The notes under the pieces are model-generated. The model worked only from the letters and a program-made list of their open reading frames with translations, searched no databases and was not told the origin of the DNA. Source: Acidimicrobiaceae bacterium (GTDB taxonomy: Bacteria > Actinomycetota > Acidimicrobiia > Acidimicrobiales > RAAP-2). From it: 47,955 nt of DNA. Below are positions 1 to 47,955 of the stretch, piece by piece. The stretch is taken from positions 1-47,955 of the forward strand of contig DAHUZT010000113.1 of the NCBI GenBank assembly GCA_027315005.1, in the 5' to 3' direction. Within the stretch, counting starts at the first letter, position 1. Each line of letters opens with the position of its first letter. A program made the translations under genes and the position numbers.

Positions 1-82
1 GGCTCGTGGGAGCCGTATGACGCGAGAGTGTCACGTACGGTTCTGCGAGAGCGGGAGGGGGAGGCTCCCTCCCGCCACTCAC
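1..82 (+). mobile_element. 3' end of a group II intron (domains V and VI), truncated by the window edge
   Basis: Bases 10-44 fold as a textbook group II domain V. The lower stem pairs GAGCCGTA (10-17) with TACGGTTC (36-43) and includes the catalytic AGC triad at 11-13. A 2-nt CG bulge sits at 34-35. The upper stem is 18-23 with 28-33, capped by a GAGA (GNRA) tetraloop at 24-27. Domain VI follows: a perfect 9-bp stem of 51-59 with 67-75, then a short basal helix of 47-49 with 78-80 that leaves A77 unpaired as the likely branch point. The intron should end near the AC at 81-82. The 5' part and any reverse transcriptase lie outside the window. The domain V match is strong; the exact 3' splice site is inferred. 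Confidence 0.85.
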
Positions 83-136
83 TTGAAAGGGGGATGGGGA
101 ACCGGGCTCGCGAGAGCACCGCGCCCCTGACTACCA

Positions 137-481
137 ATGGAGACCAGTCCAGGCGCCGGGAGCGGCAGCGATTCGATCTCCGGGGAACCGTCGGGCTCAC
201 CTGACCTGCTGACCGTCCAGGCCGAGACCGATCACACGTCGGCCGTCGACCAGGTCGATTCCATCGAGCGTCGGCTTCAACTGATCGAACAGGCGCTCGG
301 GCGTCTGGACGACTGCACCTACTCGTCCTGCCAGAATTGCGGACGGGACCTCGATGATGCGGTCCTGGCCGAGGATCCGACGACCTCGACCTGCGTTGCC
401 TGCGCGGGGGAATCGGCACCTTCCGATATCGGGCGATCCACACTCGACCGCCCACGGTGGAGCTCCGAACCCGGGCGATAG
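137..481 (+). CDS. Small DksA/TraR-type C4 zinc-finger protein
   Basis: This 114-residue protein has an acidic, low-complexity N-terminus (about 1-40), a short predicted helix (about 41-60, SIERRLQLIEQALGRLDD), and a CxxC...CxxC zinc finger (C65, C68, C86, C89) of the DksA/TraR type. Family members bind RNA polymerase through the secondary channel or act as small zinc proteins. The long coiled coil and acidic tip of true DksA are missing, so a ppGpp-cofactor role is doubtful. A stop codon lies three codons upstream of the ATG in frame, so this is the first usable ATG; no strong ribosome binding site is seen. The gene starts about 55 bases after the predicted intron end. It is convergent with sodN, with a hairpin between them. 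Confidence 0.7.
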   Translation: METSPGAGSGSDSISGEPSGSPDLLTVQAETDHTSAVDQVDSIERRLQLIEQALGRLDDCTYSSCQNCGRDLDDAVLAEDPTTSTCVACAGESAPSDIGRSTLDRPRWSSEPGR

Positions 482-500
482 GGCACTCAGATCGGGTGGC

Positions 501-535
501 AGCTACCGGTCGCCGGTCGCCCGCGGCCGGTAGCT
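501..535. terminator. Candidate bidirectional terminator hairpin
   Basis: AGCTACCGG (501-509) is a perfect 9-bp inverted repeat of CCGGTAGCT (527-535) around a GC-rich 17-base loop. It lies between the convergent zinc-finger gene and sodN, where a shared terminator is expected. There is no clear U-tract on either side, which is common in high-GC actinobacteria. Confidence 0.55.
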
Positions 536-558
536 CCCCGAGTTCCGGGCTCAGCCCG

Positions 559-975
559 TCACTTCTTGGTTTCCCAGAAGATCTTGTCGATCTCGGCGAT
601 CTGTGAGAGCAGCTCGTCGGCGACCTTTGCGTCGGTGCTCTTCTTGACCTCTCCGGCCTTCTTGGTGGCCTTCCAGAAGAGGTCGTGGAGCTGTGGGTAC
701 TTCTCCAGGTGCTCGGGCTTGAAGTAGTCGGTCCACAGCACCCAGAGGTGGTGCTTGACCAGCTCGGCGCGCTCCTCCTTGATGAGGATCGAGCGAATCC
801 GGAACTCCTGGTCGCTCGAGTCGTTGTACTTGGCGACGATGCCCTTGATCGACTCTGCCTCGATGCGGGCCTGGGCCGGGTCGTACACGCCGCAAGGGAG
901 GTCGCAGTGAGCGTGGACCGTGGCCGGCGGCGACAGGCGATCCAGGTGGGCGAGCAGATGATCCGCGATGCGCAT
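559..975 (-). CDS. sodN: Nickel superoxide dismutase precursor (SodN)
   Basis: SodN disproportionates superoxide using a Ni centre held by the N-terminal nickel hook. The hook HCDLPCGVYDP is present at about residues 23-33, with the His and two Cys ligands. Before it lies a 22-residue leader (MRIADHLLAHLDRLSPPATVHA) that must be cut off to expose the His amino group. The remainder, a four-helix bundle of about 115 residues ending in FWETKK, matches the family length. I chose the ATG at 975 because it gives a leader of normal size and has GGAG upstream; an in-frame ORF runs on to 1080 but adds unrelated sequence. The likely processing protease, sodX, is divergent at 1232. A 20-bp tandem repeat lies just upstream (1001-1040). 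Confidence 0.95.
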   Translation of the reverse strand: MRIADHLLAHLDRLSPPATVHAHCDLPCGVYDPAQARIEAESIKGIVAKYNDSSDQEFRIRSILIKEERAELVKHHLWVLWTDYFKPEHLEKYPQLHDLFWKATKKAGEVKKSTDAKVADELLSQIAEIDKIFWETKK

Positions 976-1000
976 GGGGATGCTCCTTCTCTCTTCGGTG

Positions 1001-1040
1001 TTCTCTCTAACGGTCGTGCGTTCTCTCCAACGGTCGTGCA
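1001..1040. promoter_or_regulatory. Two tandem 20-bp repeats in the sodN-sodX divergent region (candidate operator)
   Basis: TTCTCTCTAACGGTCGTGCG (1001-1020) is followed directly by TTCTCTCCAACGGTCGTGCA (1021-1040), 18 of 20 identical. The 20-bp period is close to two helical turns, so a protein bound to each copy would sit on the same DNA face. The array begins 25 bases upstream of the sodN start codon, in its presumed promoter or leader. In Streptomyces, Ni-dependent Nur represses the Fe-type SOD and nickel transport genes; whether a similar regulator binds here is not known. Confidence 0.5.
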
Positions 1041-1231
1041 CTCGACTGGCACCCGGCCTGTCCGCCGAGGCCATCACCACGAACGCACGATGCAGACTGG
1101 GGTATGGCGCCCGGCCAAGTCACCTTACCCACGTTCGTTCCCCTGCCAACCCGCTTTCGGCAATTTGCCGGCCGGCTCGGTCCAAGTCTGGCCGTCCGGT
1201 CCGACGCCACCCCCTCCGGTGCACCGACCGG

Positions 1232-1660
1232 ATGAGGCCAACTCGGTTTGCCGCCACGTTTGTCGTCGGGGCGGTCGCCGGCATCGCGGTCCGCACGGCC
1301 GCGGCACTTCTTGGTCGGGTGGTGGTGGAGGGGACCTCGATGCTGCCCTCACTGCGACCCGGCGACCGGCTTCTCGTGGTCCGGCCCCCGATCGAGGGGC
1401 GGTGCGGCCTCCATCCAGGAGACGTGGTGGCGGTCCGCGATCCCCGCCAGCCGACGCGGGTCCTGGTCAAACGGGTGTCGGCCGTGCACCGGCGGCAGGG
1501 GGCCATCGACGTGGTGGGCGACGCCCCGGACTCCAGCACCGACAGCCGTACCTTCGGGTCGATCCCGGTTGCCCTCCTCGTCGGACGGGCCGTCTACCGC
1601 TATCACCCGACGCACCGGAGTGGGGTCCTGACCCGGCCGGCGGAGTACGATCGGGCGTGA
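1232..1660 (+). CDS. sodX: Ni-SOD maturation protease, S26 signal-peptidase family (SodX)
   Basis: This 142-residue protein has one N-terminal membrane segment (about 7-27) followed by a compact signal-peptidase I fold. The catalytic Ser36 lies in EGTSMLPSL and the general-base Lys80 in LVKRV. The family box GDxxxxSxDSR follows (GDAPDSSTDSRTFG, about residues 96-109). It is much shorter than housekeeping Lep, as expected for SodX, which removes the SodN leader so that nickel can bind. The ATG at 1232 puts the membrane anchor right at the N-terminus; the open frame upstream has no such support. Its stop codon overlaps the next gene's start (TGATG at 1658-1662), so the two are probably translated together. 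Confidence 0.85.
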   Translation: MRPTRFAATFVVGAVAGIAVRTAAALLGRVVVEGTSMLPSLRPGDRLLVVRPPIEGRCGLHPGDVVAVRDPRQPTRVLVKRVSAVHRRQGAIDVVGDAPDSSTDSRTFGSIPVALLVGRAVYRYHPTHRSGVLTRPAEYDRA

Positions 1661-2202
1661 TGCCCCACCACTCCGACGACCTCGACCGCATGCTGACCAG
1701 CACCTATCTCGACGGCATCGACGCCCGACCCCTTTCCGACATCCGGGCCATGCGGACCGAGTGCCAGGAGGCGGAGGTCGAGCTCTCCTACTTCCGCCGG
1801 CTGGTCCAGGGCCGGCTCGACATCGTGCACACCTACCTCGAGCATCCGGGCTCCGATGCATTGCGCGACCTCGGCGCGCTGGTCAACGATCTCCCGAGCA
1901 TTCTGTCCTCGGGGCCGGGTCGACCCCCGGGCCCAGGTCACCTGCCCCAGCTGCTCTCCCCGGACACCGAAGGAGCCGAGCTCACCGAAGAGCTCGACGC
2001 GGTACTGGGACCGAACGAGATCGGCACCCTGGCCGAGCTGGACGTCGAACAGCTCGAGTTCATCGCCGGTCGCCTCGAGTCCATCGAACAGCGGGTGTCG
2101 GCCGAACGGAGGGCGTTGCACGAGCGGATCGACGCCCTCCAGGCCGAGCTGGTCGATCGCCACAAGACGGGACGGGCCACGGTCGACGGTCTGCTGGCGT
2201 GA
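1660..2202 (+). CDS. rsiG: RsiG-like c-di-GMP-binding anti-sigma factor
   Basis: RsiG proteins are coiled-coil anti-sigma factors that bind the sporulation/motility sigma factor WhiG when loaded with c-di-GMP. The signature E(x)3S(x)2R(x)3Q(x)3D is fully present in the first helix: E39, S43, R46, Q50, D54. A second helix carries the same spacing with one change, E143, S147, R150, H154, D158, so Gln is replaced by His. This gives two motif helices in one 180-residue chain, as in the Streptomyces monomeric form, separated by a Pro/Gly-rich linker (about 84-97). The start overlaps the sodX stop; a GTG one codon earlier is also possible. The sigma-factor partner is not in the window. Confidence 0.75.
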   Translation: MPHHSDDLDRMLTSTYLDGIDARPLSDIRAMRTECQEAEVELSYFRRLVQGRLDIVHTYLEHPGSDALRDLGALVNDLPSILSSGPGRPPGPGHLPQLLSPDTEGAELTEELDAVLGPNEIGTLAELDVEQLEFIAGRLESIEQRVSAERRALHERIDALQAELVDRHKTGRATVDGLLA

Positions 2203-2236
2203 CCGGACTGCGGGGGCGATCCGAGGTACAGCGGCG

Positions 2237-2725
2237 GTGAAGGAGATCCCCGACCGTGTCAACGAGCTCGGCGCCTTCATCCGCGAGCAGCGCAGTTCCG
2301 CCCGGCTGTCGCTCCGCCGGCTTTCGGAGCTCGCCGGCATCTCAAACCCCTATCTGAGCCAGATCGAGCGAGGTCTTCGCCGGCCATCGGCCGAGATCCT
2401 CCAGCAGATCGCCAAGGCGCTGCGTATCTCGGCGGAAACGCTCTACGTGCAGGCCGGAATCTTGGAGCAGCCCGAAGGAGATCCCGATCTGTCCCGGCAC
2501 ATCTTCGCCGATCCGCACCTCACCGAGGAACAACGTCAGGCGTTGATGCGGATCTACTTGTCCTTCCGCCACGAGAACCAGGGCCGCCACGAGAACCAGG
2601 GCCGCCAGAATCGCCGGGGCGATCCTGCCTCCCGCATCGCCCCCCGGGAGCACCTCGTGTCTCCGGGTACGAACGGCGCCGATGGCCTCGGATCCGCCAC
2701 CGACGGGTCTCCGACAGCCGACTGA
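2237..2725 (+). CDS. XRE-family helix-turn-helix regulator
   Basis: Residues about 9-65 form a Cro/CI-type HTH domain, with the recognition region SNPYLSQIERGLRRPS at 36-51, as in many actinobacterial XRE regulators. Residues 70-110 are a short helical tail, and the rest is a basic, low-complexity C-terminus. The tail contains an exact in-frame duplication of HENQGR, encoded by an 18-bp tandem repeat at 2567-2602. The GTG at 2237 is chosen because it starts shortly before the HTH; the frame is open further upstream but overlaps rsiG. It follows rsiG by 34 bases and precedes mshA by 29, so it may be co-transcribed with either. Its target is unknown. Confidence 0.75.
   Translation: MKEIPDRVNELGAFIREQRSSARLSLRRLSELAGISNPYLSQIERGLRRPSAEILQQIAKALRISAETLYVQAGILEQPEGDPDLSRHIFADPHLTEEQRQALMRIYLSFRHENQGRHENQGRQNRRGDPASRIAPREHLVSPGTNGADGLGSATDGSPTAD
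2567..2602 (+). repeat. Perfect 18-bp tandem duplication inside the XRE gene
   Basis: CGCCACGAGAACCAGGGC occurs at 2567-2584 and again at 2585-2602, followed by a third partial copy. It keeps the reading frame and doubles the peptide HENQGR in the non-conserved tail. Confidence 0.9.
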
Positions 2726-2754
2726 TCGGGGCCTCCCGGTAGGATCTCCGGTGC

Positions 2755-4017
2755 ATGAGGCGTCTGGCCGTCCTTTCCTTCCATACGTCCCCGCTGGCCC
2801 AGCCCGGATCCGGTGATGGCGGCGGGATGAACGTCTACGTCCGTGAGCTGGCCTCGGCGCTGGCCCGGGTCGGTGCCAGTTGCGACGTCTTCACCAGGGC
2901 CTGGTCGGAGGACCTGCCGCCCACGGTCCGCATGGAACCCGGTTTCAGGGTCCACCACATCACGGCCGGGCCACCGGCCCCCATGCCCAAAGAGGCGCTG
3001 CCTTCGGTGGTGGACGAGTTCGCCGACGGCGTGCTGAAGCGGATGGAGACCAGCGACGGCCTCGATCCCGAGGACGACCTCTCCTTCGATGCCGTACATG
3101 CCAACTACTGGTTGAGCGGTCTCGCCGGTCACGTGATCAAGCACCAGCTCAATCTCCCTTTGGTCTCGACGTTCCACACGCTCGATCGGGTGAAGGCGGA
3201 GGTGAGCCCCGAGGAGATGAGGGCGGACGCCGCGCATCGCCGGGCAGAGGCGGAGGCCACCATCATCCGGTGCTCGGACACGGTGCTGGCCTCGTGTTCG
3301 GTCGAGGCGGCCCAGCTCACCGACTTGTACGGCGCGGATCCAGCTCGTATCCGTATCGTCGCCCCCGGTGTGGACCATGCCTTCTTCGGCCCGGGTGACC
3401 GCCACCAGGCGCGCCGGGCACTGGGTCTGCCAGGTGATGGTCCCCTGCTGTTGTTTGTCGGTCGGATTCAGCCGCTCAAAGGGGCGGCGGTGGCCGTTCG
3501 CACACTCGCCGCACTCGTCCCGGACCACCCGGAAGCCCGTCTGGTCGTCGTGGGTGGGCCGAGCGGACCGGAGGGGGATGCCGAGACCCACCGGCTCCTC
3601 GCACTGGTGGACGACCTCCGCCTCTCCGATCGGGTCGTGTTCGTGCCTCCGCAACCCCACGAACTGCTCTCGACCTACTACCGGGCCGCCAACGTCTGTC
3701 TCGTTCCGAGCAGGTCCGAGTCGTTCGGACTGGTCGCCCTCGAAGCCGCGGCCTGCGGGATCCCGGTCGTCGCCTCCGACGTCGGCGGTCTGCGGAGTCT
3801 CATCGACCACGGCCGTACCGGATATCTGGTGGAGGCCCCCGATCCGGACGCCTTCGCCGCCTGGACCCGTCAGGTACTGGCCGAGCCGTCGCTGGCCCAG
3901 CGCCTCAGCACCGGAGCCGTGCTGCGGGCCCGGCGCTACACCTGGGTCCGTGCTGCCCACTTGCTCCGGCAGATCTACGCAGAGCTCACGGCGGGCCGGC
4001 TGGTCGAGTGCAGGTGA
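2755..4017 (+). CDS. mshA: D-inositol-3-phosphate glycosyltransferase (MshA), mycothiol step 1
   Basis: MshA transfers N-acetylglucosamine from UDP-GlcNAc to inositol-3-phosphate, the first step of mycothiol synthesis. The 420-residue protein is a full-length GT-B (GT4) enzyme. The N-terminal Rossmann half opens with LSFHTSPLAQPG and GGMNVYVREL, both typical of MshA. The C-terminal half has VGRIQPLKG (about 237-245) and the nucleotide-sugar motif SRSESFGLVALEAAACGIPV (about 320-339), with the E(x)7E pair. The sequence GGMNVY binds the acceptor phosphate region in known MshA structures. The stop overlaps the start of the YbjN-like gene, the usual actinobacterial neighbour. Other mycothiol genes (mshB, C, D) are not in the window. 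Confidence 0.93.
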   Translation: MRRLAVLSFHTSPLAQPGSGDGGGMNVYVRELASALARVGASCDVFTRAWSEDLPPTVRMEPGFRVHHITAGPPAPMPKEALPSVVDEFADGVLKRMETSDGLDPEDDLSFDAVHANYWLSGLAGHVIKHQLNLPLVSTFHTLDRVKAEVSPEEMRADAAHRRAEAEATIIRCSDTVLASCSVEAAQLTDLYGADPARIRIVAPGVDHAFFGPGDRHQARRALGLPGDGPLLLFVGRIQPLKGAAVAVRTLAALVPDHPEARLVVVGGPSGPEGDAETHRLLALVDDLRLSDRVVFVPPQPHELLSTYYRAANVCLVPSRSESFGLVALEAAACGIPVVASDVGGLRSLIDHGRTGYLVEAPDPDAFAAWTRQVLAEPSLAQRLSTGAVLRARRYTWVRAAHLLRQIYAELTAGRLVECR

Positions 4018-4520
4018 CCGACCGCTGGAGCGGTCTGCTCGGTGCCGAGGAGCGCCAGGCGGTGTGCGAGGTGATCGACGACTGGGGCGAGCGGGAGCTC
4101 GGCTCCGGTGGGGCGCTGGTGGCCGTCGACCGGCAGCAAGGTGGTGATCCGGTGACCGGGGCTCCGAGGTGGTACCTGCGGTTGCGCGGCGACGAGAAGG
4201 AATTCGTGACCGTCTGGTTGACCCTCCACCAGCGCACGCTCCATCACGAGACCCAGTTCATGCCGGCTCCCGAGACCAACGTCGAGGCGACGTGGGAGTA
4301 CCTGTTGACGAAGAACGCCGACCTGGCTGGGATGGCTTTCGCCCTCGGTGCCGAGGACGCCGTGTACCTGGTGGGCCGGGTACCGGTCGAGCGGGTGGAC
4401 GACGAGGAGCTGGATCGCATAATGGGGGGCTCGTTGGCCTACACCGACCTGTGCTTCCCGACGGCGATGTCCCTCGGCTACCAGGGCCGCTATCACCGCC
4501 GGCCTCCCACCCAGCGCTAG
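4014..4520 (+). CDS. YbjN-domain protein
   Basis: This 168-residue soluble protein has the YbjN/type III secretion chaperone-like fold, judged by the pattern RWYLRLRGDEKEFVTVWLTLHQRTLHHETQ (shown here only as a region, about 53-82) and the closing AYTDLCFPTAMSLG segment. The family is conserved beside mshA in actinobacteria, but its biochemical function is not established. GTG at 4014 overlaps the mshA stop as GTGA; a second GTG at 4008 is two codons upstream. The tight overlap points to translational coupling with mshA. No catalytic motif is visible. Confidence 0.75.
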   Translation: MTDRWSGLLGAEERQAVCEVIDDWGERELGSGGALVAVDRQQGGDPVTGAPRWYLRLRGDEKEFVTVWLTLHQRTLHHETQFMPAPETNVEATWEYLLTKNADLAGMAFALGAEDAVYLVGRVPVERVDDEELDRIMGGSLAYTDLCFPTAMSLGYQGRYHRRPPTQR

Positions 4521-4531
4521 CGTCGACGTCC

Positions 4532-5320
4532 ATGGCTCCGAGGCTCCTGGTGGTCGGCGGCGGCAGGATGGGCTCGGCCCTTGTCGCCGGGCTGCTCTCC
4601 GGTGGATGGGCACCTCCGGAAGACCTGGCCGTCGTCGACCCCGATGCAGAGGCACGCCTGCGACTGGTCAGCGAACATCCCGGACTGGTGGTCACCGGCG
4701 AGCCGGTTGCCGCAGAAGGGGCGGTCCTCGCCGTGAAACCCGATGTGGCCGAGGCGACGCTGGCCTCGCTGGCCGGTGGGATCTCCCGGGTCCTCTCCAT
4801 CGTGGCCGGACTGTCCACGGCTCGCCTCGAGGCGGCCATGGCTCCGGGGGCCGTCGTGGTCCGGGCCATGCCCAACACTCCGGCCCTGATCGGTGCCGGA
4901 GTGTCCGCGATGTCGGGAGGAGGTTCCGCCACCGCCTCCGACTTGGCCTGGGCCGAGGGGATCCTCGAAACGGTCGGCACGGTGATCCGCCTACCCGAGC
5001 GCTACCTCGACGCGGTGACTGCTGTGTCGGGCTCCGGCCCCGCCTACGTCTTTCTGATGGCGGAGGCGCTGATCGATGCCGGGATCACCGCCGGATTGAG
5101 CCGGGACGTGTCCCGGCGACTCGTGGTGGGCACGCTCCTCGGATCGGCCCGCCTGCTCGACGAAGCTGGCTCGGATCCTGCCACGCTCCGAGCCTCGGTC
5201 ACCTCGCCGGGAGGGACGACGGCCGCCGCCGTGCGCGTCCTCGAGCTCAAAGCGGTTCGATCGGCGCTGATCGAGGCGGTGGCGGCGGCGGCGGAACGGT
5301 CGAGGCAGCTCGGGCGGTGA
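4532..5320 (+). CDS. proC: Pyrroline-5-carboxylate reductase (ProC)
   Basis: ProC reduces 1-pyrroline-5-carboxylate to L-proline with NAD(P)H in the cytoplasm. The 262-residue protein starts with a Rossmann fold (LLVVGGGRMGSALVAGLL, about 5-22), continues with LAVKP (about 67-71) and AMPNTPALIGAG (about 111-122), and ends with the signature region around SGSGPAYVFLMAEALIDAG and TSPGGTTAAAV. These are the expected conserved blocks in order, and the length is normal. It begins 11 bases after the YbjN-like gene and its stop overlaps the next start (GTGA), so mshA, ybjN, proC and the SAM hydrolase look like one transcription unit. Confidence 0.93.
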   Translation: MAPRLLVVGGGRMGSALVAGLLSGGWAPPEDLAVVDPDAEARLRLVSEHPGLVVTGEPVAAEGAVLAVKPDVAEATLASLAGGISRVLSIVAGLSTARLEAAMAPGAVVVRAMPNTPALIGAGVSAMSGGGSATASDLAWAEGILETVGTVIRLPERYLDAVTAVSGSGPAYVFLMAEALIDAGITAGLSRDVSRRLVVGTLLGSARLLDEAGSDPATLRASVTSPGGTTAAAVRVLELKAVRSALIEAVAAAAERSRQLGR

Positions 5321-6177
5321 GTCGGCGGTTCGATGCTTCGCCGGTGATCTTCTTCCTGTCCGACTACGGACTCGATGACGAATTCGTGGGGGTGGTGCAT
5401 GCCGTGCTCCACCGGTGGGCACCTCAGGTACCGGTGATCGACCTGGCCCACGGGGTCCCTCCCTACGACGTGGCGTCCGGTGCGGCAATGCTCGAGCGCT
5501 GCGCTCCCGTGCTCACCACCGGCGTCGTCCTCGCCGTAGTCGATCCCGGGGTCGGGACCGACCGGTTGGGTGTCGCGGTCGGACTCTCTCGGCCCGGCGG
5601 GCCGACATGGCTGGTCGGCCCGGACAACGGTCTCCTGGTTCCGCTGGCCGACGCGCTGGGGGGCGCGAGCTCGGTCCTCGTGCTCGAGCGACCCGACGAT
5701 CTCGGAACCCAGGCGGGGTCCACCTTCGATGGCCGGGACCTCTTTGCCCCGGCCGCCGCCCGGTTGGTCTGGGGGGATCCACCCGGCGAACTCGGGGCTG
5801 CCGCACCCGTGGACTCGTTGGTGCGGTTGCCTGTTCACCACGGAACCGGTGGTCCGTCCGTCGAAGTCCGCTGGGTCGACCGCTTCGGCAACGTCGAGCT
5901 CGATCTCGACGGCTCCGGACTGGACGAACTGGGACTGGCCCTCGGGGAGTGGGCAGAGGTCACGGTGGTCGGCCCCACCGGCGCCGTGACGACCGCTCGG
6001 GGGCGCCGAGTCGCAGCCTTCGGCGATCTGGCCTCGGGCGAGCTCGGCATTCTGGTGGACAGCGCCGGTCGGGCGGCGCTCGTCGTCGACCGGGACTCGG
6101 CCGCCCACCTGCTCGGCCTCGGTGGATCAGAGGCCATTCGACTGGTGGCGAGGAGGATGGATCCCGCGAGTACCTGA
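5317..6177 (+). CDS. SAM hydroxide adenosyltransferase (DUF62 / SAM hydrolase)
   Basis: This 286-residue protein belongs to the fluorinase/chlorinase superfamily. Its ordinary members hydrolyse S-adenosylmethionine to adenosine and methionine. Characteristic segments are LSDYGLDDEFVGVVHAV near the N-terminus, VVDPGVGT, GPDNGLLVPLAD and FDGRDLFAPAAA, then a C-terminal beta domain with RWVDRFGNVELDL. The N-terminal aspartate that binds the ribose is present (SDYG). There is no sign of the 23-residue loop typical of halogenating members, so hydrolase activity is more likely than halogenation. The GTG start at 5317 overlaps the proC stop; a GTG at 5344 is a second candidate just before the fold begins. 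Confidence 0.85.
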   Translation: MSRRFDASPVIFFLSDYGLDDEFVGVVHAVLHRWAPQVPVIDLAHGVPPYDVASGAAMLERCAPVLTTGVVLAVVDPGVGTDRLGVAVGLSRPGGPTWLVGPDNGLLVPLADALGGASSVLVLERPDDLGTQAGSTFDGRDLFAPAAARLVWGDPPGELGAAAPVDSLVRLPVHHGTGGPSVEVRWVDRFGNVELDLDGSGLDELGLALGEWAEVTVVGPTGAVTTARGRRVAAFGDLASGELGILVDSAGRAALVVDRDSAAHLLGLGGSEAIRLVARRMDPAST

Positions 6178-6354
6178 TCCACCGGGATGTCCGTTCTCCG
6201 ACCACCGACCGCCCACCGTCGACCCGTACCGCCGGACTCCGGGTATCCGGTCGGGGCGCTCGACGTGAACCGCAGCTTTCGATCGTTTGCCGCCGGCCCT
6301 ACCATCTGGACGGTGTCTGGCGACTCCTCAACGCACTCGGACAGCAGGGATGCC

Positions 6355-7056
6355 GTGACGGGTGCGCCCCGCCGGCGGATTCCCGAGGCCACCGTGGCCC
6401 GCCTCCCCGTCTACCAGCGCATCCTCGAGGAACTGCTCCGTTCCGGCACGACCACCGTCTCCTCCGAGGTGCTCGCCACCTTGGCCCGAGTCAGCGCGGC
6501 CAAGGTCCGGAAGGACCTTTCGTTGCTCGGTTCCTTCGGGACGCGCGGGGCCGGCTACGACGCCGCCTACCTGATCGATCAGATCGGCAGGCAGTTGGGC
6601 CTCGACCGCATCTGGCCCGTCGCCATCGCCGGTGTCGGCAACCTGGGCCGAGCACTTGCCCGATCGGAGGGTTTCGCCGCCCGGAACTTCTGCGTGGCCG
6701 CCTTGTTCGACAATGATCCGCGCATCGTCGGAGAGATCGTGCACGGCGTGGTCGTGCGGCCCACCAGCGAGCTTCCCGCCGTGGCCACCGCCACGCCGCT
6801 GGCCATGGGTGTCATCACCACTCCGGCTCCGGTAGCCCAGCGGGTGGCCGACGCCATGGTGGAAGCCGGCATCCGCTCGATCCTCAACTTCGCGCCCCGT
6901 GTCATCGAGGTGCCCGCCGACGTGCTGCTTCGTTACGTCGATCTGAGCATCGAGCTCCAGGTGATGAGCTTCTACCAGGCTCGATCTTCGGAGAGCACCG
7001 CGATGGAGGGAATGCCGGTCATCCGCTCCATCGGCCTCAGCCCACCGGCATCGTGA
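6355..7056 (+). CDS. rex: Redox-sensing transcriptional repressor Rex
   Basis: Rex represses respiratory and fermentative genes and is released from DNA when NADH rises. The N-terminal winged helix opens with RIPEATVARLPVYQRIL and includes VSAAKVRKDLSLLGSFGTRG, the conserved DNA-binding block. A Rossmann NAD(H) domain follows with AGVGNLGRAL, and the C-terminal swapped helix ends VMSFYQAR. GTG at 6355 is chosen because Rex proteins begin just before RIPEATVARLP; the ORF is open to an ATG at 6187, and a GTG at 6313 is also possible. As in Streptomyces it heads a rex-hem gene cluster. No full TGTGAAC-N3-TTCACA palindrome was found here or before nuoA. Confidence 0.93.
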   Translation: MTGAPRRRIPEATVARLPVYQRILEELLRSGTTTVSSEVLATLARVSAAKVRKDLSLLGSFGTRGAGYDAAYLIDQIGRQLGLDRIWPVAIAGVGNLGRALARSEGFAARNFCVAALFDNDPRIVGEIVHGVVVRPTSELPAVATATPLAMGVITTPAPVAQRVADAMVEAGIRSILNFAPRVIEVPADVLLRYVDLSIELQVMSFYQARSSESTAMEGMPVIRSIGLSPPAS

Positions 7057-7228
7057 CGCCGGAGAACCCGAACCGATCCGACCTCGGGGCCAGTCCCGTG
7101 TCGGAGAGGGAGGCCCGGTGCCACCTGAACCGTGGACCAGCTCCACTTCGGACACCGGTACCGGAGCGCGCCGCGATGACCGGCGCCTTCCCCATCCGAC
7201 CTACGCTTGGGTGGAGGGGCATCACGCT

Positions 7229-7258
7229 GGTGCCCCAAGGGCACCGGACGAGGGCACC
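7229..7258 (+). promoter_or_regulatory. Hairpin with a competing third arm upstream of hemA
   Basis: GGTGCCC (7229-7235) pairs perfectly with GGGCACC (7239-7245) around a CAA loop. A second exact GGGCACC lies at 7252-7258 and could pair with the same first arm instead. Two mutually exclusive stems in the 271-base rex-hemA gap would suit a leader control element, but it may be chance in GC-rich DNA. The rest of the gap shows no convincing gene. Confidence 0.35.
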
Positions 7259-7327
7259 GTGACCGGCAACCGACCGAACGAGCAGTGAGGCATCCATGGA
7301 GCAGGCGACAGCTGAGGCACCAGACCC

Positions 7328-8611
7328 ATGTCGGTGATCGTGGTGGGCGTCGAGCACGACAATGCTTCGCTCGAGCTCCTCGAACGTGTGGCCATCGACG
7401 AGAGCACCCTTCCCAAGGCGCTCGGTCGCCTACGGGATCGTCCCAACCTCTCCGAGGTCGTGATCCTGTCCACCTGCCTCAGGACCGAGGTCTACGCCGT
7501 GGTGGAGCGGTTCCACGAGGGTGTCGACGACGTGCGGGACTTTCTGGCCGACGTGAGCGGTAGCTCGATCGATTCCCTGGGCGACCGGCTGACCATCAGG
7601 TTCGACGACGACGTGCCCGCCCATCTGTTCTCGGTGGCGGCCGGACTCGACTCGGCGGTGCTCGGGGAGTCCGAGGTCCTCGGACAGGTCCGGCGGGCAT
7701 GGCAGCGGTCCCACGAGGAGAAGGCGTCCGGACCGGTACTCGGTGCCCTGTTCCGCCACGGGATCGAGGCCGGAAAGCGGGTCCGATCCGAAACTGGGAT
7801 CGCCCGCGGCATCACGTCGTTCTCCCATGGTGCGGTCGCCCTGGCCGCCGACCGAAGGGTCGATGGGCTCACCGGGGCGAACGTGGTGGTGCTGGGGGCA
7901 GGCGAGATGGGTGAGGGTGTGGCCCGGGCGCTCGACGGTCACGATCCAGCCGGAGTGGTGGTGGTGAACCGCAGCTCCGAGCGGAGCCACTCGGTCGTGG
8001 CCGGGCTCAGCCGAACGCTCGCCGCTCGTTCGCGCACCGCAGCCTTCGACGACCTCGGCGCGCTGCTTGCCGGTGCCGATGTGGTCTTCACCACGGTGGG
8101 GAGCACCCATCCGGTCGTCCGTCGCTCCGAGCTCGCCGGCCCCGCCTCCAGTCGATCACCCGAAGACCCCCTGGTCGTGATCGACCTCGGGGTCCCCCGC
8201 AACGTGGAGCCGGATGCCGCGGACCTCCCTGGCCTCCTCCTGCTCGACATGGACGTCCTCAGAGAGGCCGTGACCTCCGCATTGTCGGGTCGCCGGCGCG
8301 AACTGACCGCCGCCACCCAGATCGTGAGCGACGAGGTGGAGCGCTACCGAGTCGCCGACCGCGCCCGCGACGTGGCTCCTCTGGTGGCGGCCCTGCGCTC
8401 CGGAGCCGAGGACCTTCGACAGGCAGAGGTCGACCGCCGTCGGGCCAAGCGCACGGAGCTGTCCGAAGCACAGTGGGATCAGGTGGACGCCGTGACCCGG
8501 ACGGTGGTGGCCTCCCTCCTCCACCGACCGACCGTGGTCCTGAAGGAGACCGCGGGCACACCGCGAGGGGAGCGCTTGGTCGAGTCCCTCCGCTCCCTCT
8601 TCGACCTGTAG
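7328..8611 (+). CDS. hemA: Glutamyl-tRNA reductase (HemA)
   Basis: HemA reduces glutamyl-tRNA(Glu) to glutamate-1-semialdehyde with NADPH, the first committed step of the C5 tetrapyrrole route. The nucleophile Cys50 is in STCLRTEVY, at its canonical position; most homologues have STCNRTE, so Leu replaces Asn here. The NADPH-binding Rossmann domain follows with VVLGAGEMGEGVARAL (about 184-199), and the C-terminal dimerisation helix has LLHRPTVVLKE. Length (427) is normal. The ATG at 7328 follows a GAGG-like site. The downstream genes hemC, cobA, hemD, hemB and hemL follow in the same direction, so flux into haem and cobamides is probably set here, by haem feedback or by Rex. Confidence 0.95.
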   Translation: MSVIVVGVEHDNASLELLERVAIDESTLPKALGRLRDRPNLSEVVILSTCLRTEVYAVVERFHEGVDDVRDFLADVSGSSIDSLGDRLTIRFDDDVPAHLFSVAAGLDSAVLGESEVLGQVRRAWQRSHEEKASGPVLGALFRHGIEAGKRVRSETGIARGITSFSHGAVALAADRRVDGLTGANVVVLGAGEMGEGVARALDGHDPAGVVVVNRSSERSHSVVAGLSRTLAARSRTAAFDDLGALLAGADVVFTTVGSTHPVVRRSELAGPASSRSPEDPLVVIDLGVPRNVEPDAADLPGLLLLDMDVLREAVTSALSGRRRELTAATQIVSDEVERYRVADRARDVAPLVAALRSGAEDLRQAEVDRRRAKRTELSEAQWDQVDAVTRTVVASLLHRPTVVLKETAGTPRGERLVESLRSLFDL

Positions 8612-8634
8612 CGGGCACCGGGCCGGCCCGCGAA

Positions 8635-9624
8635 GTGACCAGGCAACTCACCATCCGCCTCGCCACCCGTGGATCGCCGTTGGCGATTGAGCAGGCTCGC
8701 CGGGTCGCCGGCCGCCTGGAGGAGCACCGGCACCGGGTGGAGCTGGTGGTGGTGGAGACGATGGCCGACCGCCTGGTCGATGTCCCTCTCGAACGCATCA
8801 GTGGCACTGGAGTGTTCGTCAAAGAGGTACAGGCCGCGGTCGTCCGGGGTGTGGCCGATGCCGCCGTGCACTCGGCCAAGGATCTCCCGTCCGCTCCCGA
8901 GCTCGCCGTCCCCGGGTTGATGCTGGTTGCCGTACCCGAGCGGGCCGATCCCCGCGATCTGCTGGTGGGTGGAACCCTCCGGGGACTGGCGACCGGCACG
9001 GCCGTGGCCACCGGATCGGCCCGACGCCGCGCCCAGCTGGCCAATCTTCGGCCCGATCTGACCTTCAGCGGGCTCCGGGGCAACCTGGCGCGGCGGCTGG
9101 CCGCCGTCGGAAACGGTCCAGCCGGAGCGGTGGTCGTGGCCAAGGCGGCCGTCGACCGGCTGGGCTGGCGCCCCCCGCCGAACCTGGTGACCGAGGTTCT
9201 GGAGCCCGAAACCATGGTGCCCCAGGTGGGCCAGGGAACCATTGCCGTCGAGTGTCGGGAGGACGACGATGGGATCCGTGCCGCCCTCGCCGCCATCGAC
9301 GATCCGATCTCTGCCCCGCTTCTGGCGGCGGAGCGGTCGTTTCTGGTCGGAATCGGTGGGGGATGCTCGCTTCCGGTCGGTGCCTGGGCACGTACCGGGG
9401 CGGTCGGTTCCGAGGAAGTCGTCTTGACCGGCATGGTGGCTGCCGCCGACGGCGTCGCGGTCCTCCGTCACGAGGGGACCGGATGCGATCCGGTGGCGCT
9501 CGGCGCCGCGGTGGCGCGCTCCCTGCTCGAGGACGACGGCGCCACCGGCCTCGGTGGATGGTCGCCTGTCGGAGGATCACACTCCTCCCCCCACAGCACG
9601 AGTCCCGAGTCGACGTCGGCATGA
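8635..9624 (+). CDS. hemC: Porphobilinogen deaminase (HemC)
   Basis: HemC joins four porphobilinogens into hydroxymethylbilane on a covalent dipyrromethane primer. The primer-bearing Cys is C244 in GGGCSLPVGAW. The catalytic Asp83 lies in HSAKDLPS. IRLATRGSPLA at the N-terminus and the GSARRRAQL and LRGNLARRL arginine clusters are all present. The 329-residue length fits, with a short Ser-rich tail (about 310-329). GTG at 8635 lies 23 bases after the hemA stop and directly before the conserved TIRLATRGS block. The stop overlaps the cobA ATG. Confidence 0.95.
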   Translation: MTRQLTIRLATRGSPLAIEQARRVAGRLEEHRHRVELVVVETMADRLVDVPLERISGTGVFVKEVQAAVVRGVADAAVHSAKDLPSAPELAVPGLMLVAVPERADPRDLLVGGTLRGLATGTAVATGSARRRAQLANLRPDLTFSGLRGNLARRLAAVGNGPAGAVVVAKAAVDRLGWRPPPNLVTEVLEPETMVPQVGQGTIAVECREDDDGIRAALAAIDDPISAPLLAAERSFLVGIGGGCSLPVGAWARTGAVGSEEVVLTGMVAAADGVAVLRHEGTGCDPVALGAAVARSLLEDDGATGLGGWSPVGGSHSSPHSTSPESTSA

Positions 9625-10379
9625 CCGTCGCCCTGGTCGGGGCCGGTCCGGGCGACCCGGGTCTGCTCACCCGCCGTGGTGCGGAGCTCCTGGCCCGGGC
9701 CGAGGTGGTGGTGTACGACCGGCTGGTGGCGAGCCAGCTCCTCCAACTCGCACCCGACGGTGCCGAACTGATCGATGTGGGCAAGGCAGCCGGCGCGGCC
9801 GCGACCCAGCAGTCGATCACCGAACGGTTGGTCGACCTGGGCAGGGCCGGGCGGCGGGTGGTCCGCCTGAAAGGTGGTGACCCCTACGTGTTCGGCCGGG
9901 GTGGCGAGGAGGCGGAGGCGCTCGTCGCCGCCGGCATCGAATTCGAAGTGGTTCCCGGGGTGAGTTCCGCCTTCGCCGTACCGGCCGCCGCCGGCATCCC
10001 GGTGACCCATCGCGGGATGGCCGGGTCGGTCACTGTGGTCACCGGCACGGTGGGCAGCGGCGGAAGCGAGGTGGACTGGGAGGCGCTGGGCCGAAGCGGG
10101 TCCACCCTGGTGGTGCTGATGGGGGTTGCCGAGCGCTCCCGCATCACCGGTGCGCTTCTTGCCGCCGGCCGTCCACCGGTTACCCCGGTGGCCGCCGTGC
10201 GATGGGGGACGACCGACCGTCAGGAGGTCGTCCGCACCACGCTCGACCGCCTGCCAGAAGTCGAACTCGCGGCACCGGTCGTGATCGTGATCGGACCGGT
10301 CGCAGCCCTCGATCTCCGTCCGGGAGTGCCTGGTTCGGCAGGGGGTGTGGACAGCGGATCCGGGGCGACCGGCGCATGA
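9621..10379 (+). CDS. cobA: Uroporphyrinogen-III C-methyltransferase (CobA / SUMT)
   Basis: This enzyme uses two SAM molecules to methylate uroporphyrinogen III at C2 and C7, giving precorrin-2 for sirohaem or B12. The tetrapyrrole methylase signatures are clear: VGAGPGDPGLLT at the N-terminus, VVVYDRLV, RLKGGDPYVFGRGGEE, and VPGVSSAFAVPAAAGIPVTHRG. Length (252) fits a stand-alone SUMT; in several actinobacteria the same activity is fused to HemD, whereas here the two are separate ORFs sharing four bases (ATGA at 10376-10379). Its place between hemC and hemD lets the operon feed both haem and cobamide/sirohaem branches. Confidence 0.93.
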   Translation: MTVALVGAGPGDPGLLTRRGAELLARAEVVVYDRLVASQLLQLAPDGAELIDVGKAAGAAATQQSITERLVDLGRAGRRVVRLKGGDPYVFGRGGEEAEALVAAGIEFEVVPGVSSAFAVPAAAGIPVTHRGMAGSVTVVTGTVGSGGSEVDWEALGRSGSTLVVLMGVAERSRITGALLAAGRPPVTPVAAVRWGTTDRQEVVRTTLDRLPEVELAAPVVIVIGPVAALDLRPGVPGSAGGVDSGSGATGA

Positions 10380-11158
10380 GCACGCCACCCACCCACCTCG
10401 CGCCGTTGGCCGGCCGACGGCTGGTGGTGACCCGGGCCAGCTCCCAGGCACAAGGGCTCACCGAAGCCCTCATCCTGCGCGGGGCGACGGTGGTGGAGCT
10501 CCCGGTGATCGACTTCGCCGGACCCGCCGAAGGCGATCACCGTCTCACCGAGGCCACAGAGCGCCTTCTGGAAGGAAGCTACGACTGGATCGTGGTGACT
10601 TCGCAGAACGCACTTTCCCACCTGCTCGGTGCGGTGAGCGAACGGGTCCTTCCCGAATCGGTGCGGTGGGCAGTAGTGGGCCCGGGCACTGCGGAGGGGT
10701 TGCGCCGCGCCGGCCACACCGCCGAAGTCGTCCCGGAAAGCGCCGATGCCGACGCCCTGGCAGCCGCGTTCCCGGTGGCGGGTGCGGGCCAGGGCGTCTC
10801 GGTGCTCTACCCGAGGGCGGAGAAGGTCCGCAGCCACCTCGCCGCCGACTTGCGGTCGAAGGGGTGGCGGGTGGACGACGTCGTGGCGTACCGGACGGTG
10901 GCGGCGATGCCCAGTGCTGAGGCGACCGCCGCGTCTCGCGGGGCGGACGCCATCATCTTCACCTCACCTTCCACCGTCGAGCGATCGGTGGAGCATCTCG
11001 GGGTCGACGGGATCCCCCCGAAGGTCGTGACCATGGGTCGGGCCACCTCGGCGGCGGCCCGGGACGCCAGGCTGGAGGTGGCCGCGGAAGCCAGTCCGCA
11101 CACTCTGGATGGTCTGGTCAGCGCGGTCGAACTCGCGCTGGCCGGACGGCGCTCCTAG
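10376..11158 (+). CDS. hemD: Uroporphyrinogen-III synthase (HemD)
   Basis: HemD closes hydroxymethylbilane with inversion of ring D. The sequence diverges widely in this family, but the two-domain pattern is visible: LVVTRASSQAQGL near the N-terminus, WIVVTSQNAL (about 63-72), VGPGTAEGLRRAG, then VLYPRAEKVRSHLA, VVAYRTV and IIFTSPSTVE in the second domain. The 260-residue length is typical. It is translationally coupled to cobA and is followed 10 bases later by hemB, so position alone supports the call. It could not be mistaken for another pathway enzyme in this context. Confidence 0.9.
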   Translation: MSTPPTHLAPLAGRRLVVTRASSQAQGLTEALILRGATVVELPVIDFAGPAEGDHRLTEATERLLEGSYDWIVVTSQNALSHLLGAVSERVLPESVRWAVVGPGTAEGLRRAGHTAEVVPESADADALAAAFPVAGAGQGVSVLYPRAEKVRSHLAADLRSKGWRVDDVVAYRTVAAMPSAEATAASRGADAIIFTSPSTVERSVEHLGVDGIPPKVVTMGRATSAAARDARLEVAAEASPHTLDGLVSAVELALAGRRS

Positions 11159-11168
11159 GCTGGGGCCG

Positions 11169-12233
11169 ATGGTGCGTCCTGAGAGCTCGACCAGACCGGC
11201 GCCGCAAGGTCCGGGCCGGGTAGTTGCCGGGGGATCCTCCGCTGGTTTTCCGGCTCGACGCCTCCGACGCCTGCGACGCACAGATGCCCTCCGCCGGCTT
11301 GTCGCCGAGACCAGGCTCACCGTGGACGACCTGGTTGCCCCGTTGTTCGTGGCCGACGGGCAGACCGAGCCGTCTTTGATCGACGCACTTCCCGGCGTCC
11401 TGCGGCATTCGGTCGACTCGGCCGCGGTCGAGGCCAAGCGGCTCGGTGCCCTCGGGGTGCCAGGTGTCATCATCTTCTCGCTCCCGAAACCCGGGGACAA
11501 GGACGCCCGGGGAAGCGCGGCCGCCCGTTCAGGGGGCATCACCGAGCGGGCACTCGGCGCGGTCCGCGATGGTGTGGCCGATTCCGTGGTGGTCATGGCC
11601 GACTGCTGTCTCGACGAATTCACCGACCATGGACACTGCGGTGTGCTCGACCCGGCGACCGGCTCGGTCGATAACGATGCCACCCTTGCGCTCTACGCGG
11701 AGCTGGCCGTGTTCCAGGCGACGTCCGGGGCCCACGTGGTCGCCCCCAGCGGCATGATGGACGGTCAGGTCGCTGCCATCCGGACCGGATTGGACAGCGC
11801 CGGTCAGGCGGAGACGGCGATCCTCGCATACGCGGCGAAGTATGCCTCCGCACTCTACGGGCCCTTCCGTGAGGCTGCTTCGGTCGCCATCGCCGGGGGC
11901 GGTGACCGCAAGGGATACCAGCAGGACCCGGCCAACCGGCGGGAGGCCGTCGCCGAGGTCACGCTCGATGTCGCCGAGGGCGCTGACATGGTTATGGTGA
12001 AGCCGGCTCTCAGCACACTGGACGTCATCGCCGACGTACGTCAAGTCGTCGAGGTTCCGCTGGCGGCCTATCACGTCAGCGGGGAGTACGCCATGGTCAA
12101 GGCCGCTGCCGAGCGTGGGTGGATCGACGGCCCGGCGGTCGCCCTCGAGCAGATCACGGCGGTCAAGCGTGCCGGCGCCGACTTCGTGTTGACCTACTTC
12201 GCCGGCGAGCTGGCAGAACTGCTCGGTGGCTGA
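11169..12233 (+). CDS. hemB: Delta-aminolevulinic acid dehydratase / porphobilinogen synthase (HemB)
   Basis: HemB condenses two 5-aminolevulinate molecules into porphobilinogen. The two Schiff-base lysines are K224 (AAKYASALYGPFR) and K278 (MVMVKPAL). The metal loop reads DCCLDEFTDHGHCG (145-158), retaining C147 and C157 but with Asp149 in place of the middle Cys of classical zinc enzymes; this mixed loop is common in actinobacteria. An N-terminal extension of about 35 residues, rich in Gly, Pro and Arg, precedes RRLRRTDALRRLV. It starts 10 bases after hemD and its stop lies inside the hemL start region (overlap 12226-12233). Confidence 0.95.
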   Translation: MVRPESSTRPAPQGPGRVVAGGSSAGFPARRLRRLRRTDALRRLVAETRLTVDDLVAPLFVADGQTEPSLIDALPGVLRHSVDSAAVEAKRLGALGVPGVIIFSLPKPGDKDARGSAAARSGGITERALGAVRDGVADSVVVMADCCLDEFTDHGHCGVLDPATGSVDNDATLALYAELAVFQATSGAHVVAPSGMMDGQVAAIRTGLDSAGQAETAILAYAAKYASALYGPFREAASVAIAGGGDRKGYQQDPANRREAVAEVTLDVAEGADMVMVKPALSTLDVIADVRQVVEVPLAAYHVSGEYAMVKAAAERGWIDGPAVALEQITAVKRAGADFVLTYFAGELAELLGG

Positions 12234-13542
12234 GCGACCGGCATCCGAGGCGCTGTTCGCCCGGGCCACCCGGGTCATCCCCGGTGGGGTCTCGTCGCCG
12301 GTGCGCTCGTTCCGATCGGTGGGTGGACAGCCGTACTTCGTCAGCCGGGGTGAGGGCGCCTACGTGTGGGACGCGGATGGCAACCGGCTCCTCGACTACG
12401 TGCAGTCGTACGGGGCGTCCATACTCGGGCACACCCACCCGAGCGTGGTGCGGGCTGTGGCCGACGCGGCCACCCGAGGGACCACCTTCGGCGCGCCGAC
12501 CGAGGGCGAAGTGATGTTGGCCGAGGCAATCTGCTCGCGTGTCGCTGGTTGTGACCAGGTTCGGATGGTGTCTTCGGGGACCGAGGCGGCCATGAGCGCC
12601 GTCCGTCTGGCACGCGGCCACACCGGTCGGAGCCGGATCGTGAAGTTCGCCGGTTGCTATCACGGTCATTCCGACGGGCTCCTGGCCGGTGGGGGGAGCG
12701 GCGTCGCCACGCTCGGGCTACCCGACTCCGCAGGGGTGCCCGCGGCCGCCGTGTCGGAGACGGTGGTGGCTCCGTACAACCTGGTCCCCGACCTCGACGA
12801 GCAGGTCGCATGCGTCATCGTGGAACCGGTGGCCGCCAACATGGGCCTCGTGCCGCCGGTCGACGGATTCCTCGCAGGTCTCCGACGGGCCTGCGACGAC
12901 GCGGGTGCCCTGCTGATCTTCGACGAGGTCATCACCGGGTTCCGTTTGGGTCCCGGGGGGGCTTCGGATTTGTTCGGTGTCCGTCCAGACCTTTGGTGTT
13001 TCGGCAAAGTGATCGGTGGAGGACTGCCGGTGGGAGCCTTCGGAGGTCGGGCCGATATCCTCGAGTCCTTGGCCCCGACTGGGCCCGTGTACCAGGCAGG
13101 GACCCTGTCGGGTAATCCGTTGGCCACCGCCGCCGGTCTGGCCGTGCTCGACGAGCTCAGTCCCGATGCGTACTCCGACCTGGCCGCCCGGGTCTCCGAC
13201 TTCGGAAAGACATTGTCCGAACGGATGACCGATGCGTTGTCGGGAGCGCAGGTCACCGGCAGCGACGGCCGGCACCTCGAGGCACGGGTACCAGTCGTCG
13301 GACCACTGTTCGGGCTGTGCTTCGTCCCGGTCGGATCGGGTCCGGTTCGCGACTACGGCGGAGCGGGGGCTTCGGCGGCCACCGGCCTGTACACCCGGCT
13401 GTTCTGGTCCATGCTCGAGCGGGGGGTGGCACTCGCTCCCGGACCCTACGAGGTGGCCTTTCCATCCATGGCCCATGACTCGGCCGAACTCGAGCTCACC
13501 GTCGAGGTCGCTACGTCTGCCATGGGAGAGATTCTCGCCTGA
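12226..13542 (+). CDS. hemL: Glutamate-1-semialdehyde 2,1-aminomutase (HemL)
   Basis: HemL is a PLP enzyme that moves the amino group of glutamate-1-semialdehyde to give 5-aminolevulinate, completing the C5 route begun by HemA. It is a class III aminotransferase fold with the PLP lysine K261 in CFGKVIGGGLPVGAFGG, the cofactor Asp in IFDEVITGFR (about 231-240), and SSGTEAAMSAVRLAR (116-130). Length (438) is normal. The start is a GTG inside the last codons of hemB. With hemA, hemB, hemC and hemD in the same cluster, every step from glutamyl-tRNA to uroporphyrinogen III is encoded here. Confidence 0.95.
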   Translation: MAERPASEALFARATRVIPGGVSSPVRSFRSVGGQPYFVSRGEGAYVWDADGNRLLDYVQSYGASILGHTHPSVVRAVADAATRGTTFGAPTEGEVMLAEAICSRVAGCDQVRMVSSGTEAAMSAVRLARGHTGRSRIVKFAGCYHGHSDGLLAGGGSGVATLGLPDSAGVPAAAVSETVVAPYNLVPDLDEQVACVIVEPVAANMGLVPPVDGFLAGLRRACDDAGALLIFDEVITGFRLGPGGASDLFGVRPDLWCFGKVIGGGLPVGAFGGRADILESLAPTGPVYQAGTLSGNPLATAAGLAVLDELSPDAYSDLAARVSDFGKTLSERMTDALSGAQVTGSDGRHLEARVPVVGPLFGLCFVPVGSGPVRDYGGAGASAATGLYTRLFWSMLERGVALAPGPYEVAFPSMAHDSAELELTVEVATSAMGEILA

Positions 13543-13547
13543 TCCGG

Positions 13548-13566
13548 CACTGCCAGTAAGGTAGTG
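13548..13566 (+). terminator. Possible weak terminator after hemL
   Basis: CACTGCC (13548-13554) pairs with GGTAGTG (13560-13566), with one G-U pair, around an AGTAA loop. It starts five bases after the hemL stop. It lacks a U-tract and is short, so it is only a candidate end for the hem transcript. Confidence 0.3.
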
Positions 13567-13734
13567 GCCACGCCGGGTGCTGGGAATCGGAACCGGCCGG
13601 AGTGGCGGTGATCAGCGCAAATCCTTGCCCAACCCCGTCGCGTGGCGGCAGGATGGGCACGGTCCGTGACGGTGGGACCGCGAGGAAGGGACAGGCGTTG
13701 CCGGGGAGCGTCCCCGGTCACAGAGGAGAACTCG

Positions 13735-15903
13735 ATGACCGTCGGAATATCGGAACTTCCACCTGAGGGCATGCAGCTCGGGGGCGTCGCTCTGGCCGGT
13801 GACGCCGAGAAGGGGACGAGGACGACCGAGGGGCTCAGCCTGCTGTTCACCACAGCGGGTATCACGGTGCAGGGCCCTCAACCGCAGATCGAGCGCCTGC
13901 TCATATGGTCCGGTCTGGACACCGCGACCTGCAGCGAAAAGACGCTCTTGGCCGACGGGCGAAGTGCCGCCGTCATGGAGCTGACCTCCGGTGGCCAGTC
14001 CATCCGGTTCTTCCTCCCGACCGAGACCGTGACCCCGGGCCAGGCCGCCTACCTCGACCAGGCTCTCCCGGCCTGGCTCAACCGGTATCGGGGTGCTTCC
14101 GCGAGCCCGCCGGCCGGATCCGCTCCCAGGGGACCGGTGGTGGCCGACGGTGATGGCTCCCCGCCGGGACCGACCACTCAGAGGGTTGAACCCTCACCTC
14201 CTGGTGGCGCCGATCACGGGACCGTGGCACCCTCGGCACCGGCAGCACCCTCGGCACCGGCAGCACCCTCGGCACCGGCAGCACCCTCGACGGTCGCTAC
14301 CGGGGCCGCCGCCGGCTCTGCGCTGGGCCATCGGCATCCAGCCGCTTCGGTCGTCCGTCCGTCCGAGGACGTCGCACCACCACCACCACCACCACCACCA
14401 CCACCTGCGGCCCCGGCTTCTCCGGCGTCGAACGGAGCGTCTTTCCCATCCCCTGCTCCTCCAACGACCGAGACCAGGGCACCGCTTCCTCCTCCGCCTC
14501 CTCAGCCGTCGCCACCTCCGGCACCTGCGGGCGCCAACGGCTGGGAGTTCGCGGTCGATCCAATTCCTCCCGGCGCGCCGCCGGCTCCTCCAGCGGCCGG
14601 TGCATCCGGAGTGACTCCGGGTACGGCCGCCGGGGGCAGGCCGTCTAAGGGCAGAGGACGGCGAAAGGCTCGTCAGCAGGACCAGTCGGCAGTCCCGGAC
14701 CCCGGTGTCGTACCGCCGCCCGGTGCCCCTTCCGAACCGCCCAAGGATCCGGTCCCGCTGGCCTTTGACACCCTCCCGCCCCCGCTGCCCCCGCCCGTGG
14801 GATCCGTCGTCTGGAAGCCGGCCGTCGACCCGGCGACCGGTCAGCCGTTGTGGGACGGACCGGGGCCCACCGGTTCGGTACCGCCCCCCGAAGCTCCGAC
14901 GCCATCTCGGTGGAGACGGAAGAAGAGGGCCGCCGGCGCCATCGTCTCCACCGATGTGTCCACGACGACGATAGCGGTCGAGACCACCGCCACCGTGGTC
15001 GAGGCCACCACCTCTGCCCCTCCCGGTCAACCGGAAACGTTGGTCGTTTCCCCGTGGGACGACGACACCGTAGGTGCCGGTACGATCGAACCGTCCATCG
15101 AAGAGCCGCCTGCGAAACCGACCGGGACGGCGCGCAATCGTCCGCTGATAGTGCTCCTGATCGTGCTCCTCGTGGCCGTGCTCGGCGGCATCGCCTACCT
15201 GGTGGTCAAGCGGCACAGTACGACCACGAGCTCGCCGGTTGCCGTCGTACCGGTACCGGCCAATCCCGATGCAGCGTTGGCCGGCTCGATCGGCCTCCGG
15301 CTGACCGATCTCCCAGCCGGTTGGGTCGTGGCCACACCGGGCAGCCCGACCCCGCACGTTCCGGTGGCCCCCGCCGCCACCCAGATCACCGCGGAGCAGA
15401 CGTTGGCCTCTTGCCTGGGCGTGAGCCAGCCGGCAGTGGCCGGACTCTTCGGGGGAGCGGTGTTCCCGGGTCGTACCGCTTCGGCCCGGTCCCCGGTGTT
15501 CCAGAGCACTGCGGATCCGGCGATCCAGATGTTCTCGACGACGGACGTCTTGGCCACCCCGAGCGACCAGGCCGCGCTGACGGCGCCACTCAACCGGACC
15601 ACCTTCGCCCCGTGCTTCCAGAGGTACCAGACGACCATCGTCCAGGCCGCCGCTCCCGGTGGCACGGTCCAGGTCGCGCCCGTATTCCTGGCCGCGCCAC
15701 CCGGGGTCACCATCGACGCCTTCCTCACGACGTTCACCATCCCCGGTCAGGGCACGACGGTGTCCGGTGAGGCGTTCATCGCCGGCGGGAGGATCCTCGC
15801 CGACCTGCAACCGTCGACGAACGGTCCTGCGGTGCCTTCCGATGCCTTCACGCCGGCCTACCTCTCGATCGCCGACCGGGTGAGCCGGGCCGCCGACCAG
15901 TAG
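13735..15903 (+). CDS. Proline-rich single-span membrane protein, unknown function
   Basis: The 722-residue protein has four parts. Residues 1-115 form a compact mixed domain with no motif I recognise (LSLLFTTAGITVQGPQ...LPAWLNRY). Residues about 116-460 are a Pro/Ala/Ser/Thr-rich disordered region, with three 18-bp repeats coding APSAPA, a run of ten prolines, and a basic patch (KGRGRRKARQ). A membrane helix lies at about 470-491 (IVLLIVLLVAVLGGIAYLVV). The remaining 230 residues probably face outside. The start has a good ribosome binding site (AGAGGAGA, 13721-13728). It lies between hemL and the convergent ggr gene and has no obvious operon partner. A role at the cell envelope is a guess from topology. 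Confidence 0.7.
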   Translation: MTVGISELPPEGMQLGGVALAGDAEKGTRTTEGLSLLFTTAGITVQGPQPQIERLLIWSGLDTATCSEKTLLADGRSAAVMELTSGGQSIRFFLPTETVTPGQAAYLDQALPAWLNRYRGASASPPAGSAPRGPVVADGDGSPPGPTTQRVEPSPPGGADHGTVAPSAPAAPSAPAAPSAPAAPSTVATGAAAGSALGHRHPAASVVRPSEDVAPPPPPPPPPPAAPASPASNGASFPSPAPPTTETRAPLPPPPPQPSPPPAPAGANGWEFAVDPIPPGAPPAPPAAGASGVTPGTAAGGRPSKGRGRRKARQQDQSAVPDPGVVPPPGAPSEPPKDPVPLAFDTLPPPLPPPVGSVVWKPAVDPATGQPLWDGPGPTGSVPPPEAPTPSRWRRKKRAAGAIVSTDVSTTTIAVETTATVVEATTSAPPGQPETLVVSPWDDDTVGAGTIEPSIEEPPAKPTGTARNRPLIVLLIVLLVAVLGGIAYLVVKRHSTTTSSPVAVVPVPANPDAALAGSIGLRLTDLPAGWVVATPGSPTPHVPVAPAATQITAEQTLASCLGVSQPAVAGLFGGAVFPGRTASARSPVFQSTADPAIQMFSTTDVLATPSDQAALTAPLNRTTFAPCFQRYQTTIVQAAAPGGTVQVAPVFLAAPPGVTIDAFLTTFTIPGQGTTVSGEAFIAGGRILADLQPSTNGPAVPSDAFTPAYLSIADRVSRAADQ
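14227..14289 (+). repeat. 18-bp tandem repeat, three and a half copies
   Basis: GCACCCTCGGCACCGGCA is repeated at 14227-14244, 14245-14262 and 14263-14280, with a half copy to 14289. It encodes APSAPA repeats in the disordered part of the proline-rich protein. The copies are identical, so array length could vary between strains. Confidence 0.95.
14375..14405 (+). repeat. (CAC/CCA)n microsatellite coding ten prolines
   Basis: About ten uninterrupted CCA codons encode a polyproline run. Slippage here would change the run length without shifting the reading frame. Confidence 0.9.
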
Positions 15904-15930
15904 CAGCCGGTGGGTGATCCAATGGCGGGT

Positions 15931-15965
15931 GGTTCTGGTGCCCCCCTTGGTTCTGGTGCCCCCCT
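15931..15965. repeat. Tandem duplication in the convergent gap before ggr's stop
   Basis: GGTTCTGGTGCCCCCCT occurs at 15931-15947 and 15949-15965 (period 18). The second copy reaches the first base of the ggr stop codon. The 61-base gap between the two convergent genes is mostly this repeat; no clear terminator hairpin is visible in it. Confidence 0.85.
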
Positions 15966-17323
15966 CAGGGCCCTTCGGGCGTCATCCGGGCGACGAGCGC
16001 GAGTGCGCGATAGGCGGCTTCGGCCGGGCCGGTCTCGTCGGGGCGCAACAGGTTCGCCATGATCTTGAGCAGCCAACCCATGAGGGACTCGGAGTACATC
16101 CCCGACCCGACGCACAGCGCCATCAGCTCGGGATTGCTGATCATCCGGATGAAGGCGCGGGCCACCCGATAGTAGAGCCCCCATGCCTCGTCCAAACGTC
16201 GCTCGTAGCTGGAGAGGGCCTCCGGACCATCCCCGGACAGGGCCTCGCCCAGCGAAGCGGCGGCCAATCGGCCGCTCTCGTACCCGTAGGCGATTCCCTC
16301 CCCGTTGAACGGGTTGATGGTCCCGGCCGCATCACCGACGACGAGCGTGGTCGGTCCCACTTTGGGACCGATGGCCAGACCCATGGGGAGCTTCCCCCCC
16401 GTTGCCGGTCCCAGGCAGTTCTGGGGGGTGAGCTCCCACTCCCGGGGAGCCCAAGCGACGAAGCGCTCCATCAGGGTCGCGGTGTTGACGCCCTTCCACC
16501 GGCGGTCGGTCGACAACAGGCCCACTCCGGCGTTCACCCGACCGTCGCCCAGCGGGAAGATCCAGCCATACCCGGGCACGACCTGGCCGCTCCCGTCACG
16601 GAGGTCCAGGAAGGATTCGATGAACGGCCGGTCGTGACCGGGGGAACGGTAGTAGGTACGCAGCGCCATGCCCATCGGCTGATTGCGATCGCGGGTGGTG
16701 CCCAGCGCCCGACCGAACCGAGAGTTGGAGCCGTCGGCGACGACGACATAGCGGGCAGCGATCTGCCGGGTCTCCCCGGTCGCCTTCTCCCGCACCAGCG
16801 CTCCTCGGCACGCACGAAGCCCGCCGCCTGCGCCGCGTGGCGTTGCGTCTTCCTCGAGGAGTGGCGCCACCGCCTCGGTGCCCTGCCAGATGGTGGCTCC
16901 AGCCTTCGCCGCACGGTCGTTGACGATGCCGTCGAGGTCGTGCCGGGTGATGACGTATCCGTAAGACGGGAAGGTCGGATGGTCGGGCCAAGAGAGCTCG
17001 AGGCTCTTGCCGTACGCGTTGGCACGGAGCCCGTCGTACCGATGGGCGCCGCTGAGCGACCCTTCGATGCCCATGTCGGCGATCTGGCGAACCGCCCGGG
17101 GGGTCAGCCCGTCACCGCAGGTCTTTTCCCGGGGGAACACCTTCTTCTCGCAGAGCGCGACATCCCAACCGGCTTCGGCCAGCCAGTAGGCACAGGAGGA
17201 GCCCGCCGGGCCACCTCCCACCACCAGTACGTCGTAGCGGTGCCCGACAGCATCGGGCTCGAGAGGCGCTCTGGATGCCGAGAGGGGGTCGTCGACAGTC
17301 CGATGATCGGCAGAGGGGTTCAC
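15965..17323 (-). CDS. Geranylgeranyl reductase family flavoprotein (menaquinone side-chain reductase-like)
   Basis: This FAD-dependent enzyme has a Rossmann dinucleotide motif VVGGGPAGSSCAYWLAEAGW (about 33-52), CEKKVFPREKTCGDGLTPRAV (about 57 on) with the CGDG motif of this family, and the second FAD motif VVGDAAGTINPFNGEGIAYG. Relatives hydrogenate isoprenoid chains; actinobacterial versions near respiratory genes (MenJ type) reduce one double bond of the menaquinone tail. The GTG at 17323 follows an in-frame frame that is open far upstream but has no sensible start there. It is divergent from nuoA, so quinone modification and the NADH:quinone oxidoreductase may share control. Substrate is inferred from family and context. 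Confidence 0.85.
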   Translation of the reverse strand: MNPSADHRTVDDPLSASRAPLEPDAVGHRYDVLVVGGGPAGSSCAYWLAEAGWDVALCEKKVFPREKTCGDGLTPRAVRQIADMGIEGSLSGAHRYDGLRANAYGKSLELSWPDHPTFPSYGYVITRHDLDGIVNDRAAKAGATIWQGTEAVAPLLEEDATPRGAGGGLRACRGALVREKATGETRQIAARYVVVADGSNSRFGRALGTTRDRNQPMGMALRTYYRSPGHDRPFIESFLDLRDGSGQVVPGYGWIFPLGDGRVNAGVGLLSTDRRWKGVNTATLMERFVAWAPREWELTPQNCLGPATGGKLPMGLAIGPKVGPTTLVVGDAAGTINPFNGEGIAYGYESGRLAAASLGEALSGDGPEALSSYERRLDEAWGLYYRVARAFIRMISNPELMALCVGSGMYSESLMGWLLKIMANLLRPDETGPAEAAYRALALVARMTPEGP

Positions 17324-17388
17324 AATCGTCAATGCTAGAGGTGCCCATCCCGGGAGGGCGTCCGGCACGCGGCGGTAGGGGGCGGCGA

Positions 17389-17406
17389 CCGGTCCCCGGG
17401 GGCCGG
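17389..17406. promoter_or_regulatory. Near-perfect 18-bp palindrome between ggr and nuoA
   Basis: CCGGTCCCCGGGGGCCGG is its own reverse complement except for one symmetric T/G pair. It lies in the 198-base divergent region between ggr and nuoA. It could be an operator or a hairpin; GC-rich composition makes such palindromes less surprising. An A/T-richer patch at 17486-17516 just before nuoA is where I would expect a promoter, but I cannot assign -35/-10 boxes with confidence. Confidence 0.3.
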
Positions 17407-17521
17407 CGGGGTCCGAGGCTCGACCATGGCGAACAGCTGTTCCGCCCGCTGGACCAGATGGTACGACGCGGAGGCGCCCAATGTGCTTTTTCGAAGTGCC
17501 GCGTGGTAAAAACGAGTCACT

Positions 17522-18073
17522 GTGGACAATTACCTGCCGATCCTGGTACTGCTGATCCTCGGGCTCCTCTTCGCATCGGTGTCCTTCGTCGCCTCCCGGG
17601 CGCTCGGACCGCGTCAGCGCCCGACGTCGGCCAAGGTGGCGCCCTACGAGTGCGGGATCGTCCCGACCATCGAACCTCCGACCACGTTCCCGGTGCGCTT
17701 CTACCTGATCGCCATGATCTTCATCATCTTCGACATCGAGATCGTCTTCCTCTACCCGTGGGCGGTCATCTTCCGACAGTTGCGCTCGTTCGGACTGACC
17801 GAGGTGGTGGTGTTCGCCGCCGTGGTCCTGGTCGCCTTCCTCTTTCTCATCAGCAACGGCGCGCTGACCTGGGGGCCGGCCAAGCGGCTGGTCAGCGCCA
17901 TGCCGTCGCGCACCTCGGATTCCACGATCACCCGCATCGGCACCGGACCCCGTGGCCCCGGCGGGACCACGCCCCCCGGTGGTACCCGTGAGAAGACCGC
18001 TCACCAACCCGACGACGCCCCGAGGACCGGTGAACCGGGCAACGTACCGGTCGGACCCGGGCGCGCCGCGTAG
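17522..18073 (+). CDS. nuoA: NADH:quinone oxidoreductase subunit A (NuoA)
   Basis: NuoA is a small three-helix membrane subunit at the junction of the peripheral and membrane arms. Helices are visible at about 5-26, 60-80 and 90-111. The conserved first-loop cysteine region PYECGIVP (about 41-48) and [12 protein letters not shown], with its membrane acidic residues, are intact. The protein has a polar C-terminal tail of about 60 residues (about 120-183), rich in Gly, Pro, Thr and Arg, which standard NuoA lacks. It begins with GTG and leads the 14-gene operon; nuoB follows after 8 bases. Confidence 0.95.
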
Positions 18074-18081
18074 GCCGCCCC

Positions 18082-18750
18082 ATGGGTCTCGAGGATCTCC
18101 AGCACAATTTTCTCCCCGGTCGGCTCGAGGATCTGGTCAAGTGGGCTCGTCGCTACTCGATGTGGCCCGCCACCTTCGGGCTGGCCTGTTGCGCCATCGA
18201 GATGATGTCGGTGGGCGCCGCCGACTTCGACCTGGCCCGATTCGGGATGGAGGTCTTCCGCGCCTCGCCCCGCCAGGCGGATCTGATGATCGTGGCCGGG
18301 CGGGTGTCCCAGAAAATGGCTCCGGTGCTCCGTCAGGTCTACGACCAGATGATGGAGCCGAAGTGGGTGCTGTCGATGGGAGTGTGTGCCAGCACCGGTG
18401 GCATGTTCAACAACTACGCAATCGTCCAAGGCGTGGACCAGATCGTCCCGGTGGACGTGTACGCGCCGGGATGCCCGCCGACCCCCGAGACGCTCATGCA
18501 TGCAATCCTGACCCTCCACGAGAAGGTCCGGGTCGGGGAGATCACCCGCAGGCGTGAAGTAGGGGGCGGACTGGTTCTTTCGCGGCGGCCCCGACCCCAG
18601 GCCGCTGACGAGGGTGCCGACACCGACGACGGTAGGACCGAGGCAGACGAATCGACCACCGGTTGGACCCCGGACCGCCCCGACGCCGTGCGGGTCGGTA
18701 CCCCCAAGCGGAATCCGATCATCGCCCGTAGCGTCGGTGAGCCTCTGTGA
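18082..18750 (+). CDS. nuoB: NADH:quinone oxidoreductase subunit B (NuoB)
   Basis: NuoB carries cluster N2, the last iron-sulfur centre before quinone. The four ligands are present: adjacent C36 and C37 in [11 protein letters not shown]102 in GVCASTGG, and C131 in APGCPPTPE. The core ends near residue 165; a further roughly 55 residues, acidic and Arg-rich, form a tail that is not part of the conserved fold. Its last four bases (GTGA) contain the nuoC start. Confidence 0.96.
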
Positions 18751-19199
18751 CCGCCGGTGGAGCAAATGAGGTCGTGGTCGCCGGTCGGGACCGGTACCTG
18801 AGCACGGTCCGCGAACTGCAAAGCAACGGGTTCGAGCTGTGTGCCGATCTGTGCGCCGTCGACTACCTCGGCCACATGGACCGCCCGCTACCCGAAGGCG
18901 CCGGTCGAGAGCGGTTCGAGGTGGTGGTCAACCTGTTGTCGTTGAGCAGGGCCCGCAGGGTGCGAGTGCGGGTGCCGGTTCCGGAGTCCGAGGCCACAAT
19001 CCCGACGCTCTTCGACCTCTACCCGGGGGTCGAAGCCATGGAGCGGGAGGTCTACGACTTGTTCGGGATCGTGTTCATCGGTCACCCCGACATGACCCGC
19101 ATCCTGATGCCTGAGGACTGGGAGGGGCACCCGCTGCGCAAGGATTACGGCATCGGCCGGGTTCCGGTCCAGTTCAAAGAGGCGCCCGGACCGAGATGA
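18747..19199 (+). CDS. nuoC: NADH:quinone oxidoreductase subunit C (NuoC)
   Basis: NuoC is the 30-kDa-type subunit that packs beside NuoD in the peripheral arm and has no cofactor. The family signature is at [27 protein letters not shown] followed by GHPLRKDY (about residues 98-131). The N-terminal half has the usual LCAVDYLGH and [11 protein letters not shown] segments. Length (150) is short but normal for a separate NuoC. It starts with GTG in a four-base overlap with nuoB and ends in an ATGA overlap with nuoD. Confidence 0.95.
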
Positions 19200-20638
19200 C
19201 CGAACCCAGCGACCCCCGGTCCGACGCCGAATCGGAGCCCCGTCCCGATTCCGACCTCGCCGCACCGATCACCGATCAGAGCGAGTGGGAACCGCATCCC
19301 GGAGCCGATCACGAGCCCGCGGGCCTGGTGGCCGAGACGTCTGAAGGCACTCAGGAGATGACCCCGCGTGCGACGACGGAACCCGGTGAGCTGCGGCGTG
19401 AGGTGGGGGCCGTGCTACGGCTGCCCGAAGGGGCCGCGGTCGATCCGGAGGACATCGACGTCGAGCGGGGCGAAGACGAGACCATGATCATCAACATGGG
19501 CCCTCAGCACCCTTCCACCCACGGGGTGCTCCGTCTGATGCTCGAGCTCGATGGCGAGACAGTCCTCCGGACCAAGCCGGTCATCGGCTACCTGCATACC
19601 GGGATGGAGAAGACGGGCGAGGACCTCACCTACGTTCAGGGCGCGACCAATGTGACGCGGATGGACTACCTCTCCCCGCTCCACAACGAGTTGGTCTACT
19701 CGTTGTCCGTCGAGTCGTTGCTGGGACTGGAGATGCCACCTCGCTCGGACTGGATCAGGATGCTGCTGGTCGAGCTCAACCGGGTGTCATCGCACCTCAT
19801 GTGGATGGCCACCAATGGCATGGATCTCGGGTCGACCTCGATGATGATCTACGGGTTCCGCGAGCGGGAGATGGTGCTGGCCTTCTTCGAGAAGACCACG
19901 GGCCTACGGATGAACCACAACTTCATCCGACCCGGGGGGACCGCCGCCGACCTCCCCGACGGGTGGGAGGACGACGTCACCGTGATCTGCGACACCGTGG
20001 TCGAACGGACCCACGAGTACGACGAGTTGCTGACCGGACAGCCCGTGTTCCGGCAGCGAACCGAGGGGATCGGCACCATCTCGGCCGAAGAGGCCCTCGC
20101 CCTCAGCCTCACCGGCCCGATCCTCCGGTCGACCGGCGTGCCCTGGGACCTTCGCCGCTCGATGCCGTATCTCCGCTACGACGAGGTCGAGTTCGACGTC
20201 ATCGTGGGGACATTCGGGGACAACTTCGACCGCTACTCCATCCGGCTCAACGAGATCAGGGAATCGGTGCGGATCATTCGCCAGATCGTCGAGAAGATGC
20301 CGGCCGGCGACTATCGGGCCCAGGACAAGAAGGTCACCCCGCCTCCTCGGGGGAGGATCGACGAATCGATGGAGGCCCTCATCCATCACTTCAAGACCTT
20401 CACCGAGGGCTTCCGGGTTCCCGAGGGGGAGACCTATGTGGCCATCGAGTCGCCGAGGGGCGAGCTCGGGTGCTATCTGGTGTCCGACGGATCGTCCAAG
20501 CCGTACCGGATGCACATCAGGGGGCCCAGCTTCGTCAATCTGCAAGGCCTGCCGGTCATGATGCGGGGTGGCCTGGTGGCCGACGCGGTGGCAGTTTGCT
20601 CATCGGTCGACCCGGTGATGGGGGAGGTGGATCGATGA
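19196..20638 (+). CDS. nuoD: NADH:quinone oxidoreductase subunit D (NuoD)
   Basis: NuoD forms the quinone-binding pocket with NuoB. The core opens with MIINMGPQHPSTHGVLRLML (about 97-116) and includes GYLHTGMEKTGED, SHLMWMATNGMDLG and YGFREREMVLAFFEKTTGLRMNHNF. The conserved His of the quinone pocket is in HPSTHG. About 60 residues of acidic, Pro/Ser-rich sequence precede the core (1-60), which is longer than common NuoD. The ATG at 19196 is in the coupling overlap with nuoC, so the extension is probably real. An ATG at 19358 would remove most of it, but it would leave a 158-base gap after nuoC. Confidence 0.95.
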   Translation: MTEPSDPRSDAESEPRPDSDLAAPITDQSEWEPHPGADHEPAGLVAETSEGTQEMTPRATTEPGELRREVGAVLRLPEGAAVDPEDIDVERGEDETMIINMGPQHPSTHGVLRLMLELDGETVLRTKPVIGYLHTGMEKTGEDLTYVQGATNVTRMDYLSPLHNELVYSLSVESLLGLEMPPRSDWIRMLLVELNRVSSHLMWMATNGMDLGSTSMMIYGFREREMVLAFFEKTTGLRMNHNFIRPGGTAADLPDGWEDDVTVICDTVVERTHEYDELLTGQPVFRQRTEGIGTISAEEALALSLTGPILRSTGVPWDLRRSMPYLRYDEVEFDVIVGTFGDNFDRYSIRLNEIRESVRIIRQIVEKMPAGDYRAQDKKVTPPPRGRIDESMEALIHHFKTFTEGFRVPEGETYVAIESPRGELGCYLVSDGSSKPYRMHIRGPSFVNLQGLPVMMRGGLVADAVAVCSSVDPVMGEVDR

Positions 20639-21345
20639 CCGATCGGAGCCCTGCGGCCAGGCGCGGGACCCCGCTCCAGGCCGCTCCCGGGACGTCCAAA
20701 GGGGGCCATCTGTCGACCGAGACCGTCGAGCGGGCCCGACGGACGATCGACCTCTACCCCGAAGCTCGCTCGGCACTGATCCCCTTGTGCCACCTGGCTC
20801 AGGAACAGGACGGCTGGCTCACCCCCGAGGCCATGTCCGACATCGCCGAGCTGGTCGGGATCACCCCGGCCGAGGTGCTCGGAACGGCCTCCTTCTACGA
20901 CATGCTCCACACCGAACCGGTCGGTCGATACGTCGTTTCCATCTGCACCAACATCGCCTGCCAGCTCAACGGAGCCGATGAGCTGCTGGAGCACGCCCAG
21001 GAGATGCTGGCGGTCAACGCCGGGGGGACCACCTCCGACGGGGAGCTGACCCTCGAGGAGGCGGAATGCCTTGCCGACTGCGATCGGGCTCCGTGCGTCC
21101 AGGTGAACCACCGGTTCGTCGGTGCCCAGACGCCCGAGTCATTCGACCGGCTGGTGGCCGAGCTGCGTGCCGGTGACCGCCGGGACGAGATCCCGCCACA
21201 CGGGACCCTGACCAGGGTCCGACGGGACGGCGGTATCCGCACCGATCCGGCCCGGGTCGCATCCGAGCGGGCGGCAATGGCGCAAGTCCAGGCGCGGCGG
21301 GCCGAGGAGGCCAGGTCTGACGTGGGTGGAAAGGGCGGCGCGTGA
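20635..21345 (+). CDS. nuoE: NADH:quinone oxidoreductase subunit E (NuoE)
   Basis: NuoE is a thioredoxin-fold subunit with the 2Fe-2S cluster N1a. Ligands are C104 and C109 (ICTNIACQ) and C145 and C149 (CLADCDRAP). Conserved structural segments include LIPLCHLAQEQDGWLTPEA and VLGTASFYDML. Length (236) includes a roughly 60-residue Arg/Ala-rich tail after the core. ATG at 20635 overlaps the nuoD stop. Confidence 0.95.
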   Translation: MTDRSPAARRGTPLQAAPGTSKGGHLSTETVERARRTIDLYPEARSALIPLCHLAQEQDGWLTPEAMSDIAELVGITPAEVLGTASFYDMLHTEPVGRYVVSICTNIACQLNGADELLEHAQEMLAVNAGGTTSDGELTLEEAECLADCDRAPCVQVNHRFVGAQTPESFDRLVAELRAGDRRDEIPPHGTLTRVRRDGGIRTDPARVASERAAMAQVQARRAEEARSDVGGKGGA

Positions 21346-22646
21346 CCATCACCGATGCTCCGAAGATCGTCACCGCCCGCCTGGAGCACGACGATTCCCA
21401 TACTCTGGAGTGCTATCTGGCGACCGGCGGCTATGACGGGCTGCGCAAGGCCCTCACCATGACCCCCGAAGCGGTGGCCCATGAGGTGGACGCCGCCAGC
21501 TTGCTCGGTCGTGGAGGAGCGGGTTTCCCGGCCGGTCGCAAATGGGCCATGTTGCGGAAGAACCCGGTCACCTATCTCGTGGTGAACGGCGACGAGAGCG
21601 AGCCGGCCACCTTCAAGGACCATCTGCTCGTCGAGCGCGATCCTCATCAGCTCATCGAAGGCGTGCTGATCGCCGCCTATGCGCTTCAGGTCACCCGGGC
21701 CTTCATCTTCATCCGGGGCGAGTTCGCCCTCGGCCTGGAGCGGGTCCAGTCCGCGCTCAACGACGCCTATGCCCACGGTGCGGTTGGCTCGGACATCTTC
21801 GGCTCGGGTTTCTCCATCGACCTCGTGGTCCATCCGGGGGCAGGCGCCTACATCTGTGGCGAGGAGACGGCGCTGCTCGAATCGCTGGAGGGAAAGCGTG
21901 GCTTCCCCCGTATCAAACCGCCCTACTTCCCGGCCGCCATCGGCCTCTACGGCGAGCCCACCGTGGTGAACAACGTCGAGACCATGTCCAACCTGCCCTG
22001 GATCGTGCTGAACGGCGGTGACGCCTTTGCTGCGCTGGGCGTGGGGCGCTCCGCCGGGACCCGGCTCTTCGCCCTGGCCGGGCACGTGAACCGGCCCGGA
22101 GTGTACGAGCTCGAGATGGCCAAGACGACCTTCGGAGATCTCATCAACGCCCCGATCCTCGGCGGCGGCATCCGTCATGGGCGCGAACTCAAGGCGTTCA
22201 TCCCTGGTGGGGTCTCCGCTCCGTGGTTCGGGCCCGACCAGATCGACCTGCCCCTCGGTCAGGACGAGGTGGCGGCGGCCGGATCGATGCTGGGCTCGGG
22301 CTCGGTGGTGGCGATGGACGACCAGACCTGTGCGGTCCGTGCCGCATGGCGCATCACCAAGTTCTTCGCACGGGAGTCCTGCGGCCAGTGCACTCCGTGC
22401 CGCGAAGGCTCGGGCTGGCTCGAACGGATCATGGCGCGCATCGAGAGGGGGCACGGTCGTCGTGTGGACCTCGATCTCCTTCTCGACGCCTGCGACAACA
22501 TCGCCCCCGGGTTGACCTGGCCACCCCAGCAGACCACCATCTGCGTGCTCGGGCCGTCCATCCCCTCGTCGATCGGCTCGGCGATCGCCATGTTCCGGGA
22601 CGAGTTCCTCGTGCACATCAAGGACGGGGGGTGCCCGTTTGCCTGA
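21342..22646 (+). CDS. nuoF: NADH:quinone oxidoreductase subunit F (NuoF), NADH/FMN site
   Basis: NuoF oxidises NADH, holding FMN and cluster N3. The glycine-rich NADH/FMN region is GRGGAGFPAGRKW (about 50-62), with NGDESEPATFKD next and GAGAYICGEETALLESLEG for FMN. The N3 ligands are in ESCGQCTPCREGSGW plus a later Cys near NIAPGLTWPPQQTTICVLG. All blocks occur in the usual order, and 434 residues is a standard length. GTG start overlaps nuoE (GTGA). Confidence 0.96.
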   Translation: MTITDAPKIVTARLEHDDSHTLECYLATGGYDGLRKALTMTPEAVAHEVDAASLLGRGGAGFPAGRKWAMLRKNPVTYLVVNGDESEPATFKDHLLVERDPHQLIEGVLIAAYALQVTRAFIFIRGEFALGLERVQSALNDAYAHGAVGSDIFGSGFSIDLVVHPGAGAYICGEETALLESLEGKRGFPRIKPPYFPAAIGLYGEPTVVNNVETMSNLPWIVLNGGDAFAALGVGRSAGTRLFALAGHVNRPGVYELEMAKTTFGDLINAPILGGGIRHGRELKAFIPGGVSAPWFGPDQIDLPLGQDEVAAAGSMLGSGSVVAMDDQTCAVRAAWRITKFFARESCGQCTPCREGSGWLERIMARIERGHGRRVDLDLLLDACDNIAPGLTWPPQQTTICVLGPSIPSSIGSAIAMFRDEFLVHIKDGGCPFA

Positions 22647-25392
22647 GCCATCGCAGTCGACGCACCGAGACCCCCCCTCCGGGGAACCGCCAGAGACGGT
22701 CACCTTCACGCTGGACGGACGACAGGTCACCGCGGAGAAGGGAGAGATGCTCATCGCCGCCGCCGAGCGGGCGGGGACCTTCATCCCGCGGTTCTGCTAC
22801 CACCCCCGAATGAAGTCTGTCGGAGTCTGCCGCATGTGCCTCGTCGAGGTCGGGGGCCCCCGTGGCCCATCCCTCCAACCCAGCTGTTTCGTCGAGGTGC
22901 AGGACGGAGCGGAGGTGGTCACCACCTCCGACAAGGTGAAGAAGGCCCAGGATGGCGTGCTCGAGTTCCTGCTCGTCAACCATCCGCTCGACTGTCCGGT
23001 GTGCGACAAGGGAGGGGAGTGCCCGCTCCAGGACCAGACCCTCGCCTACGGCCCCGGCGAGACCCGGTTCGTCGAGGAGAAGCGCCACTTCGAGAAGCCG
23101 ATCCCGATCTCGGAACTGGTGCTCCTCGACCGCGAGCGGTGCATCCAGTGCAGCCGTTGTACCCGCTTCGCCTCCGAAGTGGCCGGTGAGGCACAGATCG
23201 ACTTCATCGGTCGTGGTGAGCTCATCGAGGTCAACACCTTTCCCGATCTGCCGTTCACCTCGTACTTCTCGGGGAACACCGTGCAGATCTGCCCGGTCGG
23301 AGCGCTCACCGCCACGCCGTACCGGTTCACGGCCCGGCCCTGGGACCTGGACCAGGTCGAGTCGACCTGCACAACCTGTTCGGTGGGTTGCCGGGTGGCG
23401 GTGCAGTCCTCGGCCAACCGGGTGACCCGCCTGCTCGGGATCGATGTCGACCCGGTCAACCACGGATGGCTGTGTGACAAGGGACGGTTCGCCTACGAGG
23501 CAGTCAACGGCACCGATCGGCTCACCGACCCTCTGGTCCGCAAAGACGGGGACCTGGTACCTGTGTCGTGGCACGAGGCGCTCGATGCCGTGGCTCGGGC
23601 CCTCGAGGCGTCCCGATCCAAGCACGGCTCCGGGTCGGTCGGCATGATCGGCGGTGGCCGACTGACCAACGAGGGCGCCTACGCGTGGGCCAAGCTGGCC
23701 AAGGGAGTCATCGGCACCGATTCGGTGGACGCTCAGCTGGGTGACGGGCTTCCCGCCAAAGTGGTCCTGGGACTCCCGACGGCCACCATCGATCAGGCGA
23801 CTTCGGCCGACACCGTCATCGTCCTCGCCGGCGACCTCCGCGAGGAGGTTCCCATCTTGTTCCTACGCCTGCGAGGTGCAGCAGCCGACGGCGGACCCTC
23901 CATCGTCGAGCTCGCACCCCACAGCACCGCACTGACCCCGTATGCCACGGCCTCGTTGCGCTATCAACCGGGTGAGGCCTCGGCGCTCGTCGGCGCCCTC
24001 ATCGCACCCGACGGTGCAGCGCCTGACGGGGTGAGCGAGGAGAGCTGGCAACGCGCCCGGGACCTCGTCGGTGCCGACAACGTCGTGGTCGTCGTGGGGC
24101 GTCCATCGCTCGCCGAGGATGGCGCACTGGTCGCTGATGCCGCTCAGCTGTTGGCCAGTCGCTTGCCAGGCGCCCGCTTCCTTCCCGTGCTTCGGCGCGG
24201 CAACGTTCGCGGGGCACTCGACATGGGGTTGGGGCCGGGACTCCTGCCGGGTCGGGTCACCCTCGAGGCCGGCCGGGCGTACTTCGTCGAGCACTGGGGT
24301 TCGGTCCCCGATGAGGAGGGACGCGACACGTCCGCAATGCTCGCAGCCGGAGCCGCAGCCGCAGACAGCGCCGCAGACAGCGCCGCAGCCGCCGGGAGCC
24401 AACCGCTCGACACCCTGATCGTGCTGGGTGCGGACCCACTGTCCGACTTCCCCGACCGACGTCTGGCCCGGCGCGGGCTCGACGGTGCAGGCTTCGTAGT
24501 AGCTGTGGCCAGCGCGCCCGGGGAGGTCGTCGAGCGAGCCGACGTCGTGTTGCCGGCCGCCGAGGCCCACGAGCGGCCCGGGACCACGACCAACATCGAG
24601 GGCCGTCTGAGCCGGTTGGGCCAGAAGCTCGTGCCTCCCGGCCAGGCCTGGCCCGACTGGATGATCGCCGTCGAGTTGGCCGCCCATCTCGGCGAGGACC
24701 TGGGACTGGACTCGGTGGCCGACGTCTGGGACGAGATCGAGTGCCTGGCTCCCGCCTACCGCGGGATCACCCGGCAGGTGCTGGAGAGCCCCACCGCCAC
24801 CGACGGGGTGCTGGTGCCACTGCCGTCGGTCGAGGTGGCCCTCCCGCCGCGCCGCGCTGCCCCCCTCGATCCGATCGCCTTCCCGGGCGTGGAATCGGTC
24901 GAGCGTCAGGGTGCCCCACCCCGGGCCGGTCTGGTCGAGATGCCGACCGCCGCCCAGGGTGCCGAGGACGAGGCCGGGCGCCTGGCGGCCGGAGGTGACA
25001 CCGGCAGGGCCCCGGTTCTGCTGGCCGGACCGGTCGAGATAGCGGTCCCCCACGTCGCCCCCAATGACCGGTACTCGTTCCGGCTGGTGGCCACGCGCCG
25101 GCTCTACGACCGGGGATCGGCGGTCAGTCGGGTGCCAGCCCTCGGTGCACTGGTGCAGCCGGCGCCGCTCCGGGTCAACCCTCACGACCTGGATGGGCTG
25201 GGAGTGACCTCCGGTGCCTCGGTGCGACTCCGAACCGCCACCGCCTCGGCCGTGCTCGAGGTCGTTCCCGACCCCTCGCTTCCCCGCCAGGTGGCGGCGG
25301 TGGACTTCAACGTCGAGTTGCCCGAAGGGACCGTCGCGGATCTCGTCGACGTGTCACATCCGGTGGTCGAGTTCCGGCTGGAGACCCTATGA
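22639..25392 (+). CDS. nuoG: NADH:quinone oxidoreductase subunit G (NuoG)
   Basis: NuoG, 917 residues, passes electrons from NuoF through several clusters. The 2Fe-2S ligands are C53, C64, C67 and C83. N5 is H115, C119, C122, C128. N4 is C168, C171, C174, C218. The extra cluster N7 is present (C244, C247, C251, C279), as in Thermus and E. coli types. A molybdopterin-oxidoreductase-like domain follows without visible cofactor ligands. An AADSAADS-type Ala-rich insert lies near residues 570-585. The start is TTG at 22639, eight bases inside nuoF; it is the only sensible start before the first cluster, since the next ATG would cut into the 2Fe-2S domain. Confidence 0.94.
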   Translation: MPEPSQSTHRDPPSGEPPETVTFTLDGRQVTAEKGEMLIAAAERAGTFIPRFCYHPRMKSVGVCRMCLVEVGGPRGPSLQPSCFVEVQDGAEVVTTSDKVKKAQDGVLEFLLVNHPLDCPVCDKGGECPLQDQTLAYGPGETRFVEEKRHFEKPIPISELVLLDRERCIQCSRCTRFASEVAGEAQIDFIGRGELIEVNTFPDLPFTSYFSGNTVQICPVGALTATPYRFTARPWDLDQVESTCTTCSVGCRVAVQSSANRVTRLLGIDVDPVNHGWLCDKGRFAYEAVNGTDRLTDPLVRKDGDLVPVSWHEALDAVARALEASRSKHGSGSVGMIGGGRLTNEGAYAWAKLAKGVIGTDSVDAQLGDGLPAKVVLGLPTATIDQATSADTVIVLAGDLREEVPILFLRLRGAAADGGPSIVELAPHSTALTPYATASLRYQPGEASALVGALIAPDGAAPDGVSEESWQRARDLVGADNVVVVVGRPSLAEDGALVADAAQLLASRLPGARFLPVLRRGNVRGALDMGLGPGLLPGRVTLEAGRAYFVEHWGSVPDEEGRDTSAMLAAGAAAADSAADSAAAAGSQPLDTLIVLGADPLSDFPDRRLARRGLDGAGFVVAVASAPGEVVERADVVLPAAEAHERPGTTTNIEGRLSRLGQKLVPPGQAWPDWMIAVELAAHLGEDLGLDSVADVWDEIECLAPAYRGITRQVLESPTATDGVLVPLPSVEVALPPRRAAPLDPIAFPGVESVERQGAPPRAGLVEMPTAAQGAEDEAGRLAAGGDTGRAPVLLAGPVEIAVPHVAPNDRYSFRLVATRRLYDRGSAVSRVPALGALVQPAPLRVNPHDLDGLGVTSGASVRLRTATASAVLEVVPDPSLPRQVAAVDFNVELPEGTVADLVDVSHPVVEFRLETL

Positions 25393-26657
25393 ACCCGATC
25401 TTCCCCCTCCAGGCGATTCTCGGGACAGGCGATCCGCTCTTCGCCAACGGGATCAACTGGATCGTCGTCCTCATCGTGATCATCAAGGTACTGGTGGTAT
25501 TCGGGGCCCTCATGGTCTCCGTCATGCTGATGATCTGGTTCGAGCGCAAGGTCATCTCCGACATGCAGAGCCGCATCGGCCCCAACCGGGCCGGTCCCTT
25601 CGGCATCGCTCAGACCCTGGCCGACGGGATCAAGCTCTTCTTCAAGGAGGATCTGCTCCCCGAGAAGGCCGACCGGAACGTATTCAAGCTGGCGCCGTAC
25701 CTCACGATCATCCCTGCCTTTCTCAGCTTCGCGATCGTCCCCATCGGTGGCGAGGTGACCATCGCCGGACGGCACTTCGAGCTCCAGCTGGCCGACCCGC
25801 CGATGGGGATCCTCTTCCTCCTGGCAATGTCGTCGATCGGCGTCTACGGCGTCATGCTGGCTGGATGGTCGTCGGGGTCCAAGTACCCGCTCCTCGGGTC
25901 GGTTCGAGCCTCGGCCCAGATGATCTCCTACGAAGCCGCTCTCGGCATGACGGTGGTCACCGTCGTTCTGATCACAGGCGGGTTGAGCACCCGCTCCATC
26001 GTCGACGCCCAAGCCCTCCACCTCTGGCAGTGGAACGTGATCCGGCTCGGGGTCGTTCCCTTCCTCATCTTCTTCATTGCCGTCGTGGCCGAGACCAACC
26101 GTCCGCCCTTCGATCTGGTCGAAGCGGACTCGGAGCTGGTCGGTGGATTCGTGACCGAGTATTCCTCTATACGGTTCGCGCTCTTCTTCCTCGCCGAATT
26201 CATGAACACCATCACCATGTCGGCAATCACGGTCACCCTCTTCTTCGGCGGCCCCGATGGACCGGTTCCCCACATCCCCCACCTCTATTGGCTGTGGCCC
26301 ATCCTGTGGTTCATGGCCAAGACCATCGTCTTTCTGTTCGTCTTCGTCTGGCTCCGCGCCGCCCTGCCCCGCCTCCGTTACGACCAGCTCATGGACCTGG
26401 GCTGGCAGAGGCTGATTCCGTTGTCACTGGGTTGGTTGCTCATTGTGGCCGGATTCGTGGTCGACGGTTGGTGGGGCCTCGGCCTGGCCGGAGCCGTGGT
26501 GGTGGCCGCGGCCATCGTCATTCGGGCCTTCACGGTGGGCGCGGTCAGAGAGGCGCAGCGCCCGATCGTCCCGGGAATCGGGATGCGGGTCTGGACCCGC
26601 CCGCCGGAATCTCCCGCAGCGCCCGAGACAGCCCCGATCGAAGGAGACCGCGCCTGA
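25389..26657 (+). CDS. nuoH: NADH:quinone oxidoreductase subunit H (NuoH)
   Basis: NuoH is the eight-helix membrane subunit that forms the quinone access chamber. The landmark segments WFERKVISDMQSRIGPNRAGPFG (about 50-72), LADGIKLFFKED, EAALGMTVVTVVL and AETNRPPFDLVEADSELVGGF are present, the last being the acidic loop essential for coupling. Length (422) includes a soluble tail of about 40 residues. ATG overlaps the nuoG stop, and its own stop shares a base with nuoI (TGATG). Confidence 0.96.
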   Translation: MNPIFPLQAILGTGDPLFANGINWIVVLIVIIKVLVVFGALMVSVMLMIWFERKVISDMQSRIGPNRAGPFGIAQTLADGIKLFFKEDLLPEKADRNVFKLAPYLTIIPAFLSFAIVPIGGEVTIAGRHFELQLADPPMGILFLLAMSSIGVYGVMLAGWSSGSKYPLLGSVRASAQMISYEAALGMTVVTVVLITGGLSTRSIVDAQALHLWQWNVIRLGVVPFLIFFIAVVAETNRPPFDLVEADSELVGGFVTEYSSIRFALFFLAEFMNTITMSAITVTLFFGGPDGPVPHIPHLYWLWPILWFMAKTIVFLFVFVWLRAALPRLRYDQLMDLGWQRLIPLSLGWLLIVAGFVVDGWWGLGLAGAVVVAAAIVIRAFTVGAVREAQRPIVPGIGMRVWTRPPESPAAPETAPIEGDRA

Positions 26658-27625
26658 TGGCGTTTCCCGAACCGCCCCACCAGCGGCAGAACTTCCTCGG
26701 TGGTTTCAAGCTGACCTTCGAGCATCTCGCCCGCCCACCCGTCACCCGGCAGTATCCCGAGGAGAAGCGGCCCAAGCAGCCCCGCCAGCACGGTCGGCAC
26801 GTGCTCAACCGCTACGAGGACGGTATGGAGAAGTGCATCGGGTGCGAGCTGTGCGCGGGGGTGTGCCCGGCAGACTGCATCTACGTGCGCGGCCTCGACA
26901 ACCCACCGGACCACCCCGTGTCGCCGGGCGAGCGATACGGGTACGTGTACGAGATCAATTTCCTGCGGTGCATCCACTGCGATCTTTGTGTGGAAGCCTG
27001 TCCCACCGAGGCGATCACCGAGTCGAAGCTGATGGAGTTCTCCTTCACCAATCGCAACGACGCCATCTACACCAAGAGCGAGCTGCTGGTCGACGACGGG
27101 GGACACCCCAAGCACCTTCCGTGGGAGGACTGGCGCGAGGGTGATGATCTCCACACCTCGGGTTGGATGCGGGCCACCTCCCCCTCCGGCAGTGCCGCCG
27201 CTGAGGGGCGGGTCCAGTGGTCGGGGGAGCTGGGGTACGGCACCCGGGTGCCCGAAGCCGGCCAGAGCCCGGGTCGCGACGATGCCGGCACCGGCACCCG
27301 GATGCTTCGCGACACGCTCGAGCGCCATCTGTCGGCCGGTGATCTCCCGGGGGAGAAGCGCGGTCCGAAGGGTGCCATCGGGCGGATGCTGGAGAAGGCA
27401 GAGCGATTCGCACCGGGGGCCGGGCGCAAGCACCGGGTCCGAGCGGATGCGTCCTATGCGGCCTCCCTGGCCGCCGGGCAGGGGGACCGGTCCGGTGCGA
27501 CATCGGGAGAGCCGACACCTTCGACCGGTTCTGCTCGGCTTATCGGACCGGCGGCGTCCGAACCGTCAGCCGTGGAAGGTCCTGGTGTCCGTAGTCGCGA
27601 ACCTCGGTCGGGCGACGACCGATGA
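26657..27625 (+). CDS. nuoI: NADH:quinone oxidoreductase subunit I (NuoI) with long C-terminal extension
   Basis: NuoI carries two 4Fe-4S clusters, N6a and N6b, ligated by C60, C63, C66, C70 ([12 protein letters not shown]) and C105, C108, C111, C115 ([12 protein letters not shown]). The core ends around residue 160 (HLPWEDWR). The remaining 160 residues are basic, Gly/Ser/Pro-rich, with a possible helical stretch ([14 protein letters not shown], about 215-228) and no motif I know. Typical NuoI is 160-215 residues, so this tail nearly doubles it. The frame stays open with normal GC-rich codon use and the stop overlaps nuoJ, so the tail is probably translated. Confidence 0.94.
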
Positions 27626-28290
27626 CGGGACTGCTGGGCGGACTGGCAACCGCCTCCACCGCGGTCCATCCGACAGCCGCCGATGTGGGGGTGTTCGCGG
27701 TGGCCGCCGCGCTGGTCCTGGCCGGTGCCATCGGTGTCGTCTCGTCGCGCAATCCGGTGCACGCGGCCCTGATGCTCATCATGACCCTGTTCGGTGTGGC
27801 CGTCCTCTTCGTCGCACAGCACGATTCCTTCCTGGCGGCGGTGCAGGTGATCGTCTATGCGGGGGCGATCGTCGTCCTCTTCCTCTTCGTCATCATGTTC
27901 CTCGGGGTGGACCGTCGGGAGAACATCGCACTCGAGCCGCTGCGGGTGCAGCGGCCACTCGCCATCGGTCTCGTGCTGCTGGCGACCACCGGACTGCTCT
28001 TGTTGGGTCAGATCTCGGGTTGGACCACCGGCGCACCGCACGTGGCCGGCAGGGCCGTGTCGAACCAGTCCAACGTGGCACTGCTCGGACGGTCGGTCTA
28101 CACGACCTACCTCTTCCCGTTCGAGGCCACCGCCGCCCTCCTGGTCATCGCCGTCGTGGGGGCGGTGGTGCTGGCGAGACGCCCGTCCGAGACCAGCCCG
28201 TCCGAGACCAGCCAATCCGAGACCAGCCAATCCGAGACCAGCCAATCCGAGACCAGCCCGTCCGAGACCGAAGAGGGAGCCCGTCCGTGA
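27622..28290 (+). CDS. nuoJ: NADH:quinone oxidoreductase subunit J (NuoJ) with pentapeptide repeat tail
   Basis: NuoJ is a five-helix membrane subunit that shapes the quinone path. The core contains [29 protein letters not shown] and [20 protein letters not shown], which are its signatures. After the last helix (about 165-185) the chain ends in [10 protein letters not shown] repeats from six 15-bp units (28186-28270). This serine/threonine/glutamate tail faces the cytoplasm by normal NuoJ topology and is unlike known NuoJ tails. The start overlaps nuoI, the stop overlaps nuoK (GTGA). Confidence 0.94.
28186..28270 (+). repeat. 15-bp tandem array encoding SETS(P/Q), about 5.7 copies
   Basis: Units TCCGAGACCAGCC plus CG or AA start at 28186, 28201, 28216, 28231, 28246 and 28261. 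The three middle units are identical and the outer ones carry CG in place of AA. The period is a multiple of three, so copy changes keep nuoJ in frame. Confidence 0.95.
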
Positions 28291-28592
28291 GCGTCAATCC
28301 CGACTGGTACCTCGGGCTGAGCGTCGTGCTGTTCTCCATCGGTGCCCTCGGGGTGCTGATCCGGCGGAACGTGCTGGTCATGTTCATGTGCATCGAGCTG
28401 ATGCTGAACGCTGCCAACCTGGCCTTCGTGACCTTTGCCCGCATGCTCGATGACATCGGGGGGCAGGTGCTGGTGTTCTTCGTCCTGGTCGTGGCAGCCG
28501 CCGAGGTGGTGGTCGGCCTCGGAATCGTGGTCGCCATGTTCAGGAGAAGGGCCACCGCCACCGCCGACGACCTCCACCTGATGAAGGGCTGA
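28287..28592 (+). CDS. nuoK: NADH:quinone oxidoreductase subunit K (NuoK)
   Basis: NuoK is a three-helix, MrpC-like subunit of the proton path. The 101 residues hold three helices (about 8-24, 29-52, 61-84), with the conserved glutamates in [13 protein letters not shown] (about 35-47) and [13 protein letters not shown] (about 70-82). Length is exactly the family norm. GTG start overlaps nuoJ; nuoL begins 7 bases after its stop. Confidence 0.96.
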
Positions 28593-28599
28593 CCAGACG

Positions 28600-30528
28600 A
28601 TGCTGTCTCTGACCTTCCTCATCATCCTGCTGCCTCTGGTCGGATTCGCCATACAGGTGCTCTTCGGCCGCCGGATGGGTGATCCGGTGGCGGGCATCGT
28701 GGCCACCTGCTTCATCGGTGGCTCGTTCGTCGTCGGCGTCGGGACGTTCTTCGACCTGCTCACCATCCATGCCCCGGTGCGCACTTTCACCCAGAACCTC
28801 TGGACGTGGATACCGGTCGGTTCCCTCCAGGTCCACGTCCGGCTGCTGGTCGACCCCTTGTCGATGACCATGGTCCTGTTCGTCACCGGGGTGAGCATGC
28901 TCATCCACCTGTACTCCATCGGGTACATGCGGGGCGACCGCGACTTCCCCAAGTTCTTCCTGTACCTGAACCTGTTCGTGGCATCCATGCTCATCCTGGT
29001 GCTGGGCTCAAACATGCTGATCACGTTCGTTGGCTGGGAAGGCGTAGGTGCTTGCTCCTACTGGCTGGTGTCGTTCTGGTTCACCCGGGACTCGGCGGCC
29101 AGTGCGGGGAAAAAGGCCTTCCTCTACAACCGGATCGGAGACGTGGGTTTCCTTCTGGCCATCTTCCTCGTCTTCGAGAGGGTGCACTCGCTCGAGTACT
29201 CGACCATCTTCGCCCACGTGGACCGGATCGGCGCAGCCAACAGCACGGCCGTCTGTCTGCTTCTGCTGTTGGCGGTGACCGGGAAATCGGCCCAGATCCC
29301 GCTCTTCCCTTGGCTGGCAGATGCCATGGAGGGTCCCACCCCGGTCTCAGCCCTCATCCATGCGGCGACCATGGTGACGGCCGGGGTGTACCTGTTGAGC
29401 CGTTTCAGCCCGTTGCTACATGCCTCGGGAGCGGCCTCGCTCACCATCGCCTGCGTGGGGGCCGCAACCGCCTTCGTCGGTGCGACCATCGCCTGTGCCC
29501 AGCAGGACATCAAGAAGGTGCTGGCCTATTCGACGATCTCCCAGCTCGGCTACATGGTGCTGGCCGTCGGCAGTGGCGCATACGAAGCAGCCATTTTCCT
29601 GATGCTGGCACACGCGTTCTACAAGGGACTCCTCTTCCTCGGCGCCGGCTCGGTCATCCACGGGCTCCACGATGAACAGGACTTGAAGCGCATGGGCAAC
29701 CTCCGCCGCTACATGCCGATCACCTTCATCACCTTCGCGGTCGCCTGGTTGAGCCTCGCCGCGGTCCCACCGCTGTCGGGGTTTTGGGCGAAGAGCGATG
29801 TCCTCGACAACACCTGGGCCGCCCATCCCGCGCTCTGGGTGGTAGGCATCGTCACCGCCGGTCTGACCGCCTACTACATCAGCCGGCTCACCGGTCTCGC
29901 CTTCTTCGGGAGCGACCGCTGGTCCGACGAGGTGCCGGTGGATGCCGTGACCGACATGCCCGACGCCCATCACGCCGATGGGGCCATTCCCGAGCCACAC
30001 GAGTCACCACGGGTGATGACCCTGCCGCTGTGGATCTTGGCCGTGTTGGCTGCGTTCGCCGGACTCCTCGCCCTGTCCGACAACCACTTCTCCCTGGCCA
30101 ACTGGATCGATCCCGTGTTCGGCTCCAACCTCTACCAGGGCCACCTCAGTCTCTCCACCCAGTGGACCCTGGGTGTCGTGGACTCGCTGGTCGCCGTCAC
30201 CGGTGTGGCTGTTGCCGTGGCCCTCTGGACCAAGAAGGCGCAGCGGCCACTTCTCGAAGGCCAGTTCCTCCGTGACTCGTGGAAGATCAACCAACTCTAC
30301 GACGCCGTATTCGGCCGCCCGTCCCAACGACTGGCCGCGCTCAGCGCCCGTTTCGTAGAACCCAAGGTCATCGACGGTGGGGTCAACGGACTGGCCACTC
30401 TGGTCAAACGGACTGGATCGACCCTCAGGCGCACGCAGACCGGCTACGTACGCAACTATGCCCTGGCCATCGTGCTCGGAGCCATGCTCGTCCTCGCCTT
30501 CATGTTGACCCGCATGTGGTGGGGCTGA
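28600..30528 (+). CDS. nuoL: NADH:quinone oxidoreductase subunit L (NuoL)
   Basis: NuoL is the distal antiporter-like subunit with the long lateral helix. The core includes FVGWEGVGACSYWLVSFWF, with the key glutamate, KSAQIPLFPWLADAMEGPTPVSALIHAATMVTAG (lysine and histidine of the proton channel) and KKVLAYSTISQLGYMVLA. The 642-residue length is normal. An additional loop before the final helices (about 440-470) is His/Asp-rich (DMPDAHHADGAIPEPHES). The last helix, ALAIVLGAMLVLAFML, matches the terminal anchor. The stop shares a base with the nuoM start (TGATG). Confidence 0.95.
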   Translation: MLSLTFLIILLPLVGFAIQVLFGRRMGDPVAGIVATCFIGGSFVVGVGTFFDLLTIHAPVRTFTQNLWTWIPVGSLQVHVRLLVDPLSMTMVLFVTGVSMLIHLYSIGYMRGDRDFPKFFLYLNLFVASMLILVLGSNMLITFVGWEGVGACSYWLVSFWFTRDSAASAGKKAFLYNRIGDVGFLLAIFLVFERVHSLEYSTIFAHVDRIGAANSTAVCLLLLLAVTGKSAQIPLFPWLADAMEGPTPVSALIHAATMVTAGVYLLSRFSPLLHASGAASLTIACVGAATAFVGATIACAQQDIKKVLAYSTISQLGYMVLAVGSGAYEAAIFLMLAHAFYKGLLFLGAGSVIHGLHDEQDLKRMGNLRRYMPITFITFAVAWLSLAAVPPLSGFWAKSDVLDNTWAAHPALWVVGIVTAGLTAYYISRLTGLAFFGSDRWSDEVPVDAVTDMPDAHHADGAIPEPHESPRVMTLPLWILAVLAAFAGLLALSDNHFSLANWIDPVFGSNLYQGHLSLSTQWTLGVVDSLVAVTGVAVAVALWTKKAQRPLLEGQFLRDSWKINQLYDAVFGRPSQRLAALSARFVEPKVIDGGVNGLATLVKRTGSTLRRTQTGYVRNYALAIVLGAMLVLAFMLTRMWWG

Positions 30529-32165
30529 TGACCCACGCGCCTTTCCCTTTCCTCACCGTGCTGATCCTGTTGCCCGCGGCCGGTGCCGTAGTGGTCGCCC
30601 TGGTCCCCTCGGGCCGGACACCGAAATGGACCCATGAGATCATCGGCGCGGCCGTGGCCCTTGCGACCCTTGGCCTGGCGGTCGCCATCGCCGTCGAGTT
30701 CACCGTCGGTGACGGTCGGTACCAGATGGTCTCGAACCACATCTGGGCGAACACGCTCGGCATCCACTGGTCGCTCGGAATCGACGGGATCTCGCTCTTC
30801 TTGGTGCTGTTGACGACGCTGCTCTTCCCACTCGTCATGCTCGGGGCCCGGGTACGGCGCGACCCGCGGTCGTACATGGCGTGGCTCCTCGTGATGGAGG
30901 CGGCGTGCCTCGGCAGCTTCGTCTCCCTCGACCTGGTGTTCTTCTTCCTGTTCTTCGAGCTCACCTTGGTCCCGGCCTATTTCGTCATTGCCGGCTGGGG
31001 GTTCGCCCGCCGGGGATATGCGGCAGTCAAGTTCTTCATCTACACCTTCACCGGGTCGGCCTTTCTGCTGGTGGGAATCCTGGCCGTCGCCTTCATCCAC
31101 CAGTCGCAAACCGGCGTGCTGACCTTCGAGCTGACCAGCCTGATGCACACCCACCTCAGTGGCACCGAGGGGGTGCTGCTCTTTCTGGCCTTCACCGCCG
31201 CCTTTGCGGTCAAGGCGCCAATCTTTCCATTCCACACCTGGTCCCCAGACGCCTACGCAGAAGCGCCCACCGCCGGTGCGGTACTGCTTGCCGGGGTGAT
31301 GGCCAAGCTCGGGACCTACGGGATCGTCCGCTTCGATCTCAATCTCTTTCCCCAGGCCACCCGGACGCTGGCGCCGTGGCTGCTGACCTTGGCGGTGATC
31401 GGCATCCTCTACGGCGCGCTCGTCGCCTGCGCCCAACGGGACTTGAAGCGCCTCTTGGCCTATTCCTCTCTGGCCCAGATCGGGTTCATCGTGCTCGGCA
31501 CCTTCGCTCTCGACAGCCAGGGACTGACCGGTGGTGTGCTCCAGATGGTCAACCACGGTCTGATCATCGCCACCTTGTTCATCGTGGTTGGCTGGATCTA
31601 CGAGCGCCGCGGAACGTGGCAGCTCACCTCGCTTCGTGGCATGCAACGGCCGGCTCCTGTCATGGCCGGCATTTTCACCGTGGCCATGATGGCCTCGATC
31701 GGACTTCCCGGCCTCAACGGGTTCGTCGGCGAGTTCCTGGTGCTGATCGGGACGTTCCGAACCCATCGCTGGTGGGGCATCGCGGCGACCCTCGGGGTCA
31801 TCATCGCTGCGGTCTACCTGCTCTGGGCCTACCAGCAGTCGTTCCAGAACGAACCCACGCCCGAGGACCAGAAGACCCGTGACGTCAACTGGAGCGAGAA
31901 GCTGGTGATCGCGCCTCTGATCGTCCTCATCGTCGCCGTCGGCGTGTTCCCCAAGCCGGTCCTCGACCGGATCACGCCGTCGGTCGACCGGCTGATCGCC
32001 CACGTCGACACCGCTACCCACATCCATCCTCGATCTACCCGCGGGTACGGAGCGGTGCCGGCCGTCGATAGGGGTGGGCCGGCCGCGCCTCGGCTGACCG
32101 CTTCGAGCGGATCGAAGACGGCGAGGGAACCGCACCGTCCGACCAATCCCGGAGGTGCTCCGTGA
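30528..32165 (+). CDS. nuoM: NADH:quinone oxidoreductase subunit M (NuoM)
   Basis: NuoM is the middle antiporter-like subunit. It shows WSLGIDGISLFLVLLTTLLFP, LFFELTLVPAYFVIAGWG (key glutamate), KAPIFPFHTWSPDAYAEAPTAGAVLLAGVMAKLGTYG and KRLLAYSSLAQIGFIVLG, all expected. The 545-residue product has the usual 14 helices followed by a polar tail of about 50 residues (about 495-545) rich in Arg, Pro and Ser. The ATG at 30528 shares a base with the nuoL stop and matches the family N-terminus. Confidence 0.95.
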   Translation: MTHAPFPFLTVLILLPAAGAVVVALVPSGRTPKWTHEIIGAAVALATLGLAVAIAVEFTVGDGRYQMVSNHIWANTLGIHWSLGIDGISLFLVLLTTLLFPLVMLGARVRRDPRSYMAWLLVMEAACLGSFVSLDLVFFFLFFELTLVPAYFVIAGWGFARRGYAAVKFFIYTFTGSAFLLVGILAVAFIHQSQTGVLTFELTSLMHTHLSGTEGVLLFLAFTAAFAVKAPIFPFHTWSPDAYAEAPTAGAVLLAGVMAKLGTYGIVRFDLNLFPQATRTLAPWLLTLAVIGILYGALVACAQRDLKRLLAYSSLAQIGFIVLGTFALDSQGLTGGVLQMVNHGLIIATLFIVVGWIYERRGTWQLTSLRGMQRPAPVMAGIFTVAMMASIGLPGLNGFVGEFLVLIGTFRTHRWWGIAATLGVIIAAVYLLWAYQQSFQNEPTPEDQKTRDVNWSEKLVIAPLIVLIVAVGVFPKPVLDRITPSVDRLIAHVDTATHIHPRSTRGYGAVPAVDRGGPAAPRLTASSGSKTAREPHRPTNPGGAP

Positions 32166-33877
32166 TGTCACCGCTCACCGTCCTGGCGTCGGTGGCACCG
32201 GCCATCCGGACGCCACACGTCGACTACCTGAGCATCCTGCCGATGCTCATCATGATGGGTGGTGCATTGACCCTGATGGTGGCTTCGTCGGTGTTGCGCA
32301 AGGTGCTCGACCGGGGTGCCGGGACGACGGTGGCCGTCGTCACTTCGGCGGCCGCCCTGGTGGCGGCCCTGTTCCAGTGGGACCACGTGTCCACCCACGG
32401 GCCGTCGGTGACCATCGCGGGCGCCATCGCCTACGACGGCTTCGCCGTGTTCATCCAGATCACGGTGGCCACCGCGATGCTCCTCACCGCCCTGGTGGGT
32501 GACGGCTACCTCCGACGCGAGGGGATCGCCGGTCCCGAGTTCCACGTCCTGGCCATGATGTCGGCTTCGGGAGCCATGCTGATGGGAGCGGCCAACGACC
32601 TGATCGTTATCTTCCTCGGGCTCGAGATCCTCTCGATCGCGCTCTATGTGCTGGCGGCGTTCAACCACCGTCGGGCGGAGTCGGGGGAGGCAGCACTCAA
32701 GTACTTCATCCTCGGAGGCTTCTCCTCGGCCATCTTCGTCTCCGGCATCGCCTTCACCTACGGTGCGACGGGCTCCTCCAACCTTCCCCAGATCGCCGAC
32801 TACCTATCGAGGAACGTCGTCGTCTCGAACGGCGTGCTGCTGGCGGGTCTGGCACTTCTGCTTGTCGGGTTCGGGTTCAAGATTGCCGCGGTCCCCTTCC
32901 ACATGTGGTCCCCCGACGTGTACCAGGGTTCGCCCTCCCCGATCACCGGCTTCATGGCGGCGATCGCCAAGGTCGGTGCCTTCGCTGCCCTGCTCCGGGT
33001 GTTCGTGTCCACGTTCGGGACCCTCCGTACGGACTGGCAGCCGATCATCTGGGTTCTCGCCGTCCTCAGCTTGGTCGTCGGTGCCGTGGTGGCCCTCCTA
33101 CAGAACGACGTGAAGCGGATGATGGCCTACTCATCGATCAACCACGCGGGATTCATCCTGCTCGGTGTGCAGGCCGCCACCGCCCGCGGCGTGTCCGCCG
33201 CCCTGTACTACCTGTTCGCCTACACCTTCTTGGTGATCGGCTCGTTCGCGGTCATCACAGTCATGGCCCACGGCGGCGACGAGGGTCATACGATCGGTGA
33301 CTACCGGGGCCTCGCCCGCCAACAGCCCGTGCTGGCCTTCGTGTTCGCCCTGCTGCTCCTGGCCCAGGCGGGAGTTCCGTTCACCACCGGGTTCCTGGCC
33401 AAATTCGGGGTCGTCGGGGCAGTGGTAGCGACCCACGGCTATGCATTGGCGGTCATCGCCATGGTGACGGCGGCGGTCGCCGCCTTCTTCTACCTCCGGG
33501 TGGTGGTGACCATGTACTCGCCGGTCGGACCGAGTGGCGACACCACAGATCCCACAGACTGGTCACCGACCTCTGGCGCATCGGAGACCGACCCGGCCCA
33601 CCCGACCGGTGGAGCGGCCGGTGTCGGGTATCTGGCCCGGGACCGGAGCCACCGTGACACCGGTTTTTCGACGGACCTGGCTGAGAACGAGGGTCCGGCC
33701 GCTCTCCAGGTGCTGTCGGACGCACCGCCGTCGGAATCGGTGGCCGGCCGGGCCGTGTCTGTCCCACCGCTGACCTGGGTGGCCCTCGGGCTGTGCACGG
33801 TCTTCACCGTGGTGTTCGGCATCGTCCCCGGTCCGGTCCTCGACTTCGCCCATCAGGCAACGCTGCTGTTCACCTGA
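32162..33877 (+). CDS. nuoN: NADH:quinone oxidoreductase subunit N (NuoN)
   Basis: NuoN is the proximal antiporter-like subunit. Signatures are FLGLEILSIALYVLAAFNHRR (key glutamate), ALKYFILGGFSSAIFVSGI, KIAAVPFHMWSPDVYQGSPSPITGFMA and KRMMAYSSINHAGFILLG. Between the penultimate and last helices lies a hydrophilic insert of about 75 residues (about 460-533; GDTTDPTDW..., LSDAPPSESV). The last helix is WVALGLCTVFTVVFGIVPGPV. Start can be the GTG at 32162 (GTGA overlap with nuoM) or the ATG right after it. This is the last nuo gene, followed by a candidate terminator. Confidence 0.95.
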   Translation: MMSPLTVLASVAPAIRTPHVDYLSILPMLIMMGGALTLMVASSVLRKVLDRGAGTTVAVVTSAAALVAALFQWDHVSTHGPSVTIAGAIAYDGFAVFIQITVATAMLLTALVGDGYLRREGIAGPEFHVLAMMSASGAMLMGAANDLIVIFLGLEILSIALYVLAAFNHRRAESGEAALKYFILGGFSSAIFVSGIAFTYGATGSSNLPQIADYLSRNVVVSNGVLLAGLALLLVGFGFKIAAVPFHMWSPDVYQGSPSPITGFMAAIAKVGAFAALLRVFVSTFGTLRTDWQPIIWVLAVLSLVVGAVVALLQNDVKRMMAYSSINHAGFILLGVQAATARGVSAALYYLFAYTFLVIGSFAVITVMAHGGDEGHTIGDYRGLARQQPVLAFVFALLLLAQAGVPFTTGFLAKFGVVGAVVATHGYALAVIAMVTAAVAAFFYLRVVVTMYSPVGPSGDTTDPTDWSPTSGASETDPAHPTGGAAGVGYLARDRSHRDTGFSTDLAENEGPAALQVLSDAPPSESVAGRAVSVPPLTWVALGLCTVFTVVFGIVPGPVLDFAHQATLLFT

Positions 33878-33926
33878 AACCCCTCGATCCATGCCTGGCC
33901 TCCGGGCCTCTTGCTGCCGAGGGTTT
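33877..33926 (+). terminator. Candidate terminator after nuoN
   Basis: AAACCCCTCG (33877-33886) pairs with CGAGGGTTT (33918-33926), with one bulged C. Inside the loop, GGCC-TCCG-GGCC can form a second small hairpin. It begins at the last base of the nuoN stop, where the operon should end. There is no U-run. The rest of the 209-base gap to the next gene shows no other structure I can support. Confidence 0.45.
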
Positions 33927-34086
33927 GGAATACCGGGCGGTCCCTCGGAGCGACCGGTGCGGCTTCGATGCCCGATCCCCCGCTACTGTCGTCTCCGGAC
34001 GTTCCGTTCCACTCGGTGGAACGGTTTCATCTGCGAACCTGCTCCGCCGCACAGGGGCAGGCAACGTCGAGGACAAGGAGTAATCG

Positions 34087-34362
34087 ATGAGCGACCAGTC
34101 AGGATCCTACGGACAGGACCCGTCGCCGAACAGGCGCCAGTTCCGCGAGGCGGCCCGGATCGTGCTTGCCGTGGTGGCGCTCGTGGTCCTGGTTGCCTTC
34201 GTGGTCGACAACAGCAGCACGGTGAAGGTGGGGTTCGTCTTCTTCAGCGCCCACATCAGTCTCATCTGGGCGCTCCTGATCGCTGCGTTCCTCGGAATGC
34301 TCGTCGATCGGCTGATCATCTTCCTCGGCCAACGTCGCCGAACCCGCACTCCTCAGCGCTGA
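34087..34362 (+). CDS. LapA-domain small membrane protein
   Basis: The 91-residue protein has two membrane helices (about 23-41 and 55-77) separated by DNSSTVKVGFVFFSAHISL, the pattern of LapA/DUF1049 proteins. In other bacteria LapA assists assembly of lipopolysaccharide regulators; in Gram-positive actinobacteria the role of these homologues is unknown. The start has a clear ribosome binding site (AAGGAG, 34075-34080). It is separate from the nuo operon by the candidate terminator. Confidence 0.7.
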   Translation: MSDQSGSYGQDPSPNRRQFREAARIVLAVVALVVLVAFVVDNSSTVKVGFVFFSAHISLIWALLIAAFLGMLVDRLIIFLGQRRRTRTPQR

Positions 34363-34422
34363 CGGTCGGGCAGGAACCCGAACTGCTGACGCGAGTGGCT
34401 GATCTGGTGCGAAGATGGTCCT

Positions 34423-35814
34423 GTGCGCGAGGCAACCCCCAAGGAACGCTCGATCTTCGGTCGCCAGGCCCGTTCACAGGTCCCACGCTCAGGTCACGGT
34501 GAATGGTCCCCGTCCGCTACGAGGACCGATCCCTTGGAGATCCTCCAGCTGCAGGCCACCACCCGCATTCCCGATCTGGTGCCGATCCGGTACGGCCGCA
34601 TGTCGGCCTCCCCGTTCGCCTTCTACCGGGGAGCGGCCGCGGTGATGGTGGCCGATCTGGCCGAGGTGGATCACACCGGGCTCACCGTGCAGCTCTGTGG
34701 AGATGCTCATCTCTCGAACTTCGGAACCTTCGAATCGCCGGAGCGTCGCCTCATCTTCGATGTGAACGACTTCGACGAAACCATCCCCGGTCCCTTCGAG
34801 TGGGATCTCAAGCGACTGGCGGCAAGTATCGAAGTCGCCGCCCGGGACCGTGACTTCGAGCGCTCCACGCGGCGGTCCATGGTGGCCCAGGCATCATGCT
34901 CGTACCGTGCCGCCATGCGGACCTTCGCCGTCATGCGCGATCTCGATATCTGGTACAGCGTGATGGACATGCCGGGCATCGTGGATCGTTGGGGCGCTGA
35001 CGTCTCCAAGAGGATGATCGACTCCACTACCAAGTTCATGGCCAGAGCACAGAACAAGGACCAGTTGGCCGCACTGGCCAAGCTCACCGTGTCGGTCGAT
35101 GGCGAGCTGCGCCTGGTCAACAATCCTCCACTGATGGTGCCGGCCGAGGACATCTTCACCGACACGTATTCCGGCCAGACGGTGACCAACCTCAAGGAGG
35201 CCCTGGTGGGATACCGGCACTCGCTCGCTGAGAGCCGACGTCGGCTGCTCGACCGGTACGAGTTCGTCGATCTGGCTCGCAAGGTGGTGGGTGTGGGCAG
35301 TGTCGGCACTCGGTGCTGGGTAGCCCTCTTCACCGGACGCGATGACGGAGATCCGCTCTTCCTCCAGGTCAAGGAAGCCGAAGCAGCAGTGGGCGAAGCC
35401 TTTCTCGGCAGGAGCGAATATCGCCAGCACGGCCAGCGGGTGGTCGAGGGGCAGATGTTGATGCAGGGCGCAAGTGACATCCTGCTCGGATGGGACGAGT
35501 TCGAAGGCGACGACGGGATCACCCGGCACTTCTACGTGCGCCAGCTCTGGGACGGAAAGGGTTCTGCCGATATCGCAACGATGACCCGCGAAGGACTCGG
35601 TGTCTACGGGCAGGTGTGCGGGTGGGTTCTGGCGAGCGCCCATGCCCGCTCGGGCGACGCCATCGCAATCTCGTCGTATCTCGGAAAGAGCGACCGCTTC
35701 GACCGGTCCCTGTGCGACTTCGCTGATGCCTACGCCGACCAGAACGAACGTGACTATCGTGCGTTCACAAAGGCCATTTCGGAGAAGCGCATACCCGCAG
35801 TGACCGATCTGTGA
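34423..35814 (+). CDS. DUF2252 family protein
   Basis: The 463-residue protein matches the DUF2252 family by the blocks FYRGAAAVMVADLA (about 67-80), QLCGDAHLSNFGTFESPERR and FDVNDFDETIPGPFEWDLKRLA (about 112-133), plus SDILLGWDEF and FYVRQLWDGKGS. These HxxNFG and DxNDFDE elements resemble the catalytic loops of kinase/aminoglycoside-phosphotransferase folds, so a small-molecule kinase has been proposed for the family on structural grounds; I know of no proven reaction. Start is GTG at 34423, 60 bases after the LapA-like gene. Codon use is like the neighbours. Confidence 0.8.
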   Translation: MREATPKERSIFGRQARSQVPRSGHGEWSPSATRTDPLEILQLQATTRIPDLVPIRYGRMSASPFAFYRGAAAVMVADLAEVDHTGLTVQLCGDAHLSNFGTFESPERRLIFDVNDFDETIPGPFEWDLKRLAASIEVAARDRDFERSTRRSMVAQASCSYRAAMRTFAVMRDLDIWYSVMDMPGIVDRWGADVSKRMIDSTTKFMARAQNKDQLAALAKLTVSVDGELRLVNNPPLMVPAEDIFTDTYSGQTVTNLKEALVGYRHSLAESRRRLLDRYEFVDLARKVVGVGSVGTRCWVALFTGRDDGDPLFLQVKEAEAAVGEAFLGRSEYRQHGQRVVEGQMLMQGASDILLGWDEFEGDDGITRHFYVRQLWDGKGSADIATMTREGLGVYGQVCGWVLASAHARSGDAIAISSYLGKSDRFDRSLCDFADAYADQNERDYRAFTKAISEKRIPAVTDL

Positions 35815-35911
35815 AACGGGCGCCCTCCGAGGTCGTATGGCCCAGAAGTCGGTGTACCAATCGGCGGTGCACCAGTTGATCGAACCATCCCCGAGCAAAG
35901 GCGAGTGACCG

Positions 35912-37312
35912 ATGCCCCTCCACAAACGTGAGACCGTCCGCAATCAGATCCTCGACTCGGTGTACGCCGGTGACGACCTGATGGCGGCGCTCCAATCGTC
36001 CCGCTTCCCGGCGCAGGGGATGCGCCCCGAGGATGCCTACCAGGCGATCTCCGACGAGCTCCTGCTCGACGGCAACGCCCGCCAGAACCTGGCGACCTTC
36101 TGCCAGACCGGGGAGGAGGACGAGGTCCACCAGCTCATGGATCTCTCGATCAACAAGAACCTCATCGACAAGGACGAGTACCCGCAGACCGCCGAGCTCG
36201 AACGGCGGTGCGTCCAGATGCTCTCCGATTTGTGGCACGCCCCACAGGACGGTGAGGCCGTCGGTTGCTCGGCGATCGGTTCGTCCGAGGCTTGCATGCT
36301 CGGTGGCATGGCCGCCAAGTGGCGGTGGCGGGCGAAGCGCCTGGCGGCGGGCAAGCCCACCGACCGGCCCAACATGGTGTGTGGACCCGTCCAGGTGGTA
36401 TGGCACAAGTTCGCCCGGTACTGGGACATCGAGATGCGGGAGATCCCCATGGCGCCCGGTCGCTACTGCATGGACGTCGAGCAGATGCTTTCCCAGGTGG
36501 ACGAGAACACCGTCATGGTGGTGCCCACATTCGGAGTGACCTATACGGGTGCCTACGAGAACGTCTTCGATCTGGCGTCGGCCCTCGACACCTTGGCCGA
36601 CGACACGGGCTTGGACGTCGACATCCACGTGGACGGAGCCAGTGGGGCTTTTCTTGCACCGTTCTGTGCGCCGGAGCTGACTTGGGATTTCCGTATTCCA
36701 CGGGTGAAGTCGATCAGCGCCTCCGGACACAAGTTCGGACTGGCGCCGCTCGGCGTGGGATGGCTGCTCTTCCGCGACAAGGAGGAGCTACCGGACGACC
36801 TGGTCTTCCACGTGACCTACCTGGGTGGCGACATGCCCGTGTTCCAGCTCAACTTCTCGCGTCCGGCCGGACAGATCGTGGCCCAGTACTACGAATTCGT
36901 CCGGCTCGGACACCATGGGTACCAGCGGATCCACGATCTGTGCTACCAGACTGGTCGCTTCTTGGCCGAGGAGATCGTGAAGCTCGGCCCCTTCGAACTG
37001 CTCTGCGAGTCGGACCCGGTCACCGGCATTCCGACAGTGACGTGGCGGATCGAAGACGGTTCGGACCCCGGCTACTCGTTGTACGACCTGGCCGACCGGC
37101 TTCGAGTGCGCGGGTGGCAGGTCCCCGCCTACCCGCTCACCGGATCGGTGTCCGACGTGTCGGTCCAGCGCATCCTGGTGCGCCAAGGCGTCACCAAGGA
37201 CCTCGCCGCCCTTCTGCTCGAAGACATCGGCAAGTCGATCGTCCACTTCGACAAGCACCCGGTGTCGGTGGTGATGGCACCTAAGGAGGCCGGCGGGTTC
37301 GGTCACCTCTGA
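35912..37312 (+). CDS. gadB: Glutamate decarboxylase (GadB-type)
   Basis: This PLP enzyme converts glutamate to GABA and CO2, consuming a proton. The PLP lysine K274 is in [15 protein letters not shown], and the cofactor Asp241 is in [13 protein letters not shown]. The 466-residue length, the N-terminal block around [22 protein letters not shown], and [14 protein letters not shown] are characteristic of bacterial GAD alpha. No glutamate/GABA antiporter gene (gadC) is nearby, so an acid-resistance system is not shown; a GABA-shunt or osmotic role is equally possible. It starts 98 bases after the DUF2252 gene with AAAGGCGAG before it. Confidence 0.92.
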
Positions 37313-37334
37313 GATCGGTCGGTCCGAAGCCCTC

Positions 37335-38510
37335 TCATCGGCCCCGATCGACCGGTCCGGTCCGGACGGGTCCGGGCGTCCATTCGACGAGGATCGGTCG
37401 GGAGGTGAGGGCCCGTGGACGGCCGACGGCGGCGGGCCGGTCGGTCGACCAGGGTGCAGAGGTGGCCGAAGTGAGCCCGGCCAACGCGCACAGGGGGCGG
37501 TCGTAGCTCGACCGGATCCAGGCGTAGCGCTGCCAGCATCTCGGGCGGTCGGCAGCCGGTACCAGGAGCACCGGATCGAGTCGCTCCACGGCGTCGAAGT
37601 ACTCCTCGGAAGAGATCGACACATCTGGAGGCGGCTCGGAGAAGCGTGAGATGAGATCGGCGAAGCTCGGTGTTGCCTCGAGCGGGAGCCCGGCCGAACG
37701 TCCGATTCGCCCGACGCACGGAACTCCGTAGGCCAGTACCAACATCGGCCCTCTGATCTCCTCCGGTGGGCGTTCCTCGGTGGTGACGTCCGAGGTGGAG
37801 ACGAGGATCGCCGCCGCGTCGAGGATGCACCCCGCTGATGCCACCCACGACCGTTCCTTGGACGATTCGGGAAAGAAGCTGAGTGCCGGAAAATCCGCAT
37901 GGGACTGGTCCACTTCGAGAAGCCAGTTCGAAGCCGCCCTCCAGAGCGAGGAGTCGTCGACGATGCCGGTGCGGTGAACGCGCTTCAGGAATTCGAACGG
38001 CGAAGGCGGGGTTCCCGCGAAGGGGCGGAGCACGGTCACGCCCTTCTCGCGCTCGCGGTAAGCGGCGTAGACCGTCGGCAGGTAGCCGATCATCAGGGCG
38101 ACCAGCCCGAGGCCGATGGTTGCCTCCACGAAGGTGAGCCAGATGCGGGTTCCGCCGGTGGGCTCGGCAAAGCCGAGGGTGAACAGCGATGACCCGCTCA
38201 CCTCGAAGGAGCGCTGTGCCGACCCGGTGTCGATCCCCCAGAAGATGAACGAGAACCCCATCGTGACCACCATCATCCAGATCAGCGGCAGGGTCACCAG
38301 TGCCAGGGGTGCGTACAGGCTCCTCAGGTTGTCGGCGGCCGCACTGTTCCGCTCGGGGTGGACGAGGACGCGATTCGATATTGCGAACAGGGCACGGGCG
38401 ATGCGGGTGAAGCGCTGGCGCGGGAGTACCACCGTCTGCAGGGCCGAGATCAATACGGCTGCGGTCAGGCCTGAGCCCACGGCGACCGCGACTGCCCGCG
38501 GCACGATCAT
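37335..38510 (-). CDS. Two/three-span membrane protein with potassium-channel-like pore region
   Basis: The 391-residue protein has membrane helices at about 5-27 and 68-92, a re-entrant-like segment SGSSLFTLGFAEPTGG (about 107-122), and a further helix at about 126-150 (FVEATIGLGLVALMIGYLPTVY). This helix-pore-helix order is that of two-pore-type ion channels, but the usual TVGYGD filter is replaced by TLGFAEP. The roughly 240-residue C-terminus is soluble and has no motif I recognise. I chose the ATG at 38510; an ATG at 38609 is possible. It is convergent with gadB, 22 bases apart. Channel identity is inference. Confidence 0.55.
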   Translation of the reverse strand: MIVPRAVAVAVGSGLTAAVLISALQTVVLPRQRFTRIARALFAISNRVLVHPERNSAAADNLRSLYAPLALVTLPLIWMMVVTMGFSFIFWGIDTGSAQRSFEVSGSSLFTLGFAEPTGGTRIWLTFVEATIGLGLVALMIGYLPTVYAAYREREKGVTVLRPFAGTPPSPFEFLKRVHRTGIVDDSSLWRAASNWLLEVDQSHADFPALSFFPESSKERSWVASAGCILDAAAILVSTSDVTTEERPPEEIRGPMLVLAYGVPCVGRIGRSAGLPLEATPSFADLISRFSEPPPDVSISSEEYFDAVERLDPVLLVPAADRPRCWQRYAWIRSSYDRPLCALAGLTSATSAPWSTDRPAAVGRPRALTSRPILVEWTPGPVRTGPVDRGR

Positions 38511-38816
38511 CGTCCACCCGCTTCCGGTGGGAGGGCATCGTGGGCACCGGTCGTGGGTACATCGATTGGCATGGGTCCCTCTCTCGTCACCCGCTTGTCT
38601 GTCGTCCATCGGTCGGTTCTCACACCACAGGTGCGACGAGCGTCCGGCGGTTGGCCGAACAGAGGGTAGGTGCTCGGAATCGGGGCGGCGTGGATGCACG
38701 GTGCCGGGCCGATGGCTCGGGGCCGGCCCGTGTCTCCGGTCCGGTCCCACCTTCAGCGGAAAAGAGTCGGTATGCTTCTGCCCAGCTTCGGACGAGACCA
38801 AGGAGCACTACGAGCC
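38511..38816. other. 306-base divergent intergenic region
   Basis: This gap separates the channel-like gene (minus) from the SHOCT gene (plus) and must hold both promoters. TATGCT at 38772-38777 could be a -10 box for the plus-strand gene, and AAGGAG at 38801-38806 is its likely ribosome binding site. I see no clear -35, no RNA gene, and no convincing small ORF. Confidence 0.4.
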
Positions 38817-39212
38817 ATGTTCGCCACGTACAACTACCCACTTCTCGACATCCTCTGGACGATGCTCGAGTTCTTTCTCTTCTTCCTGTGGATCTGGCTG
38901 CTGATCGTCGTCTTCAGCGACATCTTCCGCAGCCATGACATGGGCGGTGTCGCCAAGGCCCTCTGGGTGCTCTTCGTGATCATCCTTCCCTACATCGGCG
39001 TGCTCATCTATCTCATCGCACGAGGTGGGAGCATGCACGAGCGGGCGGAACGGCAGGCCCAGTCGCAACAGAAGGCGTTCGACGATTACGTCCGTAAAGC
39101 AGCCGGCTCCGATTCCACTGCGGATCAGCTGGCCAAGCTGGCCGACCTGAAGTCGCAAGGTGTCATCAACGATGCGGAATTCGAGGCACAGAAGGCAAAG
39201 ATCCTGGCCTGA
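38817..39212 (+). CDS. PLDc_N / SHOCT domain membrane protein
   Basis: The 131-residue protein has a PLDc_N-type pair of helices: LLDILWTMLEFFLFFLWIWLL (about 9-29) and ALWVLFVIILPYIGVLIYLIA (about 48-68). A polar, Gln-rich linker follows, then a C-terminal SHOCT domain (about 105-131), seen as LAKLADLKSQGVINDAEFEAQKAKIL. SHOCT domains mediate oligomerisation in many unrelated proteins; the function of this combination, common in actinobacteria, is not known. The ATG at 38817 has a good AAGGAG site 11 bases upstream. Confidence 0.75.
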   Translation: MFATYNYPLLDILWTMLEFFLFFLWIWLLIVVFSDIFRSHDMGGVAKALWVLFVIILPYIGVLIYLIARGGSMHERAERQAQSQQKAFDDYVRKAAGSDSTADQLAKLADLKSQGVINDAEFEAQKAKILA

Positions 39213-39300
39213 CTCGACTTGACCTGAACTGACCTGACCGGTTCGTCGGATGGCCGATCGGGTCCGTCATTCGGGTCCGGGGGCATCCTAGGGTTCCACC

Positions 39301-40602
39301 ATGGACGCCGACGCCAGCACCGACCCACAAGTCGCCGAGGAGTCCGTCTCGGAGCTCCGTCGGACGATCGCCGTCCTTCGACAGGAGAATGGCGTCCTCC
39401 GGGAGGCGTCTCCGTCGGCGAAGCGGGTCGAATCCCACCGAATGCGTCGATGGTCGTCGTGGGTACTCGTCGTCCTGGCCAGCCTTCTGGCCGCACTCTC
39501 GGTCCTCGGAGTGTTCGTTCGGAACCAGCTCCTCGACACCGACGTCTACGTGTCCACCGTCACCCCATTGGCCGCAAATCCGGCCATCCAGTCGGAGGTG
39601 GCGTCCAAGGTCACCTCGGCGCTGATCGCGAAAGTTGATATACAACGCCAGGTCAAAGAGGTGCTCCCACCGAAGGCATCGATCCTGGTTGCGCCGATCA
39701 CCTCGGCAATCACCACACTCACCGATCGCATCGCTCTCGACGTCGTGCGCTCCGATGCCTTCCGCTCGACGTGGGTGTCGATCAACCGGACAGCTCATCA
39801 GCAGGTGGTAGCCGTCCTGACCGGTTCGCAACAGGGGGCCGTCACCTCGAGTGGAGGGGCGGTCGTGCTCAATCTTGCCGAGGTGCAAACCCAGGTGGTC
39901 CATGCCCTCGATGCCCATGGGATCACCGTCTTCAACAAGGTCCCGACGATCAAGGACGACTCGATCGTGCTGTTCCACTCCACCGCGCTGGTTCGGGCGC
40001 AGCGCCTCACCCGCCTGCTCAATGCCCTGGTCTACGCGCTGCCCGTGCTAGCAGTTCTCTGCTACGCCGGGGCCGTCCTCGCTGCGATCGACCGGCGCCG
40101 CGGCCTCGTCCGTGCGGCCGCCGGCCTGGCCCTCACCATGGGATCGATCCTCGTCCTCTTGGCCTTCGGCGAGAACCACTACCTCTCCACGCTCGGGCCG
40201 TCCCGGTCCCGAGCGGCCAATCAGGCGCTGATCGACATCGTGACCGGGGGGCTCCGAGGGACCCTTCGGTCCGTCTTCTTCGCTGCCGCGCTGGTGGCGG
40301 CGATCGCCCTGCTGGCCGGGAACCAGTGGCTGCGATCCTTCGCACATGATCGCAACTGGCCGGCTTGGACCGCTCTCGTTGCCGTGCGCAGATTCGTCTC
40401 GGACCACCGGCGGGTGGCGCGGTGGGTCGTATCTGGCCTGGGACTGGTCCTGGTCGTCCTGTGGCCGGGACCGACCCCACTGGTCGTGGTCATCATCGTG
40501 GTGGTGGTGGCGATGGTCCTCGCTCTCGTGGCGCTCCTGTCCGCGCCCGTGCGTCCGGTCAGGCCAGCCCCACCGACCGGCGACGCTGGGCCTGAGAACT
40601 GA
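39301..40602 (+). CDS. Multi-span membrane protein, unknown function
   Basis: The 433-residue protein begins with a short coiled coil (SVSELRRTIAVLRQENGVLRE, about 16-36), then a helix at about 53-73. Next is an external-looking domain of about 160 residues (74-235), with TPLAANPAIQSEVASKVTSALI at its start. Four or five more helices follow (about 238-262, 268-288, 325-341, 372-392, 393-415) and a short Pro-rich end. The layout is seen in uncharacterised actinobacterial membrane proteins; I cannot assign a reaction. It follows the SHOCT gene by 88 bases, a stretch with imperfect CTGAC(T/C) repeats (39209-39240). Confidence 0.6.
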   Translation: MDADASTDPQVAEESVSELRRTIAVLRQENGVLREASPSAKRVESHRMRRWSSWVLVVLASLLAALSVLGVFVRNQLLDTDVYVSTVTPLAANPAIQSEVASKVTSALIAKVDIQRQVKEVLPPKASILVAPITSAITTLTDRIALDVVRSDAFRSTWVSINRTAHQQVVAVLTGSQQGAVTSSGGAVVLNLAEVQTQVVHALDAHGITVFNKVPTIKDDSIVLFHSTALVRAQRLTRLLNALVYALPVLAVLCYAGAVLAAIDRRRGLVRAAAGLALTMGSILVLLAFGENHYLSTLGPSRSRAANQALIDIVTGGLRGTLRSVFFAAALVAAIALLAGNQWLRSFAHDRNWPAWTALVAVRRFVSDHRRVARWVVSGLGLVLVVLWPGPTPLVVVIIVVVVAMVLALVALLSAPVRPVRPAPPTGDAGPEN

Positions 40603-40627
40603 CGGAACGACGAACTGACGGAACGAC
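40596..40627 (+). repeat. 16-bp tandem duplication over a stop codon
   Basis: GAACTGACGGAACGAC is present at 40596-40611 and again at 40612-40627. The stop TGA (40600-40602) of the preceding gene lies in the first copy, so the second copy repeats the end of the gene as untranslated sequence. This is the convergent gap before the MprF-like gene. Confidence 0.9.
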
Positions 40628-40651
40628 CAGGTGGTCCCGTGGACTGACGGA

Positions 40652-43600
40652 TCAGGGTCCGGGCGTCAGGCCGCTCGAATCGGCTTCGGTCCTGACCGAA
40701 GCGATCGGGGTCCGTGCCGGCGTCTCCTCATCGAGGGTCTCGATCGCCCGTTCAAGGTCACCGGCCACCGGGCTGTCGCCCTCTCGGTCGTCAATGCCAG
40801 GGCGGGTTTCCGACTTGGCCACCACCGAGCCGACGAACGCCTCTGTCTCCTGCTGGGCGGCGAGCACCCGCTTCTCGGCGCCCGAGGCCAGTAGACGACC
40901 CAGCACCGGAAGCTCCCACATCGACTCGGCCCGGAGGATGGCCATGATCACCGGGACCAGGTGCTCGGCCGTGTCGAAGACGACATAGCGCGGGAGCCAC
41001 TCGGGATCGTACTTGGCGTTGAACCGCCACAATGATTCCATCTGGACAAAATTCGAGAGGCGCTTGAGCGCCCAGCGCTCCGCCCGACCGAGGGTTCCGT
41101 CACCCTTCTCGCCCGAAAGGATCGACCGCATTGCGGCGAAGTTGAGGCTGAGACCGCTGAAGCCCTCTTGTTGGAGGTGTTCGAGGGTCGAGCAGAGGGC
41201 GAAATCGAGCAGGCCGTTCGGATGGTCTCCCGTGTCGCGTCTCATGAGATCCAGCGAATAGCCGTCGATTCCCTTGGCGGGCACGAACTGGCACATCGCC
41301 GCCACGGCACCACTTCTGTCTCTCACCACCGTCAGCAGAAGGCCGGTGTCTCTCGGATCGAAGATGCGACCGAGCATCATCGAGAACCCTCGTTCGTGCT
41401 CACCTCGCCGGCTCAGGCTCATCAGGTTGGTGAGCTCCTCGACCATCGCCGGATCGAGGTGGGCCGGATCGTGGAAGGTGGCGGTGTAGCCGTTCTTGTC
41501 TATCCGATTGTTTGCCTGACGGAGACCCTTCATTGATTTGCCGGCGAGAGAGAACACCTGGGCGTTGACCACTGCCTCGTCGCCCAGGTACATGTTGTGC
41601 ATGCCCGACTCGCGATAGATGGGGAGCCACTCCTCACCGGCACCCATGATGGCCGTGACCCAACCGTGATCGTCGGCGAACTTCCGGAAGGCGGCCCACG
41701 CCTGACCCCGCTCGTTCTCCGGTCCGATCGGATCGGGGGAGACCAGGCAGATCCCTCCATAGATGGCGTAGGCCACCAGACTGTCGCGATGGAAGAACCA
41801 GTGTTTGTCGGTCCGGAGGGAGAAGTAGTCGAGGGTCGAGCTGCCGTGTCTACGAACGATGTCCCGGGCTCGGAACTCGGCGGCACGGCCCGAGCTGAGG
41901 CGTCGATCGACTACCGGCCGGGTGAGTAGGAATAGCACCAGGCCGGCGATGGACAGGCCGAGGGCGAGCAGTGCGGGGGAGAGGAAGTCGTTGAGCCGTT
42001 TGGGTAGCGGCAGGGTGGTCACCCCCGCCAACCGTTCGGTGATGGCCCACAGTGTGGTCCACCAGGCGAGGTGTGGATGCCGGTGGGGGCCGACGTGGGT
42101 GAACAGCTCGACGAGGCTGGTCGTCGCCAGCACCAGACCGATGACGCCGGCGACCAGGGCGATCAGCGCGGAGCGGAGAGACGACCAGTCCGATGCCGCC
42201 TGGAAGTCCCTGCGATTGGCCAACAGGAGTGCCAAGACGGCAACCGTGAGCACCGACTCCTCCACGTCGGCCCCGGCCACCAGATGGAGGATGATCGAAG
42301 TGGCGAGGAGGAACACCGCCACCCTCCAGGCCCGTCGCTGTCCGCGAAGGATGCCCCGTCCCAGTGCGACCAGAGCCAGACCCGACATGGCGATCAAGGC
42401 CCCCGCCGCCTCGGTGGCTCGCAGTGGGAGGAACTCGAGCAGGAGGTGGAGGCGCGCCCGCAACGGAGGGGTGACTGCATCGAGCAGGTCGATGATCCCC
42501 GCTGCCAGGATGGCCAGCGCGGCCCACCGGCGCACCCGCCTCGTGCGTCGGTGGGCCAATCGGAGGTCGGGGGCGGGGGGCCACGAGCCCCCCACCGGGT
42601 ACGAGGCCACCAGCTCGGGCCGGGAGGATCGGCTGTTGACGCCGTCCCTTCGATCGAACAGTCGTTCGAGCAGGCTGGGGGAGTCGAGCGCCTGGTTGGC
42701 GAGTAGTAACCGCACGTGGAGGTCGGCGCCGGTCTCGAGCTCGACCCAGCTGACCCGTCGGCTGTGGACGAACACCGGTGGGAGACCCAGACGCCCGGAG
42801 TGTTCCTCGACCACCTCGGCGGTGGCCCCGACGTTGGCGTAGAAGCCGATGCCCAGGTTGGTCAACTCCGATTGGAAGGTTGCCGCCGTGATCAGCCCGG
42901 AATGGCCGCGCCCGACCAGTCGCCGGGCCGCGTCGCGCGCCCGGTCGTTGGCGCCGGATTCGAGCCGCACCCTATCAAGGGACCCACCGCCGAGTATCGA
43001 CCAAAGCCTCCGGCTGAGGATCCCGAGCACGATGGCCAGGACGCCGAGGACGACCAGGGCCACGAGGGCGGCCACCGCCAGCTGGTCACCGGCGTCTGCG
43101 GCTCGGGCGTGGCGGATCGCCCTGGCCGGAAGGCCTGAGCCCAGATGGACGAGCACCCAGGGGGTGACCGCGACCCGCAGCAGACCGGCTACGAGGAAGG
43201 GCACGAGGAGCCACCAGGCGTAGCGGCCGAGTCGCCGGTACAGCGTGCGCGAAACGACGAACCGCGACAACGAGGACGGATCGCTCAGCCTGGTCAGCCC
43301 CTCCAGCCACGGAGCGCCGGTGGTCGACTGGCGGGCGAACGAGCTCCACCTGTTGCCAGCCACAGAGGGCCCGATGGCCCCGGGCTTGGCATCGGCTTCG
43401 GGGTCGGGGCCGGACCCGGATGGCTCACACCCGGCGGCGTAGGCGTGCTCTCCGGGCTCGACACGCACCACCCGATCACCGTTTGTCGTGTGAAGGTGCA
43501 GATCGATCGGACCTCGATGCTCGAAACCATCTCTGGCCATCGAGGCGAGCGCGCCGTTGTCTGAGTCGATCCCCGGCTCGTGCGTACCTGTCTGACGGAT

Positions 43601-43891
43601 CACCCGGCGATCGCGCCCCGATGCGAAGCGGGCGAAGGCCTCCCCGAGGGTCCGGTGAGCTTCCATCGATCGCGAGCATCCGTCACCTGGCGGGCCCTTC
43701 GCCGGGTGACTTTCGGACGTGAGGTCGAAGAGGTTCCCGGCGATGACCAGAATCCCCGGACCGTCCCAGGTGTCGAGGGTCCGGGCCAGTTCGGTGCTGA
43801 CGGCGATGGACGACGGCGAGGCGTCCGGAGTGAGCAAGAGGTCGCTCACCACCATGACCCGCCGGCCGATCGGTACGTCGACGGTGGTCAC
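40652..43891 (-). CDS. Fusion of a degenerate calcineurin-like phosphoesterase domain with an MprF/LysX-like aminoacyl-phosphatidylglycerol synthase (DUF2156)
   Basis: The 1079-residue membrane protein has three parts. Residues about 10-200 align with calcineurin-like phosphoesterases, but each metal motif is altered: D-x-H is DLL (D17-L19), GDxxD is GNLFD (about 52-56), GNHD is GTHE, and the later GH is GE. The middle (about 215-670) contains about eight membrane helices and a soluble segment (HSGRLGLPPVFVHSRRVSWVE region). Residues about 690-1000 are DUF2156, with YFSLRTDKHWFFHRDSLVAY, VSPDPIGP and GYSLDLMRRDTGDHPNGLLDFAL, the domain that transfers lysine or alanine from tRNA to phosphatidylglycerol. 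The GTG at 43891 starts just before the phosphoesterase domain; GTG 44020 is possible. The frame is open to 45145 but overlaps acs. Confidence 0.8.
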   Translation of the reverse strand: MTTVDVPIGRRVMVVSDLLLTPDASPSSIAVSTELARTLDTWDGPGILVIAGNLFDLTSESHPAKGPPGDGCSRSMEAHRTLGEAFARFASGRDRRVIRQTGTHEPGIDSDNGALASMARDGFEHRGPIDLHLHTTNGDRVVRVEPGEHAYAAGCEPSGSGPDPEADAKPGAIGPSVAGNRWSSFARQSTTGAPWLEGLTRLSDPSSLSRFVVSRTLYRRLGRYAWWLLVPFLVAGLLRVAVTPWVLVHLGSGLPARAIRHARAADAGDQLAVAALVALVVLGVLAIVLGILSRRLWSILGGGSLDRVRLESGANDRARDAARRLVGRGHSGLITAATFQSELTNLGIGFYANVGATAEVVEEHSGRLGLPPVFVHSRRVSWVELETGADLHVRLLLANQALDSPSLLERLFDRRDGVNSRSSRPELVASYPVGGSWPPAPDLRLAHRRTRRVRRWAALAILAAGIIDLLDAVTPPLRARLHLLLEFLPLRATEAAGALIAMSGLALVALGRGILRGQRRAWRVAVFLLATSIILHLVAGADVEESVLTVAVLALLLANRRDFQAASDWSSLRSALIALVAGVIGLVLATTSLVELFTHVGPHRHPHLAWWTTLWAITERLAGVTTLPLPKRLNDFLSPALLALGLSIAGLVLFLLTRPVVDRRLSSGRAAEFRARDIVRRHGSSTLDYFSLRTDKHWFFHRDSLVAYAIYGGICLVSPDPIGPENERGQAWAAFRKFADDHGWVTAIMGAGEEWLPIYRESGMHNMYLGDEAVVNAQVFSLAGKSMKGLRQANNRIDKNGYTATFHDPAHLDPAMVEELTNLMSLSRRGEHERGFSMMLGRIFDPRDTGLLLTVVRDRSGAVAAMCQFVPAKGIDGYSLDLMRRDTGDHPNGLLDFALCSTLEHLQQEGFSGLSLNFAAMRSILSGEKGDGTLGRAERWALKRLSNFVQMESLWRFNAKYDPEWLPRYVVFDTAEHLVPVIMAILRAESMWELPVLGRLLASGAEKRVLAAQQETEAFVGSVVAKSETRPGIDDREGDSPVAGDLERAIETLDEETPARTPIASVRTEADSSGLTPGP

Positions 43892-44119
43892 ACCCGGCTC
43901 GCACTGTGGCGGGTCCCCGGGCGGAGGGGACGTCGGGTGCGGTCCCGACCAGCTCCTCGAGTGGTCGGCACCGCCTTCCTTGGGACCCGCCTCTTCTGGC
44001 GGCGACGAAGTCGCGCTCACGAACAGCCCATGGTACGGCCTCAACGTCGTACGGTGTCGCCAGTAGGCTGACCAGCCGGGTCGGTACCTCCGGAACCGGC
44101 AGGGAGCAAGGAGCGAGGA

Positions 44120-46159
44120 ATGCCTGACCAACCCCGGAACGGTCCTGGCGGGGCACAGCCGTCCCAGCTCGGGCCCGCCATCGAGGACTACTTCTCCGAG
44201 GACCGCCGGTTCCATCCATCCCCGCAGTTCGTCGACCGGGCGGTGCTCGCTGATCCGAGGGTCTACGAGCGAGCCGCTCGCGATCCCGAGCGGTTCTGGG
44301 CGGAGCAGGCCGGGGATCTCGACTGGTACAGGCCCTGGGACACCGTTCTCGAATGGAACCTGCCCTTCGCCCGCTGGTTCGTTGGTGGCTCCCTCAACGT
44401 CTCGTTCAACTGCGTCGACCGGCACGTGGCCGCCGGCCGCGGTGACCGGGTGGCCTACCACTGGGAAGGTGAACCGGGAGATACCCGCACGGTCACCTAC
44501 ACCGAGCTGTTGGAGCAGGTCTCGAAATTCGCCAACGTGCTCCACGGGCTCGGGGTCACCAAGGGTGACCGAGTCGCCATCTACATGCCCATGATCCCCG
44601 AGCTGCCGGTCACCATGCTGGCCTGCGCCCGCATCGGTGCCGTCCATTCGGTCGTCTTCGGTGGATTCTCGCCCGATGCACTGCGCGACCGCATCGTCGA
44701 TGCTCGGTCCCGGGTGGTGGTGACCGCCGACGGTGGCTGGCGGCGTGGCGTACCCGTTGTGCTCAAGGGGAACGTCGACCAGGCGGTGGCCGAAGCCGGT
44801 TGCGTGGAGCATGTCGTCGTCGCCCGTCGGATCGGGGCCCCGGAGGGGTCCGCCGCTGCCCCGATGACCGAAGGACGCGACCATTGGTGGCACGAACTGA
44901 TGAGTGGTGAGGACCCCGCCGCGGGAGGCGAGCCTGACGCCGTCTGCGAGCCCGAGCCGATGGATGCCGAAGACCTTCTCTTCCTGCTCTACACGTCGGG
45001 CACCACGGCTGCCCCCAAAGGCATCATGCACACCACGGGCGGGTACCTCACCCAGGTCTCCTTCACCCACCGGGCGGTGTTCGACCTCCATCCCGAATCC
45101 GATGTCTACTGGTGCGCGGCCGACATCGGATGGGTCACTGGCCACAGCTACATCGTCTACGGACCCCTCGCCAATGGCGCCACGTCGGTCCTGTATGAGG
45201 GAACGCCCGACTATCCCGACCGGGATCGATGGTGGTCAGTGATCGAGCGCTACGGGGTGACCATTCTGTACGCCGCGCCGACCGCCATCCGGACGTTCAT
45301 GAAGTGGGGCACCGACTACCCCGCGCGGCACGATCTGAGCACGCTCCGGGTGCTCGGGTCGGTGGGCGAGCCGATCAACCCAGAGGCATGGATGTGGTAT
45401 CACGCGCACATCGGCGGAGGTCGTTGTCCGGTCGTGGACACGTGGTGGCAGACGGAGACCGGCGCCATCATGATCTCACCGCTGCCCGGGCTCACGACGA
45501 CGAAACCCGGGTCGGCCACGTTCCCGCTCCCCGGTATCGAGGCCGAGGTCGTCGATGACGCCGGAAACCGGGTGGAGCGTGGCGGCGGTTACCTCACGCT
45601 CACCGCACCTTGGCCGTCCATGCTGAGAGGGATCTACGGCGATCCGGAACGCTACCGCGAAGTCTACTGGAGCCGGTTTGACGGTAGGTACTTCGCCGGG
45701 GACGGTGCCAAAGTCGACGACGAGGGTTATCTTTGGCTGCTCGGTCGGGTCGATGACGTCATGAACATCTCCGGCCACCGGATATCCACTACCGAGGTCG
45801 AGTCCGCTCTCGTCGATCATCCGGCGGTGGCCGAGGCCGCGGTTGTCGGGGCCGATGACCCCACGACCGGTCAGGCCATCGTGGCATTCGTGACCGCGCG
45901 TGGTGACGCGGGGCCTACGGATGAGGCACTCGGACGGGCACTGCGTGAGCACGTTTCCAAGCGCATCGGCCCGATCGCCCGTCCGCGGAACGTGATCTTC
46001 ACCGGTGAGCTGCCGAAGACGCGAAGTGGCAAGATCATGCGGCGTCTGCTCCGTGACGTGGCCAATGGTCGCCGTCTCGGTGATACCACGACACTCGCCG
46101 ATCCCGCAGTCGTGGAGGAGATCCGGGCACTCGCCGCCGAAGCGCCTGGAGAAGAGTGA
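44120..46159 (+). CDS. acs: AMP-forming acetyl-CoA synthetase (Acs)
   Basis: Acs makes acetyl-CoA from acetate, ATP and CoA. The 679-residue length and blocks match: SFNCVDRH, AIYMPMIPELPVTMLACARIGAVHSVVFGGFSPDAL, DIGWVTGHSYIVYGPL, VDTWWQTETGAIMISPLPG, and GRVDDVMNISGHRISTTEVES. The adenylation lysine is K638 in TRSGKIMRR, the residue acetylated for control in other bacteria. The phosphate loop reads YTSGTTAAPKGI, with Ala replacing the usual Gly after TT. A propionate-specific form cannot be excluded. The ATG has GAGCGAGG upstream. It is divergent from the MprF fusion and overlaps the HAD gene (GTGA). Confidence 0.93.
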   Translation: MPDQPRNGPGGAQPSQLGPAIEDYFSEDRRFHPSPQFVDRAVLADPRVYERAARDPERFWAEQAGDLDWYRPWDTVLEWNLPFARWFVGGSLNVSFNCVDRHVAAGRGDRVAYHWEGEPGDTRTVTYTELLEQVSKFANVLHGLGVTKGDRVAIYMPMIPELPVTMLACARIGAVHSVVFGGFSPDALRDRIVDARSRVVVTADGGWRRGVPVVLKGNVDQAVAEAGCVEHVVVARRIGAPEGSAAAPMTEGRDHWWHELMSGEDPAAGGEPDAVCEPEPMDAEDLLFLLYTSGTTAAPKGIMHTTGGYLTQVSFTHRAVFDLHPESDVYWCAADIGWVTGHSYIVYGPLANGATSVLYEGTPDYPDRDRWWSVIERYGVTILYAAPTAIRTFMKWGTDYPARHDLSTLRVLGSVGEPINPEAWMWYHAHIGGGRCPVVDTWWQTETGAIMISPLPGLTTTKPGSATFPLPGIEAEVVDDAGNRVERGGGYLTLTAPWPSMLRGIYGDPERYREVYWSRFDGRYFAGDGAKVDDEGYLWLLGRVDDVMNISGHRISTTEVESALVDHPAVAEAAVVGADDPTTGQAIVAFVTARGDAGPTDEALGRALREHVSKRIGPIARPRNVIFTGELPKTRSGKIMRRLLRDVANGRRLGDTTTLADPAVVEEIRALAAEAPGEE

Positions 46160-46662
46160 TTCCAACCGAAACCGTGACGGTTCCGTCCAACTGGAGGTGG
46201 CACCACGGCCCGTTGGCTTCACCGGGCGATGCCGTGGTGTTCGACGTCGATGGTGTGCTGTCAGATGCCGTGGGCCGTCAGCACTTCCTCGAGCGGGGCC
46301 GTCGCGATTGGGACGCCTTCTTCGAGGCGTGCGGCGATGACCCGGTCATCGGGGAGGTCGCCCGTCTGCTCGAACTACTCGACGCACGACTTCAGGTGGT
46401 GCTGCTCACTGGTCGTCCCATCCGCGTCCAGCCTCAGACCCTGGCCTGGCTCGAACGCTACGGCCTTCGGTGGGACCTCCTCGTCATGCGGGCGAGAGGT
46501 GACTACTCGCAGGTGACCTGGTTCAAGCGAGACAGCGTGGACGCGCTTCGGACCTACGGGTTCGACCTGCGTTTGGCATTCGAGGACGATCCCAACAATT
46601 TCGCCATGTTCCACGCCGAAGGCGTCCCGTGTGTCTACATCCATTCCGGTTACTACGAATGA
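46156..46662 (+). CDS. HAD-superfamily phosphatase-like protein
   Basis: This 168-residue protein has the HAD motifs: DVDGV with the nucleophile Asp30 and acid Asp32 (VVFDVDGVLSDA, 27-38), motif II Thr in VVLLTGRP (about 79-86), and motif IV acids in FEDDPNN. The small size and cap-less layout resemble polynucleotide 3'-phosphatase-like or nucleotidase-like HAD proteins; the substrate is not evident. GTG start overlaps the acs stop, so it is co-translated with acs, though no functional link is known. It is convergent with the lipoprotein gene, 49 bases away. Confidence 0.75.
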   Translation: MIPTETVTVPSNWRWHHGPLASPGDAVVFDVDGVLSDAVGRQHFLERGRRDWDAFFEACGDDPVIGEVARLLELLDARLQVVLLTGRPIRVQPQTLAWLERYGLRWDLLVMRARGDYSQVTWFKRDSVDALRTYGFDLRLAFEDDPNNFAMFHAEGVPCVYIHSGYYE

Positions 46663-46711
46663 CGGTAGAACGGCGGTGCCTGACGACCGGACCCGGGACC
46701 GGGGTTGGCCC

Positions 46712-47809
46712 TCATGACGAAGCGGTCCGTCCCAAGAGAGCGTCTCCCGATTGATCGACCGCCATGCAGAACGTCTGAGTTGGGCACGAGACCGACGTGA
46801 GATGGTGCCCGGCGTCGATGACCGTCCTGGTCCAGTGTCCACCCGACCACTGGAGGGCGGCACCGTGGTCGTCGACTGCCGCACAGAAGCTCGCCGTCGG
46901 ACAGGACACACCGCTCGGGGCGGGGCCGAGGGTGCCAGTCGAGGGGTTCGAAGCGGGTTCGATCGGCACCGGCGCCGAGAATGTCTGGCCGTTCCACTGG
47001 AGTGCGTGCCCGGTCTCGTCGACGGCGGTGCAGAAACTCGCCGAGGGGCAGGACACGCCGGTAAAGGAGGAGGTCGTCCCGAAGGGATCGGGTTTGGTCC
47101 AACGGACACCGTCCCAGCGGGCAATTCCTCCCGAAGCCGCCATACAGAAGGTCGCGCTCACGCAGGAGATCGACGAAGCCGAACCCCAAGCCCCGATGGT
47201 GCCCTGCCACTGCCCGTCGTAGGAGAAGGCATTGCCCTCCGCGTCGATGGCGGCGCAGTATCCACTTGCTGCACAGCCCACCGCTTCGAGATTGTCGGCG
47301 CCAGGCAGGGTGACCGGCGCCGAAAAAGTCTGGCCATTGAACGAGACGACCTGGTCAGCGGCGTTGGGAATGGCCATGCACAGTGTGGGGCTCGCGCACG
47401 ACACCGATATCGAACCGGCTCCGATGCTCTGTGGAGCAGTTGGTGTCGGCGCCGACCACGACTTGCCATTGAAGGTGTAGGCCCGTCCGGAGGCGTCGAA
47501 GGCGAGGCACGACGTCGGACTGGCACACGACACCGAGTCCAGGCCGACACCGTGGGCGACGTCGACGGGTGTCGAGAAGTGCAATGGACCTGCTCGACCT
47601 GCGGCCGACGATGGGGTGGAGACCGGACCGCTCTTGGATCCACTCGATCCGCCGGCCGGCTCGCTGCTCGATGCGGAGCCGCAGGCGGCCAGCAGCACGC
47701 CGCAGGCGAGCACGATGGAACACAGTGCCCGGCACGGTCGTGAACCGGGCCGACTGCGGGGTGGCCGATGAGGCGGTCGAGCACGTTCGGACTGCGGAGG
47801 GAACTGCAC
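46712..47809 (-). CDS. Secreted lipoprotein with seven Cys-x5-Cys repeats (probable beta-propeller)
   Basis: The 365-residue protein has an Arg/Pro-rich start, a hydrophobic stretch, and a lipobox LLAAC with lipidated Cys43. After a Ser/Gly-rich linker come seven repeats of about 35-45 residues, each with a cysteine pair spaced C-x5-C (for example VSCPSASFCTAVD) followed by G-x-A and a W-x-G-x-x-W or F-N-G-x-x-F strand. Seven such repeats suggest a seven-bladed propeller with one disulfide per blade; that is inference from pattern. The GTG at 47809 is the best start before the signal peptide; the frame is open to 47890. Ligand unknown. Confidence 0.75.
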   Translation of the reverse strand: MQFPPQSERARPPHRPPRSRPGSRPCRALCSIVLACGVLLAACGSASSSEPAGGSSGSKSGPVSTPSSAAGRAGPLHFSTPVDVAHGVGLDSVSCASPTSCLAFDASGRAYTFNGKSWSAPTPTAPQSIGAGSISVSCASPTLCMAIPNAADQVVSFNGQTFSAPVTLPGADNLEAVGCAASGYCAAIDAEGNAFSYDGQWQGTIGAWGSASSISCVSATFCMAASGGIARWDGVRWTKPDPFGTTSSFTGVSCPSASFCTAVDETGHALQWNGQTFSAPVPIEPASNPSTGTLGPAPSGVSCPTASFCAAVDDHGAALQWSGGHWTRTVIDAGHHLTSVSCPTQTFCMAVDQSGDALLGRTASS

Positions 47810-47880
47810 CCACCCAGTCTGCCAGGGGCGCGGCGTCCGACCGGGGGCGGCAGGGAGCGCAGAGCACGGTGCGAAGCGGA

Positions 47881-47955
47881 CAGCGGGCACACTGCATCAG
47901 CGGGCACACTGCATCAGCGGGCACACTGCGTCATCGGGACAGCACTGCGTCATCG
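47881..47955. repeat. 17-bp tandem array reaching the right end of the window
   Basis: CAGCGGGCACACTGCAT is repeated at 47881-47897 and 47898-47914, then CAGCGGGCACACTGCGT at 47915-47931, then a longer variant CATCGGGACAGCACTGCGT at 47932-47950 and the start of another copy. It lies upstream of the lipoprotein gene on the minus strand and continues past the edge. Confidence 0.9.

Follow-up and report, generated by a model that had tools for sequence, protein, structure and literature searches.

The closest described counterparts of the protein analysed here are the LysX/AlaDAGS and MprF synthases for one half and LpxH (UDP-2,3-diacylglucosamine diphosphatase) for the other. LysX/AlaDAGS of Corynebacteriales combines six predicted membrane helices with a GNAT-like transferase, and the acceptor of the actinobacterial LysX is diacylglycerol, according to the available part of PMC10580965. 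LpxH is, as far as the available part of PMC6286764 describes it, a lipid pyrophosphatase whose fold contains an inserted helical cap that binds lipid. The literature searched contained no description of a fusion between a pseudo-phosphoesterase and a lipid aminoacyltransferase. Calcineurin folds with structural, non-catalytic roles occur in DNA polymerase B subunits, Vps29 and Plasmodium GAP50; to our knowledge, none of the structural members of this fold is joined to a lipid aminoacyltransferase.

Such a fusion is encoded in the window, i.e., the whole stretch of DNA that was analysed (47,955 nucleotides; contig DAHUZT010000113.1 of an Acidimicrobiaceae bacterium). We read it, with a probability of about 50%, as an aminoacyl-lipid synthase of the MprF/LysX type that contains a pseudo-phosphoesterase, the latter probably being a non-catalytic membrane/lipid-binding module. 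The following features were distinguished:

40652..43891, minus strand: whole fusion gene, 1079 aa, GTG start, stop-free single frame
43892..44020, minus strand: 43 codons that may extend the N-terminus if translation starts at the upstream GTG 44020; they end in a conserved EPG
43412..43888, minus strand: pseudo-phosphoesterase, first half, residues 2-160, motifs I-IV
43832..43849, minus strand: motif I, VSDLLL (SDxH when intact); D17 kept, H19L
43724..43744, minus strand: motif II, IAGNLFD (GD when intact); D53N
43574..43591, minus strand: motif III, TGTHEP (GNHD when intact); N103T, H104 kept
43445..43465, minus strand: motif IV, RVEPGEH (VEHG when intact); H146P
42992..43252, minus strand: two-helix membrane hairpin inside the phosphoesterase fold, residues 214-300, starting with a conserved SRxxYR motif
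42617..42976, minus strand: pseudo-phosphoesterase, second half, residues 306-425
42866..42895, minus strand: motif V, LITAATFQSE (GHTH when intact); H337A, H339F
41921..42565, minus strand: six-helix membrane region of the synthase, residues 443-657, overlapping PF16995
40979..41860, minus strand: LPG_synthase_C/DUF2156 tandem GNAT domain, residues 678-971, PF09924 match

The open reading frame runs from the GTG at 43891 to the stop at 40652 without an internal stop codon. The GTG at 44020 may be the true start, since the three residues encoded immediately upstream of 43891, EPG, are conserved across many close relatives. Fourteen close relatives (66-73% identity) have the same architecture in a single frame, as do many distant ones, among them one from a single-contig genome (G014, L023); altogether it was found again in dozens of genomes. 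Within the order, 81 of the 88 matching genomes were covered (all except G646, G670, G685, G757, G765, G772 and G773), and 76 of them carry the fusion in one frame; in three a contig end truncates it (L117, L128, L150) and in one, G756, it is split into two frames (L159). The last case is what could be cited for a misprediction, i.e., two genes taken as one, or an artefact of assembly or of a frameshift, a reading whose chance we consider negligible: 99 fused proteins, drawn from many assemblies, each have a single frame, and because this architecture recurs, also in the single-contig genome, an artefact is excluded. The view of the earlier note that one chain joins a phosphoesterase, membrane helices and DUF2156 is thus borne out, and the annotation error that it had allowed for is contradicted. 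Its count of about eight membrane helices was right in total but not in placement, as two lie inside the phosphoesterase and six belong to the synthase. Two more weak hydropathy peaks within the GNAT domain (704-723 and 968-997) were left out of this helix count. Of the 16 relatives examined for gene neighbourhood, 12 (L031-L035, L038-L042, L044, L046) have a divergently oriented acetyl-CoA synthetase gene upstream, and nothing in these 16 neighbourhoods accounts for the function of the fusion protein.

The synthase half, the part described earlier as intact, indeed appears so. Its match to LPG_synthase_C (PF09924; 7.3e-68) scores 229.2 bits against a cut-off of 27.5, and the transferase motifs LDLMR, K-LR-NR and NAK-P-W-PRY, common to the solved synthases, are all present. 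Among 96 fusions (the count leaves out L020, L148 and L149, whose C domain is cut, and L161), residues R791, D881, R884, P963, W965 and R968 are identical in every protein, K960 in 94 and R796 in 93, while H701 and R857 of the window protein are each common to only 30, a point that weighs against our reading. We take the catalytic numbering of the Pseudomonas aeruginosa synthase to be D765 and R768. The available part of PMC11630815 names synthase positions 684 and 742, whose equivalents by count would be R796 and R857, a mapping that is uncertain as that source prints S684. The fusion gene is the only DUF2156 gene found in the genome.

This half is homologous to the synthase half of MprF (9w50, 1.3e-35; 4v34, 4v36, 7duw), but the MprF flippase half is missing and a phosphoesterase-hairpin module stands in its place; the NCBIfam model bifunc_MprF is covered only at profile positions 323-837 (259 vs. 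600 bits). The protein resembles LysX/AlaDAGS in having six membrane helices and a GNAT-like transferase, and differs from LysX in carrying the N-terminal pseudo-phosphoesterase instead of a C-terminal LysRS domain. NCBIfam PRK02983 matches residues 447-1019 (9.8e-92; 308.6 vs. a cut-off of 742 bits), only up to position 597 of 1102, and Pfam gives no match to a LysRS domain. The synthase would thus comprise six membrane helices and a cytosolic tandem-GNAT domain, with neither flippase nor LysRS, and is predicted to use aminoacyl-tRNA as the donor of an amino acid to a membrane glycerolipid, which could be either phosphatidylglycerol or diacylglycerol. By analogy with the actinobacterial LysX, as presented in the available part of PMC10580965, the acceptor may be diacylglycerol.

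The nature of the N-terminal domain was established through its relatives. Pfam and NCBIfam profile searches gave no phosphoesterase match for this domain of the window protein, so that it is not callable as a phosphoesterase alone and the link runs via intact relatives. It is homologous over its whole length to proteins that pass the PF00149 gathering score (six of six tested) and carry SDxH, GD, GNHD, EHG and GHTH. Outside the motifs, its identity is 36-42% to six intact relatives and 21-23% to two distant ones; the latter belong to more distant unfused families, and these values were counted against the best explanation. An AF2 model of residues 2-440, built on 17 sequences, reached a mean pLDDT of 67.5 (core blocks mostly 70-93), the five models varying widely (48.8-67.5). 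In a Foldseek search of this model against PDB, LpxH ranked first (6.5e-4), with low TM-scores (0.26-0.28, relative to query length), and E was below 0.001 for only three matches; DNA polymerase B subunits, Vps29 and GAP50, which resemble the window protein in the non-catalytic use of the same fold, appeared lower. Searched against PDB sequences, a profile of nine intact domains also placed LpxH on top, although weakly (0.0038), and one of 38 mostly decayed N-domains retrieved nothing meaningful. For the intact relative L020, LpxH is the nearest NCBIfam model (2.6e-5), but its score of 23.5 lies far below the curated cut-off of 134. Taken via the intact relatives and the LpxH-first match, the evidence supports the phosphoesterase fold proposed earlier.

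The window protein thus shares with LpxH a calcineurin-like fold, best matched by it in Foldseek, and by motif order the lipid-binding insert of LpxH would fall in the same interval as the hairpin. It differs in that the insert is a transmembrane hairpin and the catalytic ligands are lost, and no lipid A pathway is implied. Free-standing membrane metallophosphoesterases of actinobacteria (~450-550 aa; L065, L069, L075, L160) have the same split domain and hairpin but are unfused, with an intact active site; 10 of 11 genomes checked that carry them lack a DUF2156 gene.

The domain spans approximately residues 1-425, interrupted by the hairpin (~214-300), and not residues 1-210 as first delimited. 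Motif V, which reads AATF at residues 336-339 and GHTH in intact relatives, lies C-terminal of the hairpin. The earlier note was right that metal-ligand motifs are substituted, but it missed this fifth motif and misplaced the fourth: the GE at 147-148 adjoins motif IV, whose ligand is the His of VEHG, here P146. Of the eight active-site residues two are kept (D17 and H104), and of the seven metal ligands (D-H, D, N, H, H-H) only D17; aligned against intact relatives, six of seven are lost and no intact set emerges. It is therefore well supported by the sequence that a dead phosphoesterase domain is attached to a synthase with intact motifs. The idea that phosphoesterase activity persists at an unusual or single-metal site draws on the remaining D17 and H104 and on the Asn that replaces the bridging Asp at position 53 in 59 of 93 decayed fusions. 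We consider it very improbable, as the six lost ligands include both His of motif V and that of motif IV, 63 of the 93 decayed fusions keep fewer than two of the seven, and alanine mutation of single ligands lowers LpxH activity by 3-5 orders of magnitude (PMC6286764, available part).

Decay is widespread among the fused proteins. All eight active-site residues are present in five of 99, seven in one and at most five in 93, compared with all eight in 18 of 18 complete unfused relatives, a contrast that partly reflects shared descent. At least one of the eight positions is a gap, scored as lacking, in five fused rows (L003, L004, L023, L154, L155), and the N-terminal alignment of L151-L155 is poor. 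All eight residues were found in L078, L080 and L085. In a clade supported at 99/97, intact L176 and L160 stand among decayed L016/L017, L122 and L006, and parsimony gives five changes between intact (7 or 8 of 8) and decayed states on a 51-row tree. Four rows (L149, L150, L154, L155) were too incomplete for the large tree, and L161 is a duplicate record of L043. These sequence comparisons suggest that the active site was lost several times, after the fusion of phosphoesterase and synthase, and with such repeated loss the dead half has probably been kept for another job. A mirror case was noted in another class, where synthase motifs are eroded in two intact fusions (L183, L184); a search of that class in 24 genomes yielded no further members, hence no rule is claimed.

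The phosphoesterase domain stays under purifying selection. The dN/dS of its two halves is 0.07-0.59 over 10 pairs and below 0.35 in all but one; that both halves evolve faster than the GNAT domain weighs against our reading. In nine intact or near-intact proteins the ligand positions are nearly frozen (entropy 0.06); in 83 decayed fusions their mean entropy is 2.33, vs. 2.08 for the domain and 1.25 for neighbouring positions. Two further readings have to be weighed against this background: (i) a ligand sensor, as proposed in the earlier note, in which binding of a phosphorylated metabolite or lipid in the dead pocket turns synthase activity on or off, and (ii) structural ballast, i.e., a useless phosphoesterase whose fold and hairpin are maintained for insertion and stability of the synthase. 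A sensor would fit the 15-protein clade of the window, in which the substitutions at the motif positions hardly vary (mean entropy 0.19 vs. 0.75 for the domain), and the Arg found at position 104 in 35 of 93 decayed fusions, comparable with R80 of LpxH, which lies beside N79 and binds lipid phosphate (PMC6286764, available part). We hold it to be possible but rather unlikely, because residue 104 of the window protein itself is His and, in the broader set of decayed fusions, the ligand positions vary more than the average position, hence no single conserved pocket is suggested. The same freedom of catalytic positions speaks for ballast, as does the conservation in decayed fusions largely of fold Gly and Pro residues and of SRxxYR at the hairpin. 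Ballast is nevertheless unlikely in our estimation: some DUF2156 relatives lack the N-domain, namely those of G146, G036, G131, G178, G003 and G096 (L024-L028, L030; frames of 606-798 aa that match only from approximately residue 441) and likewise L047 and L048, from which it follows that this kind of synthase can do without it, yet the fusion is in one frame in 76 of 81 order genomes. L045 was rejected as an unfused synthase as it starts at a contig end.

According to the preferred reading, a synthase with a built-in non-catalytic module, the N-terminal half would be a pseudoenzyme whose ancestor was an LpxH-like calcineurin phosphoesterase embedded in the membrane. From the predicted topology, both phosphoesterase halves and the GNAT domain would be cytosolic and joined via 2 + 6 membrane helices. 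The fold would no longer hydrolyse, and the hairpin would seat it at the inner membrane surface, where the module most likely docks or orients the synthase and/or holds a lipid in the old substrate pocket. The full-length AlphaFold model is of low confidence (pLDDT 53.6), and because of this no docking of the two halves was seen and no contact is claimed. A bolder version, which we regard as speculative and doubtful, is that a fused lipid phosphoesterase repeatedly became a dead lipid-presenting subunit: the hairpin, in place of the LpxH cap, and the emptied pocket would capture the acceptor glycerolipid and pass it to the GNAT domain, the pseudoenzyme replacing the flippase or LysRS partner. 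The intact ancestral phosphoesterase may even have made the acceptor, e.g., by dephosphorylating phosphatidylglycerol phosphate or phosphatidate to phosphatidylglycerol or diacylglycerol, respectively.

The fusion adds a third kind of partner, a pseudo-phosphoesterase, to the flippase and LysRS of MprF-type synthases, and points to an uncharacterised family of intact actinobacterial membrane phosphoesterases. The gradation among these natural proteins, some intact, some half-decayed and some dead, is a tool to ask why a fused domain loses catalysis yet stays, and the finding suggests that acidimicrobial membranes are worth checking for aminoacylated lipids.

The fusion and two genes in its neighbourhood are as follows.

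40652-43891, minus strand: fusion open reading frame, 1079 aa in a single frame
44120-46159, plus strand: acetyl-CoA synthetase gene, divergently oriented relative to the fusion (same order in 12 of 16 relatives examined)
35912-37312, plus strand: glutamate decarboxylase gene, a few genes from the fusion (TIGR01788, 611.5 bits vs. a cut-off of 380.4)

A GTG at 44020, 129 bases upstream of 43891, may be the true start, judging from the residues EPG directly before 43891, whose conservation extends to many close relatives. Among named relatives, the nearest are metagenome-assembled Acidimicrobiales/Acidimicrobiaceae. Pfam matched PF09924 (LPG_synthase_C; residues 678-971, 7.3e-68) and the membrane region PF16995 (residues 449-612), with no match within the first 440 residues. 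The gene is the sole DUF2156 gene, and the sole member of the N-domain family, found in its 3.06-Mb genome (92.96% complete).

The N-terminal part is a split calcineurin-like domain. In an alignment of the window protein with 37 fused relatives and unfused homologs, intact members carry five motifs, SDxH, GD, GNHD, VEHG and, following a two-helix membrane hairpin, GHTH; the window versions are SDLLL, GNLFD, GTHEP, VEPG and AATF. Among the eight active-site residues, D17 and H104 are left, while H19, D53, N103, H146, H337 and H339 are replaced. The motif substitution proposed in the earlier note thus holds (2/8 residues kept), but its fourth motif, GE, was misplaced by one residue from the real VEPG, and its domain boundary at about residue 210 is too early, as AATF falls beyond it. 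Six intact domains exceed the PF00149 gathering score of 21.5 bits (L020, 28.4; L065, 27.6; L069, 26.4; L075, 44.4; L064, 32.4; L061, 30.5), and L020 is the only one of the 38 fused members with any PF00149 match. Outside the motifs, the window domain shares 36-42% identity with six intact relatives and 21-23% with the distant unfused L075 and L069.

Residues 2-440 were modeled with AF2 from 17 sequences (mean pLDDT 67.5, mostly 70-93 within the core blocks); the model places strands and helices of the calcineurin-like fold on either side of the hairpin. Its top PDB match was LpxH, followed by Mre11, GpdQ, Rv0805, DNA polymerase B subunits and Vps29, with just three matches <0.001 and low TM-scores, as expected because the query contains the long hairpin. 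According to PMC6286764, the ligands of Pseudomonas aeruginosa LpxH are D8, H10, D41, N79, H114, H195 and H197, an inserted helical cap binds acyl chains, and an Arg adjoining the motif III Asn binds lipid phosphate. We take this cap to occupy the same interval as the window hairpin, which lies between motifs IV and V. The motif III His (position 104), kept in the window, is replaced by Arg in 35 of the 93 decayed fusions.

Hydropathy analysis, with two weak peaks within the GNAT domain left out of the helix count, gave the following membrane segments.

near 220-252, 262-303, 452-479, 490-517, 520-545, 540-559, 568-602 and 633-663 (window protein residues): predicted helices

K/R-rich loops follow the hairpin and lie at 516-523 and 658-704. 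We infer a cytosolic N-terminus; the GNAT domain and the two phosphoesterase halves would then be cytosolic as well, in agreement with the positive-inside rule.

The synthase half aligns over its full length to solved MprF structures (9w50, 1.3e-35; 4v34, with the GNAT part, 5.8e-25). In the 96 fusions whose C domain is long enough to count, R791, D881, R884, P963, W965 and R968 are invariant, K960 is kept in 94 and R796 in 93; the window's H701 and R857 each occur in 30. The only two members found of a mirror case (L183 and L184, genomes G282 and G370) have an 8/8 phosphoesterase and eroded synthase motifs (LDQVR; R796 and K960 lost).

The full protein was matched in some part in 48 of 198 genomes of the class, and the N-domain profile in 88 of 298 of the order. 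The 81 of these 88 that were read comprise 76 one-frame fusions, one split into two frames, three cut by a contig end and one truly unfused case (G110, a single contig). The two-frame case, L159 of G756 (646 and 408 aa), is an assembly error or a real break. The fusion with a substituted phosphoesterase is real, and more widespread than the earlier note knew: 99 of 121 non-identical N-domains are fused. Five of the 99 keep 8/8 active-site residues (L020, L165, L176, L183 and L184), one keeps 7/8 (L167) and 93 keep at most 5/8, whereas all 18 unfused rows in which the gene is complete score 8/8. This contrast partly reflects shared descent, because most unfused rows group together at the tree base.

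In trees computed without the motif columns, in which several basal forks lack resolution, the bootstrap had not converged and L160 was flagged for unusual composition, the large decayed group including the window forms one clade (SH-aLRT 93, 85 rows; 90/89, 30 rows). One fused clade (support 99/97) holds intact L176 and L160 alongside decayed L016/L017, L122 and L006, and parsimony over 51 rows (7-8/8 as intact, the rest as decayed) requires five intact/decayed changes. L160 (G110:C1:4522051-4526256) is an unfused, intact phosphoesterase nested among fusions; a PF09924 search of its single-contig genome found no DUF2156 gene. It is likely a secondary split that lost the synthase half and kept the intact phosphoesterase.

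By a simple counting method, dN/dS for ten pairs from the window's clade, some of them with high dS, was (i) 0.07-0.28 in the first phosphoesterase half, (ii) 0.08-0.45 in the linker preceding the hairpin, (iii) 0.07-0.38 in the hairpin, (iv) 0.09-0.59 in the second phosphoesterase half, (v) 0.14-0.26 in the six-helix region and (vi) 0.05-0.15 in the GNAT domain. The dead domain is therefore under constraint, though a weaker one than that on the GNAT domain. Across 83 decayed fusions, ligand positions vary more (2.33 bits) than the domain does on average (2.08), with their neighbors conserved at 1.25; across nine intact or near-intact proteins, the ligand positions hardly vary (0.06). Positions that rank among the most conserved in decayed N-domains include Gly/Pro of the fold as well as S214, R215, Y218 and R219 at the hairpin base, these four each kept in 88-89 of 93.

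PF09924 was searched in 20 genomes, and no DUF2156 was found in ten (G110, G243, G224, G210 and six of family f57), all of which carry unfused phosphoesterases; G237 has an unfused phosphoesterase and a separate DUF2156 gene. Free-standing intact relatives thus occur mostly in genomes without any DUF2156, and their activity is therefore independent of aminoacylated lipids produced by this family. The acceptor lipid of the window synthase may, by analogy, be diacylglycerol or phosphatidylglycerol, because actinobacterial LysX makes lysyl-diacylglycerol (PMC10580965). In the open-access literature, no paper among the matches listed joined MprF/DUF2156 with a metallophosphoesterase, and a search for MprF and metallophosphoesterase together found none. 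The earlier note proposed that the dead half could be a ligand sensor or partner-binding module; a sensor and a pure scaffold are close rivals to the reading we prefer, that the dead N-domain is probably a non-catalytic, lipid-binding membrane module.
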